DNA from: Comamonadaceae bacterium
GTDB lineage: Bacteria > Pseudomonadota > Gammaproteobacteria > Burkholderiales > Burkholderiaceae_C
NCBI GenBank assembly: GCA_027488115.1
Contig: JAIYCG010000044.1
Coordinates: forward strand, 124,001-188,000
Reading direction: 5' to 3'
DNA length: 64,000 nucleotides
Of the stretch, positions 1-64,000 are shown one piece after another. Position 1 is the first letter of the stretch. The number at the start of each line of letters is the position of its first letter. The notes under the pieces are model-generated. The model worked only from the letters and a program-made list of their open reading frames with translations, searched no databases and was not told the DNA's origin. Made by a program: the position numbers and the translations under genes.

Positions 1-396
1 GCCTACCTTGAGTCTGATCCAAAGCAATCTGTATTTGCTCACATAGCACCCCTCTATGAATTGGGTCTGACGAACTTGCTTGAGTTATTGGCAGATCTTG
101 CTCAGGGCAAGACGCCACAACTCAAAGTGCAAGATAAAGAAGGCTTTAGATATTTTCGCTTGCCTGACGAATCAGCTTTTGTTGAGCTCGATCGGATGGG
201 TGTACAGGCAGTGTCATTTGATGCGTACAGTGAATTTATCAAGCAATTTGTGCCGGCTTCATTGGCAAGCCAACTTAAGCTTGTGCTGTCACCTTTAGAA
301 ATTCAAAGTTCAACGCAATGCGTTGCAGAATTAGGGATTCCAGATGCCCTAGAGCAGTTCAAAAAGAGTTTGCAACAGAGCTGTGTCAATGCTTAG
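1..396 (+). CDS. C-terminal end of an unidentified protein (5' end outside window)
   Basis: The reading frame is open from base 1 to the stop at 394-396, giving 131 residues, and no convincing start lies inside the window, so the gene begins upstream. The visible part is probably mostly helical, with no Cys pair, membrane segment or catalytic motif that I recognise. It contains a run rich in Leu, Ala and Glu near its start and an amphipathic C-terminus. It converges on the ABC-type binding-protein gene, whose stop lies 3 bp away. I do not assign a function. Confidence 0.6.
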   Translation, partial: AYLESDPKQSVFAHIAPLYELGLTNLLELLADLAQGKTPQLKVQDKEGFRYFRLPDESAFVELDRMGVQAVSFDAYSEFIKQFVPASLASQLKLVLSPLEIQSSTQCVAELGIPDALEQFKKSLQQSCVNA

Positions 397-399
397 TTC

Positions 400-1416
400 T
401 TAGTTAACAGTCTCAGCAATTTTCACAACACGAATCGGCGGGTAAAGCTTTAGCTCTTTGGCTACCCGCATGTTGACAATCAAAGAAAACCCGGGTGGTG
501 CAACAACAGGAATGTTTTGGGGTTGGATTTTTTTGACCAAAATCATCTCAGCCTTAGATGCCGTTAATTGTCCAACTGTCGTGTAGCGATTTACAACCCC
601 AAACAAAGCATCAGACTCAAGCACAACTGGCTCGGAGACAGCAAGAACTGGCAGATTTTGTTTGACTGCCTCTTTGGTAATCACATTTCGATTAAGCAGT
701 AAAAAAGTATCTGGCGCAAAGTAAATTAAATCAACTTTTTTCTTTGCCAGTTCATCAACTAACTGAGGCAAACTTGAAGCGTCAGGCTTGCCTTCAGGGT
801 TCAGTGGAACATTGACAGACACGAGTTGGAAATCAAACTTGGATTGAGCGATTTCGAGTTCATTTTTCACGACCTTTGAATTGTTTTCTGTCGTGTTAAA
901 GACATAGCCGATGCGTTTGAAGGGCAAATAGAGTCTTGCAACTTGTAGCTGGGTATCTACAGGTAAGACATAAAGAGTTCCAGTGACGTTGCGGCCTGGG
1001 GCATTCAAGCTTTTGACCAGCCCCGAGCCGACAGGGGTTGAGGCAATCATGAAAAGGGCAGGGATATCAGTGACATGCTTAGCTGGGTCGACATTTTCAA
1101 CAGTTCCAAGCATTGCTAACGACACTGTAGTGCCCCAAGTGACAAGCAGGTCTGGCTTGTTGGCTTTAACTTGTTTGACGAACTGAGGCAAGACTTGAGA
1201 ATTTGTTTTTGCATCGAGCACTTCAATCTCAACCGGTATCTTTCGCTCTGAGAAATAGCTTTTGAAACCCATGCAAGCTTCTTCACATCCGCGAAACACA
1301 ACCATTGTGATGCGAAATGGTTTGACATCGGCAGCAAATGATCGGTCCGGGTAAACCGTGCTACCAACAGCTACAAGCAAAAGCAGTGCAAAAGAACGGA
1401 TGTTTGAAGATATCAT
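400..1416 (-). CDS. ABC-type substrate-binding protein, PF04392/TrpX-like family
   Basis: A 338-residue secreted binding protein. The N-terminus has a hydrophobic stretch ending at SFAA, typical of a Sec signal peptide. The body has the two-lobe periplasmic pattern of the ABC_sub_bind family: an early FRGCEEAC segment, a DLLVTWGTT turn, then GRNVTGTLY, and a late FGVVNRYTTVGQ region. The start at 1416 is preferred over the longer frame because its ATG overlaps the TGA of the upstream gene as ATGA and is followed at once by the signal peptide. It is last in a three-gene operon with a sensor-MFS fusion and a sensor-like protein. No ABC permease or ATPase is adjacent, so it may deliver ligand to the MFS fusion or act as a sensor accessory. 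That role is inference. Confidence 0.75.
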   Translation of the reverse strand: MISSNIRSFALLLLVAVGSTVYPDRSFAADVKPFRITMVVFRGCEEACMGFKSYFSERKIPVEIEVLDAKTNSQVLPQFVKQVKANKPDLLVTWGTTVSLAMLGTVENVDPAKHVTDIPALFMIASTPVGSGLVKSLNAPGRNVTGTLYVLPVDTQLQVARLYLPFKRIGYVFNTTENNSKVVKNELEIAQSKFDFQLVSVNVPLNPEGKPDASSLPQLVDELAKKKVDLIYFAPDTFLLLNRNVITKEAVKQNLPVLAVSEPVVLESDALFGVVNRYTTVGQLTASKAEMILVKKIQPQNIPVVAPPGFSLIVNMRVAKELKLYPPIRVVKIAETVN

Positions 1417-3359
1417 TTTTGTAAAGAAGCCTGTTTGTTGACAGTTGAGCGCAATACGAGCCCAAGGTTTCCGAGGCAAAGCACCAAAACGCAAACACCA
1501 AGGCCGACCGCTGCTTCACGGTAATTGAAAGACAGCGAAAAGATGGCCACGATGCCTGCTCCTAAAACTCCGCCGACGCGCTCAAAAGCTCTTGCAAGGG
1601 CCAATGTATTGGGCGTACTGATATGCGGCAACTCTGACCGGGTAATGGACAGTATGACCGAGGTGGACATGGTCAAGACCATACTTTGTCCAAGCCCGAT
1701 ACACATGATGGCTGCAGCTAATGCCGCTGCTGAGTTAAACCAATAGAGAAGCAATGCGCCTGAGCCAGTCAAGAGTGCGCCAGCGATCATGATTCGAATC
1801 TTTAAATGGGGCCCTGGGTTGACTCGAGCGATCAACATATTTCCAAAGATCAGGGGCAGGTAATACAGCATAAAGAACTGCCCGATGCTGGTTTGAGAGA
1901 ATTGAAAACTTATCAGCAGAATGGGTGTCACATAAAACAACAAACCACCAAGCATCAGTTTGCCTGCGGCAATATCACAAAGCAAAATGATTAAAACTTG
2001 TCTGTTCTTTAGCAATTCACCAAAATCTTTTAGCTTTGAAGAAGTGTTGTTTGACTGCGGCTGAGCCTCGTTGGCAGCCGATGGCATTTTGAGTCCTTGG
2101 AAGAAAAACCAAGACAATCCAGCCATTCCAGCGGCAAAAAGCATGGCGGTGTAAAGACCTAACACCTCTGCAACTACTGCACCGATGGGGGCGCCGCACA
2201 GTGAAGCAGCAGTAATTGCGGCCACAAAAGTCGCAAGTCCGCGAGTTGTTTCTGCATCGTTTCTTGCAGTTTGCATCATGTAAACTTGGCAGGAAACTGT
2301 GGCAACTGCGTAACCGATAGCGCAAATCGTACGCAAAGCAATGACCTCTGGCACAGTTGTGGCAAATGCCATCCCACCTAAACCTAGGGTCGAAATTAGC
2401 ACGCTCCATTTGAAGGTGTTTCGCAGCCCAAGTCTTGCAATCACAGCGCCACCAAACAAGGTGCCTAAACCGGCAAACAGCATGTAAGCCATGATCGGAA
2501 GTGCGATATCAACATCTACCGTGATTAAGGTGCGAGTCAGTGCGATATCTTGAACGTAAATTGGAAAAAAAGCCCGAAGCATTTCTTCCGATAAAACAAA
2601 TAAGAAAAGAACGATGCGCACATCGTATGCTTGAGGCTCATGCCAATCTTTGCTTGCTTGGTGTAAGTTGCCTTGTGACTCGCTGTTGGTGGAGGGCTTG
2701 AAACCTTGCTGGGTCAGAATAATGAGCTCTGACAAGGGCCCGGTTAAAGCTTGAGGCAAGCTTCTTTGCGGCAGTCCCATTTTTAAACCATTGATCATTG
2801 CGACCCATGTGTCCTTGGGTCTTAAGACCCAAAGTACTGCGAAGAATAAGATAATTTCAAAACCAAATAGCAAGGCCACAAACAAAGCAACAACTGCGTC
2901 GCCAAACATAATTTGTAGTTTTTCCTGAGCATAAGTAGCCCGTAGTCCAATGGTGACACCCGGTAGCTCCTCATCTGCTGCAATCTCTTCGAGAATCTCT
3001 CCGTTAGAGCGACGTTGCTTATTGCCATCGCGATACAAACTGTATTCTTTGCCATCCAGACTTTTGACTTGTATAAATTCGATCTCAGGGTTGTCGAGCA
3101 AGGTGTCTGATAAGTAGTCGTCCATGCCAACCAAAGCATCGTAAGGGATGCCTAATTTAATTGAGTCAGCAACGGTTGTTCTGACTGCGTTGGCGATGAC
3201 GTTACCCTTTAAAAGAACTTGCGGCAAAAGTATTTTTTCGAAATTGCTCAACATCAAAAAAGTTAAGAGCAATGAGGAACAAAGACCAACAAGCAAAAGC
3301 ACCAGTGACGTGCGTCTGGCTAGCTTGCGCTCAAAGCTTTTTGTATCGATTTTTGTCAT
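1413..3359 (-). CDS. MFS permease with N-terminal periplasmic sensor-like module
   Basis: 648 residues, far longer than a usual MFS carrier of about 400. Residues about 17-39 form a first membrane helix. About 40-155 is a hydrophilic region likely to be periplasmic, containing a VKSLDGKEY segment as in PAS/Cache-type sensor folds. About 156-180 is a second helix. A linker follows, and from about 250 there are many hydrophobic helices with MFS-like loops such as ARLGLRNTFKWS. The layout is that of a receptor input module joined to a transporter instead of a kinase. Both ends overlap neighbouring genes as ATGA, so the three genes are probably translationally coupled. The MFS assignment is fairly secure. 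The sensor reading rests on topology only. Confidence 0.7.
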   Translation of the reverse strand: MTKIDTKSFERKLARRTSLVLLLVGLCSSLLLTFLMLSNFEKILLPQVLLKGNVIANAVRTTVADSIKLGIPYDALVGMDDYLSDTLLDNPEIEFIQVKSLDGKEYSLYRDGNKQRRSNGEILEEIAADEELPGVTIGLRATYAQEKLQIMFGDAVVALFVALLFGFEIILFFAVLWVLRPKDTWVAMINGLKMGLPQRSLPQALTGPLSELIILTQQGFKPSTNSESQGNLHQASKDWHEPQAYDVRIVLFLFVLSEEMLRAFFPIYVQDIALTRTLITVDVDIALPIMAYMLFAGLGTLFGGAVIARLGLRNTFKWSVLISTLGLGGMAFATTVPEVIALRTICAIGYAVATVSCQVYMMQTARNDAETTRGLATFVAAITAASLCGAPIGAVVAEVLGLYTAMLFAAGMAGLSWFFFQGLKMPSAANEAQPQSNNTSSKLKDFGELLKNRQVLIILLCDIAAGKLMLGGLLFYVTPILLISFQFSQTSIGQFFMLYYLPLIFGNMLIARVNPGPHLKIRIMIAGALLTGSGALLLYWFNSAAALAAAIMCIGLGQSMVLTMSTSVILSITRSELPHISTPNTLALARAFERVGGVLGAGIVAIFSLSFNYREAAVGLGVCVLVLCLGNLGLVLRSTVNKQASLQK

Positions 3360-4093
3360 GTTGAAGCGCTAGGTTGCTGAAGAGTCAAAGTGGATTTTTT
3401 GACGTCTTGTACATTTTGAGCAAGTTGGCATAACTCACTGTGGGCAAGTACGCTCTGATCAAGTTGCTTGCCTAAAATTACAGAGCGCGCAGCTGAAATA
3501 ATTTTGTCCAAACTTATGAGCAGATAAAAAAGTAATGGAAAAAGTATCGCAATAGAGGCGGCACAAAAAATTCCCAATAGTCTCGCAAGTTCTTTGCGGG
3601 CGTCGGCGGCCAACTTTAAAACCTCAGACTTGTCCGATATGAAAACTAACTGCGCCACAGATTTACCAATTGGATCCACGATGGGCCAACGTTGGGTAAA
3701 AACAGGCGTGTCACATAATTTTGCTGCCCCTTGATCTTTCGCGCTGCTTGCATCGCCAAGGCACTGAGATGGGCCTGGTAGCTTGCCAGCAAACCAGAGC
3801 GGCTCATTGCTATTTGAAAGTAAGTCTTTAATTTGAATAGAAAATACAATTGAATTTTTTTGCACAACTTCTTCAAGCATGACAGACAATTGCGCATTGG
3901 TTTGAAGAGTTAGCCCAGTGGCTAGGCTGCGCTCAATATCGCGCTTCAGTGCCTCAGCGGGAACCTCGACTCTGGAGCTGACGACTTCAAACAAAAGGTT
4001 CTGAAAGCGAAAAAACTGCAGAACCGAAAGCATTCCAAGTAGAAAAATAATCAGCCCAAGGCCAACGCTGATTATTTTAAGTTTTTGAAGCAT
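3356..4093 (-). CDS. Two-TM sensor-like membrane protein without an output domain
   Basis: 245 residues. A helix at about 7-29, a probable periplasmic domain at about 30-165, a second helix at about 168-190, then a short cytoplasmic tail of HAMP-like length ending in SAST. The periplasmic part contains two Cys (near KLPGPSQCLG and AKLCDTP) that could form a disulfide. No kinase, cyclase, GGDEF or chemotaxis domain follows. It is first in the operon with the sensor-MFS fusion and the binding protein, and shares the same helix-periplasm-helix plan as the N-terminus of the fusion. The two could pair as receptor subunits, which is inference. The ATG at 4093 lies about 45 bp downstream of a good -10 element. 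Confidence 0.6.
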   Translation of the reverse strand: MLQKLKIISVGLGLIIFLLGMLSVLQFFRFQNLLFEVVSSRVEVPAEALKRDIERSLATGLTLQTNAQLSVMLEEVVQKNSIVFSIQIKDLLSNSNEPLWFAGKLPGPSQCLGDASSAKDQGAAKLCDTPVFTQRWPIVDPIGKSVAQLVFISDKSEVLKLAADARKELARLLGIFCAASIAILFPLLFYLLISLDKIISAARSVILGKQLDQSVLAHSELCQLAQNVQDVKKSTLTLQQPSAST

Positions 4094-4393
4094 TGGTCAT
4101 ATTCCAATAAATGGGGGACAAAATATTAAATTCATTATAAGGAAGCTGCTTATTTAATTCGAAAATTTGAACGCCCTTTTAGGGCTATTTTTTCTCAAAT
4201 GAAAATCAAATTTCTTTTATATCAACAGCGTGGTGTATGCTGGCCAAACTTAGACTAGATACAAAATTTTCATCATTTTGTAATCAAACAGATTGCATGG
4301 AGATTTTCTTTGAATCATTCACAAAGATCCTGGTCCGTAAAAACTAAGCATTTCGGCGTATAAAATAACTCAACACCCTTTATGAGGAAATAA
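4094..4393. promoter_or_regulatory. AT-rich divergent promoter region (300 bp, no gene seen)
   Basis: This gap separates the divergent sensor/MFS operon and the VOC gene. For the minus-strand operon, 4134-4139 reads TATAAT on the minus strand, with a weak -35-like TTCGAA at 4158-4163 (18 bp spacer). For the VOC gene, TATAAA at 4359-4364 could serve as -10 and GAGGAA at 4383-4388 is a clear ribosome binding site. A small GCCC/GGGC hairpin followed by T residues lies at 4173-4185. No ORF in the gap looks coding. Confidence 0.4.
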
Positions 4394-4774
4394 ATGTTCA
4401 GTCACGTCATGGTCGGTGCCAATGACCTAGAGGCATCTAAAAAGTTTTATGACGCAGTTCTGGGTACTCTCGGAATTGGTGCTGGTGTCATCAATAACAA
4501 CAGTCGATACTTTTACAGAACGCCAACGGGGTCTTTTTCAATCACCAAACCCATTGATGGTCAGGCCGCAACACCTGCCAATGGCGGCACCATTGGCTTT
4601 CTCGCTCAGTCGTTAGATCAGGTCCATGCTTTTCATGCAGCAGGTGTTGCCAATGGTGGCACTCCTTGTGAAGACCCACCAGGAACAAGAGATGGCTCAT
4701 TTGGTGCTTTGAATCTGGCTTATCTTCGTGATCCAACTGGCAATAAGATTTGCGTTTTGCACCGACCTGGTTAG
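4394..4774 (+). CDS. VOC-family (glyoxalase/bleomycin-resistance fold) protein
   Basis: 126 residues, a single VOC module. It opens with FSHVMVGANDLEASKKFYD, the usual first beta strand and helix of the family with an N-terminal metal-type His at position 4, and ends with the typical AYLRDPTGNKICVLH strand. Members bind a divalent metal and act as lyases, isomerases, dioxygenases or resistance proteins, and the substrate cannot be read from sequence. The protein is cytoplasmic with no signal peptide. It stands alone, preceded by a clear GAGGAA ribosome binding site, and faces the receiver gene on the other strand. Confidence 0.85.
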   Translation: MFSHVMVGANDLEASKKFYDAVLGTLGIGAGVINNNSRYFYRTPTGSFSITKPIDGQAATPANGGTIGFLAQSLDQVHAFHAAGVANGGTPCEDPPGTRDGSFGALNLAYLRDPTGNKICVLHRPG

Positions 4775-4840
4775 CAATCAACCAAAATCATCAAAGCTCG
4801 AAGGACTGTATTTTGAGCTTTGATGAGGTCAGCAATTGCC

Positions 4841-5221
4841 TTATGCCACAGCCTCTGAAAGTACTTTTTCAACCAACTGCACCAAGTCCTTTCCCTTGAA
4901 GGGCTTGGTAATGCATGCCGAAGCACCTGGTACTTGAATGCTGGCAATACCCAATCTGTTTTGAACTGAATCGGGGCTCCCTGAAGCCACAATCACCGGC
5001 AGCTTGGGATACTTGATGCGAATTTGCTCAATGAACTCGACACCGTTCATGTTGGGCATGACCAAGTCGGTGATCACCAAAGAAACTTGGGTTTGCTCCA
5101 ACCAATCCAATGCTTCAATGCCATCTGCTGCGCCAATCACGGCGTAGCCATTCACCTCAAGGGTTTCCTGAACACCTTCACGAAGCAAAAGTTCATCTTC
5201 AACTAATAAGATGGTTTTCAT
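4841..5221 (-). CDS. Stand-alone response-regulator receiver (CheY-like)
   Basis: 126 residues made only of a REC domain. The acidic pair E8-D9, the phospho-acceptor D52 (in ITDLVMPNMNG), the switch residue S80 (in VIVASGS) and K106 (in ITKPF) are all present, so it should be phosphorylatable. There is no DNA-binding or enzymatic output domain. I chose the ATG at 5221 (MKTILLVEDE) over the frame start at 5263, because the receiver strand begins there and the 14 extra residues are not family-like. No histidine kinase is adjacent. A partner must be elsewhere. The chemoreceptor further along is not clearly linked. Confidence 0.85.
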   Translation of the reverse strand: MKTILLVEDELLLREGVQETLEVNGYAVIGAADGIEALDWLEQTQVSLVITDLVMPNMNGVEFIEQIRIKYPKLPVIVASGSPDSVQNRLGIASIQVPGASACITKPFKGKDLVQLVEKVLSEAVA

Positions 5222-5370
5222 AAAAATGATGTGGTCGCTTCGAAAAAAACTAAATGAAAACAAGTTTAGAAGAAGCCTAGTTTACCAATTCAAAATTCAA
5301 TAAAAGCAACTTTAAGACATTTATTGACAAAACACATTGAACTCATCACAAGGGGTGTTCCCTAATTCTG

Positions 5371-6603
5371 ATGGCTATAAACTGCAATAGCATGCTAACC
5401 ATGCAACAAACAACCGGTCTTATTCTCTCTGGCGGTGGTGCCAGAGCAGCCTATCAAGTAGGTGTATTGGCCGCCATTGGCCGCATGCGGCGCGAAGCAG
5501 GTGTTGCACACGGAAACCCCTATCCAGTCATTTCTGGTACCTCAGCTGGCGCCATCAATGCTGCATTCTTGGCCAGCAATGCAGACCGATTTGACGAAGC
5601 GCTTCAGGACTTGGTCTGTGTTTGGCGCCATTTTCAAGTTGAGCAGGTATACCGTTCCGACGTCTTGGGCATGATCAGGTCCGGCGCACGGTGGTTGTCT
5701 TTGTTGTCTTTGGGTTGGTTATTGGCGCAGAAAAAACTCCGCCCTAAATCACTTCTGAACAACGACCCCTTGAGCGAGTTGTTAGCGCAACACATCGATT
5801 TTCAACGCTTGCCTCATCTTCTCGAGCAGGGTCATTTGCGTGCACTGGCCATCACTGCGTCGAGTTACAGCACTGGCGAACACGTTACTTTTTATGACAG
5901 TTGTCACCCCGTCACGCCTTGGGTGCGCAACCAACGTCTGGCACAACACTGTCGCTTGACGCACGACCACCTTTTGGCCAGCTCGGCCATTCCTTTTATA
6001 TTTCCAGCTACGCGGCTTGATGGCCCTCAGGGCGTCGCTTATTTTGGCGATGGCTCTATGCGGCAAACCGCCCCCATTTCGCCTGCCATTCATTTGGGTG
6101 CCAGCAAAATCTTAGTGGTAGGGGCTGGCCGAATGCTAGAACCCCCCAAGAAGAGCCAAGAGGAGCCCACGTACCCTTCACTGGCCCACATTGCAGGCCA
6201 TGCTTTGTCCAGCATCTTTTTGGATTCCTTGGCTGTCGACGTGGAACGCATGCAGCGCATCAATCAAACGCTGGAACTGATTCCTGAAGAGAAGCGACAC
6301 ACCACTCATTTACGTCCTGTTCAGTTGCTACTCATTGCACCTTCACAGCGATTGGATGCCATTGCAGCAAAGCACGCAGATGCATTGCCCAATACCGTCA
6401 AAAGCTTGTTGCGCACCATGGGTGCAAGCACCAGTTCAGACGCCGGCCAAGGCCAAGGCTTTGGTCTCGGACAGGGCAACGCGCTGGTCAGTTATTTGTT
6501 GTTTGAGGGGGCCTACACCCAAGAGCTGATGGCCTTGGGAGAATCAGATGCCCAGGCCCAGCAAGAAGAGATTTACAAATTCTTTGGCTGGGCGGGTAAA
6601 TGA
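5371..6603 (+). CDS. Patatin-like phospholipase family protein
   Basis: 410 residues from this start. The patatin Ser-Asp dyad is visible. Numbered from the internal ATG at 5401, the oxyanion loop GGGARAAY is at 11-18, the nucleophile elbow GTSAG has Ser48, and the catalytic Asp217 is in FGDGS. Such enzymes are lipid acyl hydrolases acting on membrane or storage lipids. No signal peptide is seen. An AAGGGG sits about 15 bp before the ATG at 5371. The ATGs at 5392 and 5401 fit the domain edge better but lack an obvious ribosome binding site, so the exact start is uncertain. The gene ends just before the large palindrome shared with the convergent chemoreceptor gene. Confidence 0.9.
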   Translation: MAINCNSMLTMQQTTGLILSGGGARAAYQVGVLAAIGRMRREAGVAHGNPYPVISGTSAGAINAAFLASNADRFDEALQDLVCVWRHFQVEQVYRSDVLGMIRSGARWLSLLSLGWLLAQKKLRPKSLLNNDPLSELLAQHIDFQRLPHLLEQGHLRALAITASSYSTGEHVTFYDSCHPVTPWVRNQRLAQHCRLTHDHLLASSAIPFIFPATRLDGPQGVAYFGDGSMRQTAPISPAIHLGASKILVVGAGRMLEPPKKSQEEPTYPSLAHIAGHALSSIFLDSLAVDVERMQRINQTLELIPEEKRHTTHLRPVQLLLIAPSQRLDAIAAKHADALPNTVKSLLRTMGASTSSDAGQGQGFGLGQGNALVSYLLFEGAYTQELMALGESDAQAQQEEIYKFFGWAGK

Positions 6604-6610
6604 CGGGGTC

Positions 6611-6764
6611 AAATAAATGGGGTCAGATCAACATTAATTTGATCAATCAATGAGGTTAATGCCTCGTGGGGGCTTCCTCATACTGGGGTACCAGAAATCG
6701 TCAGCCCCCACGAGGCATTAACCTCACTGATTGGAAATTAATGTTGATCTGACCCCATTTATTT
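6611..6764. repeat. 154-bp near-perfect palindrome, MITE-like, between convergent genes
   Basis: The left arm 6611-6674 and right arm 6703-6764 are reverse complements around a 28-base centre (6675-6702). The inner 24 bp (6651-6674 against 6703-6726) match perfectly, and the outer 30 bp (6611-6640 against 6735-6764) also match perfectly. Between them lies a short stretch with one mismatch and a 2-base length difference. The outer ends carry GGGGTCAGATCAACATTAAT, a motif I associate from memory with elements near Y1/REP-associated transposases in proteobacteria. It fills nearly the whole gap between the patatin and chemoreceptor stops and could act as a two-way terminator. No transposase lies nearby. 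Confidence 0.85.
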
Positions 6765-6765
6765 T

Positions 6766-9093
6766 TTAAGCCTGTAACTTAAAGCGCGAAACCTCACGGC
6801 GTGTGGCATCTGCGCTGTTTGACAACGATATGACACTGGCTGTCATTTCCTCGGATGCAGCAGCGTTGCTGTTGGCAATGCGATCAAGGCCTGATAAGTT
6901 GGCATTGATCTCTTCAATGGCAGAGGCTTGCTGTTCCAAAGAGGCCGAGATGCGCTGTAACAGGCTGTCGGTCATTTGTGAAATTTCGCCTACCTGGGCC
7001 ATGTCCTTGCTGACCTCCGTAACGGCCAAAACAGCTTTGGCGGTTTCGCTGGCAGCTGCTTGTACCAACTGGGCAATCTCTTGAGAGCTGGCAGCACTGC
7101 TAACCGCCAGCTTGCCCACTTCATCAGCCACCACGGCAAAGCCTTTGCCATGCTCGCCTGCGCGGGCTGCCTCAATGGCTGCGTTCAAGGACAAGAGATT
7201 AGTTTTATTTGCAATTTTCTCGATCACGCTAGTGATCTTGCTGATTTTTTCAGAGTTGTTTGCAATGGCTGTGACCACTTCCACCATGGCCGCCATTTTT
7301 TGAACGCCTGCCTGAACACGCGCTACCGACTCGCGCGATCTTTCTGATGCCATTTCAGTATTGTTAGACACATCATCAATGGCTTGGCTAGATTGTTTGA
7401 CTGCGGCCGCAACCTGGCTGATGGCCATGGTTTGGTTTTGTGCACCGTCGGCAATTTGGCTAATGGCTTCTGACGTTTCTTTGGAGGCCAAAGCCAACTG
7501 ACGGGTGTTGACGTTGATTTCGTGCATGGCTTTGACCAACGCATCCAAGGACGAATTGATGTTGTCGCGAAGTACCGACAAGTCACCTTGACCCGCTGCT
7601 ACCACTCGGTGGCTTAAGTCACCGCTTGCCAAATTGCGCATCACTTGGCCAATGTCGCTTAACATGAGGTTAAGTGACGACATAGCGAGTTGGGCGTTGT
7701 TGATGGATTTGCCATATTCGCCTTGCGCATTGACATCGATAGCGTATGCAAAATTGCCCTCTTGCAAAGCCTGTGTCACATTGTTCAAGGTGGCAATGGT
7801 GGACTCTACCCGTGCCAAACTGGTGTTCACGGCCGACTTGAGTTTGTCCATGTCTCCTTTGAGGGAGGCTTTGACCGGCTTGGAAAAGTCGCCTTGTGCT
7901 AAAAATTCCATTGTGGTGTTGACTTCTACCAAAGCATCTCCAATGACTTGCAACAAGCGGTTGAAAGAGGCAGAAGTCAAGGCTATCTCGTCAGAACCGC
8001 GAACTTTGACGCGGTGTGTCAAATCAAAGCTCTCTGCAATGGTGTTCATTGAACTTTGCAAAGATTGAAGAGGCTTTTGGATGCTGCGAGTGACCCAATA
8101 GGTTAAGCTTAAAAAGACCAGCGCAAACAAAATAGACAAGGCACTCGCCATGGCGAAACTGTAAGCTGCGTTCTTAGAAAGTGAACTTGCCAAGTCACTC
8201 ATTTGCTTTGTCAATTGATCATCTTGTGCTTTGAGAATGTTCATCTTCTCGGAAATTGCAGCCCACCATGCAGCAGGTGCAATGCCATAGTCTCCGTCCG
8301 TGGCTTTTTTAAGAACTTCATTGCGCAAGACCAGGGCTTCTTTGACACCTGGTTTGTCAAGAGCCAGTGTGAGAGACTGCACATCAGTTGCATTGGCAGT
8401 TTGGCGATAGAGTTTTTCGAAGTTTTCTTGCCGTGCGATGTTGCCAATGAGCTGCGCCAATGCTTCAGGGGTCATAGACTTATTGGCTGTGAGAGTGGCA
8501 TTGATGCCAGCGCGCTCTCGACCTGCGTATTCTTTGAAACTGATCAAGTAGCTGTATGCGCGAATACGTTGTGCAAACTCGACTGAGGGGGAGTCAGCCA
8601 CGGCACTGTCAATGGTGTCTATGAGGGCACTGATACGGCCCGAGTACCACTGAATGGCCACGCCTCCTACAATTGCTTTGGCATCGACTTCTTGACGCTT
8701 GGCAGTGAGTGCTTGGCGCAATGCCTCCAGGCCTTGGTCAGCAGGATTGGCGACAACGCCAATCGAGGCAACACTCTTTAAATATTTGATGGTTTGAGTG
8801 GCTTGCGCAAGGTTGGCGTCAGTCTTCAATCGCTGGGCTTTCAGAGCGCTTGTCGTGGCCTCGCTTCCACCAGAAGCCAAGAAACCCGCAGTCATGCCTC
8901 GCTCTGACTGCAACTCATGCACCAATTGCCCCATTGTGGCCACTTCAGAGACCACCGATGCACTCAAGGCATATTGATTCTTTTCAGTCCAAAACACCCA
9001 TACTTTGTCTAGTGACAAAAAACCCAAGGCAACCAGTAAAGGCAAAACAAGCAAGCTCAGCTTTGTGCGAATTTTGAGAGATTCAAGAGACAT
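6766..9093 (-). CDS. Methyl-accepting chemotaxis protein with NIT sensing domain
   Basis: 775 residues. A first membrane helix lies near 10-30, followed by a helical periplasmic domain with the NIT signature ([18 protein letters not shown]). A second helix lies near 310-332, followed by a HAMP domain and further HAMP-like repeats to about 480. The C-terminal signalling domain contains the highly conserved hairpin tip ([20 protein letters not shown]). NIT domains are associated with nitrate/nitrite sensing in some receptors, but the ligand here is inferred only. AGGAA lies upstream of the ATG. No flagellar or che genes are in the window, and I found no clear sigma-28 promoter. The gene ends against the palindrome. 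Confidence 0.92.
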
Positions 9094-9186
9094 CGATATT
9101 TCCTATTTAAATCGATCATAACCTTGCTCAATGACACGCTCCTATTGGTACAAACAATGTGTTTGAATTGACAAGCTTCCAAATTA

Positions 9187-9360
9187 ATGACTTTAGTACT
9201 CAATTTCAAAAGAGACAATCACAAATTAGAGGCCAGTGTCCATTCGCCGCGTGATCGTCGATGGACAGGGGTTGTGCAAGTCATTTCTGAGGTAATTCGG
9301 ACTGAAGAGGGCATCAAGCCAGTGAAGCCCATAGAATGCCGCTTCAACCAAAAGGCATAG
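9187..9360 (+). CDS. Possible small protein of 57 residues upstream of the FKBP gene
   Basis: An ATG at 9187 opens a 57-codon frame that ends with TAG 7 bp before the FKBP start. The predicted product begins MTLVLNFKRDNHKLEASVH and is basic, with alternating strand-like segments (GVVQVISEVI) and no membrane helix or Cys pair. It fills most of the otherwise empty gap between the divergent chemoreceptor gene and FKBP. The amino-acid makeup looks protein-like, but there is no clear ribosome binding site and I recognise no family. It could be a real small gene coupled to FKBP or a chance frame. Confidence 0.4.
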   Translation: MTLVLNFKRDNHKLEASVHSPRDRRWTGVVQVISEVIRTEEGIKPVKPIECRFNQKA

Positions 9361-9367
9361 CCTATCA

Positions 9368-9826
9368 ATGAGCAAAAAAATGAAAACACCAGCGCGTCAT
9401 TTAATTGCATACACCTTGTGCATCTTTTCACTCTCGTCTGTTTGGGCGCAAAGCGACTTTGCGCAAGTGGCTGCCAAAGAGCCTGGCGCTCAAGTTACGG
9501 CTTCCGGCTTGGTTTTTAGATCACTCAAAGACGGCCAAGGTGCCAGTCCTTCGGCCACTGACAAAGTCAAAGTGCACTACCGTGGCACTTTTCCCGACGG
9601 CAAAGAATTTGACAGCTCTTACAAGCGCAATCAAGCCATTGAATTCCCCTTGAACGGCGTGATTCCCTGTTGGACCGAAGGCGTTCAATTGATGAAAATG
9701 GGCGGCAAAGCCAAATTGACTTGCCCGCCCAACATCGCCTACGGATCGCGTGGCGCCGGTGGCGTCATTCCACCGAATGCCACGCTTCAATTTGAAGTAG
9801 AACTGATTGCCATTGCAGGCAAATAA
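9368..9826 (+). CDS. FKBP-type peptidyl-prolyl cis-trans isomerase, exported
   Basis: 152 residues. An N-terminal hydrophobic segment ending near VWAQ looks like a Sec signal peptide, placing the enzyme in the periplasm. The rest is one FKBP domain with the expected strands KVKVHYRGTFPDGKEFDSS and IAYGSRGAGGVIPPNATL and the usual C-terminal strand LQFEVELIAI. Such enzymes speed proline isomerisation and help fold exported proteins. It is shorter than FkpA, lacking the long N-terminal dimerisation helices. An insertion with two Cys (IPCWTEG and LTCPPN) sits around the active-site region and could be disulfide-bonded in the periplasm. Start could also be at the internal MKT four codons on. Confidence 0.9.
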   Translation: MSKKMKTPARHLIAYTLCIFSLSSVWAQSDFAQVAAKEPGAQVTASGLVFRSLKDGQGASPSATDKVKVHYRGTFPDGKEFDSSYKRNQAIEFPLNGVIPCWTEGVQLMKMGGKAKLTCPPNIAYGSRGAGGVIPPNATLQFEVELIAIAGK

Positions 9827-11035
<1,209 letters not shown>

Positions 11036-11045
11036 GGCGTGCAGT

Positions 11046-12011
11046 TCAATCTGCCTTTGCACCTGAGCTTTTAACCACTGCAGCCCATTTGGGAACTTCT
11101 GCCTTGAGGAAGTTATTGAACTCTGTGGTGGTGTTGGGGCTGCTGGCCATGCCCAATTGGGCAAAACGCTCCACCACATCGGCCGATGCCATGGCGCGAT
11201 TCAGAGCCGAATTGAGCTTGTTGATCACATCGGGTGGTGTGCCTGCTGGCGCCATGAAACCAAACCACGTGTAGTCGTCAAATTCTTTGTAACCAAACTC
11301 TGTAATAGAGGGCACATCGGGCAGCAGCGGCGAGCGCGTGGCACTTGTGACGGCCAATGCTTTGAGCTTGCCACTCTTGATCATGGGCACAGCAGGCGGC
11401 ATGGAGGTGGATGCAATTTGTGTGTGGCCTGCAACCACGGCATTGATGGCAGCGGCTGGCTGATAGGGCACATGCACGATGTCAATTTTGGCCGCTGTTT
11501 TAAGGCGCTCCATAGACAGGTGCGTGGTGGTGCCAATGCCCGAAGAGGCATAGTTGAAGGGTGTTTTCTTGGCGGCTTCAACCAGCTCTGGCAAAGTTTT
11601 GGCGGTCACACTTGGGTTCACAGTAAAGATGTTGGGGGTCTTAGGGCCTAGCGCAACGGGCGCAAAGTCTTTCAGTGCGTCGTAACCAGCATCTGCATAC
11701 AGAGAAGGATTGACCGCAAAGGCCACGCTGTGAACCAAGATGGTGTAACCATCGGGTGCGGCGCGTTTGACTTGGCTAGAAGCAATGTTGCCGCCAGCGC
11801 CACCTTTGTTTTCGACGATGAAATTGCCACCCGTGAGTTCATTCAACTTTTGAGTGAGTGACCTTGCCACGATGTCGGTTGATGCGCCAGGTGCAAAAGC
11901 AACGACGAGTGTGACAGGCTTGGCTTTTGGCCAATCACTTTGCGCCCAGCCTGCAAGATGCAAGCTACCGATGACCGCGAACCCCAGAAGGGCTTTGAAA
12001 TATTGAACCAT
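11046..12011 (-). CDS. Bug-family periplasmic binding protein (TctC-like)
   Basis: 321 residues with a signal peptide ending around GWAQ. The family landmarks are present: WPKAKPVTLVVAFAPGAS near the N-terminus, NFIVENKGGAGGNIA, the APDGYT motif and IVHVPYQPAAAINA. These proteins capture small organic acids or aromatics in the periplasm. The start at 12011 is supported by AAGGAG eight bases upstream and by the signal peptide. Longer frames run into the neighbouring gene. It lies directly downstream of the intradiol dioxygenase and probably shares its transcript, which suggests an aromatic acid ligand (inference). No TctA/TctB membrane subunits are present in the window. Confidence 0.9.
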   Translation of the reverse strand: MVQYFKALLGFAVIGSLHLAGWAQSDWPKAKPVTLVVAFAPGASTDIVARSLTQKLNELTGGNFIVENKGGAGGNIASSQVKRAAPDGYTILVHSVAFAVNPSLYADAGYDALKDFAPVALGPKTPNIFTVNPSVTAKTLPELVEAAKKTPFNYASSGIGTTTHLSMERLKTAAKIDIVHVPYQPAAAINAVVAGHTQIASTSMPPAVPMIKSGKLKALAVTSATRSPLLPDVPSITEFGYKEFDDYTWFGFMAPAGTPPDVINKLNSALNRAMASADVVERFAQLGMASSPNTTTEFNNFLKAEVPKWAAVVKSSGAKAD

Positions 12012-12060
12012 GGTGTTGTCTCCTTTAGATTCGAGCCAGTTCACACTGGCCTTATTTGCT

Positions 12061-12933
12061 TCATGCTTGCTTGACCAACGAAAAATCAAATTCAACTTCT
12101 TTGAAGGGCGCTGTTAGACCGTATTGAACCGCAACTTCTGAGTTGTCACAATTTTTAACATCTACGATCAAACCTGGACGCACGCCAAAGACGGTGTCGT
12201 TGTCGAGGTAATCTGATCCCGCAGGAAACAGCTCGGTGACCAAGCCGACATAGCCCGGCGCGCTCACGATGATGTGAAAATGTGCTGGGCGCCAAATGCC
12301 TCGGTTGCTGGCGGCCAGCAAAGCACCAACGGGTCCATCGGTTGGCACGGTGTAGGGGTGTGGTCGTATGGTCAACAAGCTGAAGCCCCCATTGGCATCG
12401 CAATTGATTTTGCATCGCAAATTTTGCGGGTCTTGCGCAGCATCTTGAGCGGGGTACAGGCCGTTGTCTGCGTTTTGCCAAAAATCAATTTGAGCATTGG
12501 GAATGGCATTTTGATGAACGTCCAAAACCCGACCATGCAACCAGACTCGCTCACCGGGTTGACCATGGGTGAGGTCGCTGCCATTAGGCTGTAGGTGCGA
12601 GTCGTGGTTGTGAAACGGCCCCAGAACACTGCTGGGCGTGCCGCCGGGTGGTTGTGACACCACATCGACCATGGATGAAATGCCCATGATGTCAGAGAAC
12701 AAACTGAATTCATTGCGCTCGTCATCGGTTATTTTGGCCGCCGCAGTGAGAAATTCCAAACCTTTTAACCACTCGGCTTTGCTGAGCTGCGATTCATTCA
12801 CAAAGGCATGAAGATGCTTGACCAAAAGGCTCATGACATGGGCCAGCCGTGGGTCGCTTGCTTTCGAAAAACTGGCCATGGCGTCTTGCGTGACGGCAAT
12901 GTTCAAAGCGTTGGAGTGGGTAGGTACCGTCAT
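12061..12933 (-). CDS. Intradiol ring-cleavage dioxygenase (catechol/hydroxyquinol 1,2-type)
   Basis: 290 residues, the usual size for this class. It should open a catechol-type ring between the two hydroxyls using non-haem Fe(III). All four iron ligands are visible: Tyr160 (GLYPAQ), Tyr194 (PHPYTVP), His218 and His220 (PAHFHIIV). An N-terminal helical dimerisation domain covers about 1-95, followed by the linker SSVLGPF. The ATG at 12933 is chosen because the 17 upstream codons are not family-like. Hydroxyquinol 1,2-dioxygenase is my leading reading from overall resemblance, but catechol or chlorocatechol cannot be excluded. It appears co-transcribed with the Bug receptor after it. Confidence 0.85.
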   Translation of the reverse strand: MTVPTHSNALNIAVTQDAMASFSKASDPRLAHVMSLLVKHLHAFVNESQLSKAEWLKGLEFLTAAAKITDDERNEFSLFSDIMGISSMVDVVSQPPGGTPSSVLGPFHNHDSHLQPNGSDLTHGQPGERVWLHGRVLDVHQNAIPNAQIDFWQNADNGLYPAQDAAQDPQNLRCKINCDANGGFSLLTIRPHPYTVPTDGPVGALLAASNRGIWRPAHFHIIVSAPGYVGLVTELFPAGSDYLDNDTVFGVRPGLIVDVKNCDNSEVAVQYGLTAPFKEVEFDFSLVKQA

Positions 12934-13005
12934 GCATCCCTCAGAAAAAAACAGGTTCAATTCAAAGACGAACGACAGTATCACATCAAATGCATCAATC
13001 TTCTT

Positions 13006-13644
13006 TTAAGGGCGAGGAGAACTCACACTTTGAAGGTCAGGCATTTGTTGAACAGTCATCATGCCCAGTGCGCTGGCTGTGTCTGAACTTAGCCAAGCAT
13101 CAAATTGATGCGGCGCCAAAACGACAGGCGTTCTTTTCTCGTCACCTGCTTTGTGAAATTGTTTCATGATGGGGTGATCATCGGCGTTCACGGTCAGCAT
13201 GGTGAAGCTCGTGATCAATTCACCTGTTGCAGGGTCAATCCAAGTATCCCAAAGGCTGGCAATGCCCATGGGTTCTTTGGACGTCAGTTCAATTTTCCAA
13301 CGAACCGCTTTGCCCGTTCCGTAGTTGGGTTCAAAAAAATTGTCCAGAATCGCAATGCCAAATCGGCGTTGCCGCCATGCAGTTCGGTAACTGGGTTTCT
13401 CGCTCACAGTTTCTGCGCGGGCGTTGTAGGTATGTCGACTGATTTTGTTGTCTTTGGCCCAGCCGGGAATCAGGCCAAACCTTGCCAAGCCACAGGCTAT
13501 TCGCCCTGTTTGCTGGCTCTGCACAACAATGGGCGCCGCATAGCCTGGATAGGTTTCTGCGGGAAATTGCGCCACGGGCAAGTCAATGCCGAAATGCTGC
13601 TTGACCCATTTGCTGTTTTGAGTCGGCGTGAAGTTGGTGCACAT
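13006..13644 (-). CDS. SRAP-domain protein (YedK/HMCES family), abasic-site DNA protection
   Basis: 212 residues from the ATG at 13644. This start leaves Cys2 directly after Met, as needed for the family's catalytic Cys that forms a thiazolidine link with abasic sites in single-stranded DNA. Other family residues are visible: N74 and R76 in YNARAE, E105 in NFFEPNYG, and a His near 164. Between that His and the usual PVVL strand there is a longer segment (KAGDEKRT) than I expect for E. coli YedK. The frame could start five codons earlier, but that would bury the Cys. It stands alone between the catabolic and peptide-transport genes. Confidence 0.88.
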   Translation of the reverse strand: MCTNFTPTQNSKWVKQHFGIDLPVAQFPAETYPGYAAPIVVQSQQTGRIACGLARFGLIPGWAKDNKISRHTYNARAETVSEKPSYRTAWRQRRFGIAILDNFFEPNYGTGKAVRWKIELTSKEPMGIASLWDTWIDPATGELITSFTMLTVNADDHPIMKQFHKAGDEKRTPVVLAPHQFDAWLSSDTASALGMMTVQQMPDLQSVSSPRP

Positions 13645-13668
13645 GAAGTAAATCGCCAACTTTGAAAG

Positions 13669-14511
13669 TCATCGTTGCCTTGGGTCTAGGGCGTCTCGCA
13701 ATCCATCCCCAAAAAGATTGAAAGACAAGACCAACAAGAAAATAGACAGGCCTGGCCAAATGGCCATCCAGGGTGCTTGTTCAATGAAGTTCTTGGCTGT
13801 GTTGAGCATGCTGCCCCAACTTGGCGCGGGAGGTTGTTGACCCAATCCTAAAAATGACAAGCTGGCCTCTGCAATGACAGCTGCTGCAATGGCCAGCGTG
13901 GCTTGAACCAACAAGGGTGGCAAGATGTTGGGCAGGATGTGCACCAATGCAATGCGCCAAGGCGGATTGCCCACTGAACGCGCCGCTTCGACATAGTCTT
14001 CCACTTTGATTTGAATCACCTGACCTCGCGTGAGTCGAACAAAGATGGGGGCCGCAGAAATGCCAATGGCCACCATGGCGTTGGTAAGGCTGGGGCCTAA
14101 AAATGCAGCCAGGGCAATGGCCAAAATTAAAAAAGGGCAGGCCAAAAATGCATCCGTGATGCGCGAGATCATGGCATCGACCGTGCCGCCCACAAAGCCA
14201 GCCAGAAGCCCTAGGGGTACGCCAATTAAAAGCGAGATGCTGACAGAAATAACGCCAGCCATGAGGGATGCCTGCGTACCCCAAATGACGCGTGACAAAA
14301 CGTCACGACCAATTTCATCGGTGCCAAACCAATGCGCAGCACTGGGTGCTTTTCGAATGGCGCCCCAACTTGTGGCAATCGGATCTTGTGGCGAAATATA
14401 GGGTGCAAAAATGGCCATCAAGATAAAGCAGATGACCACGGCCAAACCGATCAGGGCGCTCGGTCTTCTGCGCAGTCGAAGCCACGCGGTGTGTGTCAGA
14501 CTTTGGCTCAT
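13669..14511 (-). CDS. Peptide-type ABC transporter permease (DppC-like)
   Basis: 280 residues with six likely membrane helices and a short cytoplasmic N-terminus. The coupling loop YVEAARSVGNPPWRIALVH matches the EAA motif of binding-protein-dependent permeases, and the FGTDEIGRDVLSR segment is typical of DppC/OppC proteins. The start at 14511 is chosen because its ATG overlaps the TGA of the DppB-like gene. It is the last gene of a six-gene operon (DUF1028, two ATPases, binding protein, two permeases). The substrate is unknown; di- or oligopeptides are the family default. Confidence 0.9.
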   Translation of the reverse strand: MSQSLTHTAWLRLRRRPSALIGLAVVICFILMAIFAPYISPQDPIATSWGAIRKAPSAAHWFGTDEIGRDVLSRVIWGTQASLMAGVISVSISLLIGVPLGLLAGFVGGTVDAMISRITDAFLACPFLILAIALAAFLGPSLTNAMVAIGISAAPIFVRLTRGQVIQIKVEDYVEAARSVGNPPWRIALVHILPNILPPLLVQATLAIAAAVIAEASLSFLGLGQQPPAPSWGSMLNTAKNFIEQAPWMAIWPGLSIFLLVLSFNLFGDGLRDALDPRQR

Positions 14512-15449
14512 TTGCGTAACCTCGGATTGACCCAAAAGTAAGCCATGTCGGCCATCAGGTTGAGCAGGATGTAGGTGGTGGCCGTGAACAAAACCACACC
14601 TTGAACCACCGCATAATCTCGATTGAAAACTGCATCAAGAATGAGTTTTCCGAAACCAGGAATGGTAAAAACCTGTTCGGTTAAAACGGCACCTGACAAA
14701 AGCGTTCCGAATTCCAAAGCGCCCAAGGTAATGATGGGAGTCAAGGCATTGCGCAGGGCGTGTTTCAGAATGACGGTGCGTTCATCCAATCCTTTGGCGC
14801 GAGCCGTGCGAACATAGTCAGACTGCATGACTTGAAGCATGGCGCTGCGCGTGTGGCGCATGAGCACCGCGGCAATGGCATTGCCCAGAACAAACGCTGG
14901 CATGGCCATGCTGGCCAAGTTGCCCAGCAAGTCTTCTGTAGGGCTCACAAACCCAGATGCGGGCAGCCAACCCAGGTGCACTGAAAAAAGCATGATCATG
15001 AGAATGCCCAACCAAAAGTTAGGCGTTGACAAGCCCCACAGCGCAAACACATTGGCAGCGTAATCCCAAACGGTGCCGCGCCCCACGGCAGATGCAATGC
15101 CTGCAGGAATGCCAATCAGAACTGCAACACACATGGCCAAAAACGCCAACTCTGCCGTGACGGGCAACTTCTGCAAAATCAAAGACAGAACAGGCAATTG
15201 TGTTCTGACCGATTCGCCTAAATCACCTTGCACCACACCGGCGATCCAATAGCCATATCGCACGGGAAGTGGTTCATCCAAATGCAACTTGGCCGTGAGG
15301 TAGGCCACCACGTTGGGGTCTTGCTCTTCACCTGCCAAAATTTTGGCAGGGTCTCCAGGCAGCAATTGTTGCAGCCCGAAAATGAGCATGGACACCAACA
15401 GCAGTGTTGGCAAAATGGAGAAGAGGCGTTTGACCAGGTAACTTGTCAT
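14508..15449 (-). CDS. Peptide-type ABC transporter permease (DppB-like)
   Basis: 313 residues. The N-terminus YLVKRLFSILPTLLLVSMLIF is the classic DppB/OppB first helix, followed by LLPGDPAKIL. The cytoplasmic loop DYVRTARAKGLDERTVILKH carries the EAA-type motif that contacts the ATPase. It overlaps both neighbours by the ATGA pattern, which argues for coupled translation and a fixed ratio of the two permeases. It should form the membrane channel with the DppC-like protein. Confidence 0.92.
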   Translation of the reverse strand: MTSYLVKRLFSILPTLLLVSMLIFGLQQLLPGDPAKILAGEEQDPNVVAYLTAKLHLDEPLPVRYGYWIAGVVQGDLGESVRTQLPVLSLILQKLPVTAELAFLAMCVAVLIGIPAGIASAVGRGTVWDYAANVFALWGLSTPNFWLGILMIMLFSVHLGWLPASGFVSPTEDLLGNLASMAMPAFVLGNAIAAVLMRHTRSAMLQVMQSDYVRTARAKGLDERTVILKHALRNALTPIITLGALEFGTLLSGAVLTEQVFTIPGFGKLILDAVFNRDYAVVQGVVLFTATTYILLNLMADMAYFWVNPRLRK

Positions 15450-16969
15450 GGTGCCATTTTCAGACCTGAAACACGCAAGAGACCATCAGGAATATTTCGA
15501 ACACCAGCCAGTTTGCCGTTGTAGGCCCACAACCAATTGCGGTGGTAGAGATAAATCACAGGACGCTCTTTCAGAACTTGTGCAGAAATTTGCTCCATGA
15601 TTTTTTTGCGTTTGACAGGGTCACGCTCGGCACGCGATTGGTTCAAAAGCGCATCTGTTTCGGCGCTGCAATAGCCAGCGTAATTGAGAGGCTGTTTGCA
15701 ACCGTGAAAGCTGAACATGTTGCCATCAGGATCAGGACGACCACTCCATGAGAGCACGTAGGCTTCAAAATCGCCTTTGTCTGCCATGTTCAGAGACGTT
15801 GCAAATTCAGTGGTTTGAATTTTGACATCAAAACCGGCGTCGCGTGTCATGGCTTGAATGACCACGGCCAAACGCTGTGCGTCTGAGGCCGTTGTGGTCA
15901 TGAGGGTGAAGCTGGGTTTGACAACCCCTGCTTCTTTCAGCAAAGCCTTGGCTTTTTCGATGTCGCGTTTGGGCATCGGTACATTTTTGGCGTAATACGC
16001 GTTGGTCGGTGCAACCCATTGGTTGCCCACCAAGGCTTCGTTGTCCATCACAACTTGGGCCAAGCCTTGTCGGTCCAAAGACAACTCAAAGGCTTCGCGC
16101 ACTTTGGCATCGCGACCTAAAGGGTTCTTTTTGGCTTGCTCACTTTTGCCCACGTTGATGGTGATGCCTTGGTAGCCAATTTCGGTGATGCGAGAGACTT
16201 TGTACTTTTTGTCCTTCATGAGGTTTTCAACATCGTTGGACGCCATTCGTTCAATGAAGTCGAGTTGACCTGATTTCAAATTGGCCAAACGCACGGTAGC
16301 GTCTGGAATGGGTGTGTAGATCACTTTTTCAAAGTGAATCGCATCTTTGTTCCAATAGTTGGCAAACTTTTCAAGCACGATGCGGTCTTGCGCCACGCGT
16401 TCTGCAAACTTGAAGGGGCCAGAGCAGACCGGATTGGATCCAAACTTATCGCCCGCAGCTTGTGCCGCTTTGGGTGAAACCATCATGCCGGCTCGATCAG
16501 TGAGTTGAGCCAGCAGGGGGGCAAATGGGGCACTCAAATTCAAACGAACGGTGCTAGGGTCTATCACATCAACACTGGTGACGGGCGCTAATTCGCCTCT
16601 GCGGTTGGAACCAGGCAGATTTTTGTGACGCTCAATGTTAAATTTGACTGCCGCTGCATCGAGCTTTTCTCCATCGTGGAAAGTAACGCCCTGGCGAATT
16701 TTGAGGGTCAGTGCTTTGCTGTCTGCAGACCACTCGTAGCTGGATGCCAGTTGCGGCAAGATGTTTAATTTTTCGTCAATGTCAAAGAGTTTGTCGCACA
16801 AAGAGGAAAAAACAATTCGGCCCACAAAGCTTCGCGCCAAGGTCGGGTCAAGCACATCGGGATCTTCTGCAAGGCCAATGCGCAAGGTTTGCGCGCTGGC
16901 CACGCTTTGACCCAAGGCTAGAAAAAGCGCTATCGGCAGAAGCAAGTACTTTGGGGGTTTGAAAGTCAT
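15446..16969 (-). CDS. Peptide-type ABC transporter substrate-binding protein (DppA-like, SBP_bac_5)
   Basis: 507 residues with a signal peptide ending near ASAQ. Family landmarks are IGLAEDPDVLDPTLARSF at the mature N-terminus, LKIRQGVTFHDGEKLDAAAV, a VREAFELSLDR helix, and the late DPVKRKKIMEQI and ERPVIYLYHRNW segments. It captures the ligand in the periplasm and hands it to the DppBC-like pore. The ATG at 16969 is preceded by AGGAGA-like bases (GGAGATATGTC). It lies between the ATPase genes and the permeases in one operon. The DUF1028 protein at the front may act on the imported compound. Confidence 0.93.
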   Translation of the reverse strand: MTFKPPKYLLLPIALFLALGQSVASAQTLRIGLAEDPDVLDPTLARSFVGRIVFSSLCDKLFDIDEKLNILPQLASSYEWSADSKALTLKIRQGVTFHDGEKLDAAAVKFNIERHKNLPGSNRRGELAPVTSVDVIDPSTVRLNLSAPFAPLLAQLTDRAGMMVSPKAAQAAGDKFGSNPVCSGPFKFAERVAQDRIVLEKFANYWNKDAIHFEKVIYTPIPDATVRLANLKSGQLDFIERMASNDVENLMKDKKYKVSRITEIGYQGITINVGKSEQAKKNPLGRDAKVREAFELSLDRQGLAQVVMDNEALVGNQWVAPTNAYYAKNVPMPKRDIEKAKALLKEAGVVKPSFTLMTTTASDAQRLAVVIQAMTRDAGFDVKIQTTEFATSLNMADKGDFEAYVLSWSGRPDPDGNMFSFHGCKQPLNYAGYCSAETDALLNQSRAERDPVKRKKIMEQISAQVLKERPVIYLYHRNWLWAYNGKLAGVRNIPDGLLRVSGLKMAP

Positions 16970-16990
16970 GACATATCTCCAGTGAAAAAA

Positions 16991-18058
16991 TTAAGAGGTT
17001 TGCACAAAAGCAGATTGCAACAATTTAAGGTGTTGCGCATCGCGGCTCAAATTGGGTTGAAAGATGACTGAATCGGGTAGTGGCAAATCTTGCCAGAAGT
17101 GACAGGCAATTTGATGCGTCCCATGCACTTGAATGCTTGGCACTGTGGTTTGACACAGTTCAGTTGCATGCGGGCAGCGAGTGTGAAAGTGACAGCCCTT
17201 CGGCGGATTCATAGGGCTGGGCACATCTCCCCCCAAAAGGGTGCGTTGTTTCTTGATGCTGGGGTTTGGCCTTGGTATGGCACTTAAAAGTGCTTGTGTA
17301 TAAGGGTGGCGAGGTTGCTCAAAGAGTTGGTTCTTGTCTGCCAACTCCACCACTCTGCCCAGGTACATCACAGCCACACGATCGGCGATGTGTTTGACAA
17401 CAGCCAGGTCGTGGGCAATAAATAGATACGCCAAGCCAAAGCGTCTTTGCAGGTCTTGCAGCAAGTTCACAACTTGGGCTTGCACTGAAACATCGAGTGC
17501 AGAAACGGCTTCATCGCAGACGATCAATTGAGGTTCAACGGCCAAAGCCCGCGCAATACCGATACGCTGTCTTTGACCGCCAGAAAATTCATGCGGATAG
17601 CGCTGCGCATGCTCAGGTGCAAGGCCCACAAGTTTTAACAATTCTTGCACCCGCTCGGTATGCCGACCGGAGTGCAGATGGTGCAGTTTTAAAGGTTCAC
17701 TCAAGCATTGAAAGACCGTCATGCGCGGATTGAGCGACGAGAAAGGGTCTTGGAAAATAATTTGCATTTCTTTGCGCTGAGAGCGCAATTGATCTGCAGA
17801 CAGGCCGCACAAATCTTGGCCAGCAAAGACCACCTTGCCTTGAGTGGGTTCAATGAGGCGAAGCACCAGCCGACCTAATGTGGACTTGCCGCAACCCGAC
17901 TCTCCCACCACACCTAAGGTTTCGCCAGCATGCAAATGGATGTCGATGCCATCGACTGCGCGAACCTTGTTGGGGTTGCGATCAAACCATCCCGCATTCA
18001 CTGGGAAATGCTTGACCAGTCCTTGTACTTGGAGCAGAGGTGGATCAATGTTTGACAT
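16991..18058 (-). CDS. ABC transporter ATP-binding protein (DppF-like)
   Basis: 355 residues. Walker [11 protein letters not shown]-loop in [12 protein letters not shown], signature [15 protein letters not shown], Walker [13 protein letters not shown] and the switch His in [10 protein letters not shown] are all intact. The C-terminal oligopeptide-transporter extension has a Cys-containing stretch ([15 protein letters not shown]) that binds a 4Fe-4S cluster in some DppD/DppF proteins. It pairs with the DppD-like ATPase, which overlaps it by 14 bases. The protein carries a longer C-terminal tail than most, ending at [10 protein letters not shown]. Confidence 0.92.
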
Positions 18059-19064
18059 GAGGCATCAATGTTTCTGCTTTGAGTGGTGCTCGCAAGCAGG
18101 CACTCCAGTGACCCGGTGTGATCTGTGCGAGTTGGGGCCTTTCTGTAAGGCATGCATCTTGTACAAACGGACAGCGCTCTGCAAAAGTGCAGCCCGTCGG
18201 ACGATTCAATGGATTGGGCACCTGCCCTTCAATGGAGGCAAGCCTGCCTTGCACCTCATCCAAACTTGGAATGGAGCCAAGCAGGCCCACAGTGTAGGGG
18301 TGCTGCGGCGTATCAAACAGCGCTTGAACAGGTGCTTGCTCAACCACTTGGCCTGCATACATGACCACAACGTGATCGGCTACTTCCGCCACAACACCCA
18401 AATCGTGGGTGATGAGCACAATGGCTGTTCGCGTTTCTTCTTGCAGTATTCGCATTAATTCAAGAATTTGCGCTTGAATGGTGACATCCAGTGCGGTGGT
18501 AGGTTCGTCAGCAATGAGAAGTTTGGGATTGCAAGAAAGAGCCATGGCAATCATGACCCGCTGCCGCATGCCGCCCGACAATTGATGCGGATAGTCATTG
18601 AGTCTTTTCTCTGGCGCCGGTATTCGAACTTTTTTGAGCATTTTCAAAGCGCGTTCGGTGGCTTGATTTCTGTCAAGTGGCAGATGCCGCATCAGGCCTT
18701 CCACAATTTGCTCACCCACCGTGAATGCTGGGTTGAGGGAGGTCATGGGCTCTTGAAAAATCATGGCCATTCGATTGCCACGCAGATTTTGCAACTGGCT
18801 GGCTGGGGCGCCCACCAACTCTTGGCCTTCAAATTGAATAGAGCCGCTTTTGACAGAGCCCGCAGGTTTGGCCAATAGACCCATGATAGACAGGGAGGTT
18901 ACGCTTTTGCCGCAGCCAGACTCGCCCACAATGGCCAATGTTTGACCCGCAGCCACACTGAAACTCACGCCATCGACCGCAGTCAGTTCACCCGCATCAG
19001 TGTCGAAGGTGGTGACCAAGTCTTTGACTTGAAGAACGGTGGGCGATTGTGGAAGGCTGCTCAT
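18045..19064 (-). CDS. ABC transporter ATP-binding protein (DppD-like)
   Basis: 339 residues. Walker [11 protein letters not shown]-loop [12 protein letters not shown], signature [15 protein letters not shown], Walker [13 protein letters not shown] and switch LITHDLGVV are intact. The C-terminal domain again holds Cys residues ([16 protein letters not shown]). It forms the second half of the nucleotide-binding pair with the DppF-like protein. Its start overlaps the stop of the DUF1028 gene as ATGA, linking that gene tightly to the transporter. Confidence 0.92.
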
Positions 19065-19774
19065 GGTTTGAGCCGAGCTTGGTGAAAGCGTTGAATTTGC
19101 GCCTCAATGAGGGTTCGATCTGTAAGGCCAACCGAGTTGTGTCTGCCAGGCAAGCAACTTAAAAACGGTTGAAAGCGCTCTAGGCTTTTGTCGTACAAAC
19201 GCCTGAGTTCCCAAAGTGGGTCTTCGTGGTCATCCACTCGCAGGTCTAGTTGGAGGTAGTCTTCGTCAGCATGAATTCTCAAAGCTGCAGATTGTTTGCC
19301 TCGCTTGTCGCCACCTGCCTCTTCGCCAGCCTGCATGGCCAAAATGAGTCTCTCTGCAAGGGGCATGCCCTCTGTGGCTTCAAAAACCCTGGCCGTTTCT
19401 GCCAAAACTTGAGGCCCCGCCAGCATGTTGCCTGCAATGCTGAAATTGGGGCCCGATGCGTGGCCACACCAATCGATACAGGCTCTACCAGTATGCGCAA
19501 AAGCCTCTCCTTGGAGGGGTAACACATGGACTTGCCTTTGGTCATAACCTGCATCGGTCTGCAATAAATCATGCATGACTTGGTGCGACTTCATACCGCT
19601 TTGCATGAGCTTCAGACCCAAGGGTCCGAGCAAAGGATTCATGAGAGCTTGGGTTGAAACTGCGCCAACGCCGCGTTGTGTGTGAACGCACAAGGCACCC
19701 ACGGCAAAAAATTTCGAGGCAATCGCCACACCCAAAGTGCCATTGGGTTCTCGAGCAAGCAAAGACCAGGTCAT
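19061..19774 (-). CDS. DUF1028-family protein (predicted Ntn-hydrolase-like fold)
   Basis: 237 residues. The start MTWSLLAREPNGTLGVAIASKF and the following FAVGALCVHTQRGVGAVSTQA are characteristic of DUF1028 (PF06267), a family related by fold to N-terminal-nucleophile hydrolases. Thr2 would be the candidate nucleophile if the Met is removed. I chose the ATG at 19774 over the longer frame for that reason. It heads a peptide-type ABC operon, so it may hydrolyse or modify an imported peptide-like or gamma-glutamyl compound. This is inference from position only. A dyad at 19805-19820 lies just upstream and may control the operon. Confidence 0.85.
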   Translation of the reverse strand: MTWSLLAREPNGTLGVAIASKFFAVGALCVHTQRGVGAVSTQALMNPLLGPLGLKLMQSGMKSHQVMHDLLQTDAGYDQRQVHVLPLQGEAFAHTGRACIDWCGHASGPNFSIAGNMLAGPQVLAETARVFEATEGMPLAERLILAMQAGEEAGGDKRGKQSAALRIHADEDYLQLDLRVDDHEDPLWELRRLYDKSLERFQPFLSCLPGRHNSVGLTDRTLIEAQIQRFHQARLKP

Positions 19775-19804
19775 GATTGTTGTTCTAAATTGGTGCAATA
19801 TTCC

Positions 19805-19820
19805 AGTATCCTACGATACT
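19805..19820. promoter_or_regulatory. Candidate operator dyad AGTATC-CTAC-GATACT
   Basis: Two perfect 6-bp arms flank a 4-base centre. The site is about 31 bp upstream of the DUF1028 start and about 90 bp upstream of the divergent small gene. The size and position fit a dimeric repressor (GntR- or MarR-type), but no regulator gene is adjacent, so the binder is unknown. Confidence 0.4.
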
Positions 19821-19908
19821 CATGCAATAAAGATGCCTGTCAGTCACTTTTTTTCAAATACACATGTGCTATTTATTCACGGTGTCTGAACCCGATTAAG
19901 ATTTGGAC

Positions 19909-20310
19909 ATGTCTGACAGATCATCTTTGCCAATGAATTCATTCCAGCTCAAAGCGCTTGCCATCAAGCCCTCGAGTGAATGTGTTTGCTCCCTCAAAAT
20001 TTGCAGGGGCTGGGAAAGCGTCAGTGATGACCGCTGGCCGTCCAAGCAATTGAAGCTTGTGGGCACTTTGCGCCGAGAGTTGTTGGAAGGTGAGACTGAG
20101 CTCAGCTTTGAAGAGTTTCATCCAAACGGCACGCGTTATGACTCACCCGCAGCGCCGGTTGCTTTGAACTATTTTCCCTACAACCGCGCCGATGTTTATG
20201 GCTGCCAACAATGCGGTTGTGCTGTTTTAAAGTACACCGAATTTGGTGGCTACTATGTCGACCAGCGCGTCAGGCTGATTGATGCCACTCTTCTCATTGA
20301 TGATTGCTAA
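19909..20310 (+). CDS. Conserved-looking hypothetical protein with CxxC motif
   Basis: 133 residues, soluble, no signal peptide. The distinctive part is near the C-terminus: YPYNRADVYGCQQCG-like spacing (NRADVYGCQQCGCAVLKY), then a FGGYYVDQRVR segment. The CQQCGC cluster could bind zinc or another metal. I do not recognise the family. The start could be the TTG at 19903, ATG 19909 or ATG 19933; 19909 is a compromise without a clear ribosome binding site. Its stop overlaps the stop of the convergent flavin hydroxylase by 4 bases. Confidence 0.6.
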   Translation: MSDRSSLPMNSFQLKALAIKPSSECVCSLKICRGWESVSDDRWPSKQLKLVGTLRRELLEGETELSFEEFHPNGTRYDSPAAPVALNYFPYNRADVYGCQQCGCAVLKYTEFGGYYVDQRVRLIDATLLIDDC

Positions 20311-21959
20311 GCGGGTTGGCCGCGAAGGAATGACATAAATTGTGGCAGTGAAGCGGGTAATGCTTGGCCCCGCCAAACCACATGCTGATCTGTTCTGCAC
20401 AAAACCAGCGCGTGCTCATAAGCTGAAGGTTTGTGAGTTTCGTCTTCAAGATCAATGAGGTTCAAGGGCATGTCATAGCCCTCAGCCATCTTCAAAAGTT
20501 CTTGCACGTCAATCTGACCATCAAATCGAAGCAGGTTGTAGCCATTGCCGAGCGCATCATAAAGTGATGTTCCGTCTTTGCGCCAAAAATGAGGTGCTCT
20601 GCAACCCGGAAGGGTGGAGGGCGTGAACGAACCCATGGTGTAGGCAGGCGCTGGTTCTTCCTCGTGAGAAATGATGGGTGACTTTTCATAAAAATACCCA
20701 AAATTCAAACCTTCACAGCAAAACTGCTGCACATTCAAGTCATAAGCTTCACTGCCAACCAACTCACGCGCGGCTGCACCTTCTGCATCTGGGGCTTCGA
20801 TGTTGTGGGGCACTGCTCGACGTGCCTTGATCATCTTTTGTGCGTGGTTCATCACAAAGTGAGAAACCTGCTCCGTAATGGGATGTCTTTCGGCTTCATA
20901 GGCATCTAAGATATTGGCATGGGCCCAACCATTGACAACGGCACCCAGTAGCCACGCCAAGTTGGTGGCATCTGCAATGCCTGCATTCATGCCATAGCCA
21001 GCGTAGGGAACCCAAAGATGTGCAGCATCACCCGCTAAAAATACGCGACGGTCGCGAAAGTGATTGGACAGCAACCTTTTGCCCACCCAATCTTCTTTGG
21101 TGATAATTTCATATTCGAAATTTTGATCGACGCCCAAAATGTTGCGAATCGATTGATCGCGATCGACAGAGTCAAACTCAGGTTCGTCAGGGTGAAGGTG
21201 GTTGTGAACCAACCACGTTGAACGGCCATCAATGGCAAAAACCGTGCCGCAGCGCCGAGTGTTGACGGTGTAGTAGCACCACGCAAGTTTTCCTGGCAAA
21301 AGATTGACCAGATGTGGTGCCCGAATGTGGGTCGATTGAACGCGCTGTATGACATCAGTGCCTTCCAGCTTGGCGCCAATTTTTTTGCGCACAAACGAAC
21401 TGCCGCCATCACAGCCAGCCACATATTGAACTCTCAATGTTGAGCTCTCTTGAGTATCTAAATTCAAAAGAGTGACGCTCACACCCTGTTCATCTTGCAC
21501 AAAATCGGTCACTTGGGTTCGATTCAGCAGTGTCACGCCATCTTGTGCCACGGCATGTTTTAAAAGCAGTGGCTCTAGGTAGATCTGGTTGATTCTGTGT
21601 GGCGGCTCGGGTGTGTCCCATTCGGTATCAGGCCCACCTCTCTCGGTGTACCTGTCTCTGCGGCAAGGAATAGGGATGCGCGTCAGTTCTGTGCCCGTCA
21701 TGGCAGTGCGAAACACCACATCGTTGGGGAAATCTTCTGGCAATCCTGCGTCACGCAGAATGGGTGCAACGCCTAGCCTGCGAAAGATTTCCATGCTTCT
21801 GGCAGAAACATGGTTGCATTTGACGTTGGGGGGCTCGGCAAATTGGCGAACCTCAACGATGTGAACTTTGACGCCTTTGTGTGCCAAGTCCATGGCCAAA
21901 GTTAAGCCCACCGGGCCCGCGCCGACCACCAGCACATCGCTGTCAAATTGCAAATTCAT
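20307..21959 (-). CDS. FAD-dependent aromatic monooxygenase, MhpA/PheA-like (copy 1)
   Basis: 550 residues of the class A flavoprotein hydroxylase family. FAD motif VVGAGPVGLTLAMDLA at the N-terminus, DG motif AGCDGGSSFVRKKIGA in the middle and GDAAHLWVPYAGYGMNAGIADA as the second FAD motif. A C-terminal thioredoxin-like extension of about 150 residues follows, as in MhpA and phenol hydroxylase. It should add a hydroxyl to a phenolic ring using NAD(P)H and O2; the substrate is unknown. It is strongly similar to the gene at 28133-29803. The start ATG at 21959 is 9 bp from the stop of the Bug receptor gene upstream of it, so the two are probably co-transcribed. Confidence 0.88.
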   Translation of the reverse strand: MNLQFDSDVLVVGAGPVGLTLAMDLAHKGVKVHIVEVRQFAEPPNVKCNHVSARSMEIFRRLGVAPILRDAGLPEDFPNDVVFRTAMTGTELTRIPIPCRRDRYTERGGPDTEWDTPEPPHRINQIYLEPLLLKHAVAQDGVTLLNRTQVTDFVQDEQGVSVTLLNLDTQESSTLRVQYVAGCDGGSSFVRKKIGAKLEGTDVIQRVQSTHIRAPHLVNLLPGKLAWCYYTVNTRRCGTVFAIDGRSTWLVHNHLHPDEPEFDSVDRDQSIRNILGVDQNFEYEIITKEDWVGKRLLSNHFRDRRVFLAGDAAHLWVPYAGYGMNAGIADATNLAWLLGAVVNGWAHANILDAYEAERHPITEQVSHFVMNHAQKMIKARRAVPHNIEAPDAEGAAARELVGSEAYDLNVQQFCCEGLNFGYFYEKSPIISHEEEPAPAYTMGSFTPSTLPGCRAPHFWRKDGTSLYDALGNGYNLLRFDGQIDVQELLKMAEGYDMPLNLIDLEDETHKPSAYEHALVLCRTDQHVVWRGQALPASLPQFMSFLRGQPA

Positions 21960-21967
21960 GAGAAGCT

Positions 21968-22957
21968 TTAGTTAAGTTTGATGTTGGCTTGGCGAATGAC
22001 TTTGGCCCATTTCTGGGTCTCGCTTTTGATGTAGGCATCTAGCCCTTCCATGGAGGTAGCCACTGGCTCCATGCCGTTTTGACGCATTTGGGCTTTGATC
22101 GATTCGTCATTCAAGGCGGCCGTAAATTCTGTGTTCAGGCGCTGAATGATGGCGGCTGGCGTGCCAGCTGGGGCTACCAAGCCAAACCAGCCTGTTGAGT
22201 CATAGCCTGTGAGGCCGCTTTCAGAAAGTGTAGGCACTTCAGGCAAGTTGCTCAGCCTTTTGGGGCTGGTCACCGCAAATGCTTTTAACTTGCCAGCTTT
22301 GATGTGGGGCAGGGCGGCCGCCAGGTCGGTGACCGACAATTGAATTTGGCCAGACAAAGTGTCCATGGCTGCGGGGCCAGAGCCACGGTATGGGACTTCG
22401 ATCATTTTGAGGTCGGCCATTTGCGTGAACAAGGCCGTCGACAAATGCATGGCGGTGCCATTGCCGCCATGTCCAATAGACACTTTGCCAGGTTGTGACT
22501 TGGCATAGGCAATGAGCTGCTGCATGTTCTCGGCGGGCACAGATGGGTGACCTACCAGCACAAAGGGAATGGCGGCCAGCATCGTAATGGGTTGAAAATC
22601 TTTGGCCACCTCAAAAGGCATTTGAGGATACAGACTTGAATTGGCGGTAAGCCCGCCTGCCGCACCAACGCCCAATACATAGCCGTCTGGGGCGGCCTTG
22701 GCGACCACACTCAGGCCAATGTTGCCGCCTGCGCCTGGCCGGTTGTCAATGACCAAGGGTTGACCTAACTTGTCGTTAAGCCGAGTCGACAGAATTCGAA
22801 TAATGGCATCCGAGCTGCCGCCAGGTGGAAAAGTGACCACAATTTTGATGGGCTTTGACGGATAGTCGGCCATTTGGGCAGCTGCTGGTAGAGCGCTCAG
22901 CAACTCTAGCAAGGCCATCAAACCCAAGGGCATGAGATAAAGCAAACGTCTGCGCAT
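21968..22957 (-). CDS. Bug-family periplasmic binding protein
   Basis: 329 residues with a signal peptide ending near PAAAQ. Family marks are YPSKPIKIVVTFPPGGSSD, LVIDNRPGAGGNIG, AAPDGYVLG and MIEVPYRGSGPAAMD. Here the acidic residue usual after FPPGG is an Asp that may contact ligand, as in characterised Bug proteins. It sits directly before the MhpA-like hydroxylase on the same strand and diverges from another Bug gene across 218 bp. The likely ligand is the hydroxylase substrate or a related acid (inference). Membrane subunits are missing from the window. Confidence 0.9.
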   Translation of the reverse strand: MRRRLLYLMPLGLMALLELLSALPAAAQMADYPSKPIKIVVTFPPGGSSDAIIRILSTRLNDKLGQPLVIDNRPGAGGNIGLSVVAKAAPDGYVLGVGAAGGLTANSSLYPQMPFEVAKDFQPITMLAAIPFVLVGHPSVPAENMQQLIAYAKSQPGKVSIGHGGNGTAMHLSTALFTQMADLKMIEVPYRGSGPAAMDTLSGQIQLSVTDLAAALPHIKAGKLKAFAVTSPKRLSNLPEVPTLSESGLTGYDSTGWFGLVAPAGTPAAIIQRLNTEFTAALNDESIKAQMRQNGMEPVATSMEGLDAYIKSETQKWAKVIRQANIKLN

Positions 22958-23175
22958 AAAAGCTCCTAATTTGGAAACACTTTAGCTTTGAGAATCTTCA
23001 ATTGCAATCAGGGCTTGAACCGATTCATGACCTTGGTGAACTTGGAGAGAACAAGAATTCGATTTTCTGTGACAGAAGCTCACGCGCTTGGGGTTTCCGT
23101 CATTCCTTCTCGGAGTGAGGCGTGATAGCGTGTAGTGTCCAATTGATGTTCAATTTTTGTTCAAATGGCAACCCT

Positions 23176-24153
23176 ATGAAGAAGCCTTTTTTACCTCAGT
23201 TTATCTGTTGTCTTGTTTTAGGCTGGCTCCCCTTCTTGAGCATGGCGCAAGATTGGCCAGCCAAAGCGGTGCGAATTGTGGTGCCCTACCCAGCGGGCGG
23301 CGGTGTCGATGCTGCAGCACGGCTAGTAGCCCAACACTTAAGCAGTGTATTGGCTCAATCGGTTGTGGTTGATCCCAAGCCAGGGGGTGGCACTGTCATT
23401 GGCGCTGAAATGGTCTCTCGTGCCGCGCCAGATGGCTACACCTTCCTGCTCACAGGCGGTTCCACCATGTCGCTGTTGCCTCTCACCCATCCGGGCAAAT
23501 TGCCATTTGACCCGCTGCTAGATTTTGTGCCAGTCGGCATGGTGTCGCGTTTGCCATTTTTCTTGATCACAGCGCCAACCAACAACTACAACTCACTCAA
23601 AGATCTGATGACAGATGCCAAATCCAAACCTGGCAGGCTGCCTTACGCAAGCAATGGCATTGGCTCTATGGGGCATGTGGGCACGGCCATGCTCATGCAA
23701 AGTGCTGGCGTTGACATGATCCATGTGCCTTATCAAGGATTTCCACCCGCCATTTCTGATTTGGTCACGGGTCGGGTCTCCATGGTCATGGCCGACCTGG
23801 CACCTGTGAAGGGTCAAATTCAAGCAGGCACCTTGCGTGCCTTGGCAGTGGCATCGCCCCAAAGATCACGCTTTATGCCCGAAATTCCCACATTGGCTGA
23901 AGCGGGCTATCCGGGTATCGAGTTTGAAATATGGATGGGCTTGTATGCACCCGCCAAAACCCCAGCCTCCATCGTGAACCGAATGAGTCAAGAGCTGAGA
24001 AAGTATTTAGAAATGCCAAGTACCCGCGAGGCGTTTGCCAAACTGGGCCACGAGACCGATGCAGCAGGGCCTGAAATTGTGAAACAAAGAATTGAATCTG
24101 AACTCAAACAGATGTTGCCTGTTGTCAAGGCAGCGGGTCTGTCAAATAAATAA
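23176..24153 (+). CDS. Bug-family periplasmic binding protein
   Basis: 325 residues from ATG 23176 (MKKPFLPQF), where the signal peptide begins and ends near SMAQ. Longer frames are unlikely. Family marks: WPAKAVRIVVPYPAGGGVDAAAR, VVDPKPGGGTVIG, AAPDGYT and IHVPYQGFPPAISD. It ends 3 bp before the TPP-dependent enzyme and surely shares its transcript, which makes an oxo-acid or aromatic-acid ligand reasonable (inference). The 218-bp gap upstream, shared with a divergent Bug gene, holds no recognisable ORF. Confidence 0.9.
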   Translation: MKKPFLPQFICCLVLGWLPFLSMAQDWPAKAVRIVVPYPAGGGVDAAARLVAQHLSSVLAQSVVVDPKPGGGTVIGAEMVSRAAPDGYTFLLTGGSTMSLLPLTHPGKLPFDPLLDFVPVGMVSRLPFFLITAPTNNYNSLKDLMTDAKSKPGRLPYASNGIGSMGHVGTAMLMQSAGVDMIHVPYQGFPPAISDLVTGRVSMVMADLAPVKGQIQAGTLRALAVASPQRSRFMPEIPTLAEAGYPGIEFEIWMGLYAPAKTPASIVNRMSQELRKYLEMPSTREAFAKLGHETDAAGPEIVKQRIESELKQMLPVVKAAGLSNK

Positions 24154-24156
24154 GTT

Positions 24157-25884
24157 ATGTCTCAACCCTACATTCGCACCGCCTCCCATGACTTGCTTCA
24201 AGGCTTGGTTGATTTGGGCATTGAATATTTGTTTTGCAATCTGGGCACTGACCATGCGCCTTTGATTGAGGAAATGGCGCATTGGCGAGAGCAAGGCCGC
24301 GCATTTCCCAAGTTAATTTTGTGCCCGCACGAAAACACAGCCGTTCACATGGCCGGTGGTTATGCCGTTGCAACGGGCCGTGGTCAAGCTGTGTTGGTTC
24401 ACGTGGATGCGGGTACGGCCAATGCTGCCATGGGCTTGCACAATCTTTGCCGTACACGCATTCCTGTTTTGCTCATTGCGGGGCGAGCACCCATGAGCAC
24501 CTTCGATGATTCAACAGGTGGGCGCGACACTTATGTTCACTTCATTCAAGAGCCCTTTGATCAAGCCAGTGTGGTCAGGCCTTATGTCAAATGGGAGTAC
24601 AACTTGGCCTGGCCCTCTATGGCGCATGAGGTGGTGTCTAGGGCTGGCGCAGTCATGCAAAGTGATCCCACTGGACCGGTCTACCTCACACTGCCCAGAG
24701 AGGTTTTGGCAGCGCCCGTTGACGCTTCAAGTGTGGGTGCTTATGGCCATCAAAATCATTTGCCTGTGAAGGCGCAGGGCGCAGATGCCCAGGCTGTTCG
24801 TGCCATTGCTGAGCAACTCATGCGCTCAGACAATCCAATGCTGGTCACCGCCTATGCAGGTAGAAACCGCGAGGCTCCTGCACTGATTGAAAAATTGGCC
24901 GCATTGTGTGGCATGCGCGTTTGTGAGTTCAACACCATCTACCTGAACATACGGCGTGACTCGCCTTATTTTGGCGGCTACAACCCCGCTGCATTCACTG
25001 AGCAAGCCGACTTTGGCTTGATGGTCGATGTCGATGTGCCGTGGATTCCCAAAACCACACGTGTCAACCCCAATGCCTATTGGGCGCAATTGGATGTGGA
25101 TGCCATCAAGCGCGACATTCCCATGTGGGGATTTGCGCTGAATGCGCGCATCGAAGGCGACAGTGTTCGCTTGATCACGCAATTGATCGAGGTCATTGAA
25201 AGCAGTGCTACGCCAGAGTTCAAAACAAAAGCAGCGGCCAGGGGCTCGGCCTTGAAAACTGCGCATGAGCAAAATCGACAAAGGGCTGCATCGCTTGCTC
25301 AATCAAGGGGCGTTGTCAACGCCATCAATCCGCATTACCTGTGCGCCGCAATTGGACAAAAAATTGATTTACACGATGTGGTTCTGAATGAGGCCATTCG
25401 CAATACCATGGCGGTGTTTGAGCAAATACCCCGAGAGGTGCCTGGCAGCTTAATGGGCTTGTCGGGTGGGGGCTTGGGTTTTTCAGCGGGTACAGCGCTT
25501 GGCATCAAGCTGGCGCAAGCTCAACAGAGGGTGATTCACTTTGTAGGCGATGGCTCTTTTTACTTTAGCAATCCAAGCTCGGTCTATGCGGTTGCTAAAC
25601 AGTATGGCTTGCCCATTCTGACGGTGCTGCTAGACAACGGCGGTTGGTCTGCCGTGAAAGAGTCAACCTTGCGAATGTACCCACAAGGTGAGGCGAAAAG
25701 TACCAACCAGTTTGCATCTGATTTGGGCTACTCAACAGACTTTGCCGCCATTGCAGAAGCTGCTGGTGCGCATGGCGAAAGATTGGTAGATCCTGAGCAA
25801 GTTGAAGCTGCCATTGAAAGATGTTTGGCCGCCTTGGATGAAGGAAAGAGTGCATTGCTTCATGTGCGGATTACACCGCTCTGA
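24157..25884 (+). CDS. Thiamine-diphosphate-dependent enzyme, acetolactate synthase-like
   Basis: 575 residues, the full three-domain length of the family. The catalytic Glu is E59 in PHENTAVHMAGGYA. The C-terminal ThDP motif runs from VGDGSFYFSNPSS to LLDNGGW. The central domain is present but I cannot read cofactor use. The family includes acetolactate synthases, 2-oxo acid decarboxylases and lyases, so the reaction is open. Placement between two Bug receptors and next to flavin hydroxylases favours decarboxylation of an aromatic or branched 2-oxo acid, not amino-acid synthesis (inference). The early CNLGTDH segment is unusual compared with typical acetolactate synthases. Confidence 0.85.
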   Translation: MSQPYIRTASHDLLQGLVDLGIEYLFCNLGTDHAPLIEEMAHWREQGRAFPKLILCPHENTAVHMAGGYAVATGRGQAVLVHVDAGTANAAMGLHNLCRTRIPVLLIAGRAPMSTFDDSTGGRDTYVHFIQEPFDQASVVRPYVKWEYNLAWPSMAHEVVSRAGAVMQSDPTGPVYLTLPREVLAAPVDASSVGAYGHQNHLPVKAQGADAQAVRAIAEQLMRSDNPMLVTAYAGRNREAPALIEKLAALCGMRVCEFNTIYLNIRRDSPYFGGYNPAAFTEQADFGLMVDVDVPWIPKTTRVNPNAYWAQLDVDAIKRDIPMWGFALNARIEGDSVRLITQLIEVIESSATPEFKTKAAARGSALKTAHEQNRQRAASLAQSRGVVNAINPHYLCAAIGQKIDLHDVVLNEAIRNTMAVFEQIPREVPGSLMGLSGGGLGFSAGTALGIKLAQAQQRVIHFVGDGSFYFSNPSSVYAVAKQYGLPILTVLLDNGGWSAVKESTLRMYPQGEAKSTNQFASDLGYSTDFAAIAEAAGAHGERLVDPEQVEAAIERCLAALDEGKSALLHVRITPL

Positions 25885-25956
25885 TAGAAGCCCCAGACAT
25901 CTCAGAAGCCCATACTTGATTTTCAAAACATGACTCAGTTTAGACAGGATATTGAA

Positions 25957-26946
25957 ATGAAACCATCACAACTTATGACAAACAAACGCAACACACTCGT
26001 GGGTGTGGCTCTTCTCATGTTGGCCGGTCTTTGTACATCCGTGAACGCACAAACTGCTTGGCCCAACAAAGCAATTCGCATTGTGGTGCCCTATGCGCCT
26101 GGTGGTGCCAATGATATTTTGGCGCGTGTTGTGGCTGAAAAATTAGCGCCTGCTTTGGGGCAACCTGTGTTGGTTGAAAACAAACCCGGTGCAGGGGCCG
26201 CAGTAGGCACCGAGTTGGTGGTGAAGTCTGCCCCCGACGGCTACACCTTGCTCATGGCCGCCAGTGGTCCGATTGTGTTCAACCCTGCCTTGGTGGCCAA
26301 GTTGGCGTACAACCCCATGACCGATTTAACGCCAATTTCATTGGCGGGTTCGTTCCCCATGATTCTGGCGGTCAATGAAGCGTCGCCAGCCAAAACATTT
26401 GCTGAATTGGTCGCACTGAGCAAAGCCAATCCAACAAAGTTCAACTACTCTTACCCTTCGGCTTCATTTCAATTGGTCATGGAATTGGTCAAAACCAAGA
26501 CAGGTTTGAAAGCTTTGAACGTACCTTACCAAGGCAGCGCGCCATCAATCAATGCGGTCTTGACGCAAGAGGTCCAAATGACCCTGATCGATTCAGGTCC
26601 CATTGCAGCCTTGTTAAAGGCGGGTAAATTGCGTGCCCTGGGTGTGACCTCTGAGCAGCGCCTTGCTGCTTACCCCCAAGTGCCCACCCTGAAAGAGCAA
26701 GGGATTGATGTGTCGGTTAACTTTTGGAGCGGATTGTTGGCACCAGCAGGCACACCCGCACCCATTGTGAAACGTTTGCAAGAGGAAGTGGCTCGCATCA
26801 TGGCATTGCCTGATGTGCAAGAGCGCATGGGCAAGCTGGACATCAAACCTGTCGGCGGCTCCTCAGCAGATTTTGCCAAAGTGATTGCCCAAGAAATTCA
26901 GCTGTGGACGCAAGTGGCCAAAGACAACAACATCAAAGCAGAATGA
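25957..26946 (+). CDS. Bug-family periplasmic binding protein
   Basis: 329 residues. ATG 25957 is preceded by AGGA at a good distance and precedes the signal peptide ending near VNAQ; ATG 25975 is an alternative. Family marks: WPNKAIRIVVPYAPGGANDI, VLVENKPGAGAAVG, SAPDGYT and LNVPYQGSAPSINA. Its TGA overlaps the ATG of the following flavin hydroxylase, so binding protein and enzyme are translationally coupled. That is the clearest receptor-enzyme pairing in the region. Confidence 0.9.
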   Translation: MKPSQLMTNKRNTLVGVALLMLAGLCTSVNAQTAWPNKAIRIVVPYAPGGANDILARVVAEKLAPALGQPVLVENKPGAGAAVGTELVVKSAPDGYTLLMAASGPIVFNPALVAKLAYNPMTDLTPISLAGSFPMILAVNEASPAKTFAELVALSKANPTKFNYSYPSASFQLVMELVKTKTGLKALNVPYQGSAPSINAVLTQEVQMTLIDSGPIAALLKAGKLRALGVTSEQRLAAYPQVPTLKEQGIDVSVNFWSGLLAPAGTPAPIVKRLQEEVARIMALPDVQERMGKLDIKPVGGSSADFAKVIAQEIQLWTQVAKDNNIKAE

Positions 26947-28136
26947 CGGAAAAACGAATCGCCATTGCTGGTGCAGGGATTGCAGGACTGAGCACAGCAC
27001 TTGCGCTTTTGCAGCAAGGTTTCAAGGTCGATGTATTCGAGCAAGCTTCCCAATTGGGTGAGGTGGGTGCGGGCTTGCAAATTTCACCCAACGGCACAAG
27101 GGTGCTGAGAAGCATAGGCCTAGATGAAGCCTTGCTGGGTTTGGTATGTCAGGCCAAGGGCAAAGAAATTCGCATGTGGAATACGGGGCAGCGCTGGAAG
27201 CTGTTTGACTTGGGTGACGACTGCCTATCGCGGTTTGGTGCTCCCTATTGGATGGTGCATCGAGGGGATCTGCACAAAGTTTTGCTGGAGGCGTTCAATG
27301 CCCGTTCAGATGTGCCAGTGCGCTTGAATGCGCGAGTTGTTCATGCTCAAAGCACTGCGGGTGGCGCAAGTTTTGAGTTGCAAGACGGCAGTCGCCATCA
27401 CGCCTTTGGATTGATTGCAGCAGATGGTGTGCATTCCATTTTGCGCGAAAATTTGTTGGGAGAGGACAAGGCGCAATTCACAGGTTTGTTGGCATGGCGC
27501 GGCTTGGTTCCAATCCACACCATTTCTTCGCATTTACAAGCCCAGGTGGGCACCAATTGGGTGGGGCCGGGAGCGCACGTCATTACCTATCCTGTGCGGG
27601 GTGGACAATTGATGAATGTGGTGGGCATCATTGAAAAAGATGGCTGGCGCGGAGAGTCCTGGACAGAGCAAGGAACCCACGCAGAATTGCTCCAAGATTT
27701 TGGTCACTGGCATGCAGATGTGTGTGAGTTGATGCGCAAAATTGAGCAGCCTTTCAAATGGGCACTGCTAGGCCGTTCGCCTCAAAAGGGGTGGGCACAA
27801 GGCTCAATTTGTTTGGTGGGCGATTCAGCGCATCCCACTTTGCCTTTTTTAGCGCAGGGCGCCAACATGGCCATTGAAGATGCTGCGGTCATGGCACGCT
27901 GTATGGCAGTGCAAGAAACTTCCGAAAAAGCATTTGCACAATTTGAAAGTTTGCGTTGGCAACGCACAGCCGACATCGTGAACCGGTCGAGTGACAATGC
28001 CAAACGTTTTCACAACCCTCAGTTGTCCGATCCCGCCAAGGCAGTCGACTACGTGAGTTCTGAGTGGGACCCAGAAAAAGTGAGAAGACGCTACGACTGG
28101 CTGTTTGAATACGATGCTTTGAAAACGCCTCTATGA
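26943..28136 (+). CDS. FAD-dependent monooxygenase, salicylate-hydroxylase-like
   Basis: 397 residues. The N-terminal FAD motif is IAGAGIAGLSTALALLQQG, followed by VGAGLQISPNGTRVLRSIGL, a segment typical of the salicylate/6-hydroxynicotinate monooxygenase group. The DG motif is LIAADGVHSILRE and the second FAD motif GDSAHPTLPFLAQGANMAIEDA. Such enzymes hydroxylate, often with decarboxylation, small aromatic acids. The substrate here is not known. The ATG at 26943 overlaps the stop of the Bug gene and its own TGA overlaps the next ATG, so three genes are coupled. Confidence 0.87.
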   Translation: MTEKRIAIAGAGIAGLSTALALLQQGFKVDVFEQASQLGEVGAGLQISPNGTRVLRSIGLDEALLGLVCQAKGKEIRMWNTGQRWKLFDLGDDCLSRFGAPYWMVHRGDLHKVLLEAFNARSDVPVRLNARVVHAQSTAGGASFELQDGSRHHAFGLIAADGVHSILRENLLGEDKAQFTGLLAWRGLVPIHTISSHLQAQVGTNWVGPGAHVITYPVRGGQLMNVVGIIEKDGWRGESWTEQGTHAELLQDFGHWHADVCELMRKIEQPFKWALLGRSPQKGWAQGSICLVGDSAHPTLPFLAQGANMAIEDAAVMARCMAVQETSEKAFAQFESLRWQRTADIVNRSSDNAKRFHNPQLSDPAKAVDYVSSEWDPEKVRRRYDWLFEYDALKTPL

Positions 28137-29803
28137 ACAAGGCATCCCAAGTTAAAACGCCCGTTCTCATTGTGGGCGGGGGCCCTGTTGGCATGACCAT
28201 GGCCTTGTGCTTGGCCAAGCGCGGCATTGCCAGTTACTTGGTGGAATTGCGCTCAGCAGAGACTTTGCCGGATGTGAAGTGCAATCACATTTCGTCTCGA
28301 AGCATGGAGCTTTTCCGATCCTTGAGTCTTTCACAAGATCTGCGTGCAGCAGGCCTACCCAACAACTACCCGCACGATGTGTCATACAGAACTAGCACCT
28401 TGGGCGAGGAGATTGCAAGAATTCATATTCCTGGCAGAAGCACCCGCCTCACCGATCATTCAGGGCCAGACGGCAACTGGCCAACACCAGAACCACCGCA
28501 CAGAATCAACCAACGGTTCATCGAGCCCATCTTAAGACGGCACGTTCAAAAGCAATCCTTGATCAAGTGTTTGTATCGGCATCAGGTGCTGTCTTTCATG
28601 CAAGATGAAAATCAGGTGACAGCGCAAATTCAAAATTTAGATCAACCTGATTCACCAAGCTTTGCTTTGTCTGCCGCTTACATGGTCGGATGTGATGGCG
28701 GTCGATCGATGGTTCGAAAAGGCATGGGTGCCAAACTGGTGGGCGATGAGGTGGTGCAGCGTGTTCAAAGCACCTGCATCAGGGCGCCTCATTTAATTGA
28801 ACTCATGAAAGCACCGCCTGCTTGGGCCATGTTCACGGTCAATCCTAGGCGAAGCGGCAACATTTACGCCATAGATGGCAAAGAGGTTTGGCTCATTCAC
28901 AACTACCTTCGCGACCATGAAGTCGACTTTGAGTCAGTCGAACGCGATTGGGCCATTCGCACCATCTTAGGTGTCGACGATCAATTCGAATACGAAGTGA
29001 TGAGCAAAGAGGACTGGTTCGGCCGTCGCTTGGTGAGCGACAAATTGCAAGATGGCCGAGTCTTTGTAGCGGGTGATGCGGCCCATTTGTGGGTGCCCTA
29101 TGCGGGCTACGGTATGAACGCCGGCTTGGCCGATGCGTCAAACTTGGCTTGGCATTTGGCGGCGCAAATTGAGTCTTGGGCCTCACCCAATGCTTTGACA
29201 GCCTACGAAAAAGAAAGGCATCCCATTACCGAGCAGGTTTCTCGATTTGCCATGAACCATGCACACGCCATGAGCAAGCGCCGAAAAGAAATTCCTCACA
29301 ATTTAGAAGATCAATCGACAGAGGGCGCCATGGCCAGGGCTGCATTTGGCCAAGATTTGTACGAATTGAATGTTCAGCAATATTGCTGCGCAGGCTTGAA
29401 CTTTGGTTATTTTTACGATCAGTCGCCCGTCATGGTGTATGACGCAGAAAAAGCGCCTGACTACAGCATGGGCAGTTTCACTGCTTCTACCGTACCCGGT
29501 TGCAGGGCGCCCCATTTCTGGCTTGAACACGGTACATCTTTGTACGACGCCTTGGGTGACGCGTACACCTTGATTTGTTTCAAGCCGGAATGCCATGCCG
29601 AAGTCAAGGCTTTGAAAAATGCAGCGGATGCAGCCAACATGCCTCTCAAAATATTGGATGTCAGTGGACATGAGGCGATCCCCAAAGAATACGCACATCA
29701 ATTTGCAATCGTCAGAGCCGATGCGCACACGGTCTGGCGCGGCGACCAATTGACCGCAGCAAATGCAGCACAAATCGTTGCCAAACTTTGCGGCTATTCG
29801 TAA
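28133..29803 (+). CDS. FAD-dependent aromatic monooxygenase, MhpA/PheA-like (copy 2)
   Basis: 556 residues with the same domain order as the gene at 20307-21959. FAD motif IVGGGPVGMTMALCLA, then VKCNHISSRSMELFRSL, DG motif GCDGGRSMVRKGMGA, second FAD motif GDAAHLWVPYAGYGMNAG and a C-terminal thioredoxin-like region. Long stretches are identical to copy 1, including the VQQ(Y/F)CC(A/E)GLNFGYFY segment. The pair therefore arose by duplication or from closely related sources and may act on similar phenols. It overlaps the preceding hydroxylase by ATGA. Confidence 0.88.
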   Translation: MNKASQVKTPVLIVGGGPVGMTMALCLAKRGIASYLVELRSAETLPDVKCNHISSRSMELFRSLSLSQDLRAAGLPNNYPHDVSYRTSTLGEEIARIHIPGRSTRLTDHSGPDGNWPTPEPPHRINQRFIEPILRRHVQKQSLIKCLYRHQVLSFMQDENQVTAQIQNLDQPDSPSFALSAAYMVGCDGGRSMVRKGMGAKLVGDEVVQRVQSTCIRAPHLIELMKAPPAWAMFTVNPRRSGNIYAIDGKEVWLIHNYLRDHEVDFESVERDWAIRTILGVDDQFEYEVMSKEDWFGRRLVSDKLQDGRVFVAGDAAHLWVPYAGYGMNAGLADASNLAWHLAAQIESWASPNALTAYEKERHPITEQVSRFAMNHAHAMSKRRKEIPHNLEDQSTEGAMARAAFGQDLYELNVQQYCCAGLNFGYFYDQSPVMVYDAEKAPDYSMGSFTASTVPGCRAPHFWLEHGTSLYDALGDAYTLICFKPECHAEVKALKNAADAANMPLKILDVSGHEAIPKEYAHQFAIVRADAHTVWRGDQLTAANAAQIVAKLCGYS

Positions 29804-29822
29804 GCATCAACAAGGAGCCAAT

Positions 29823-30605
29823 ATGGCGCACCGCTTAAAAAATCAAGTTGCCATCATCACTGGTGCCAGTCGGGGTATCGGCCTTGCCATTGCGCAAGCT
29901 TATGCGGCAGAAGGAGCCAAGCTGTGTTTAATTGCGACGGATCAACAGCGTTTGTTAGAAGTTCAGCATAGTTTAGGTTTGGCAGAAGATCAAATCATGA
30001 CTTTGGCGGTCAATGTGACTGACCGCAATGCTTGTTTTGATGCCGTTGCAAAAGTCACTCAAAAGTTGGGTCATGTCGATGTGTTGGTCAACAACGCTGG
30101 TGTTTATCGGTCTAAATCATTTCTAGACTATTCACCTCAAGATTTCCAAGACATGTTGGATGTGAACTTGTTTGGCGTTCTCAATTTCATGCAAGCTTGC
30201 TTGCCTGGCATGCAAGAGCGGCGTCACGGTCGCATTGTCAATATGGCTTCCACGGCTGGTAAGTGGGGCTCTCGCAATCAAAGTGCTTACAACGTGAGCA
30301 AGCATGCAGTTGTGGGCATCACTCGTTGTGTGGCTTTAGAAGCCAGTCCATATGCCGTCACAGTCAATGCCATTTGTCCAGGATTTATTCAGACCGACAT
30401 GGTCGAAGAGCTTAAAGCGCAGGTTGCGCAAACAACGGGCATCAGTCCAGAAGACATGGTGAAGGCCGCTTTAACCAGAGTGCCCTTGGGCCGTGTTCTA
30501 AACCCTTCAGAAATTGCGGGATTGGCCGTTTATTTAGGTTCTGCAGAGTCAAGTGGGATGACGGGCCAGTCTATTCACGTTGATGGCGGTATGGTTTTAA
30601 GTTAA
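29823..30605 (+). CDS. Short-chain dehydrogenase/reductase
   Basis: 260 residues. Classic SDR: cofactor motif TGASRGIG at 13-20, NNAG at 90-93, catalytic Ser143, Tyr156 and Lys160 (YNVSK), and the C-terminal GGMVLS typical of many FabG-like or hydroxybutyrate-dehydrogenase-like members. ATG 29823 is chosen because AAGGAG lies just upstream; the longer frame overlaps the hydroxylase. It probably oxidises or reduces an alcohol/ketone intermediate of the pathway encoded upstream (inference). 138 bp without a clear promoter separate it from the Liv operon. Confidence 0.92.
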   Translation: MAHRLKNQVAIITGASRGIGLAIAQAYAAEGAKLCLIATDQQRLLEVQHSLGLAEDQIMTLAVNVTDRNACFDAVAKVTQKLGHVDVLVNNAGVYRSKSFLDYSPQDFQDMLDVNLFGVLNFMQACLPGMQERRHGRIVNMASTAGKWGSRNQSAYNVSKHAVVGITRCVALEASPYAVTVNAICPGFIQTDMVEELKAQVAQTTGISPEDMVKAALTRVPLGRVLNPSEIAGLAVYLGSAESSGMTGQSIHVDGGMVLS

Positions 30606-30743
30606 TTGCCAATCTCCAGACATTTCTGACGCTGAATTCGGGATAACCATAGTCTTGAATAGGTGTCGCTTCCCTCAGAATCAACGTCGTTGTAACCACG
30701 GCCATCTTGCTTGTGTGTTTTTTAAAATTCGGTACAAAACGTC

Positions 30744-31520
30744 ATGTCTGATGATTTCATTTTGAAAACCAATGAACTTGTGAAAGAGTTCAAAGGTTTT
30801 GTTGCTGTCAATGGCGTCAATCTCAATGTGCAGCGTGGACAAATCCATGCCCTCATTGGCCCCAATGGTGCTGGCAAAACCACCGTGTTCAATTTGTTGA
30901 CCAAATTTCTGATTCCAACCAGCGGTCAAATTATTTTCAATGGCAAGGACATTACCCAAACCAAACCAGCGCAAATTGCGCGCGAAGGCATTGTTCGTTC
31001 ATTTCAGATTTCTGCCACCTTTCCCAATCTCACTGTGATGGAAAACGTTCGCATCGCTTTGCAGCGTGCCACTGGCACCTCCATGCATTTTTGGCGCTCC
31101 GAGCGCATCTTGAACCAACTGAACGACCGTGCCATGAGTCTGCTAGACGAAGTGGATTTGGCAAGCATGGCCAACTTAACAGCTGTCGAATTGCCTTACG
31201 GCAGAAAACGCGCCTTAGAAATTGCAACCACCTTGGCCATGAACCCCGAACTCATGCTGTTGGACGAACCTACACAAGGCATGGGCCATGAAGATGTAGA
31301 CCGTGTCACTCAGTTGATTAAAAAAGTAGGTGCCAATCGCACCATTTTGATGGTGGAACACAACATGAATGTGGTGGCCAGCATTGCCGATACCATCAGT
31401 GTGTTGCAGCGCGGCCAAATCATTGCAGAAGGACCTTACGCCACAGTTTCCAAAAACCCACAAGTTTTGGAGGCCTACATGGGCACTGCAGACAACGAGT
31501 TGGAAGGTGCCCATGGCTAA
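30744..31520 (+). CDS. Branched-chain-type ABC transporter ATP-binding protein (LivG-like)
   Basis: 258 residues. Walker A GPNGAGKTT at 39-47, Q-loop in RSFQISATFPNL, a signature region that reads VELPYGRKRALEIATTL (degenerate, as in LivG-like proteins), Walker B LMLLDEPTQGM and switch LMVEHNMNVV. It heads a five-gene HAAT-family operon (ATPase, ATPase, binding protein, two permeases). No good ribosome binding site precedes the ATG. In the catabolic setting the ligand may be an aromatic or other small acid and not an amino acid (inference). Confidence 0.9.
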   Translation: MSDDFILKTNELVKEFKGFVAVNGVNLNVQRGQIHALIGPNGAGKTTVFNLLTKFLIPTSGQIIFNGKDITQTKPAQIAREGIVRSFQISATFPNLTVMENVRIALQRATGTSMHFWRSERILNQLNDRAMSLLDEVDLASMANLTAVELPYGRKRALEIATTLAMNPELMLLDEPTQGMGHEDVDRVTQLIKKVGANRTILMVEHNMNVVASIADTISVLQRGQIIAEGPYATVSKNPQVLEAYMGTADNELEGAHG

Positions 31521-32223
31521 TTCCAAAGAGTTCTTGCGCATTAGCCAATTGCACGCCTACTATGGCGAATCGCATATCTTGCACGGCGTCGATCTGTCGG
31601 TCAATCATGGTGAGGTGGTCACATTGCTGGGCCGTAATGGCGCTGGCAGAACAACTACCGTCAAATCTATTCTGGGCTTGGTCGGACGTCGCACAGGCTC
31701 CGTCATGATTGACAACCAAGAAACAATCAATTGGCCCACTCACGAAATTGCCAAGTTGGGTTTAGGTTATTGTCCAGAAGAGCGCGGCATTTTTTCTGCC
31801 CTCACCTGTGAAGAAAACCTGATGCTCCCGCCCGTCATTGCTTCGGGTGGTATGAGCGTCGAAGAAATTTATGAGATGTTTCCCAACTTGTATGAAAGGC
31901 GCAGCAGCCCTGGCACGCGGCTTTCGGGTGGCGAACAACAAATGTTGGCCGTTGGCAGAATTTTGAGGACAGGTGCCAAATGCCTTTTGCTAGATGAGAT
32001 CTCTGAAGGCCTAGCGCCTGTCATTGTGCAAGCGCTCTCAAAAATGATCACGGCGCTTAAAGCCAAAGGTTTCACCATCATCATGGTGGAGCAAAACTTT
32101 CGATTTGCAGCACCGTTGGCTGATCGGTTTTATGTCATGGAACATGGGCAAATTGTGGAAGGTTTCTCTTCACAGGAACTGTCTAGCAAGATGAGCATGT
32201 TGCATGAGTATTTGGGTGTTTGA
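31513..32223 (+). CDS. Branched-chain-type ABC transporter ATP-binding protein (LivF-like), Walker A Lys replaced by Arg
   Basis: 236 residues from ATG 31513, which overlaps the LivG stop. The P-loop reads GRNGAGRTT, so the ATP-binding Lys is Arg46 (codon AGA). The signature LSGGEQQMLAVGRIL, Walker B CLLLDEISEGL and switch IMVEQNFRF look normal. The LivG partner keeps its Lys, so ATP hydrolysis may be asymmetric. I recall similar Arg forms in LivF-like proteins of related bacteria, so this may be a lineage trait and not damage. Confidence 0.9.
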   Translation: MANSKEFLRISQLHAYYGESHILHGVDLSVNHGEVVTLLGRNGAGRTTTVKSILGLVGRRTGSVMIDNQETINWPTHEIAKLGLGYCPEERGIFSALTCEENLMLPPVIASGGMSVEEIYEMFPNLYERRSSPGTRLSGGEQQMLAVGRILRTGAKCLLLDEISEGLAPVIVQALSKMITALKAKGFTIIMVEQNFRFAAPLADRFYVMEHGQIVEGFSSQELSSKMSMLHEYLGV

Positions 32224-32252
32224 CTTTTCTTAATTCAACTGGAGTGATCTCG

Positions 32253-33470
32253 ATGAAACGCAATCTTATTTCTTTGGCCGTAGCGGCTGCCTGTGCTTTT
32301 GCCGGATCGGCTCAAGCACAAATCTCTGACGGCATTGTCAAAATTGGTGTGCTCAATGACATGTCTGGTTTGTATTCCGACATCACAGGTCAGGGTTCAG
32401 TCATTGCAGCCAAAATGGCCGTTGAAGACTACATCAAGGCCTCAAAAAGCACTTTGAAAGTAGAAGTGGTCGGTGCTGATCACCAGAACAAGCCCGATGT
32501 GGGTTCCAATGTTGCACGCCAATGGTACGACACAGAAAAAGTCGACATGATTGCCGACGTTCCCACATCGTCTGTTGGCTTGGCCATTGCTAAAATTTCG
32601 GCTGACAAAGGCAAATTGCATGTCAACTCTGGCTCCGCCACAGCTGACTTGACAGGCAAAGCTTGCAATGCCAACACCATTCACTGGGCTTACGACACAT
32701 GGATGTTGGCCAACGGTACGGGCAAAGCCATTGTGAAAAGCGGTGGCGACACATGGTTCTTCTTAACAGCTGATTACGCGTTCGGACATGCCTTAGAGCG
32801 TGACACCGAAGCCGTTGTGCTTAAAAATGGTGGCAAAGTGGTGGGCAAAGTTCGCACGCCTTTCCCAACGCAAGATTTCTCTTCATTCCTGTTGCAAGCG
32901 CAAGCCTCAAAGGCCAAGATCATTGGTTTGGCCAATGCCGGTGGCGATACCACCAACTCCATCAAGCAAGCCTTTGAGTTTGGAATTACCAAAGGCGGCC
33001 AGAATTTGGCAGGCTTGTTGGTCTTTTTGCCCGACGTTCATTCCCTCAGCTTGGAAAAAGCCCAGGGCCTGATGCTGACAGAAACTTTCTACTGGGATCT
33101 GAATGATCAAACTCGAGCATTTACCAAACGGTTTGCAGCTGCCAACGGCGGTAAGTTCCCCTCAATGGTTCAAGCCGGCGTTTACTCTAGCGTGATTCAC
33201 TATTTGAAAGCGGTTGACGCTGCCAAAACCGATGATGGCACCAAGGTGGCTGCGAAGATGAAAGAGTTGCCAACGGATGATCCTTTGTTCGGCAAAGGAT
33301 CAGTTCGTGCAGACGGTCGCAAAATTCACCCCGCCTATTTGTTTGAAGTTAAAAAGCCTTCGGAATCCAAAGGCCCTTATGACTATTACAAATTGGTATC
33401 GACCATTCCAGCCAATGAAGCTTTCCGCCCATTGTCTGAAAGCGATTGCCCATTGGTCGCCAAAAAGTAA
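32253..33470 (+). CDS. Branched-chain-type ABC transporter substrate-binding protein
   Basis: 405 residues from ATG 32253, preceded by GGAG and followed by a signal peptide ending at AQAQ. The mature start ISDGIVKIGVLNDMSGLYSD is typical of type I periplasmic binding proteins of the Liv/aromatic-acid group. Its ABMET-like segment KPDVGSNVARQWYDTEKVDM and the late AGVYSSVIHYLKAV are also family-like. Such receptors in catabolic regions often bind aromatic acids such as benzoates or cinnamates; the actual ligand is not readable. Confidence 0.9.
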   Translation: MKRNLISLAVAAACAFAGSAQAQISDGIVKIGVLNDMSGLYSDITGQGSVIAAKMAVEDYIKASKSTLKVEVVGADHQNKPDVGSNVARQWYDTEKVDMIADVPTSSVGLAIAKISADKGKLHVNSGSATADLTGKACNANTIHWAYDTWMLANGTGKAIVKSGGDTWFFLTADYAFGHALERDTEAVVLKNGGKVVGKVRTPFPTQDFSSFLLQAQASKAKIIGLANAGGDTTNSIKQAFEFGITKGGQNLAGLLVFLPDVHSLSLEKAQGLMLTETFYWDLNDQTRAFTKRFAAANGGKFPSMVQAGVYSSVIHYLKAVDAAKTDDGTKVAAKMKELPTDDPLFGKGSVRADGRKIHPAYLFEVKKPSESKGPYDYYKLVSTIPANEAFRPLSESDCPLVAKK

Positions 33471-33500
33471 ACCACTCCTTTAGCTAGCTGAAATATCACC

Positions 33501-34385
33501 ATGGAAATTTTTGGTATTCCTTCCCAAGCTCTTTTTGGGCAATTGCTAATTGGCCTCATCAACGGGTCCTTTTATGCGCTGCTTTCTTTGGGCTTGGCGG
33601 TGATTTTCGGCTTGCTGAACATCATTAACTTCAGTCACGGCGCTCAGTACATGCTGGGCGCCTTTGTGGCCTATTTGTCGTTGAACAAATTAGGCATCAA
33701 TTATTGGCTTTCTTTGATATTGACCCCCTTGATTGTGGGGGCCTCGGGCGTGCTCATTGAGAAAACCATGCTCAAGCGCTTGTACAAACTAGATCACCTG
33801 TATGGGCTTTTGCTCACCTTTGGTTTGGCCCTGATCATTCAAGGTGTCTTTCGTCATGAGTTTGGTTCATCGGGTATGCCATACCCCGTACCTGAAATTT
33901 TCCAAGGTGTTTTCAATTTGGGTTTCATGTTTCTGCCTAAGTACCGTGCTTGGGTCATTGGTGTTTCATTGTTTGTGTGTCTCACCACTTGGTTTGTCAT
34001 TGAGCGCACCAAGCTGGGCGCCTATTTGCGGGCTGCTACTGAGAACCCCACCTTGGTTCAAGCATTTGGTATCAATGTGCCGCGCATGGTCACACTCACC
34101 TACGGTTTTGGCGTGGCGCTTGCAGCCTTGGCGGGTGTCATGGCTGCACCCATTTACCAGGTCAGCCCCATGATGGGTGCTGACATCATCATTGTGGTGT
34201 TTGCTGTGGTGGTGGTGGGTGGCATGGGCTCCATCATGGGGGCCATCCTGACTGGATTTGGCTTAGGCTTGGTTGAAGGTCTGACCAAGGTTTTTTATCC
34301 AGAGGCTTCCAATACCGTCATCTTTGTGATCATGACCATTGTTCTCTTGCTTAAACCCGCCGGACTGTTCGGTACTCAAAAGTAA
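33501..34385 (+). CDS. Branched-chain-type ABC transporter permease (LivH-like)
   Basis: 294 residues with about eight membrane helices. The N-terminal QLLIGLINGSFYALLSLGLAV and the NFSHGAQYMLGAF segment are hallmarks of LivH. The last part GGMGSIMGAILTGFGLGLVEG is the conserved cytoplasmic coupling region. Its TAA overlaps the ATG of LivM as TAATG. Together with LivM it forms the inner-membrane channel. Confidence 0.92.
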   Translation: MEIFGIPSQALFGQLLIGLINGSFYALLSLGLAVIFGLLNIINFSHGAQYMLGAFVAYLSLNKLGINYWLSLILTPLIVGASGVLIEKTMLKRLYKLDHLYGLLLTFGLALIIQGVFRHEFGSSGMPYPVPEIFQGVFNLGFMFLPKYRAWVIGVSLFVCLTTWFVIERTKLGAYLRAATENPTLVQAFGINVPRMVTLTYGFGVALAALAGVMAAPIYQVSPMMGADIIIVVFAVVVVGGMGSIMGAILTGFGLGLVEGLTKVFYPEASNTVIFVIMTIVLLLKPAGLFGTQK

Positions 34386-35350
34386 TGCCCATGTCCAACG
34401 CCTCATCAACCGTTTTCAAGACTCAGTCTTTTACACACCAGTGGGTGGCATTTGCCATCATGGTTCTGTTTTTTGCAATCGCACCCATTTGGGTTTATCC
34501 CATCTTCCTCATGAAGGTCATGTGCTTTGCTTTGTTTGCATGTGCTTTCAATTTGTTGTTGGGCTTTGGGGGTTTGTTGTCCTTTGGGCATGCCATGTTC
34601 TTGGGCACTGCGGGCTATGCAGCAGCGCATGCCGCCAAAGTCTGGGGCTGGAATCCAGAGGTGGCCGTTCTTTTTGCAACTGCGTGTTCAGCAGGGCTGG
34701 CGCTCATCGCAGGCTCCTTGGCCATTAGACGGCAGGGCATTTATTTTGCAATGATCACCTTGGCGCTTTCGCAAATGGTGTACTTCTTCTATTTACAAAC
34801 ACCTTTTACCGGTGGTGAAGACGGCATTCAAAGTGTGCCACGTGGCAAATTGTTTGGCCTTTTTGACCTTTCGGAAAACACAGCCATGTACTTGTTTGTG
34901 TTCACCATTTTTTTGGGTGGATTTACATTCATATGGCGAATTGTTCACTCGCCCTTCGGCCAAATTCTGAAGGCCATTCGTGAAAATCAAGACCGTGCTA
35001 TTTCACTGGGCTACGACACCGATCATTTCAAATTGCTTGCCTTTGTCATCTCGGGTGCATTGGCGGGCACTGCTGGCGCCACCAAGGCCTTGGTATTTCA
35101 ACTGGCATCACTGACAGATGTGCATTGGTCTATGTCGGGTGAGGTGGTTCTCATGACTTTGTTGGGCGGCTTGGGCACTTTGTTTGGACCCGTGGTGGGG
35201 GCTGCCATCATTGTCTCCATGCAAAACTATTTGGCGCAGTTTGGTGCTTGGGTCACCATCATTCAGGGCTTGATCTTTGTCATTTGCGTCATGGCATTCC
35301 GCCGAGGCGTCATTGGTGAAATTGCAAATTGGCTTAAAAAGCCACTTTGA
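34385..35350 (+). CDS. Branched-chain-type ABC transporter permease (LivM-like)
   Basis: 321 residues, multiple membrane helices. LivM marks: FGGLLSFGHAMFLGTAGYAAA, the loop AIRENQDRAISLGYDTDHFKL with the EAA-like helix, and GGLGTLFGPVVGAAI near the end. ATG 34385 overlaps the LivH stop; ATG 34391 is an alternative. A rho-independent terminator follows the gene. Confidence 0.92.
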   Translation: MPMSNASSTVFKTQSFTHQWVAFAIMVLFFAIAPIWVYPIFLMKVMCFALFACAFNLLLGFGGLLSFGHAMFLGTAGYAAAHAAKVWGWNPEVAVLFATACSAGLALIAGSLAIRRQGIYFAMITLALSQMVYFFYLQTPFTGGEDGIQSVPRGKLFGLFDLSENTAMYLFVFTIFLGGFTFIWRIVHSPFGQILKAIRENQDRAISLGYDTDHFKLLAFVISGALAGTAGATKALVFQLASLTDVHWSMSGEVVLMTLLGGLGTLFGPVVGAAIIVSMQNYLAQFGAWVTIIQGLIFVICVMAFRRGVIGEIANWLKKPL

Positions 35351-35368
35351 TTGCGTGATCCCCATTCA

Positions 35369-35395
35369 AAAAAACCTGCTGAAGCAGGCTTTTTT
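35369..35395 (+). terminator. Rho-independent terminator after the Liv operon
   Basis: CCTGC (35375-35379) pairs with GCAGG (35384-35388) around a TGAA loop. Flanking A and T runs extend the stem, so the T run also gives the required U tract. The symmetric A/T flanks mean it could also stop the convergent cupin transcript. Confidence 0.8.
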
Positions 35396-35400
35396 GGGGC

Positions 35401-35919
35401 TTACCGCATGAAGTTTTTGACGTAGTCTGCGCCTAAGCCAACGCTTTCAAAATGTGCTCGGTATTTCTCGATGCGAGTAAAGACATCGTCGTAGCCGGTG
35501 GCATTGCCTTGAGGGTCAACATACATGAGCGAGCCATGCACCGTGAACAAGGTCATCATGTCTTGGCAATCGTCCGGTACCACCAAGGTGTGTGTCTCGC
35601 CTGGAGGCTCAAAGACATAGCTGCCTTCTTGGGCCACCCAGTTGTGCTCTAGGTACAACCACTTCCCGCGAATGACATAGGCATGAACCTGACCAGAATG
35701 TCGATGCCTTTGAAGCAAGCCTGAGCGTTTGACCCTGAGCAAATGCACATAAAAACCACCCGTGACATTCAAATGAATGGGGCGAGACCAAACGCCAGGT
35801 GCGACGAGCGCCCACATTTTCTCATCGTCTGTATTGACATCGGGTATGACCATGTCGGGCGTCATGCCCCACGGTTGAGGCTTTGCATAGGGGATGCGAT
35901 CGGTGTCGTTGGCGCTCAT
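35401..35919 (-). CDS. Cupin dioxygenase, 2,4'-dihydroxyacetophenone dioxygenase-like
   Basis: 172 residues, one cupin barrel. His72 and His74 (QRHRHSG), His79 and His110 (PPGETHT) are the likely metal ligands. The segment GQVHAYVIRGKWLYLEH resembles the 2,4'-dihydroxyacetophenone dioxygenase family. The type enzyme cleaves a C-C bond of its substrate with O2 to give 4-hydroxybenzoate and formate. The true substrate here is not proven. It follows a Bug receptor on the same strand (46 bp gap). PobA and a formate dehydrogenase elsewhere in the window could use the products. Confidence 0.8.
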   Translation of the reverse strand: MSANDTDRIPYAKPQPWGMTPDMVIPDVNTDDEKMWALVAPGVWSRPIHLNVTGGFYVHLLRVKRSGLLQRHRHSGQVHAYVIRGKWLYLEHNWVAQEGSYVFEPPGETHTLVVPDDCQDMMTLFTVHGSLMYVDPQGNATGYDDVFTRIEKYRAHFESVGLGADYVKNFMR

Positions 35920-35965
35920 GGTGCTATCGGTTGGTAGAAATCAGTTGCGTGAATCAAGGCTAGCG

Positions 35966-36955
35966 TCATTCTAATTTGATGCGTGCTTCGTCAATGATTT
36001 TGCTGTAACGCGCATACTCATTTTGAATGTGTGCACTCAATGCATCGGGCCCCATGAAGGAAGGGTACAGGCCCGCTGTATTCAGCTTTTGCCGCACCTC
36101 GGGGTCGTTCAGAGCGGCTTGCAAATCGTCTGCAATCTTTTGCGTCACATCCTTGGGCGTGCCTGCAGGGGTGGCCACTGCAAACCAGGCCACGGCTTCA
36201 TAGTCTTTGATGCCAAGTTCTATGGCAGTGGGAACTTGCTTCAGTGCTTCAAGCCGTTCGCGCGTGGTGACAGCCAAGGGCCTTAACTTGCCAGATTCCA
36301 GCATGGGTGCCACTTCATTCAAATTGGTCAACACCATGGTGACATGGTTGCCCATGACGGCATTGGCTGCCAGGGCGCCCCCTGTGAAGGCCGCATAGGT
36401 GAAGTCTGTGCCCGTGATGCGTTTGAATGATTCACCTGCAATGTGTTGTGTGGTGGCTGGCCCCACCGTGGAATAGGACAAGCCGCCTGGGTTTGACTTG
36501 GCCGCTTGAATGAGGTCGTTCAAAGTTTTGTAGGGGCTGGCACTGTTGACGGCAATGACTTGGGGTGATTGAACCAATTGGGCAATGGGGTCAAACGCTT
36601 TCAAGCCGTCGTAAGGCAGGTTGGTTCGCAACTTGGCGTTGATGGTCAGGCTGTTGGCAATGATGATCAGGGTGTAGCCATCGGCGGGTGCTTTGGCCAC
36701 CAATGCGCCAGCAATCACGGTGCCACCGCCAGGGCGGTTGTCTACGACCACTGACTGGCCCCAGCGTTTGGCCAAAAATTGACCGACCACACGCGTCATG
36801 GTGTCTGCAGAACCGCCAGCAGGGAAGGGCACCACAATCCGCACAGGTTTGGAAGGGTAGGCTGCTGTTTGCGCAGTTGCCAACAAAGTGCTCAGGGCCA
36901 AGCCGCCCGCGACAAGTGTCTGGATCACGACTCGACGGACAAGTGTTTTCCTCAT
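35966..36955 (-). CDS. Bug-family periplasmic binding protein
   Basis: 329 residues with a signal peptide ending near ATAQ. Family marks: YPSKPVRIVVPFPAGGSADT, VVVDNRPGGGTVIAG, PADGYT and a C-terminal LSAHIQNEYARYSKII. AAGGAG precedes the ATG at 36955. It lies upstream of the cupin dioxygenase on the same strand, making a hydroxyacetophenone or related aromatic a candidate ligand (inference). A 7-bp-arm dyad lies in its upstream region. Confidence 0.9.
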   Translation of the reverse strand: MRKTLVRRVVIQTLVAGGLALSTLLATAQTAAYPSKPVRIVVPFPAGGSADTMTRVVGQFLAKRWGQSVVVDNRPGGGTVIAGALVAKAPADGYTLIIIANSLTINAKLRTNLPYDGLKAFDPIAQLVQSPQVIAVNSASPYKTLNDLIQAAKSNPGGLSYSTVGPATTQHIAGESFKRITGTDFTYAAFTGGALAANAVMGNHVTMVLTNLNEVAPMLESGKLRPLAVTTRERLEALKQVPTAIELGIKDYEAVAWFAVATPAGTPKDVTQKIADDLQAALNDPEVRQKLNTAGLYPSFMGPDALSAHIQNEYARYSKIIDEARIKLE

Positions 36956-37014
36956 GAAAGATGCTCCTTATGTGATTTCTGCTTGTGTTCAAACAAATGA
37001 AAAATCAAACAAGC

Positions 37015-37036
37015 TTAAGTTCTATTTTTAACTTAA
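37015..37036. promoter_or_regulatory. Candidate operator dyad TTAAGTT-N8-AACTTAA
   Basis: Two perfect 7-bp arms separated by 8 bases, centred about 70 bp upstream of the Bug receptor start. Position fits an activator or repressor site for the Bug-cupin unit. The gap is AT-rich, so some symmetry is expected by chance. Confidence 0.35.
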
Positions 37037-37131
37037 TTTTGAAAGTAAGGCATCAAGGTAAACCATTGTCTGATAAAGCATCCTCAAGTCGTCATTGCCA
37101 GCCTGCACCGATCTTAAGCCGATGACCAGAA

Positions 37132-37410
37132 TTAGGTCATTCGGCCAATGGCGCAACTGACAAAAGATTTGGCATTGGTGATGCCCGCTGCAATGCCGGC
37201 CACGGAGCCTTTTTCGGGGTAGCCCATCGATTTGAGCTTGTCGATCACAAGCTGCTTGATAGATTCTTCACCTGAAAAACTGACCAATTGCTTTTCGCGA
37301 TCAATGACCAAGTCAGTTACTTTGGCCACACTGTTGATGCCCTTGACGATGGAGTTTTCACAACCACCACATTTGATGTTTTCAACTTCAACTTGGAAAG
37401 TTTGGGTCAT
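37132..37410 (-). CDS. Small heavy-metal-associated (HMA) protein, copper-chaperone-like
   Basis: 92 residues. The N-terminal half is an HMA fold with the metal-binding pair Cys14 and Cys17 (NIKCGGCENS), as in CopZ. The second half, from about residue 68, is an extension that includes another Cys (FVSCAIGRMT) and is longer than CopZ, which has about 70 residues. It is probably cytoplasmic and carries Cu(I) or another soft metal. AAGGAC precedes the ATG. An FNR-type box and -10 element sit at suitable positions upstream, suggesting induction at low oxygen. No P-type ATPase is adjacent. Confidence 0.87.
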   Translation of the reverse strand: MTQTFQVEVENIKCGGCENSIVKGINSVAKVTDLVIDREKQLVSFSGEESIKQLVIDKLKSMGYPEKGSVAGIAAGITNAKSFVSCAIGRMT

Positions 37411-37462
37411 TTTGAGGTCCTTTTTGAACGTCCGGCTTCTTCGGTGATGTCGGGATACACGC

Positions 37463-37504
37463 AGTATCTTCCTCTTGATATGGTTATCATATGATTTAAA
37501 TCAA
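37463..37504 (-). promoter_or_regulatory. Candidate FNR/ANR-type promoter for the HMA gene
   Basis: On the minus strand TTGAT-TTAA-ATCAT (37491-37504) matches the FNR consensus TTGAT-N4-ATCAA at 9 of 10 positions. A GATACT hexamer lies at 37463-37468. If transcription starts near 37456, the box is centred at -41.5, the class II activator position, giving a leader of about 46 bases to the HMA start. The same box could also serve the divergent glutaredoxin gene. Confidence 0.5.
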
Positions 37505-37553
37505 GGGATGTGAATGATCAACCATCCCGTTCAATGGACTTTTTTATATTCGT

Positions 37554-37805
37554 ATGAGCCTCAAAATCGTCGTTTATTCCAAATCGGCCTGCCCCCAGTG
37601 CGAGTCAGCCAAAATGATTCTCAAGTCAAAATCATTGGCTTACGAAGAAATCAAAATTGACGACGAAGCAGAGCGCATGGCTTTTTACGAAAAATGTGGG
37701 CCTTCAGTTCGCCAAATGCCGCAAATTTTCATCAATGATCAACGTGTGGGTGGATTGGCGGGCCTGCAGGCTGCCTTGGCCCAATTGGGTTCACAGAGTC
37801 AATGA
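37554..37805 (+). CDS. Glutaredoxin (Grx3-like)
   Basis: 83 residues, a single glutaredoxin fold. The dithiol active site is CPQC (Cys13, Cys16), with the cis-Pro in RQMPQIFIND and GG in VGGLAGL. It reduces disulfides or glutathione mixed disulfides in the cytoplasm. E. coli Grx3 has CPYC, so the Gln is a variation. Its stop overlaps the next gene's ATG, linking it to a membrane hydroxylase-family protein, an unusual pairing. No clear promoter or ribosome binding site was found directly upstream. Confidence 0.9.
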   Translation: MSLKIVVYSKSACPQCESAKMILKSKSLAYEEIKIDDEAERMAFYEKCGPSVRQMPQIFINDQRVGGLAGLQAALAQLGSQSQ

Positions 37806-38674
37806 GCATGACAGCCGCCCAAGTCCAGAACATTTTGGTGCTCAGCATGATTCTGGGTTTTGCTGCGGCTGAACTCATCAGCAGGCGTTATCAAAACACC
37901 GTCACGGCCACCACCAACGACACCAAGCTCGAGCTCTTGATGTTTGTCAGCTTGGTGGCCATTACCCAGCCCTTGGCCATGCTTTGCACTTCAAAATTAG
38001 GTGCATGGTGGCTGCCTGAGTACCAAGGTGTGATTGCCGACTGGCCGTGGTGGGCCATGGTGGGCATCTTGTTGCTGTGTGATGACATGACGCAATATTG
38101 GTGGCACCGCGCATCGCATTCGCCTTTGTTGTGGCCATTGCATCGCGCGCACCACTCTGCTGCTTACATGAGCATTCGGGTCACGTATCGAAACAACTTC
38201 TTTTACTACCTCATGATGCCTGGCTTGTGGTTTGCCGGCATGTTGCTTTACCTGGGGCTTGATGGCATGGTCTACGCCCTTTACATCGCCGTCAAATTGT
38301 TGGTCATCATGGGTGCTCACTGCGCTTGGCGATGGGACGAGCCGCTTTACAAAATTCGAGCCCTTCGTCCGCTCATGTGGGTCTTGGAGCGAACCATCTC
38401 AACGCCGGCCACCCATTGGGCCCATCACGCCATGACCCACAAAGATGGCGTTGGACATTACAAGGGTAATTTCGGCAACCTGTTGTTCATTTGGGACATC
38501 ATTTTTGGTTCTTCGCACATCACTCGCAATTACCCCAAACAGGTCGGTTTAAAAGACGATCAACTGTTTGGACAAGAGCACTGGTATCACCAGATGTTCT
38601 ATCCGCTGTTTCAGTCGAAACGAGAATATTCTGCGCTCAAATTGGGCGGGAAAATTTATTCAGAGGATGAATGA
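37802..38674 (+). CDS. Sterol desaturase/fatty acid hydroxylase-family membrane protein
   Basis: 290 residues with four or more membrane helices. The di-iron His clusters are present: His102 and His106 (WWHRASH), His114, His117 and His118 (LHRAHHS), and His215, His218, His219 and His223 (THWAHHAMTH). Family members hydroxylate or desaturate lipids and related hydrophobic compounds with O2. The substrate is not known. It is coupled to glutaredoxin by ATGA overlap, which could hint at a thiol electron donor (inference). Confidence 0.88.
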   Translation: MSMTAAQVQNILVLSMILGFAAAELISRRYQNTVTATTNDTKLELLMFVSLVAITQPLAMLCTSKLGAWWLPEYQGVIADWPWWAMVGILLLCDDMTQYWWHRASHSPLLWPLHRAHHSAAYMSIRVTYRNNFFYYLMMPGLWFAGMLLYLGLDGMVYALYIAVKLLVIMGAHCAWRWDEPLYKIRALRPLMWVLERTISTPATHWAHHAMTHKDGVGHYKGNFGNLLFIWDIIFGSSHITRNYPKQVGLKDDQLFGQEHWYHQMFYPLFQSKREYSALKLGGKIYSEDE

Positions 38675-38747
38675 ACAGCGATCCGCCCAAGCCGCGCATC
38701 ATTCATTCTGATCTTAGGCTAACCCCTTGAGCAATGAGCACTGAGCC

Positions 38748-39620
38748 TTAGCCCTTTGCCTGAAGCTTGTCTTGGGTGTTGTAAAGAAAGTCACTTGCAT
38801 CGTGGCGTTCATGCAATTGAGTTTCAAGAGGGCCCATTACACGGTTCACCATGCGGCCTCTTTGAACAGCAGGACGGGCCTCTATTTCATTGGCCCAGCG
38901 AATCACGTGCGTGTATTCATGAACTTGTAAAAATTCACCTGAATCGTATCGCTCACCTTTGGCCAAGCCACCATACCAAGGCCAAATGGCCATGTCGGCA
39001 ATGGTGTAGTCGTCACCGCCAATGAAGCGGTTGTTGGCCAGTCTCTGGTTCAAGACATCTAGCTCTCTTTTGACTTCCATTGCAAATCGGTCAATGGCAT
39101 ATTCAATTTTGGTGGGAGCGTAGGCAAAAAAGTGACCAAATCCACCGCCCAGATAAGGTGCGCTTCCCATTTGCCACATGAGCCAAGACATGCATTCGGT
39201 GCGTTTGGCAATGTCAGTTGGCAAAAAGGCCTTGAATTTTTCGGCCAAGTAGAAAAGGATGGCACCAGACTCAAACACCCTTTGAGGCTTTTCTGTGCTG
39301 CAGTCTAAGAGGGCCGGAATTTTGGAGTTTGGATTGACGCTCACAAAGCCGCTGCTGAATTGCATGCCTTCATTGATGCGAATGAGCCAGGCATCGTATT
39401 CAGCCCCTGTGTGTCCAAGTTCAAGCAACTCTTCCAGCATGACGGTCACTTTGATGCCATTGGGAGTGCCCAATGAATAAAGTTGCAGCGGGTGCTTGCC
39501 ACGTGGCAATTCTTGTTCGTGGGTGGCGCCTGCCACAGGCCGATTGATGTTGGCAAAGCGGCCACCATTGGCTTTGTTCCAAGTCCAAACCTTGGGGGGA
39601 ACGTAGGGCGTGTCAGACAT
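38748..39620 (-). CDS. yghU: Glutathione S-transferase family protein, YghU-like
   Basis: 290 residues, matching YghU, a glutathione-dependent disulfide-bond reductase of the nu class. The long N-terminal arm (VWTWNKANGGRFANINRPVAGATHE) before the thioredoxin-like domain is characteristic. The Thr-Pro-Asn segment SLGTPNGIKV holds the glutathione-binding Thr and Asn. NPNSKIPALLD carries the cis-Pro. The C-terminal helical domain is complete. It is transcribed alone, toward the hydroxylase-family gene. Confidence 0.9.
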   Translation of the reverse strand: MSDTPYVPPKVWTWNKANGGRFANINRPVAGATHEQELPRGKHPLQLYSLGTPNGIKVTVMLEELLELGHTGAEYDAWLIRINEGMQFSSGFVSVNPNSKIPALLDCSTEKPQRVFESGAILFYLAEKFKAFLPTDIAKRTECMSWLMWQMGSAPYLGGGFGHFFAYAPTKIEYAIDRFAMEVKRELDVLNQRLANNRFIGGDDYTIADMAIWPWYGGLAKGERYDSGEFLQVHEYTHVIRWANEIEARPAVQRGRMVNRVMGPLETQLHERHDASDFLYNTQDKLQAKG

Positions 39621-39706
39621 ACAAATACCTCATTTTGAATGTTTGCAAGCGTACACGAGAACACGTTCATTTTGAAGATGCAAAGCACCCGCACACCGTG
39701 AGTTTT

Positions 39707-40933
39707 TTAGAACAACATGGCCAGAGCCGCTGCCGAAATGAAAATGACGAGTGACAGGGTCACTTTCCCCCCGTAATGGCCCCCACCACTGATGTAACTG
39801 AGCGTTGATTTTGAAACCACGCTGGCAGCCAGAATGCCAATGACGCCCCACTTCGCGAGCGCAGTCACACTGCCATGTTGAATGCTCAATTGTGAAATGC
39901 CAACAGCAGCGGCATGAATTTCTGCAAAACCCACAATGACGGCCGATGCCAATGTGCCGGACTCACCAAACCAAATGCCCATCCACGTGGAAATGAGACT
40001 GACACTGCTGATGCTGACCGCAATAAAAAGAACATGTTTGAATTGAAAAGCGCCTTCGGTGGACGGTAGATAAAAATCTGTAGGCAGAGGGCGGCGCTTG
40101 AACCAGACCAAGGCCAGCACGAGCAGTGACAGCCCACCACAGAACAAGGGCCAAACCACATCGCCTAACAATGCAGGGGAGCTAGCGCCAATGACCAAAG
40201 CAAAAAGCAGCAGTGAGGCCAGCGTGGACAACAATGAGGCTGCGCAGGCAATATCGCTTAGCTCTGGTTTGTCTTTGACCCTTCTGCCCAAATCCATGAT
40301 GACGGCTGTAGAGGATACAAAGCCAGAGAAGAAGCCTGCAAGGGGCAAGCCCCAGCGAACACCTGTCAATCGGATGGCCAGATGCCCCATCATGCCAGCA
40401 AACATGATGACCACCACCACTTTCCAAATGGCAAATGGTTTGAAAGTGCCCCAAGGATCAATGGCCTCTCTCGACAAAATGGGTAAAACAACCACCACTG
40501 CAGCGAACAAAATCAGCGCATCTTCTAACTCTCTTTCGCTCAGGAGCTCTTGGCTAAATTGACGCAGGGGTTTTTTAAAAAACAAAAGACAAGCGACAGT
40601 CACGCCCAGTGCGGCGGCCAGTTGGCTAGACTCAATGGCCAAACCGCCAAGTAACACGGTAAGGGCTAGCGACACCTCGCCCGTCATGCCTGGGTCTCTG
40701 ATGTAAGACCTGTCGTAGCCTATGCCAATCAGAATACCCATCAATGCAAGCGCAACCAGAAAAATGGCCGCGCCAAGGTAAAGGGCCACAGCGCCTATGA
40801 GGGCGGCCACTGTGTGCGTTCGAATGCCGGCCATCAAGGCGCCAGGTTGGTGCAATCTTTCGCGCACTGTGCCGATCAAAAACCCAACCGACATGGCTGT
40901 GAAAAAAGCCATGATCTTTGGGCTGAAGTTCAT
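39707..40933 (-). CDS. MgtC/SapB plus DUF4010 membrane protein
   Basis: 408 residues with about ten to twelve membrane helices. The N-terminal part (about 1-130) resembles MgtC/SapB, with LIGTVRERL and GIRTHTVAALIGAV. The rest matches the DUF4010 region (GFVSSTAVIMDLGRR and the final GGGHYGGKVTLSLV). Function is not established; the MgtC link suggests ion or magnesium homeostasis, but that is only a family hint. It is separated by about 86 bp from the GST gene downstream on the same strand. Confidence 0.82.
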   Translation of the reverse strand: MNFSPKIMAFFTAMSVGFLIGTVRERLHQPGALMAGIRTHTVAALIGAVALYLGAAIFLVALALMGILIGIGYDRSYIRDPGMTGEVSLALTVLLGGLAIESSQLAAALGVTVACLLFFKKPLRQFSQELLSERELEDALILFAAVVVVLPILSREAIDPWGTFKPFAIWKVVVVIMFAGMMGHLAIRLTGVRWGLPLAGFFSGFVSSTAVIMDLGRRVKDKPELSDIACAASLLSTLASLLLFALVIGASSPALLGDVVWPLFCGGLSLLVLALVWFKRRPLPTDFYLPSTEGAFQFKHVLFIAVSISSVSLISTWMGIWFGESGTLASAVIVGFAEIHAAAVGISQLSIQHGSVTALAKWGVIGILAASVVSKSTLSYISGGGHYGGKVTLSLVIFISAAALAMLF

Positions 40934-40954
40934 AGCATCAATACCGCTACAGCA

Positions 40955-41749
40955 TCATCCGTTAGAGAATGAGTAGCCGTCCATGGCAATCACATGGTTG
41001 CTGATGCCTCGAAAGAAAGCCTTTGCAGAGGCTTCTTTGCCTGCCGCACCAATGGCCACAAACAAGGGCAAAAAATGATCTTCGGAAGGATGTGAGCGAA
41101 CGCCCTCTGGGCTATGAAGTCGGTAGTCAAGCAATTGCTGCCAACGCTTGCCGGTCATTTGCGTTTCAACCCAATTGGCAAATCCTTCGACATAAGCGGG
41201 GGTGTGCCTGCCTTGCATCGATGCCAATCTGAAATCGCCCAAGTTGTGCGTGATGTTGCCGGAGCCGATGACCAAGAAACCTTGGTGCGTGAGTTCTTCT
41301 AAAGCCTCTCCAAGGGCCAGGGCGTGCGCTGTGCCAGCATGGCTTTGAATAGAGACAGGAATGATGGGGACATCGGCCTTGGGAAACATGTGGCGCAATG
41401 GAGACCAAGCCCCGTGATCTAAGCCACGCGTGGCGTCGGTGTTGACTTGTGCAAATCTCTTTTTCAAAGCCTGTACAACTTCTTGGGCGCCTTCTGGACT
41501 ACCCACAGCGGGGTACTTGATGGTGTACAAGGCTTCTGGAAAACCATAAAAGTCATAGATTGTTTCTAACTGTGATGCCGTGCTCACGGTGGGCACGGCG
41601 GTGTCCCAATGCGCGCTAACGACGATGATGGCCCGGGGCTTGGCAAATAGGCTGATCACTTCACGCATGGCAGCGCCGGCAGCGCCGGGGTCGAGCGCAA
41701 ATGTGGGTGAGCCGTGTGGCACAAAAAGCGTGTTGAGAAGGTTTTGCAT
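40955..41749 (-). CDS. ygiD: Class III extradiol (LigB/DODA-type) dioxygenase
   Basis: 264 residues from ATG 41749. The likely metal and active-site His are His12 (PHGSP), His47 (SAHWDT), His112 (LDHGAWSPL) and His168 (GSGNITHN). The family includes 4,5-DOPA dioxygenase and E. coli YgiD. The ring-opened substrate is not known. A longer frame starts at a TTG at 41854, with an ATG at 41842, but those 35 extra residues are unlike the family, and proteins of this group usually begin just before the HGSP motif. It ends 22 bp before the MgtC/DUF4010 gene and diverges from formate dehydrogenase. Confidence 0.82.
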   Translation of the reverse strand: MQNLLNTLFVPHGSPTFALDPGAAGAAMREVISLFAKPRAIIVVSAHWDTAVPTVSTASQLETIYDFYGFPEALYTIKYPAVGSPEGAQEVVQALKKRFAQVNTDATRGLDHGAWSPLRHMFPKADVPIIPVSIQSHAGTAHALALGEALEELTHQGFLVIGSGNITHNLGDFRLASMQGRHTPAYVEGFANWVETQMTGKRWQQLLDYRLHSPEGVRSHPSEDHFLPLFVAIGAAGKEASAKAFFRGISNHVIAMDGYSFSNG

Positions 41750-41879
41750 CGTTCGTTTCAATTCAGAGTCTGAATTGATGGCTTCAATTGTTGATTCAAA
41801 GTATTTTACAAATGGCGTAAAGTAAGCTGATGCGACTTCCATGACATTGATCAAACTATTCCCATAAAATGGGGATCGT

Positions 41880-43622
41880 ATGACATCTTCACCTGCTCAA
41901 TCATCCAAGCCTATCGGATTTGCATCTGTCGAACAACTGAAGCAGCAACTGCGCCAAAAAAGCCAGCTCAAAGGTCGACAGGCAGATGAAATGGGCATGG
42001 CAGAAGTGAAGAAGCTTTTGACCTTGAACTTTGCAGATCTTGCAGAGCGACCAGATTTGCTCATTGAGCACCTGCATGTGCTCAACGATACCTATTTAGG
42101 TTTGCATGATCGGCACTTGCTTGCCTTGGCCAAGCTCATGAACCTGCCCATGGCAGAGGTTTATGAGGTGGCTACGTTTTATCACCATTTTGAAATCATT
42201 CGCGATGGAGAAAAGCCTGCTGACATCACAGTGCGGGTATGCGATGGCCTCAGTTGTGAGATGGCAGGTGCACGTGGCTTGCTAGACAAGTTGCCCCAAT
42301 TATTGTCTGAAAAATTGGCTGAAATGTCAGTGCGCGTTGTGGCCGCGCCGTGCGTGGGTCGGTGTGAGCAAGCACCGGCGGTCGTGGTGCATCAGAATGC
42401 CATTGTGCATGCCACACTTGAGAAAGTGTCGGCCGCTGTGAAGGGCCATCAAACTCAGGCTGCAGCGCCGTCCGCCGTTGATTTAGAAGCTTATGTGGCC
42501 GAAGGTGGTTATGCATTGCTGCAGCAATTGAAAAATAAATCTTTAGACAGGGAAGCCGTTTTAAACGCCATGGAAAACTCAGGCCTTCGAGGTTTGGGGG
42601 GCGCTGGTTTTCCAGCGGGCCGTAAATGGCGCATTGTTCAAGCTCAAACTGCGCCTCGCCTCATGGCTGTCAACATTGATGAGGGCGAACCGGGTACCTT
42701 CAAAGACAGAACCTACTTGGAAACAGATCCACATCGATTTCTAGAAGGCATGTTGATTGCGGCACATGTGGTCGGCATAGATGCCATTTACATCTACTTG
42801 CGCGATGAGTACCACGGCTGCCGAGCCATGCTCCAAGCCGAGTTAGACAAATTAAAAACGAACCCGTTTTTCGAATTGCCCCACATTGAACTTAGGCGGG
42901 GAGCAGGTGCCTACATCTGCGGCGAAGAATCGGCCATGATCGAAAGCATTGAGGGCAAAAGGGGCGAACCTCGCATGCGGCCGCCTTACATTGCCGAAGT
43001 GGGCTTGTTTGGCAAGCCTACGCTGGCGCACAACTTTGAAACCCTTTATTGGGTCAGAGACATTGTGCAAAAGGGGCCAGGTTGGTTCTCGGGTTATGGC
43101 CGCAACGGCCGCAAAGGTTTGCGCAGTTTCAGCGTGAGCGGGCGTGTGAAAAAGCCTGGCGTTAAGTTGGCACCCGCAGGCATCACCATTGCCGAACTGA
43201 TTGAAGAGTATTGCGGCGGCATGCAAGACGGCCATGACTTTTATGCCTACTTGCCGGGTGGTGCCTCTGGCGGCATTTTGCCGGCTTCACTCAAAGACAT
43301 TCCGCTCGACTTTGACACCCTGCAGCCCTATGGTTGCTTCATTGGTTCGGCAGCCATCATTGTGCTGAGCAATCAGGACTCAGCGCGCAATGCCGCCTTG
43401 AACATGATGAATTTCTTTGCCCATGAAAGTTGTGGCCAGTGCACGCCTTGCCGTGTGGGCACGAGCAAGGCTGCACAATTGATGCAGGCGCCGGTATGGG
43501 ACAACGCCACATTAGAGGATTTGAACCAAGTGATGGCCGATGCCTCTATTTGTGGCTTGGGACAAGCGGCCCCCAACCCTGTTCGCAGTGTGCAAAAGTA
43601 TTTTTCACAGGAGATCAGTTAA
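41880..43622 (+). CDS. fdsB: NAD-linked formate dehydrogenase, fused gamma-beta subunit (FdsG-FdsB)
   Basis: 580 residues that fuse two proteins kept separate in many species. The NuoE-like part (about 1-190) has the 2Fe-2S Cys C121, C126, C158 and C162. The NuoF-like part has the NADH/FMN segment LRGLGGAGFPAGRKW at about 236-250 and a C-terminal 4Fe-4S site in HESCGQCTPCRVG. It passes electrons from the FdsA centre to NAD+. The combined length is shorter than the sum of separate FdsG and FdsB. The ATG at 41880 has GGGGA upstream. ATGACA (41841-41846) and TAAAAT (41865-41870) resemble a promoter, but its start point would be almost at the ATG. Confidence 0.9.
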   Translation: MTSSPAQSSKPIGFASVEQLKQQLRQKSQLKGRQADEMGMAEVKKLLTLNFADLAERPDLLIEHLHVLNDTYLGLHDRHLLALAKLMNLPMAEVYEVATFYHHFEIIRDGEKPADITVRVCDGLSCEMAGARGLLDKLPQLLSEKLAEMSVRVVAAPCVGRCEQAPAVVVHQNAIVHATLEKVSAAVKGHQTQAAAPSAVDLEAYVAEGGYALLQQLKNKSLDREAVLNAMENSGLRGLGGAGFPAGRKWRIVQAQTAPRLMAVNIDEGEPGTFKDRTYLETDPHRFLEGMLIAAHVVGIDAIYIYLRDEYHGCRAMLQAELDKLKTNPFFELPHIELRRGAGAYICGEESAMIESIEGKRGEPRMRPPYIAEVGLFGKPTLAHNFETLYWVRDIVQKGPGWFSGYGRNGRKGLRSFSVSGRVKKPGVKLAPAGITIAELIEEYCGGMQDGHDFYAYLPGGASGGILPASLKDIPLDFDTLQPYGCFIGSAAIIVLSNQDSARNAALNMMNFFAHESCGQCTPCRVGTSKAAQLMQAPVWDNATLEDLNQVMADASICGLGQAAPNPVRSVQKYFSQEIS

Positions 43623-46481
43623 ATGAATGCGCCTGTGTCTAAAGAGTTGTTGGCACCACCGGGCGTTGAGTTCAAGCTCAACGATCAAAGGGTGGTGGGA
43701 TTTGAAGGCGAGTCCATCCTCAATGCGGCCAAGCGACACGGCATCGATATTCCACACCTGTGTGACAAAGAAGGCTTGCGGGCCGATGGCAATTGCCGCG
43801 CATGCGTGGTGGAAATCAAAGGGGAAAGAACACTGGCGCCCAGTTGCTGCAGAAACGTCACCGCAGGGCTGGAAGTTCTGTCCAACAGTGAACGCGCCAA
43901 GCAAAGCCAAAAAATGGTGCTCGAGTTGCTGTTGTCAGACATGCCCGATGAAGGGTACAAATGGACAGAGCAAGGCCAGCATGGCGAGTTAAGCGATTGG
44001 GCTTACAAACTGGACGTTACAGTTCGTCCAGAGTTGCAAGCCCTTCGCCGCCAACAACCTGAATGCGATCTGTCTCACCCCGCCATGGCGGTCAATCTGG
44101 ATGCCTGCATTCAGTGCAATCGTTGCGTGCGTGCATGCCGTGAAGAGCAAGTGAACGACGTCATTGGCTACGCAAACCGTGGTTCAAACAGCCAAATTGT
44201 GTTTGATTTGCAAGACCCCATGGGCAGCAGCACTTGCGTGGCTTGCGGTGAATGTGTGCAGGCCTGTCCAACGGGTGCGCTCATGCCCAAGTCGCAAATT
44301 GGATCGCAAGTGGTTGATCAAAAAATCGATTCCGTTTGCCCTTTTTGCGGCGTGGGATGCTTGCTAAGCTACAAGGTCAAGGACAATCAAATTGTGAGCG
44401 TGGAAGGGCGGGATGGACCCGCCAATCACAATCGTTTGTGTGTCAAAGGTCGATTTGGGTTTGACTATATCCAACACCCGCAGCGCCTCAAGTTGCCTCT
44501 CATCCGAAAGCCTGGTGTTCCCAAAGACCCTTTGCAGCTTGAAAAACTCAATCGGAATGCAGCCGATTGGACGTCGGTGTTTAGAGAAGCTACTTGGGAA
44601 GAGGCGTTGGCCTTAGGTGCTGGCAAGTTAAAACTGTTGCGCGATACCTTTGGTCCTAAATCTTTGGCAGGCTTTGGCTCTGCCAAGGGCAGCAACGAAG
44701 AAGCCTACCTGTTTCAAAAATTGGTGCGCACAGGATTTGGATCCAACAACGTCGATCATTGCACGCGCTTGTGCCATGCCTCCAGTGTGTCTGCCTTGCT
44801 GGAAGGTGTGGGCTCAGCAGCTGTGAGCAATCAGGTGAACGATGTTGAGCATGCTGGCCTCATTTTTGTCATTGGTGCCAACCCCACCGTCAATCACCCC
44901 GTGGCTGCCACGTGGATGAAGAATGCCGCCAAACGCGGTACCAAAATTGTGTTGGCCGACCCGCGTGTCACAGACATTGGCAAGCATGCTTGGCGAACTT
45001 TGCAATTCAAGCCCGACACCGATGTGGCCATGCTGAATGCCTTGATCTACACGGTCATTGAAGAAGGCTTGGTGGATCAAAGCTTCATTCAACAGCGCGC
45101 CAACAACTTCGAAGCGCTGAAGCAGAACATTCAGGGCTACAGCCCCGAAGCCATGGCGCCTCTGTGCGGCATTTCTGCCGCCACACTGCGTGAAGTAGCC
45201 CGGGAGTTTGCCAACAGCAAAGCATCGATGATTCTGTGGGGCATGGGCGTGAGCCAGCATGTCCATGGCACCGACAACGCGCGTTGCCTCATTGCATTGA
45301 CCACAGTCACAGGTCAAATTGGCAAACCAGGTTCGGGGCTTCATCCATTGCGTGGACAGAACAATGTGCAGGGCGCCAGCGATGCCGGCCTCATTCCCAT
45401 GATGTACCCCAACTACCAACGGGTCAACAATCCTAATGCACATCATTGGTTTGAAAAGTTTTGGAACACATCGCTCGACAGCCAGCCAGGTTACACCGTG
45501 GTGGAAATCATGCACAAGGCCTTGGCCGATGAGTCCGATCCTCACAAGGTGCGCGGCATGTACATCATGGGTGAGAACCCTGCCATGAGTGACCCAGACC
45601 TCAACCATGCCCGCCGTGCCTTGGCCTCGTTAGAACACTTGGTGGTTCAAGATATTTTCATGACCGAAACCGCATGGTTGGCCGATGTGGTTTTACCAGC
45701 CACTGCGTGGCCTGAAAAAACGGGCACTGTGACCAACACAGACCGCATGGTACAAATGGGACGGCAAGCGGTGCAAGCACCTGGCCTAGCCAAAGCCGAT
45801 TTGTGGATCATTCAGCAAATGGCCAAAGGCATGGGATTGAGTTGGCCTTATGAAGGCGAGCACCACGGTGTGGCAGCTGTGTATGAAGAAATGCGACAAG
45901 CCATGCACGAAGTGATCAGTGGCATTTCCTGGGAAAGATTGGTGCGCGATTCCAGCGTCACTTATCCTTGCCTGACTGAAGAAGATCCAGGTGAACCTAC
46001 TGTTTTCAAAGAGCACTTTGCCACCCCAGATGGCCGCGTCAACTTGGTCCCAGCCGACCTCATCCCTGCCAACGAGCGGCCTGATGAAAATTACCCATTC
46101 GTGCTCATCACCGGCAGACAACTTGAGCATTGGCACACCGGTAGCATGACGCGCCGTGCTACTGTGCTCGATGCCATTGAGCCAGAGGCAACAGCTTCAC
46201 TTTGCGGCACTGACTTGTTGGCTCTGGGCTTGAATACGGGCGATGTCATCACCTTGGCATCAAGGCGAGGGCAGGTGAGTTTGCGGGTCAGACGAGACGA
46301 CGGCACGCCGCAAGGTGCTGTGTTTGTGCCATTTGCTTATTACGAAGCCGCTGCCAACCTCATGACCAATGCAGCACTCGACCCTTTTGGAAAAATTCCA
46401 GAATTCAAATATTGTGCTGTCTCGGTCAAAGCCGGTGGGCAATTGGCTGAGACTCACGGCTTCTTTCAAGAATCTGCTTAA
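43623..46481 (+). CDS. fdsA: NAD-linked formate dehydrogenase alpha subunit (molybdenum, FdsA)
   Basis: 952 residues, full length. An N-terminal 2Fe-2S domain has C47, C58, C61 and a Cys pair at 75-76. Two ferredoxin-like 4Fe-4S sites follow (C162/165/168/172 and C205/208/211/215). A further site begins at C239/242/246 with C273, and then the molybdopterin domain. C384-H385 (TRLCHAS) is the expected Mo-ligand Cys and neighbouring His. It oxidises formate to CO2 in the cytoplasm. The ATG directly follows the fdsB stop (TTAAATG). FdhD/FdsC and FdsD, normally needed for assembly, are not in the window. It ends overlapping the convergent thioesterase gene by 4 bases. Confidence 0.93.
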   Translation: MNAPVSKELLAPPGVEFKLNDQRVVGFEGESILNAAKRHGIDIPHLCDKEGLRADGNCRACVVEIKGERTLAPSCCRNVTAGLEVLSNSERAKQSQKMVLELLLSDMPDEGYKWTEQGQHGELSDWAYKLDVTVRPELQALRRQQPECDLSHPAMAVNLDACIQCNRCVRACREEQVNDVIGYANRGSNSQIVFDLQDPMGSSTCVACGECVQACPTGALMPKSQIGSQVVDQKIDSVCPFCGVGCLLSYKVKDNQIVSVEGRDGPANHNRLCVKGRFGFDYIQHPQRLKLPLIRKPGVPKDPLQLEKLNRNAADWTSVFREATWEEALALGAGKLKLLRDTFGPKSLAGFGSAKGSNEEAYLFQKLVRTGFGSNNVDHCTRLCHASSVSALLEGVGSAAVSNQVNDVEHAGLIFVIGANPTVNHPVAATWMKNAAKRGTKIVLADPRVTDIGKHAWRTLQFKPDTDVAMLNALIYTVIEEGLVDQSFIQQRANNFEALKQNIQGYSPEAMAPLCGISAATLREVAREFANSKASMILWGMGVSQHVHGTDNARCLIALTTVTGQIGKPGSGLHPLRGQNNVQGASDAGLIPMMYPNYQRVNNPNAHHWFEKFWNTSLDSQPGYTVVEIMHKALADESDPHKVRGMYIMGENPAMSDPDLNHARRALASLEHLVVQDIFMTETAWLADVVLPATAWPEKTGTVTNTDRMVQMGRQAVQAPGLAKADLWIIQQMAKGMGLSWPYEGEHHGVAAVYEEMRQAMHEVISGISWERLVRDSSVTYPCLTEEDPGEPTVFKEHFATPDGRVNLVPADLIPANERPDENYPFVLITGRQLEHWHTGSMTRRATVLDAIEPEATASLCGTDLLALGLNTGDVITLASRRGQVSLRVRRDDGTPQGAVFVPFAYYEAAANLMTNAALDPFGKIPEFKYCAVSVKAGGQLAETHGFFQESA

Positions 46482-47296
46482 GCTTTGTAATACACGATTT
46501 GGTGGGTGGTGGCCAACAATTGCTGTTGGTCACTCCAAATTTCGGCCGATTGGTCATGGTATCCAAGACCAAATTTAGATGCTCTTGCAAGACCCAATAC
46601 GTGGTTGCCGCCTTGTAAATTCAGCAATGCTGTGTCGGCGTGAAAATACGTGGTGAGTGAGATGGTGCCAGCTGGAAATCTTCCCATTCGACGCACAAAA
46701 ATACGAGGCACAAATGAGTCGCAGATGGCCGTCAGGGATAAAAAATCCAATGGTCTTGGTGGGTCGTCTTGAATCCAAAACTCCGTGATTGCGTCGGGCT
46801 CTTGCGTGGGTTGTTGCCCATCAATCATGAGACCTTTGACGGGCCGCATGTCATAGCGGCGCGTCCACTCAGGCGCATTGGATGTGTCGGCTCTGGCCAA
46901 TGACAAAGCCGGCTGTCTGACTGGAAAATCTAACTCAGTTGACTGCCAAGTTTCACGTCGAATGGCAAACACAGCGCTGGCTGTAGTGGCAATTTGGCCG
47001 TCGTGCTGAAACTGTGTCATGGACCAATGCTGCGTGGAGCGGTTGGTTCTAACGGCTTGGGCCGAAATGGTGAAAGGGCCATCTTCTATGGGGCCAGCAA
47101 AATTGACCGTGAGAGAAACAGGATCGCCTAATCGATCTGCATTCAGGAGTGCAGCATTCAATAGCACAGCTGAAGTGATGCCACCAAATGGCCCCACCAT
47201 GTTGCCGTAGTCTGGCTGTGTGTTGCCACACCAAATTCCATCGCTGTTTTGTTCTAGGCTGGTAGCCAAATCCAAAGGGTGTCTTTGTTGTGTCAT
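46478..47296 (-). CDS. Acyl-CoA thioesterase-like protein (double hotdog)
   Basis: 272 residues in two hotdog-type halves. The N-terminal half has GNMVGPFGGITSAVLLNAAL, with the long central helix of this fold, and VNFAGPIEDGPFTISAQAVRTNRS. The second half has LTTYFHADTALL and GRASKFGLGYHDQSAEIWSDQ-like strands ending HQIVYYKA. Such proteins split acyl-CoA thioesters or bind them without catalysis. The acyl group is unknown. It is a single gene convergent with fdsA, and there is no evidence that it is part of formate metabolism. Confidence 0.82.
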   Translation of the reverse strand: MTQQRHPLDLATSLEQNSDGIWCGNTQPDYGNMVGPFGGITSAVLLNAALLNADRLGDPVSLTVNFAGPIEDGPFTISAQAVRTNRSTQHWSMTQFQHDGQIATTASAVFAIRRETWQSTELDFPVRQPALSLARADTSNAPEWTRRYDMRPVKGLMIDGQQPTQEPDAITEFWIQDDPPRPLDFLSLTAICDSFVPRIFVRRMGRFPAGTISLTTYFHADTALLNLQGGNHVLGLARASKFGLGYHDQSAEIWSDQQQLLATTHQIVYYKA

Positions 47297-47460
47297 GTCA
47301 ATGCTTGTTCAGGAAAGTTTGCAGCAATTTGCCAACTGGGCATCAGAAGGGCGAGGGCTGAGTCAATGAAAAATGGCAGATTTCGCGTGGGTGTAGAGTT
47401 TGAAATATAAATTTAATGAAGGGTTCATTGAACTGACATCATTGATTGCTAAATTCGGGA

Positions 47461-47479
47461 TTGTTTCACTGTGAATCAA
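47461..47479. promoter_or_regulatory. Candidate operator: 19-bp dyad just before the SiaB-like gene
   Basis: TTG-t-TTCAC-t-GTGAA-t-CAA is symmetric at 16 of 19 positions, the exceptions being the three lower-case bases. It ends 7 bp before the ATG of the SiaB-like gene, which has no ribosome binding site of its own. The central spacer of one base argues against an RNA hairpin and for protein binding to DNA. It is not a normal CRP site. Confidence 0.45.
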
Positions 47480-47486
47480 ATTTAAC

Positions 47487-48116
47487 ATGCAAACTACGCA
47501 CAAACTCAAAGGAAGTTCCTTTTTAGAGCTTCGACAACAGCTGGAATCTCGTGGCATCGTTTTTTCATACTGCGGGTATTTGAACGAAAACATTTTGTCG
47601 GGTATTGGTAACGCCTTGCAAAGCAAGATGGCCATCGATCACACAGATCAAAAGATTTCGCGTGGTATTTTTTCAACTTTCGTTGAACAAGTGCAAAACG
47701 TGATTCGTTACTCGGCAGAAACAATTGGTCCAGAAGAGCGAGCCTTACAAGAGCGTGAGGCCGCCCTCTCTGAGGGACGCGAAGTGAGTGCGATTGATGA
47801 CGGAGAACTTCGTTACGGCCTGATTGCTATTGGTGAAACACCAGAAGGCACACGTTTTGTAACGTGCGCCAATTTGATCAAAAATGAAAATGTAGAACGT
47901 GTTTCTGCCTCTTTGGAAAGCATTCGTGGCTTAAACCGCAAAGAGCTGACAAGCTTGATGCGGGAGCATCTCAAAGCAGGCCCACCTGAAGGCTCCAAAG
48001 GGGCTGGCGTGGGGTTCATTTCAATTGCCCGCGAAGCCAATGGCAATTGGGAATACGACATGGTGCCTATGCCCGACGGCGAGTTCACCTTTTTCTGTCT
48101 TGAAGCCTATTTTTAA
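47487..48116 (+). CDS. siaB: SiaB-like protein kinase of a partner-switch module
   Basis: 209 residues matching the SiaB family (DUF6272), which are GHKL-type Ser/Thr kinases. The N-box-like helix is FVEQVQNVIRYSAE with Glu67 and Asn71; the glycine loop is GAGVGF at 172-177. In Pseudomonas aeruginosa, SiaB phosphorylates SiaC, and SiaA removes the phosphate. Here the gene opens a four-gene operon with a SiaC-like protein, a class III cyclase and a SpoIIE-type phosphatase. The ATG at 47487 lacks a good ribosome binding site and lies just after a 19-bp dyad. Its TAA overlaps a possible ATG of the next gene. Confidence 0.85.
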   Translation: MQTTHKLKGSSFLELRQQLESRGIVFSYCGYLNENILSGIGNALQSKMAIDHTDQKISRGIFSTFVEQVQNVIRYSAETIGPEERALQEREAALSEGREVSAIDDGELRYGLIAIGETPEGTRFVTCANLIKNENVERVSASLESIRGLNRKELTSLMREHLKAGPPEGSKGAGVGFISIAREANGNWEYDMVPMPDGEFTFFCLEAYF

Positions 48117-48127
48117 TGAGATGTAAC

Positions 48128-48508
48128 ATGGAAAAATTCGACATCGCCGCAACCGCTCGTACTCCCCATTTGAGTTTTGATCCAGAAACTGGTTCATTTT
48201 TGCTTGAAGGTGAGTCGTATCCAGAAGATACAAAAAAGTTTTACGATGCACCTCTGAGTCATGTTTACAGTTACTTAGAGACTGACGTTGATACGAAGGC
48301 AACATTTGCTTTCAAACTCAAATATTTCAACAGTTCTTCTGCCAAAGTTTTGATGGATTTGTTCATTGCCATCGAAGAGTCTGCAGTGCGAGGCAACCAA
48401 TTCAAGATCGAGTGGCACTACGCTGCTGACGACGACAACATGCAAGAGTTGGGCGAGGAGTTTGCTGAAGAACTAGACAAAGCCGAGTTCACGATGGTGG
48501 CTTTTTAA
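48128..48508 (+). CDS. siaC: SiaC-like partner-switch protein (DUF1987)
   Basis: 126 residues from ATG 48128, preceded by a GAG-rich ribosome binding site. The frame could also start at 48116 (TAATG overlap), adding MRCN. The SiaC family fold resembles STAS-like regulators. Ser69-Ser71 (YFNSSSAK) lie where I recall the phosphorylated Thr68 of P. aeruginosa SiaC, so this site could be the kinase target. In the known system unphosphorylated SiaC binds and activates the diguanylate cyclase SiaD. The acidic C-terminus (DDDNMQELGEEFAEELDKAEF) is family-like. Confidence 0.87.
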   Translation: MEKFDIAATARTPHLSFDPETGSFLLEGESYPEDTKKFYDAPLSHVYSYLETDVDTKATFAFKLKYFNSSSAKVLMDLFIAIEESAVRGNQFKIEWHYAADDDNMQELGEEFAEELDKAEFTMVAF

Positions 48509-48527
48509 GCCACTTTAAAGGTGAGGC

Positions 48528-49568
48528 GTGAGCGATTCTTTCTTAGGCAAAGAGCAGGAGGTGTTGGTCGAGTGTCAAAAACTTTTGGCCGAAACTCCTG
48601 AGCTTGTCAATCCCGAAGTATTTGGAAAGCTGACAAACGATTACGCACGGTTGATTAAAAACTTCTCACGCATTATCCGAATCAGCGACCGCAACGAACT
48701 CAGATTGCAGTCTGTCTCAGACGAGTTGGAAATTGAAAAGCAAAAACTTGAAGGGATTGCAGGTCAGTTATCCAAGTATTTGCCAAAGCAAATTTACGAT
48801 TCAATTTTTAGTGGCAATCAGTCTATTGAAATCAAAACGCAGCGCAAACTGCTGACAGTTTTCTTTTCAGACATTCAGGGTTTTACTCACATTTCTTCAG
48901 CCATTCAGCCTGAGGTTTTGACGCATTACATCAATGCATATTTCTCTGAAATGTCCAACATCGCGGCCAAATACGGCGGCACGATCGACAAGTTCATTGG
49001 CGACGCCATGATGGTGTTCTTCGGCGATCCGGATACACGCGGTCCCCAAGAAGACGCATTGTCTTGTGTGCGCATGGCTTACGAAATGCAACAGCGCTTG
49101 TCCGAGTTGCATATCTTATGGCAGCGTGAGGGTTTGCAGCATCCATTCATCACGCGCATCGGCATTAACACTGGGTATTGCAACGTCGGCAATTTTGGCA
49201 GTCACAGTCGGATGGCCTACACCATCTTGGGTGGTGAGGTTAATTTGGCCGCTCGAATTGAAGGCAAATGCGATCCCGGTGGTGTATTGATTTCACACGA
49301 GACGTATGCTCAGGTGAAAGATTTTGTTGAGGTTGCAGAGCGCGATTTGTTAGAACTCAAGGGCATTCCAGAGCCTGTCAAAACTTATGCGATTGTGAAG
49401 GTCAGTGACACCAATCGTTCGCACAAATCTGATCTGCGTCTCGATTTGAAGGGCATCGACAAATTGGTGATTAAACCTGCCAATTTATCCATGCCCGAAC
49501 GATTGAGCCTAGTGGCTCACTTGCGTGATATGGCCAACAAACTTGAAGGAATAGAGTCCCATGATTGA
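48528..49568 (+). CDS. Class III nucleotide cyclase (adenylate/guanylate cyclase-type)
   Basis: 346 residues, soluble. The first about 100 residues form a helical/coiled-coil region (VSDELEIEKQKLEGIAGQL), followed by a cyclase homology domain. Metal-binding Asp115 (FFSDIQGFT) and Asp159 (KFIGDAMM), the transition-state Asn239 and Arg243 (VNLAARIE), and Lys155 at the purine-recognition position are present. The second recognition position, Asp or Thr in typical adenylyl cyclases, reads Gly236 (ILGGEVN). The product (cAMP or cGMP) is therefore uncertain, cAMP being likelier. The GTG start has AAGGTGAGG upstream. It occupies the operon slot held by diguanylate cyclase SiaD in Pseudomonas. Confidence 0.88.
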   Translation: MSDSFLGKEQEVLVECQKLLAETPELVNPEVFGKLTNDYARLIKNFSRIIRISDRNELRLQSVSDELEIEKQKLEGIAGQLSKYLPKQIYDSIFSGNQSIEIKTQRKLLTVFFSDIQGFTHISSAIQPEVLTHYINAYFSEMSNIAAKYGGTIDKFIGDAMMVFFGDPDTRGPQEDALSCVRMAYEMQQRLSELHILWQREGLQHPFITRIGINTGYCNVGNFGSHSRMAYTILGGEVNLAARIEGKCDPGGVLISHETYAQVKDFVEVAERDLLELKGIPEPVKTYAIVKVSDTNRSHKSDLRLDLKGIDKLVIKPANLSMPERLSLVAHLRDMANKLEGIESHD

Positions 49569-50769
49569 GCAAAAAGTACGTTCTATCTTGCGTCATCAAG
49601 ATGGTATTTTGGAAACTGAGAAATGTGGCGTGATCATTGCCAACTTTCGAAAAGATGACGAATTGCTGGTGTTGCCAGTGTTCAACGCCAACAAACAAGC
49701 CATTGGTCTGATCGACCGTCAGTCAGTCTTGGCATCGGCTTCTAATCCTCTTCATTTTTCTGTGTATCAAAACCGCAGTGCAAAGATGTTGATTCAAGAG
49801 AAGTTCCCGATTTTTGACATTGAGACCAGCATTGACAAGGCATCTCAACAGATGCTCGAAATGGGCTTGTCCCTTAGCAGTGGCGGTTTTCTCATTGTTG
49901 AAAATGGTGAGTATGCAGGCATTGGGATCAACACTGACATGCTCAACTACTTGGTAGAAGCCAATCACGCACGGGCAGAAGCTTTGGCCGAGTTGCACAC
50001 TGAAATGATGGACAGCGTTAACTATGCAGGACGCATCCAGTCAAGCTTGCTGCCCAATCGGATGGCCTTGCAGGAAGGTTTGCGCTCAGTAGGTGTTTTG
50101 TGGGAGCCGCGCGATGTTGTGGGGGGGGATGTTTATTGGCGTACTGAAGAAGATCACGATGGCTGCTTCACCTTGGCATTGATCGATTGCACGGGGCACG
50201 GCGTGCCAGGCTCGTTGATGTCAATGTTGGTCGTCTCTGTTCTGAACCGCATCTATTCAGAAAAGCCCGAGATTGGGCCTGGCGAAGCATTGTCAAGATT
50301 GGGGAATTTAGTACGTTCCGCCCTTAATCAAGACCGTGAGGACTGCCAGTCTAACGACGGTTTTGATGCGGGCCTCTGCAAGATCAACACCAAGACAAAG
50401 ACGGCTTCATTCTCTGGAGCACGAACCAATTGTTTCATTGTTCCTAAGGAGAATGTGGCTGTGATTAGGTTGTTAGGTGAGAAACAAGCGCTGGGTTATC
50501 CAGGGCAGGTGCCGTACTCACCTCTAGAAGAGTATGAACTGCCGTTGGACACTTGCCAAACTTTTTTCATGGCATCGGATGGGGTTTTAGATCAGCCTGG
50601 TGGTGAGAGCAGCGTTGCTTTCGGTCCGCGCCGCTTGTTGCATCATTTAGAAGCCCATCGCCATTTGGGCGCAGAAGCACTCATGATGCAAACCAAAACA
50701 CTGGTGGATCAATGGCGTGGATCTGAGTTGCGCCGGGATGATGTGTCTGCGTTGGCGTTCTCTGTCTAA
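49561..50769 (+). CDS. SpoIIE-type PP2C phosphatase with CBS-like N-terminal sensor
   Basis: 402 residues, cytoplasmic, no membrane helix. The N-terminal about 140 residues look like a CBS pair: VLPVFNANKQAIGLIDR and a second copy FPIFDIETSIDKASQQM with FLIVENGEYAGIG. A helical linker (HARAEALAELHTEMMDSVNYAGRIQ) leads to the PP2C domain with Asp190 (VGGDVYW), Asp209 (IDCTGHG), Asp268-region (DGFDAG), Asp340 (ASDGVLD) and Asp393/394. It should remove the phosphate from the SiaC-like protein. P. aeruginosa SiaA is a membrane protein with HAMP, so the input here is likely a cytoplasmic ligand, such as a nucleotide (inference). It overlaps the cyclase gene by 8 bases. Confidence 0.87.
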   Translation: MIEQKVRSILRHQDGILETEKCGVIIANFRKDDELLVLPVFNANKQAIGLIDRQSVLASASNPLHFSVYQNRSAKMLIQEKFPIFDIETSIDKASQQMLEMGLSLSSGGFLIVENGEYAGIGINTDMLNYLVEANHARAEALAELHTEMMDSVNYAGRIQSSLLPNRMALQEGLRSVGVLWEPRDVVGGDVYWRTEEDHDGCFTLALIDCTGHGVPGSLMSMLVVSVLNRIYSEKPEIGPGEALSRLGNLVRSALNQDREDCQSNDGFDAGLCKINTKTKTASFSGARTNCFIVPKENVAVIRLLGEKQALGYPGQVPYSPLEEYELPLDTCQTFFMASDGVLDQPGGESSVAFGPRRLLHHLEAHRHLGAEALMMQTKTLVDQWRGSELRRDDVSALAFSV

Positions 50770-50830
50770 AAATTTTTCACAGTTTGCTGAATTTTTAGGT
50801 TCATCGGTTCTTTTTGAGGGACGGGGCAAA

Positions 50831-51646
50831 TCAAAATTGTCCCGAACACCAAACAATGGCAGGAAAAGTAGAAATCCATGCCCAAAAAAATCGATTCAAA
50901 CCAAAAAACCAAAAAACCAGAAAATGGAAGAAAGCGGCAATGCCGCAAAATACGAGCGCCACTCGAGCCTCTAGCAAGGCCAGTGGTGCTGCACATTCCC
51001 ACAAGATAAACGCCCATGACCCAGTCACAGTCAGCCAAGGTTTGCGTAACCAATGGCCGGTTCGCAGGGGGCCATGAATCGAGGCATTTAAAAAGATGGT
51101 CATGGCACTGCCGTCGCGCCACTCTGGCTTGAGCAACTTCACAGAGCCCGACATGAAATAAGAGGTGATGGACTGGATGGTGATGTACCAAAGCCCAGCA
51201 CGCCAAGCCATTTCCGAAGTTGTGAAGTAACTTGCCACTTGTGCAATCAATAGGCCAGTCAATACAACCAAGGTCATGAAATCACTGCCGCCATTAAAGG
51301 CACCGCGCCATCGAATCAGCATTGCCAAATTACTTACAAACAAAAAACCTACATTCAAAAGATTGCAGGCTTGTGCAGCCATGCTGATCAGGGCCAATAG
51401 CCTTGTGAGCAGCAATACATTGAACATCTTGGGTGTAAACAGTGCATCCAAGCTTAGTCGAATCCAAGGGGTGGGGATGTCTTTTCGTTGAATGGCCCAA
51501 ACCCACAGTCCATCGTTTTGCATGGCGGGCCGTAAGCGCCAAAACTCCACAGTCTGAATGCCAACGCTCAATGCAAACAGCAGTTCTAAACTGCGAATGG
51601 CCAATGGCATGCTGAGCACGAAGGGGGTGCCCCAATCTACTGTCAC
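50831..51646 (-). CDS. HTTM-like multi-helix membrane protein
   Basis: 271 residues with about six to seven hydrophobic helices. The central loop IRWRGAFNGGSDFMTLVVL resembles the HTTM domain shared with vitamin-K-dependent gamma-carboxylase-like proteins. The GTG start overlaps the stop of the upstream gene as GTGA. Its own C-terminus is very rich in Phe and Trp (FFHFLVFWFFGLNRFFWAW). I assign the family only tentatively, and the role is unknown. No carboxylase catalytic residues can be confirmed by eye. Confidence 0.65.
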   Translation of the reverse strand: MTVDWGTPFVLSMPLAIRSLELLFALSVGIQTVEFWRLRPAMQNDGLWVWAIQRKDIPTPWIRLSLDALFTPKMFNVLLLTRLLALISMAAQACNLLNVGFLFVSNLAMLIRWRGAFNGGSDFMTLVVLTGLLIAQVASYFTTSEMAWRAGLWYITIQSITSYFMSGSVKLLKPEWRDGSAMTIFLNASIHGPLRTGHWLRKPWLTVTGSWAFILWECAAPLALLEARVALVFCGIAAFFHFLVFWFFGLNRFFWAWISTFPAIVWCSGQF

Positions 51647-52158
51647 AAACGAGCCTCTTCTGGCGAGGTCAACATGACATGCGTATGGACATTACCTGAA
51701 GCGTTGTCTAGCAACATGCGCAATTCAAATTGGGTGTGTGAATGTTCAGGGTATTTGTGTTTGAGTACGCCTTGAACAAAGTGCGCAACCATTTGATAAG
51801 AAACGAATTGTCTGGGGTCGCAGCCTTCAGGTGCATCGTTCAAATCTGCCCAGAAATGATCGATCAAGTTTTGTTGCGCCAAGCCCAAATTGGTCACAGG
51901 GTTGTGAAACAGTTGCCAAAAGCTTTGGGATGTGCGGGGGTACAGATGCTCCCATTCGGTCCAAGTGAGCTCTGCTTTTGGGTTGGCCAGTGCGGCGCGT
52001 GCATAAAGGTGAGGCACATACCCGACTGCATGGAAGAATTTCCAATTGGGGAAAAAAGATCGAAACAAAAAAAGCCAAGGACCTTGAACAATGGGCGTTT
52101 TGTAGATCAAGGTGAGGGCGAGCACCAAAAAATAAGCAATGACCCAATAAATTGTCAT
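51643..52158 (-). CDS. Hypothetical protein paired with the HTTM-like gene
   Basis: 171 residues from ATG 52158. One N-terminal membrane helix (WVIAYFLVLALTLIY), followed by a soluble region of about 150 residues rich in aromatic residues (FFPNWKFFHAVGYVPHLYAR, SFWQLFHNPV). The C-terminus has a LRMLLDNASGNVHTHVML strand-like stretch. It overlaps the HTTM-like gene by 4 bases, so the two are likely partners. I recognise no family. The topology suggests that most of the chain is on one face of the inner membrane. Confidence 0.6.
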   Translation of the reverse strand: MTIYWVIAYFLVLALTLIYKTPIVQGPWLFLFRSFFPNWKFFHAVGYVPHLYARAALANPKAELTWTEWEHLYPRTSQSFWQLFHNPVTNLGLAQQNLIDHFWADLNDAPEGCDPRQFVSYQMVAHFVQGVLKHKYPEHSHTQFELRMLLDNASGNVHTHVMLTSPEEARL

Positions 52159-52272
52159 ATCACTCGAAGGTAGTTCACCGCAACAATGCAGCAATGAATA
52201 ACGCCATTCTATTCAGAAATGAAAACTCTTCTTGCTCAATGACGCAGGGGGAAAGCCTGTGAAAGTATCCAC

Positions 52273-52845
52273 TCAGTGCCCAAGCCGCTTTAATTGGGCT
52301 TTCAGTTTTTTGATGGTTTTTTTGATTTCAGCCGCTTTCTCTTTGTCTTTTTCTTTGCGCGAGTTTGAATTTTTTGCCAACAAAGTGTTCCGGCATTTGG
52401 AACTGCCACACCAGCATGGATATTGTGCAATCAATTTCTTGGTAATGGGTTCATCAATGATGAGGCCGTAATCGTAATTGAGTTCCTCACCTACTGCGAT
52501 ATGTTTCTTAGCCTTGATAAAGACGCGCCCCTCAACGACCTCTGGCTTGCAATTGGGTGTACAGCAGTGGTTGATCCAACGTGATGAGTTACCACCATAC
52601 AAGGCATCAATGACGCGATCGTCGTCAATTTGAAAATAAAAAGTGTGGTTTGGGTCTTTGGGATCATGTGGGTGTCGGTCTTCAGCTTCTTGCGCTGAAA
52701 TGATTTCCCCAACGTATTCAATGATGGTTTCGCCTCTAGGAATGTCTTTGAGCGCAAAAACACCCTTGCCGTGAACACCAGATTGACGAACTTGTATTCT
52801 TCTGGACGCAGATTTTGAAACAGACACAGGGTTTGAATTTTCCAT
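52273..52845 (-). CDS. SET-domain protein (putative lysine methyltransferase)
   Basis: 190 residues. A compact SET domain: GVHGKGVFALKDIPRGETIIEY at the start, the SAM/pseudoknot motif WINHCCTPNCKPE and the ELNYDYG motif, then a post-SET Cys cluster CWCGSSKCRNTLL that can hold zinc. A basic, highly charged tail (NSRKEKDKEKAAEIKKTIKKLKAQL) follows, suggesting binding to nucleic acid or acidic protein. SET proteins were first known from eukaryotes, but related ones occur in several bacterial groups. The substrate is not known. ATG 52845 is chosen over an upstream GTG. It faces away from the OlsB-like gene. Confidence 0.88.
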   Translation of the reverse strand: MENSNPVSVSKSASRRIQVRQSGVHGKGVFALKDIPRGETIIEYVGEIISAQEAEDRHPHDPKDPNHTFYFQIDDDRVIDALYGGNSSRWINHCCTPNCKPEVVEGRVFIKAKKHIAVGEELNYDYGLIIDEPITKKLIAQYPCWCGSSKCRNTLLAKNSNSRKEKDKEKAAEIKKTIKKLKAQLKRLGH

Positions 52846-53006
52846 CACGGTATATTGACAGAAAATGGTTCAAAAAAAGTTCGCAGCAGTGCCTGGGCTC
52901 CATTTTTTGAAGCGATATTTGTCACAAAAATTTCACTTTATTGCAATCTTAATGAAACCCATGGAATGCATGATCAACTTCCAAGTTAAGTACAACTTGG
53001 GAGACC

Positions 53007-53849
53007 ATGATGAAAGAATTACCAAACCCAACATTTCCGATTTCGCAAATTGCATTGCCTCGGGGGTCACTTCATCAAAGCCCTCAAGATCAAAATTCAG
53101 CCAGCCAAACAAAAATTTCGAAATCTGCCATCGAAGTTAGCTGGGCTAAACACCAAGATGAGGTAAGGGAAGCTCAACGGCTGCGTTTCAACGTTTTCGC
53201 CAATGAAATGGGTGCTAGGCTGCCCGAGACACTCCCTGGTCATGACATTGATTTGTTTGACGACTATTGTGAACACCTTTTGGTGCGTGATGGTGTGTTT
53301 GGCTCCGTCATTGGGACCTACCGTGTATTGACTCCTGCACAGGCAAAGCGCGTGGGTGGCACCTACACAGACACAGAATTTGATTTAACGCGTTTGAGGT
53401 TTATGCGCGAACGGATGGTGGAGTTGGGCAGAAGTTGTGTTCATGTTGATCACCGACATGGCGGCGTGATCTTGGCCCTTTGGGGTGCGTTGTTTGAATT
53501 CATGTCTCGCAACCAATTGGATACCATGATTGGCTGCGCCAGCATCCCTATGTTGCATAACGGCATGGTAAGTGGCGACGCTGCAGCCAGCATGTGGAAA
53601 CAACTTTCTAAATCTAACTTGGCATCCATTGAGTTTCATGCAAGGCCCCGTTTGCCTCTGCCTATTGAAGAATTAGACTCAAACTTGCCTGTAGAACCAC
53701 CGGCATTGATTAAAGCTTACTTGCGTCTAGGTGCGAAAATTTTGGGAGCTCCCGCATGGGACCCAGACTTCAACACAGCAGATTTGCCCATGTTGATGCA
53801 AGTTAAAGATCTTCCAAGCCGGTACCGCAAGCATTTTGCGGTGACATGA
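53007..53849 (+). CDS. OlsB-like N-acyltransferase (GNAT-type, ornithine-lipid family)
   Basis: 280 residues. The first about 45 residues are a low-complexity tail. The rest resembles OlsB and related acyltransferases: VREAQRLRFNVFANEMGARL, VELGRSCVHVDHRHGGVIL and MIGCASIPM. OlsB adds a 3-hydroxyacyl group from acyl carrier protein to the alpha-amine of ornithine. An ornithine target is inference. Its stop overlaps the phosphoesterase start. I see no OlsA-like acyltransferase in the window. GGGAGA precedes the ATG pair at 53007/53010. Confidence 0.8.
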   Translation: MMKELPNPTFPISQIALPRGSLHQSPQDQNSASQTKISKSAIEVSWAKHQDEVREAQRLRFNVFANEMGARLPETLPGHDIDLFDDYCEHLLVRDGVFGSVIGTYRVLTPAQAKRVGGTYTDTEFDLTRLRFMRERMVELGRSCVHVDHRHGGVILALWGALFEFMSRNQLDTMIGCASIPMLHNGMVSGDAAASMWKQLSKSNLASIEFHARPRLPLPIEELDSNLPVEPPALIKAYLRLGAKILGAPAWDPDFNTADLPMLMQVKDLPSRYRKHFAVT

Positions 53850-54676
53850 TGATGTTCAAAGATGTTCAGGAATTCATGCCAGGGGAGAGCCCTTCAACGC
53901 GGCATTATCGTGCCATTTTTATTTCTGATTTACATCTTGGAACACCAGGGTGCCAAGCAGAAGCACTTTTGGAGTTTTTGAAAACCCATTCCTGCGACAC
54001 TCTTTACTTGGTAGGCGACATCATCGATGGCTGGCAGTTGAGGCGCAAATGGTATTGGCCACAGGCTCACAACGATGTCGTGCAAAAGTTATTGCGAAAA
54101 GCACGCAAAGGCTGCCGCGTCATTTACGTGCCAGGCAACCACGATGAATTTGCACGCGACTTTTTAAACCATTCTTTTGGTGGTGTTGAAGTAGTGGAGC
54201 ACGCCGTTCACACGACCGCTGACGGCAAGAAGCTATGGGTCATCCATGGCGACTATTTCGATGGGGTCATTCAATTTGCCAAATGGCTTGCCTATGTGGG
54301 CGATACCTTGTACGACTGGGCACTCAAGGCCAATCGTCACTTGAACTACATGCGCGGTCGTTTGGGAATGCCTTATTGGTCTTTGTCTGCTTACCTGAAA
54401 TTGAAGGTCAAAAAAGCAGTTAACTTCATTTCAGATTTTGAAGTGGCAGTTGCAAACGAAGCCAAGAAGTTGGGATATGACGGGGTCGTTTGTGGTCATA
54501 TCCACCATGCTGAAATTCGCAATATTGATGGTGTGTTGTATTGCAACGATGGCGATTGGGTTGAGAGTTTAAGCACCTTGGTGGAGCACCATGATGGGCG
54601 CTTAGAAATATTGACCTTTGATCCTTACTCTGAGCAGAAAACGGCCATCAAACTCACGTCCCTCGTTAGAGCTTGA
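53846..54676 (+). CDS. Calcineurin-type metallophosphoesterase, LpxH-like
   Basis: 276 residues. All metal-binding motifs of the family are present in order: SDLHLG, GDIIDGWQ, GNHDEF, VIHGDYFD and GHIHHAE. The long helical insertion (HLNYMRGRLGMPYWSLSAYLK) is typical of the LpxH-like UDP-2,3-diacylglucosamine hydrolase group, which makes a lipid A intermediate. Because it is coupled to an OlsB-like acyltransferase, another membrane-lipid or phosphoester substrate is also possible (inference). The ATG run at 53846 overlaps the preceding TGA. Confidence 0.87.
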   Translation: MMMFKDVQEFMPGESPSTRHYRAIFISDLHLGTPGCQAEALLEFLKTHSCDTLYLVGDIIDGWQLRRKWYWPQAHNDVVQKLLRKARKGCRVIYVPGNHDEFARDFLNHSFGGVEVVEHAVHTTADGKKLWVIHGDYFDGVIQFAKWLAYVGDTLYDWALKANRHLNYMRGRLGMPYWSLSAYLKLKVKKAVNFISDFEVAVANEAKKLGYDGVVCGHIHHAEIRNIDGVLYCNDGDWVESLSTLVEHHDGRLEILTFDPYSEQKTAIKLTSLVRA

Positions 54677-54692
54677 AGCTCAGTCTAGGAGT

Positions 54693-56546
54693 TTAGCTTG
54701 TCAGCTGCAGCCATTGCGGCAGTGCCATTACAAAAAATGGAAACCAAGACAAGACAACAGTGCCAATAAAAATTGCCAGAAGAGCAGGTAATACAGATCG
54801 AATCACCTCTTTCAATGGCTTTTTGAACACGGCACTTGCAAAATAAATATTCATGCCTGCAGGTGGGCACAAAAATCCCATCTCCAAATTGGCGAGAAAA
54901 ATAATACCAAAATGAATAGGATCGATACCATAGCTGATTGCAAGAGGCAGCAGCAAAGGTACCAGCACAATGATGGCGGCATAAATTTCCATCAGTGCGC
55001 CGGCAAAAAATAGAAACACATTCAGTGCCAACAGAAACACATACGGGTTGGTCGTGATGCCTTGTACCCAATCTGACGCCATGTCAGGAATGCCAACATC
55101 AATCAAATAATTGGTGAGGCCAAGTGCCATTCCCATGATGAGCAAAATGCCACCAATAATTTGGGCTGATTGATAAAGGCAAAGTTGAAGTGTTGAAAAT
55201 TTCAATTCGCGGTGTATGAACCCTTGCGTGATCAAAGCATAAGCAACCGTGATGGCTGCACCCTCAGTGGGTGTAGCTATGCCTGATATGAGGGTGCCAA
55301 TGGCAATCAAAGGTGCAACAAGTTCCCACTTTGCAGACCAGACTGCATCTTTCAAAGACACAAAGACCGTTGCTTCTGAAGTTGCCATTTGGGATGAATA
55401 GCCGGCGTGATTTGAAGTTGAATGTTTTCTCAAAAACCCACCAAAAATGAGCAGCGATAAAACCATCAGAGCGGCTGGTATGAGGCCGGCTACAAACATG
55501 GTGTTGATCGGTACCCGTGCCATGATCGCATACATGATGAGGGGCACTGAAGGCGCTAATAAAACGCCTAAGGAACTTGCGCTGGTAATCAAACCAATGC
55601 TCTTTGACTCTGGATAACCGACCTTGAGCAGAAGAGGCAACAACAAGCCGCCTAAAGCCAATATCGTTACACCACTGCCACCGGTCAATGCCGTAAAGCA
55701 GCTGCACAGGCAAGCTACCGCAAGGACACTGCCTTTTTGTCCAGAACCAAATAGGCTGCTAAACAATTGGCTGAGACGCACTGCGGCCTGCGTATTGGCA
55801 AATATGAGACCCGCTAAGGTAAACAAAGGCAGTGCAGGCAAAGATGGGTTGACCGTGATTTGGTAATGCGACAAAGCCAAAGAGGCCATGGGAATGCCTT
55901 CTGATGAAAACAAAATCCAAGACAATCCTCCTAAAACCAAAAAAACGGAACCACCTAAGGCGAGAAAAATAAACAGCATGAAGCACAGCCAAAGAGATGG
56001 AATGCCAGCAGATGACAACCATTGACTGGCTTGCCAGGATGCGGCGAGGACCAGCACCGTTCCAGCCCATTGAAAGACAACGTGGTCGTTCCATTTTTGG
56101 CCAAATTTCAACCCCAGAATGCCAAAACCTAGGGGCATTGCACACAGGAAGAGCCAAGTTGGCAGACCGTAGGCGATGGTCTGTTGGGCCTCAATTTCGG
56201 TCATGACCAACTCATAACTGGCATGGGCTAACACGCCGCAGATCAATGTTGATCCTAGAAAAACCCAAGCTCTGGCCAGTTTTTGAAGCCTGGGGTTTTC
56301 CAAGTCACGCCACAAAGCACCAAGGCTGGTTAAGTGGCCAGTTCGTTCAGCATAAATGGCACCTGTTAGCGAAAACAGCAAGCCTAAGTGTTGAACCAAA
56401 ATTGGGGCATTGTCGATGCCACTGCCTTGAAGAGGCCTCAGTAAAACTTCGATGACAGGTATCAAAACCATGCCCATCAAGGCAAGAGCCGCCACACTCG
56501 CATCCCAATTTTGGAAGAGTTGGCGTGCGCGAGGAGCTTGCGTCAT
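54693..56546 (-). CDS. TRAP transporter, fused small and large membrane subunits (DctQ-DctM)
   Basis: 617 residues with roughly sixteen membrane helices. The first about 170 residues look like a DctQ-type small subunit (four helices). The rest is the DctM large subunit, with GGSGVTILALGGLLLPLLLK, LAPSVPLIMYAIMARV and the final FLANLEMGFLCPPAGMNIYFA, the conserved region of this family. TRAP transporters use a sodium or proton gradient for organic-acid uptake. Its ATG overlaps the stop of the binding-protein gene. It is the last gene of the TonB/TRAP block. Confidence 0.92.
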   Translation of the reverse strand: MTQAPRARQLFQNWDASVAALALMGMVLIPVIEVLLRPLQGSGIDNAPILVQHLGLLFSLTGAIYAERTGHLTSLGALWRDLENPRLQKLARAWVFLGSTLICGVLAHASYELVMTEIEAQQTIAYGLPTWLFLCAMPLGFGILGLKFGQKWNDHVVFQWAGTVLVLAASWQASQWLSSAGIPSLWLCFMLFIFLALGGSVFLVLGGLSWILFSSEGIPMASLALSHYQITVNPSLPALPLFTLAGLIFANTQAAVRLSQLFSSLFGSGQKGSVLAVACLCSCFTALTGGSGVTILALGGLLLPLLLKVGYPESKSIGLITSASSLGVLLAPSVPLIMYAIMARVPINTMFVAGLIPAALMVLSLLIFGGFLRKHSTSNHAGYSSQMATSEATVFVSLKDAVWSAKWELVAPLIAIGTLISGIATPTEGAAITVAYALITQGFIHRELKFSTLQLCLYQSAQIIGGILLIMGMALGLTNYLIDVGIPDMASDWVQGITTNPYVFLLALNVFLFFAGALMEIYAAIIVLVPLLLPLAISYGIDPIHFGIIFLANLEMGFLCPPAGMNIYFASAVFKKPLKEVIRSVLPALLAIFIGTVVLSWFPFFVMALPQWLQLTS

Positions 56547-57574
56547 GGGGTTTTAGTGGCGCGATAAGCCTTCAGGTGTGCAAAAACTTCGTCAAATGTT
56601 TCAGCTGGCACCATCTTGCCTCTAATTCGAGGGTAAAGAGACTCACTCAAGGCGCGCCATTCTTTCAGTTGTTCTGCATTGGGCTTGTTCACTTGCAGTC
56701 CGCGTTTTTTCATGGCATCGACAGCTTCTTCAACCTCCTTGCGAGCTTGCATGCGAATGACACTGCCCGCCTTATCGGAGGAGGTTTTCAAGACGGCTTG
56801 CGTTTCAGGTGACATCTCATCCCATGATTTTTTTGAAATGACAAAGGCCCCCACAATGGGCGCCCAGTTAATTTCCAACATGTTGGGAGCCGTATTGTAA
56901 ATTTGCGATGCAAGTGCGAAATAGGGCGTTGAAGGCACGACATTGATCATGCCAGTTTGAATCGAAGGCAAAATATCGGTGGGCTCAAGGGGCACGGGTG
57001 TATAGCCCATGCTCTTCATAATCTCTTGCTGCTCAGCCTCTGCACCCCATGCAAAGAATTTCATTTTTTTGTAGTCATCAGGGCTAAAAGCAGCTTGTTT
57101 TGAAAAGAAGCGCACCCAGCCAGCATCACCCCAGGCCAACACCACATAGCCTTTTTCTAAAAACTTCTTTTCCATTGCAGGGCGCATTTTCTCGCGCACA
57201 TAGTCCAATTCTTCCCATGAACGAAACGCCAAAGGCAAGTTTTGCAAAGCAGCGATGGATGGCTCAATTTCTCTCAAACCCACAACAGACAACAATGCGG
57301 CTTGCAATTGACCAATGCGCATTCGGCGCACCATTTCTGCTTCACCACCTTGGCTGCCATCTGTAAACACATTGAATCGAGATGATCCTGTTTGGCTCTT
57401 TTTCCAAGCTTCACCTACCTCCATCAGCTGGCGGTGATAGAGCGAATTTTTAGGAACCAAAGAACCAATTTTGAGTTGGGGATCGGCGGCAATGGCGGAC
57501 ATTGGAAATGCACACGCTATGGCCAATGACGCAACAATTTGAGCAACTGAGCTTCGAATTCGAAGAAGGTACAT
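56543..57574 (-). CDS. TRAP transporter substrate-binding protein (DctP-type)
   Basis: 343 residues with a signal peptide ending at AIAA. DctP-type marks: LKIGSLVPKNSLYHRQLMEVG, GSQGGEAEMVRRMRIGQLQ, and the ligand-loop helix DDYKKMKFFAWG, where the usual family Arg is replaced or displaced (the typical LKGLKIRV segment reads MKFFAW). It binds the ligand in the periplasm for the fused permease. The TatT-like lipoprotein gene lies 15 bp upstream, a pairing seen with TatP proteins in Treponema. Confidence 0.9.
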   Translation of the reverse strand: MYLLRIRSSVAQIVASLAIACAFPMSAIAADPQLKIGSLVPKNSLYHRQLMEVGEAWKKSQTGSSRFNVFTDGSQGGEAEMVRRMRIGQLQAALLSVVGLREIEPSIAALQNLPLAFRSWEELDYVREKMRPAMEKKFLEKGYVVLAWGDAGWVRFFSKQAAFSPDDYKKMKFFAWGAEAEQQEIMKSMGYTPVPLEPTDILPSIQTGMINVVPSTPYFALASQIYNTAPNMLEINWAPIVGAFVISKKSWDEMSPETQAVLKTSSDKAGSVIRMQARKEVEEAVDAMKKRGLQVNKPNAEQLKEWRALSESLYPRIRGKMVPAETFDEVFAHLKAYRATKTP

Positions 57575-57589
57575 GTTCTTAGATTGAAA

Positions 57590-58483
57590 TTAAAAGAGGT
57601 TTTCGATGCTGTCAAGAAGCCATTGGGCTCTTCGGCGCATGACCGTATTGCTTATATCATTTTGGGCTTGACCAAGCTCTATGGCCTTCTGGAGAAGGTC
57701 TTTAAACGCTTCTTTATTTTGTGTGGCGACTGCCCAGTTTTCTGCTTTCGAAATCAGGGGTGCAACTTGGTTGCCTCGCCACTCAATGGCAAGATTGAAA
57801 TATTTTTCTGCAACTTCAGGTTTGCCGCCAGGCTTTGAAAGTTCCAAAGTCCCCATCATGCTCGCCAATGAGCCCTGATCAAATTGAGGATGGGCTTGCC
57901 ATGCTAATTCTGCTAAGCGCAATACTTCTGGCAAGTCTGCAACCACATCGGGAGAGTCCTTGGACAAGGAAATGGCACCAGCCCATGCCGTCATAGACCA
58001 ATAGACCAAGCCAGCATCTTGCTTTTTAAGCTTGATGGCTTGCTTGACCCCTTTGCCTTGGAGGTGGTCCTTCAAATCTGGGTAATGATGGGCCAAGCTT
58101 TTCATGCCCACAGTTTTTGCACGCATCATCATTTTGGCTGCACGTGCTCTGAGTACACTTGCTTTTTGAATACTTTCCGATTCTATTCGGTCGGCTTCGT
58201 CCATCAAGAAGACGAACGCATACTGGGTGTAGCCGCGGGTCACAGCTTCTGCGAGTTTGATGTGATCGGGAATCTCCTGCAGCAAAGATTCAGACAATTT
58301 CAGTTGGTAAGCGCTGGCGTGCATCAGCAACTCTAAATCGTCGTCCGTAGAACTTGTCTCTGCAGACAATAGGTCGCCGACTCGATTGAGAAGTTGATGC
58401 TGTACTGAGCACCCGCTCAGTACAGCAATCAACAATATGCCAGTGAAAATAAGCTTCAACAAACTGAAAATTCGATTGAACAA
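57590..58483 (-). CDS. TRAP-associated TatT-like lipoprotein (TPR fold)
   Basis: 297 residues. The N-terminus has a lipobox, LSGC, with lipidated Cys25, so it should be a membrane-anchored lipoprotein. The rest is helical and contains repeat-like segments (HASAYQLKLSESLLQ, LPEVLRLAELAW, KYFNLAIEWRGN) as in TatT (PF16811), whose trimer in Treponema forms a complex with the binding protein TatP. It likely bridges outer-membrane passage and the TRAP binding protein. Its place between ExbB and the binding protein fits that role. Confidence 0.87.
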   Translation of the reverse strand: MFNRIFSLLKLIFTGILLIAVLSGCSVQHQLLNRVGDLLSAETSSTDDDLELLMHASAYQLKLSESLLQEIPDHIKLAEAVTRGYTQYAFVFLMDEADRIESESIQKASVLRARAAKMMMRAKTVGMKSLAHHYPDLKDHLQGKGVKQAIKLKKQDAGLVYWSMTAWAGAISLSKDSPDVVADLPEVLRLAELAWQAHPQFDQGSLASMMGTLELSKPGGKPEVAEKYFNLAIEWRGNQVAPLISKAENWAVATQNKEAFKDLLQKAIELGQAQNDISNTVMRRRAQWLLDSIENLF

Positions 58484-58502
58484 ACTGGCGCCTTAGAACT
58501 CA

Positions 58503-59075
58503 TCATGCGTTTCGATTGGACATTTGGAGCAATGCCAATTTTGTTTGATCTCCAAGTCGTTCTACTTTGGCAAGAAAAGCGTTGTAAACAATCAAACAAA
58601 TCAAGGCAGTGCCAATGCCAATAGCCGTTGCCAGCAAAGCCGTTCCAATACCAGCACTCACACCTTGTGGGTCTGAAATGCCGGACTTGGCCAATGCGGT
58701 GAAGGTGTCAAAAATACCCAGAATGGTTCCGAGCAAGCCCAATAAAGGTGCTGCAGTCACAATGGTATCCAACACCCAAAGGTGTTGGTTCAATTGATGC
58801 TGCACACGGATAAAGGCCTGCTCGGCTACATCGTCAGCAAGCTTTTGGGAGGCTGTGGGATGCAGACCATTGGCAAAGGCATGTGCAACCACCTCGCCCA
58901 CATCGCCTTCTTTAAATTCAGGCAATGGGGACTTGGTTTTCAATGCATCGAGAAGGCTTTTAATTTGCCCACTGGCGTGCGAGTAAAAAATCGTACGTTC
59001 AATGGCCAAGAAGACAGCCAACCCTAAGGCGACATACAACAAATACAGGGACGCATCGTGCAAAAAAAGCATCAT
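58503..59075 (-). CDS. exbB: MotA/TolQ/ExbB proton channel family protein (ExbB-like)
   Basis: 190 residues, three membrane helices near 10-28, 100-125 and 140-165. The core LDTIVTAAPLLGLLGTILGIFDTFTAL and the last helix with ALLATAIGIGTAL are the conserved ExbB/TolQ region. With ExbD it uses the proton gradient to energise TonB. It lies downstream of the receptor, while ExbD and TonB lie upstream, so the energising complex is split around the receptor gene within one operon. Confidence 0.92.
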   Translation of the reverse strand: MMLFLHDASLYLLYVALGLAVFLAIERTIFYSHASGQIKSLLDALKTKSPLPEFKEGDVGEVVAHAFANGLHPTASQKLADDVAEQAFIRVQHQLNQHLWVLDTIVTAAPLLGLLGTILGIFDTFTALAKSGISDPQGVSAGIGTALLATAIGIGTALICLIVYNAFLAKVERLGDQTKLALLQMSNRNA

Positions 59076-59085
59076 GCTGATGGCC

Positions 59086-61467
59086 TTAGAAGTCTGAACG
59101 CAATGTCACGCTGGTAAAGCGTGGTGCACCAATGTTGTAGGTGGGGTTTGAGCCTGCCAAAGTTCCCAAGGGCAAAGCACGGGCCGTGAAGCTAGAACCG
59201 CTTGGCGAGCTAATGCGCTTGTATTCGGTGTTGGTCAAGTTGTCCACATTGAAGCGAATTTCAGGTGACTTGAACATCGCTGTTTCAGGCAACTTGTAGC
59301 CAACTGACAAGTTCCACAGGGCGTAGGCGTCCATCGCTTGGTCGTTGACCAAGGTTGAGAATGCTTTGCCAGTGTGCTTCACTGAGAGGAGACCAAACAA
59401 AGGACCTTCTTTGTAGCTCAATGCCAAGGCTGCCATGATTTTTGGTGTGTCAGGCAATTGTTTGCCCGCGGTGGCTTCTGTCAATGTCGCGTTGACTTTC
59501 AAGTCTTGCTTCATCAAGCTTTCGGTGTAAGTGAGTGAGCCATAAACCGAGAAGTTTTTGTTCAACTTTTGGCCCAACTCAATCTCAGCACCCTTCATGG
59601 TCACATTGCCAACGTTGTAATCCAATGAACTCAAGCTAACAGGATCCCAAGCGGATGCAATGCGGTCTTTGAAATCAACCATGAACACAGAACCCGAGAA
59701 GGTGGTGTCTTTGTTCTGCAGGCGATAACCTAAGTCGAAGTTGGTCGAAGTCTCGATGCCAACTGTGGGGTTACGCAAGGTAGCGCCAGTGAGTGTGCCG
59801 TTCACTGATGTACCGCCTGTGTACAAGTTGGACAGGACAAAATTGGAAGGAGCGCGGAAGTTTTCTGCGACATTGAAGAACACCGACTTTTCAGCATCTA
59901 AGTTGTATTTAGCGCCAAAGCTGGGCAGAACTTTGCTGTATGTACGCTTGATTTGGTAATCCAAATCAGCACGACCTACGCCAAAGGTGCCGGCGTTGGC
60001 ATAGTTGGTGAAGTCACGGTCGATGGCCGAGTTTTTCAGGCCAACTTGAAGGTTCAGCTTGTCTTGCATCAATGAGATGCTGTCTTGTACAAAGAAAGAA
60101 GTACCGGTGCTGATGGTTTTCCAATCACGCGCCTGATAGGGCTTGCCGTCGGCACGCAAGAGGTAGGCAGAGGTATTGTCAAGCCAAAGGTTGGCGGAGT
60201 TGCCTGCGTTGTCAATGGTCACGCGTGGGCCTGTTTGCACGTGTTGAGCACGCTCAACCCAATAGCCCACATTGATGTTGTGATTTTCAACACGGTAGTT
60301 GGCTTTGAAGGTCACGCCAGGACGATTGGTTTCAGTCAAGCTGCTACCGTAAACCATCACTCGGTCAAGCAAGTCACCGTCACCATTGAGATCGCGTGAA
60401 CTCTGGGCGAAAGTTTGGGTGGCTGAGCGTCCCTCTGTCAGGGTGGTCAATTGGCCGCCGCCTGTACCGTAGCCATACCAGTAATAGGGCTCTGCGCTGA
60501 CGGTCAAGTCTTTGTTCACCTTGTATTCAGCCTTGCTGGTGAACAAATAATTGCGGAAGGGGTTGATGTTGAAATTGTAATAGCCATCTGCAGAAGGCGT
60601 CTCAAGTTGAGCCGTGCCAGCAACAGGCGTCAAGTGCTGTGGGGCCACGCTGCTGAAATCAAAGTTGCGACCGAATTGCGCAATTTGTACATTGTTCAAA
60701 CCACGGATGTTGTTGTTGATGGCGTTGTTGTACAAAACACTGGCGCTCAAGAAAACATCGGCATTGGGACGAGATTCAACGGCCAAATCAATGTGCTCAC
60801 GGTCGGCGCCGCCTGGACCTTTGAATTTGTTCGCAGTGGTTTTGGAGTAAGACACAAACGCTTTGGTTTCGCTGGCGCCAAACTTACCTGTGTCCAAGCG
60901 AACAAAGGCGCGTTGATAGTTCAGTTGACCGGATGAAATGGCAGCACGCATGCCAAATTTGTCTTTGGGTGAGCAAGTCACCATGCCCAAGTTGCCACCT
61001 GAGGCGCCAACGTGAGGGGCATCTGTGTCGGTGGAACCTTGTGTCACAAACACTTCGCACAAGTTTTCTGAGTCTGTGTACTCTTGTGGGTAAACGGCAA
61101 AGTTACCTGAGTCATTCACTGGAGCGCCATTGATGGTCAGGCCCATTTGATCGCCCGCAAAGCCGCGAACACGAATGCCACCGCCAAACAGGCCTGTGGC
61201 GTCGCTGCTGAATGAATTCACGCCTGGCAGCAAATCAATCACTTGAAAGGCGTTGGCAGATGGGTTCAGCTTGTCCATGTAAGCACGGTTCACTGAACTG
61301 CGCGCTTTAGGTGTTTCTTCTTGGGAGATCAAGCCCGAGTCAGTGGCGCCTGCTTGGCCTTCCACATTGATCTTGCCCACGTCCGTGGCTTGTTGCGCCA
61401 TCAAAATGGGCGAGGCAAAAGCCAAGCTGATGAGCAAGGCGATAGGGGTTGGCTTAAATTTTTTCAT
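59086..61467 (-). CDS. TonB-dependent outer-membrane receptor
   Basis: 793 residues. Signal peptide ending near LMAQ, then a plug domain with LPGVNSFSSDATGLFGGGIRVRG and an NLGMVT strand, followed by a beta-barrel ending in SVTLRSDF, the aromatic C-terminus of outer-membrane proteins. Two Cys, C137 and C165, lie in the plug. A TonB-box-like DVGKINVEGQAG follows the signal peptide. The substrate is not known. Siderophore receptors often have this form, but the link with TRAP genes makes a small organic compound also possible. Preceded by AGGAG and flanked by TonB and ExbB genes. Confidence 0.92.
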   Translation of the reverse strand: MKKFKPTPIALLISLAFASPILMAQQATDVGKINVEGQAGATDSGLISQEETPKARSSVNRAYMDKLNPSANAFQVIDLLPGVNSFSSDATGLFGGGIRVRGFAGDQMGLTINGAPVNDSGNFAVYPQEYTDSENLCEVFVTQGSTDTDAPHVGASGGNLGMVTCSPKDKFGMRAAISSGQLNYQRAFVRLDTGKFGASETKAFVSYSKTTANKFKGPGGADREHIDLAVESRPNADVFLSASVLYNNAINNNIRGLNNVQIAQFGRNFDFSSVAPQHLTPVAGTAQLETPSADGYYNFNINPFRNYLFTSKAEYKVNKDLTVSAEPYYWYGYGTGGGQLTTLTEGRSATQTFAQSSRDLNGDGDLLDRVMVYGSSLTETNRPGVTFKANYRVENHNINVGYWVERAQHVQTGPRVTIDNAGNSANLWLDNTSAYLLRADGKPYQARDWKTISTGTSFFVQDSISLMQDKLNLQVGLKNSAIDRDFTNYANAGTFGVGRADLDYQIKRTYSKVLPSFGAKYNLDAEKSVFFNVAENFRAPSNFVLSNLYTGGTSVNGTLTGATLRNPTVGIETSTNFDLGYRLQNKDTTFSGSVFMVDFKDRIASAWDPVSLSSLDYNVGNVTMKGAEIELGQKLNKNFSVYGSLTYTESLMKQDLKVNATLTEATAGKQLPDTPKIMAALALSYKEGPLFGLLSVKHTGKAFSTLVNDQAMDAYALWNLSVGYKLPETAMFKSPEIRFNVDNLTNTEYKRISSPSGSSFTARALPLGTLAGSNPTYNIGAPRFTSVTLRSDF

Positions 61468-61487
61468 AAAAACTCCTGGTAAAAAAA

Positions 61488-62210
61488 TTAATTGAGAGGA
61501 ACAAAATCGAGGGTGACCGTAAATTTATGTTGCGACTGAGAGGCCCAACTGCCTTCGGGCCATGGCGCATAAGTGGTGCGCCTCAGCGTTGACAAAGCAG
61601 CGTTGTCCAAAATGATGGAGTTGCTGGACTCGTCGATGCCAGCATCTTGCAGTGCACCGTTGCGAGCCAACACGAACCAAAGTTTCACTTTTCCAGAAGG
61701 ACGCTGCAAACTCGCTTCTCTGCCAGTGGGGTAGCGCTTGTTGGCATTGAGTGTTGCCCGCACGATAGCGATGTAGTTGTTTTCTAGGTTGACTGAAACG
61801 GGCGGCTGCGGTGGAATCTTTGGGGGCTCTTGTACTGGTGCTGCTACTACAGGCGCGCTGGGTGTAGGTGCAGGTAAAGGGCGGGGTGACTCGGCAGTGG
61901 CTGTGGCAGCGGCAGAGGCAGTGATTTCCCTCACAGGTTCAATGGGAGTGGGCGTGATTGGCGCATTCGGCACTGCGAGCATTTTGGGCCTTGGTTCAGG
62001 CTGCTTGATTTGAGGCGGTGGCGTTTTGGGTGGCGGCTGCAACAAGGGTTCAATCAGCGTTGTGGTCAGCTCCATGGCCTCTTGCGCCAACATCTCGGCA
62101 GGTCCTTTGATGGCTTGTGCCATTGAAAATACAACAAAGACCAACAGCAATGACCCCAAACTAGAAAGTTTGTGACGCTCTTGGTTCAACCTGTCGATGA
62201 GTAACATCAT
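61488..62210 (-). CDS. tonB: TonB-like energy-coupling protein
   Basis: 240 residues. A membrane helix near 18-34 follows a short basic N-terminus. A Pro-rich spacer at about 58-135 (PPPKTPPPQIKQPEPRP) can span the periplasm. The C-terminal domain from about 150 has the TonB-type YPTGREASLQRPSGKVKLWFV pattern. It transmits energy from ExbB-ExbD to the receptor encoded next. Its ATG overlaps the stop of exbD. The first residues MMLLIDRLNQ are unlike the short cytoplasmic start of E. coli TonB. Confidence 0.9.
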   Translation of the reverse strand: MMLLIDRLNQERHKLSSLGSLLLVFVVFSMAQAIKGPAEMLAQEAMELTTTLIEPLLQPPPKTPPPQIKQPEPRPKMLAVPNAPITPTPIEPVREITASAAATATAESPRPLPAPTPSAPVVAAPVQEPPKIPPQPPVSVNLENNYIAIVRATLNANKRYPTGREASLQRPSGKVKLWFVLARNGALQDAGIDESSNSIILDNAALSTLRRTTYAPWPEGSWASQSQHKFTVTLDFVPLN

Positions 62211-62629
62211 TGACGCTCACGAGCTGCAAGAGATACTTTGCCCAAGCCTGATTTTTTGATTTCGTCCATGACGTCAACCAAGGTTTGAACTTCTGCGCCC
62301 TTGTCACTGTTCACGATCACGGCAATTTGTTCTGCAGTGCCTGCTTTTTTCTTGACGGCAGCCGACAAGTCTTTGAGCTCAACATCTTTGCCGTCGACTT
62401 GAATGACATTTTCTTTTCCCAATGTGACAACAACTTGCACATCTTTGGTTCTGAGTTGTTGCACTTGCGAGGAGTTTGGCTGTTGAGTTTTGATGCCCAA
62501 AGCAGGAATCACATTGACACTGATAAGAACAAAGAAAACCAATAAAAACATCATCACATCGATCATGGGGATGATCTCAATGCGTGCTTTTTTTCTTTGT
62601 GTTTGCTGCCAATGGCGCATGTTGCTCAA
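62207..62629 (-). CDS. exbD: ExbD-like biopolymer transport protein
   Basis: 140 residues. One membrane helix at about 17-40 with the essential Asp24 (IPMIDVMMFLLVFF), then a periplasmic domain with VQVVVTLGKENVIQVDGKDVEL. It works with ExbB as the proton-driven motor. It is first among the TonB/TRAP genes, and its ATG is 73 bp downstream of the nucleotidase stop. A symmetric site lies in this gap. Confidence 0.93.
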   Translation of the reverse strand: MSNMRHWQQTQRKKARIEIIPMIDVMMFLLVFFVLISVNVIPALGIKTQQPNSSQVQQLRTKDVQVVVTLGKENVIQVDGKDVELKDLSAAVKKKAGTAEQIAVIVNSDKGAEVQTLVDVMDEIKKSGLGKVSLAARERQ

Positions 62630-62666
62630 CCGCGAAATGAATAACCCGCAAGAATAGAAAATTAAT

Positions 62667-62682
62667 GTGACAAATTTGTTAC
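62667..62682. promoter_or_regulatory. Candidate operator GTGACAAATTTGTTAC upstream of exbD
   Basis: A 16-bp near-palindrome with one mismatched pair and a perfect 10-bp core ACAAATTTGT. It is in the 73-bp gap between the nucleotidase gene and exbD, about 40 bp before the exbD start. It could control the TonB/TRAP genes separately from the nucleotidase. It does not look like a Fur box. Confidence 0.4.
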
Positions 62683-62702
62683 TTTCTAGGGTTTGTGCTA
62701 AT

Positions 62703-64000
62703 TCACAACATTCGAATGCGATCTGTTGGAGCGGGCTTTAAGCCAGGGCGTTGCTGGACATAATCTGAGAGCGCATCGACGTCTAACTCACCGCCCGATA
62801 CGGTCGGTGCTTGATTGAAGTGCCAAAATCCATCACCGCCAGAAGCTAAGAAGCTGTTCATGGTCACGTTGTAAGCTCGAGCCAAATCAAGTGGCTGTTG
62901 ACCGATTTGAATGTTCAGAACCCGTTGTCCTTTGGCCTGTTGAAGATCAACTTCGTATTTCAGACTTTCAGAAGGAAACAACACTTTGGGCCTATCGGGA
63001 TTTACAAATTGATGTTCCAACAAATCTTTGACTTGCTGCCCTGTCATGCGCTTCACAACCAGGGTGTTGCCAAATGGCTGCACTTTAAAGAGTTGTCCAA
63101 AGTTGACAGTGCTGCCACCTGGTTGAACCAAAATATCTGCGCGTACGCCACCAGGGTTCATCAGCGCAAAATCGGATCGACCCCGTTCCGCGGACGCCGT
63201 AGCAGACCATTGAGCATCAGCAATCAGGTTGCCTAGCCCAGACTCGCCGGAGGGGGATGCGTTGCGGGTCATGGAAGATGACAAGCGACCAACCTCTTTG
63301 AGAACTTGCACTTGTGAAGCCTTGCGATAGTCATTCACAATTTTTTCGACATCCATTTGCTTGCCGAAAAAGGGCAGGGCAGAGCTCGGCTGAACTTGGA
63401 CGCCAGAGGCGTTGACAAAGGCTTCACTTTGAACAATGACATTCTTTGCAGTTTTGTTTTGGACTGTTTTAGAAATTGGGTCGATAGACAACTGGATGTG
63501 CGTGAGAAACGTGCCATATTGACCCGCACTGGTCAAAAGAAATGGCTTGTTGGGATTGATTCTTTGGTAGTCGCAAGCGTAAGCACGATGCGTATGACCT
63601 GAAACTACCACATCAAAGCCTGTGTCAAGTTTGTTCAAAATGGGGACAATATCGCCTGAAAGTCCGGGGCATGAAGCATCGTTAGGGCCGCCTTGGATGA
63701 CACCGCCTTCGTGAATGACCAGTACCAAGGCGGATACGCCTTGCGCTTTGAGTATGGGCACCAAAGCATTCGCAGTTGATGCTTCGTCTTCAAATTTCAA
63801 ACCCTTCACGCCTTCAGGGATCACCAAGTTGGGTGTACCTTTGAGGGTCATACCCACAAAACCAACCTTGATCACTTGTTTTCCCTGCTTGAAAGTCTTG
63901 ATGCCATAAGCTGGAAACAAGCTTTCATGGTCTGACTTTTTCACATTCGCAGCCAAGAATTCAAAGTTGGCCCCTGGAAATTGGCGATTGACTTGGCACG
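62703..64000 (-). CDS. 5'-nucleotidase/UshA-type bifunctional phosphoesterase (N-terminus outside window)
   Basis: 432 residues are visible and the frame stays open to the window edge, so the gene continues. The metallophosphatase part shows VVSGHTHRAYAC, with the metal-binding His pair. The 5'-nucleotidase C-terminal domain shows DFALMNPGGVRADI and ASGGDGF, which form the substrate pocket. Such enzymes are usually exported and release nucleosides or sugars from nucleotides. Two Cys in the visible part (SCPG, YACDYQ) could be a disulfide. It is upstream of, and on the same strand as, the TonB/TRAP block, which raises the idea that its product is the transported compound (inference). Confidence 0.9.
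   Translation of the reverse strand, partial: CQVNRQFPGANFEFLAANVKKSDHESLFPAYGIKTFKQGKQVIKVGFVGMTLKGTPNLVIPEGVKGLKFEDEASTANALVPILKAQGVSALVLVIHEGGVIQGGPNDASCPGLSGDIVPILNKLDTGFDVVVSGHTHRAYACDYQRINPNKPFLLTSAGQYGTFLTHIQLSIDPISKTVQNKTAKNVIVQSEAFVNASGVQVQPSSALPFFGKQMDVEKIVNDYRKASQVQVLKEVGRLSSSMTRNASPSGESGLGNLIADAQWSATASAERGRSDFALMNPGGVRADILVQPGGSTVNFGQLFKVQPFGNTLVVKRMTGQQVKDLLEHQFVNPDRPKVLFPSESLKYEVDLQQAKGQRVLNIQIGQQPLDLARAYNVTMNSFLASGGDGFWHFNQAPTVSGGELDVDALSDYVQQRPGLKPAPTDRIRML

Follow-up and report, generated by a model that had tools for sequence, protein, structure and literature searches.

A predicted Sia-type partner switch with a class III adenylyl cyclase as its output

CyaB of Pseudomonas aeruginosa is a membrane-bound class III adenylyl cyclase with its own sensor region. 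SiaABCD of the same organism turns on biofilm signalling: a SiaB-family kinase, the phosphoprotein SiaC and the PP2C phosphatase SiaA govern a stalk-bearing output enzyme, the GGDEF diguanylate cyclase SiaD, which makes c-di-GMP and is bound and activated by unphosphorylated SiaC (PMC8457831). The authors of the SiaC–SiaD work suggested that DUF1987 proteins modulate adjacent proteins. HsbRAD and BgrSTUWV likewise have partner-switch proteins governing a second-messenger enzyme (PMC8457831), but with STAS-domain partners and diguanylate cyclases, and with neither SiaC nor a class III cyclase; a stressosome module (PDB 3zt9) is, by its PDB title, a precedent for redirecting such a switch to second messengers. 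Searches of open-licence PMC articles listed no Ser/Thr partner switch controlling cAMP, and nothing pertinent on partner switching with adenylyl cyclases stood out from titles or the opening lines of abstracts.

The locus described here lies in a 64,000-nucleotide stretch of DNA (the window) from a freshwater bacterium with a Limnohabitans-like genome. From its sequence, it is likely to encode a complete Sia-type partner switch with an adenylyl cyclase as output, which, if true, would be a Ser/Thr partner switch governing cAMP.

Organization of the operon

The four genes are closely packed on one strand, with the following features.

47487..48116, + strand: SiaB-family Ser/Thr kinase (DUF6272, GHKL-type), by the NCBIfam SiaB_fam model and alignment
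48116..48508, + strand: SiaC-family phosphoprotein, by Pfam, NCBIfam and its PDB hit on SiaC of P. aeruginosa (E 6.4e-14)
48332..48334, + strand: Ser73 codon of the siaC ORF (counted from 48116), aligned with phosphorylated Thr68 of P. aeruginosa SiaC
48528..49568, + strand: class III cyclase of 346 aa, predicted to be an adenylyl cyclase and to lack membrane segments
48636..48740, + strand: stalk motif for SiaC docking, cyclase residues 37–71, within predicted helix 29–81
48678–48692, + strand: motif core R-I-S-D-R, cyclase residues 51–55
48849..49394, + strand: class III catalytic domain, cyclase residues 108–289 (D115, K155, D159, T232, N239, R243)
49561..50769, + strand: PP2C (SpoIIE-type) phosphatase with SiaA-like catalytic domain, by Pfam and structure model; no predicted membrane segment
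49561..49935, + strand: N-terminal, CBS-like part of the phosphatase and probable input module, by CBS matches among aligned members and structure model

The siaB stop ends at 48116, which is the first base of the siaC ORF, although comparison with relatives makes the ATG at 48128 the likelier siaC start. A gap of 19 bp separates siaC from the GTG start of the cyclase at 48528, and the phosphatase gene, starting at 49561, overlaps the end of the cyclase gene at 49568. The order B–C–cyclase–A differs from the A–B–C–D of SiaABCD. Pfam assigns DUF6272 (E 2.9e-31), SiaC (2.7e-36), Guanylate_cyc (1.2e-26) and SpoIIE (7.2e-21). The original prediction of four coupled genes for a SiaB-like kinase, a SiaC-like protein, a class III cyclase and a SpoIIE-type phosphatase is confirmed in domains and coordinates.

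The kinase passes the NCBIfam SiaB_fam_kinase model (147.8 bits, cut-off 85) and retains a Glu aligned with the catalytic E61 of P. aeruginosa SiaB, and SiaC passes PF09345 (124.3 bits, curated cut-off 24.5). All scores against the P. aeruginosa equivalog models fall below the cut-offs (SiaB 63 of 225 bits, SiaC 85 of 150, SiaA 169.7 of 700); the three proteins are therefore treated as family members rather than as orthologues of their P. aeruginosa counterparts. The phospho-acceptor, Thr in P. aeruginosa SiaC, is Ser in the window protein, with the phospho-site Ser/Thr and its N-S neighbours conserved; of 100 SiaC sequences, 91 have Ser at this position and the other 9 have Thr.

A predicted SiaC-docking helix on the cyclase

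Preceding the catalytic domain is a helical stalk, as in the output enzyme of SiaABCD and unlike CyaB, and on this N-terminal helix lies RISDR, the motif through which SiaD docks SiaC in the crystal structure of the two. A profile of the 36-residue stalk matches the window cyclase with an E-value of 2.0e-14, and its only significant match in the PDB is SiaD. A profile built solely from SiaD stalks also finds the window cyclase (E 0.0019), although at E<0.01 it leaves 6 of the 27 cyclase rows undetected. One docking motif was found in the window cyclase, as against two in SiaD, and several crystal contacts are changed in the window pair: R74, Y85, M88, R90 and D91 on the SiaD side, and Q10, I71, D79 and R103 on the SiaC side. 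The structure model of the cyclase reaches moderate quality, with a mean pLDDT of 79.6 and a pTM of 0.58.

A GGDEF domain was not found in the window cyclase by Pfam or NCBIfam, which return Guanylate_cyc instead, so the system appears Sia-like in its working but is not SiaABCD.

Proposed mechanism

In the switch we propose, the SiaB-like kinase would phosphorylate SiaC on Ser73, at the position of Thr68, and the SiaA-like PP2C would strip the phosphate from it. Unphosphorylated SiaC would dock on the motif of the cyclase N-terminal helix, in the manner known for SiaD, and may thereby stabilize a parallel stalk dimer that pairs two catalytic domains, between which the active sites form, turning cAMP synthesis on. 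Phosphorylation of SiaC would prevent docking and turn the cyclase off.

The polarity could be the opposite, with bound SiaC keeping the cyclase inactive until phosphorylation by SiaB frees it. The sign of control is not readable from sequence, and the docking evidence is compatible with both polarities. Class III active sites, however, require a dimer, as do GGDEF pairs. In the only studied case unphosphorylated SiaC is an activator (PMC8457831). Inhibition by docked SiaC is the unlikely alternative to activation.

The predicted product

Class III adenylyl cyclases have two metal-binding Asp residues, a Lys with a Thr or Asp for adenine recognition, and an Asn and an Arg for catalysis. The window cyclase conforms to this pattern with D115 and D159, K155 and T232, and N239 and R243; K155 and T232 we take to be an adenylyl-type pair. 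On the strength of these catalytic residues the product is probably cAMP rather than cGMP. Production of cGMP, or of both nucleotides, is very unlikely: guanylyl cyclases also belong to class III, and one of them, Cya2 (PDB 2w01), is among the fold matches, but the closest solved enzyme is CyaB (PDB 3r5g), whose class III catalytic domain shares 50–51% identity in the fold match, and the K155/T232 pair is of the adenylyl type. Where a cAMP/cGMP-type enzyme had been proposed, the assignment to class III stands and the choice narrows in favour of cAMP. The genome has seven matches to cNMP-binding domains, none of them linked to the window locus.

Distribution of the stalk and SiaC

Across 398 Pseudomonadota genomes, the stalk is present in 58 of 67 that have SiaC and in 1 of 331 that do not; in a second set, which shares some genomes with the first, the counts are 8 of 10 and 2 of 359. 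Class III cyclases are encoded, by hand count, in 204 genomes of the phylum set that lack SiaC, and just one of these has any stalk match, in an acyl-CoA-synthetase-like frame. The window genome encodes four class III cyclases, and its stalk matches at E<=0.01 are limited to two of these (2.0e-14 and 0.0032), each adjoining a siaC. A chance origin of the motif is ruled out by the SiaD-only profile, the PDB search and this genome control.

Two matches in SiaC-negative genomes were rejected as looking like chance, one in an acyl-CoA-synthetase-like frame (G751) and one in a frame without a recognisable protein (G412). A third genome, G236, one of the two SiaC-negative carriers in the second set, is a real exception, in which the helix is borne by two paralogous histidine kinases and a SiaC match is absent.

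Searching genomes for SiaB–SiaC beside class III cyclases, as proposed with the original prediction, reveals a recurrent arrangement, not a one-off. Of 15 named loci, the 8 from Limnohabitans and Curvibacter have SiaB–SiaC–cyclase, 7 of these with the phosphatase as well (L016 stops at a contig edge), and a cyclase beside SiaC is absent from the other 7. SiaC–cyclase loci recur in further families of the phylum. Helix carriers at 99 SiaC loci also include GGDEF, HD-GYP, histidine-kinase-like and PP2C proteins; a stalk ORF is absent at 23 of the 99, some of which are cut by contig ends. Any tally of output swaps is rough, since the SiaC tree draws on a short alignment of 126 columns and resolves poorly, with 46 of its 97 inner branches open.

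Co-variation across the interface

In a blind ranking of 3625 SiaC–helix position pairs, made after the contacts named in the crystal paper had been inspected, the top two coupled pairs are contacts named there. The pattern also holds within the 19 SiaC–cyclase pairs alone. Among the remaining named contacts only 107–88 ranks high (21 of 3625), and 79–74 and 103–91 show no co-variation. There are two tree-independent pairs for 114/77 and one or two for 75/81, events too few for the tree-independent sign test to reach significance, and it is not significant.

That SiaC targets another protein of the cell, with the cyclase a mere neighbour and the RISDR helix a general signalling coil, is highly improbable: adjacency of genes does not entail interaction and G236 has the helix on two kinases without a SiaC match, but at E<=0.01 the window genome confines the stalk to its two SiaC-adjacent cyclases, the 204 SiaC-negative genomes with class III cyclases yield a single match, and the cyclase helix co-varies with SiaC residues. 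The docking helix, its near confinement to genomes with SiaC and this co-variation support the proposal that a class III cyclase could take the place of SiaD as the enzyme switched by SiaC.

A second pair and the range of outputs

Elsewhere in the same genome is a second SiaC–cyclase operon, with the siaABCD order and a 7TM-type membrane phosphatase. Interface residues of the two pairs are swapped, M75/I81 occurring with E114/R77 in one and Y75/H81 with R114/D77 in the other. This charge-swapped interface suggests that the two switches may be insulated, and would separate the second pair from that of the window; two such pairs in one cell lend themselves to a test of specificity.

A wider reading seems to us fairly probable, namely that SiaC, rather than being a dedicated diguanylate cyclase regulator, is the mobile component of a plug-in switch. 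The helix of about 36 residues would then connect it to outputs of five or more kinds (GGDEF, class III adenylyl cyclase, GAF-HD-GYP, histidine kinase and PP2C), so that one SiaABC cassette could direct cAMP, phosphorylation, or the making or breaking down of c-di-GMP, with two insulated SiaC–cyclase switches in a single genome. Contacts seen in the crystal of a single Pseudomonas complex would thereby become a sequence signature for the likely target of SiaC elsewhere, HD-GYP neighbours included, and the idea that DUF1987 proteins modulate their neighbours becomes directly testable.

The phosphatase and its probable input

By its domain the phosphatase is of the SiaA PP2C type, and its model is closest to SiaA-PP2C (PDB 6k4e; TM 0.89 when normalised to the target length, with 30% identity). 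A simple hydropathy scan predicts no membrane segment, unlike in SiaA, so the description of a soluble phosphatase in place of membrane SiaA holds at the window locus. The N-terminal region of the model comprises two helix-strand-strand-helix units. A CBS profile matches the window protein short of the cut-off (E 0.014) and matches 10 of 18 aligned members, at best with E 2.3e-7; this CBS-like region is probably the input module of the phosphatase, and would thus serve as the input of the switch.

Operon organization and relation to SiaABCD

The operon comprises four closely packed genes, all on the forward strand, on whose families Pfam and NCBIfam agree:

47487–48116, +, SiaB-family kinase
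48116–48508, +, SiaC-family protein
48528–49568, +, class III cyclase
49561–50769, +, SpoIIE/PP2C phosphatase

Packing and domain calls bear out the original prediction of coupled SiaB-like, SiaC-like, class III cyclase and SpoIIE-type genes, in which the cyclase, not SiaD, fills the enzyme slot. By analogy, the operon would work as a Sia switch like SiaABCD of Pseudomonas aeruginosa, but the defining GGDEF output is absent, with the cyclase in its place, and for this reason we do not regard it as SiaABCD; matches to the NCBIfam equivalog models of the P. aeruginosa Sia proteins fall under the cut-offs. The operon is conserved in its closest named relatives, Limnohabitans and Curvibacter. No link between SiaC and class III cyclases was found in listings and abstract openings of the open-licence PMC literature. 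A single paper in that literature, PMC8457831, uses the term DUF1987; its authors suggest that proteins of this family modulate their neighbours, and its main text has no occurrence of ‘adenylate cyclase’. The available text of PMC12834913 mentions adenylate cyclase once, as a comparison.

Judged from sequence, the catalytic parts of the proteins look intact. SiaB retains a glutamate at the position of P. aeruginosa SiaB E61 (named in the available text of PMC7647112), and SiaC retains N-S-S at the Thr68 site, which is Ser in 91 and Thr in 9 of 100 SiaC sequences. The top solved match of the cyclase is P. aeruginosa CyaB; its residues D115, K155, D159, T232, N239 and R243 form a set that we take to be of the adenylyl type. 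For the phosphatase model the nearest PDB structure is SiaA-PP2C (TM-score of 0.89 by target length, 30% identity), and no membrane segment is predicted, in line with the expected soluble protein at this locus. Its N terminus is CBS-like, with a weak match of its own (E = 0.014) and CBS matches in 10 of 18 aligned members (best 2.3e-7).

A second SiaC locus in the same genome has the order PP2C–SiaB–SiaC–class III cyclase, shared with siaABCD, and a phosphatase of the 7TMR-DISM membrane type. SiaC is patchy within the genus (this genome and 7 of 35 others), where two distinct SiaC–cyclase types, that of the window and that of locus L070, co-occur in this genome and in genome G025.

A putative SiaC-docking helix on the cyclase

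In the SiaC–SiaD crystal structure, four SiaC molecules bind two repeated motifs on the SiaD dimer stalk, contacting at one motif R74, K77, V78, R80, I81, S82, D83, R84, Y85, Q86, M88, R90 and D91 (PMC8457831). At the matching place the window cyclase carries R-I-I-R-I-S-D-R-N-E (residues 48–57), the only docking motif seen in it, enclosed by a predicted helix (residues 29–81; mean pLDDT 79.6, pTM 0.58, alignment of 21). A profile built from the stalks of 20 SiaC-adjacent proteins (A1) finds a single significant protein in the PDB, SiaD (7e6g, E = 9.4e-12), over the SiaC-binding stretch; the remaining six matches are tropomyosins (E > 5). To reduce circularity, a second profile was built from 13 SiaD-type stalks alone; it recovers 21 of 27 cyclase rows (duplicates counted) among 4447 ORFs at E < 0.01, the window cyclase at E = 0.0019.

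The stalk follows SiaC across genomes. In 398 Pseudomonadota genomes, all screened for both, SiaC occurs in 67, the stalk in 59 and both in 58. The one stalk match among the 331 SiaC-negative genomes (E = 0.0064) falls in an acyl-CoA-synthetase-like frame and seems a chance match. This set also supplied 16 of the 20 stalks in the profile; without their source genomes, the stalk is found in 42 of 51 SiaC-positive versus 0 of 331 SiaC-negative genomes (E ≤ 0.005). Because the genomes are related, the Fisher values for co-occurrence in the set overstate the case. Class III cyclases are present in 261 of the 398, 204 of these lacking SiaC (hand count). The window’s genome encodes four, and its two stalk matches at E ≤ 0.01 are the two SiaC-adjacent cyclases (2.0e-14 and a weak 0.0032).

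A second, partly overlapping set of 369 genomes has SiaC in 10, the stalk in 10 and both in 8. The SiaC-negative match in genome G412 was judged chance-like on reading. Genome G236, with no SiaC match, is a true exception, bearing a docking-type helix on two paralogous histidine kinases (locus L211, 4973–5926 and 7905–9260); either SiaC is absent from the draft assembly or the helix has another partner. Several SiaC-positive genomes (G455, G506, G516, G527, G480 and others) have extra stalk ORFs on other contigs or distant from siaC, so that a single SiaC might serve several outputs.

Co-variation of SiaC and the helix

Coupling was computed over 77 SiaC–stalk pairs (3625 position pairs; P. 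aeruginosa numbering), with the named contacts inspected ahead of the ranking. The top couplings are SiaC75–stalk81 (Z = 10.0) and SiaC114–stalk77 (Z = 5.8). In PMC8457831 the listed hydrophobic contacts include M75 and I81, and the listed hydrogen bonds involve D114 and K77; the pairing within each is our reading of the order of residues in that text. Contact 107–88 ranks 21st; the majority of the other named contacts are uncoupled in this ranking, some being nearly invariant, and 79–74 (rank 2144) and 103–91 (rank 3149) variable yet uncoupled. Where SiaC114 is acidic, stalk77 is K/R in 68 pairs and not in 2; where it is non-acidic, K/R is absent in 7 of 7. The 19 cyclase pairs split likewise (12 and 0, acidic; 0 and 7, non-acidic). 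Tree-independent pairs number two for 114/77 and one or two for 75/81, and with so few independent events the p-values overstate the case. The two SiaC–cyclase pairs of the window’s genome carry M75/I81 with E114/R77 and Y75/H81 with R114/D77, respectively, an interface swap that, on these residues, would keep both switches separate.

Proposed switch

SiaD is activated by unphosphorylated SiaC through its stalk dimer, according to the available text of PMC8457831, and by analogy we propose a similar mechanism here. The phosphatase would strip phosphate from SiaC Ser73, and dephosphorylated SiaC would then dock on the cyclase stalk, allowing the cyclase dimer to form and cAMP to be made; SiaB would reverse the switch. 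As only one motif is seen, a 2:2 cyclase–SiaC complex is likelier than the 2:4 complex of SiaD and SiaC. The genome has seven cNMP-binding matches, none tied to the operon as an effector.

Other candidate outputs carrying the helix

SiaC was called in 99 of 100 fetched loci (L070–L169), 76 of which have a stalk-bearing ORF when scored with a rebuilt profile (≥8 bits); at 71 of the 76 it lies on the strand of siaC and within 66 bp of it. By domain the stalk-bearing ORFs are GGDEF (29), HD-GYP (22), class III cyclase (18), histidine-kinase-like (5), PP2C (1) and unclassified (1). Wherever a cyclase adjoins SiaC (18 loci) it bears the stalk, with weak scores in five (14–22 bits). On the poorly resolved SiaC tree the cyclase label takes 10 changes, at least four forced by well-supported branches; outputs have therefore probably been exchanged more than once.

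The HD-GYP proteins (~670–715 residues) adjoin siaC at L111, L112, L115, L119, L133, L143 and 16 further loci, with the docking helix at their N terminus, which suggests c-di-GMP breakdown under SiaC control. All 22 have the HHET-x-x-G-x-GYP signature; Pfam assigns GAF plus HD_5 to the two that were checked and to the protein of one named locus.

Four SiaC-linked class III cyclases (L136, L137, L147 and L152) have N, A, A or G in place of the adenine-recognition lysine, and two also lack the catalytic asparagine; they may use a different substrate or be inactive. At L152 (3135–5965) the operon includes a class III cyclase, and siaC is flanked by two SiaB-type kinases. Beside siaC at L155 (6428–8311), a single 628-residue ORF is a natural fusion of a PP2C domain with a SiaB kinase.
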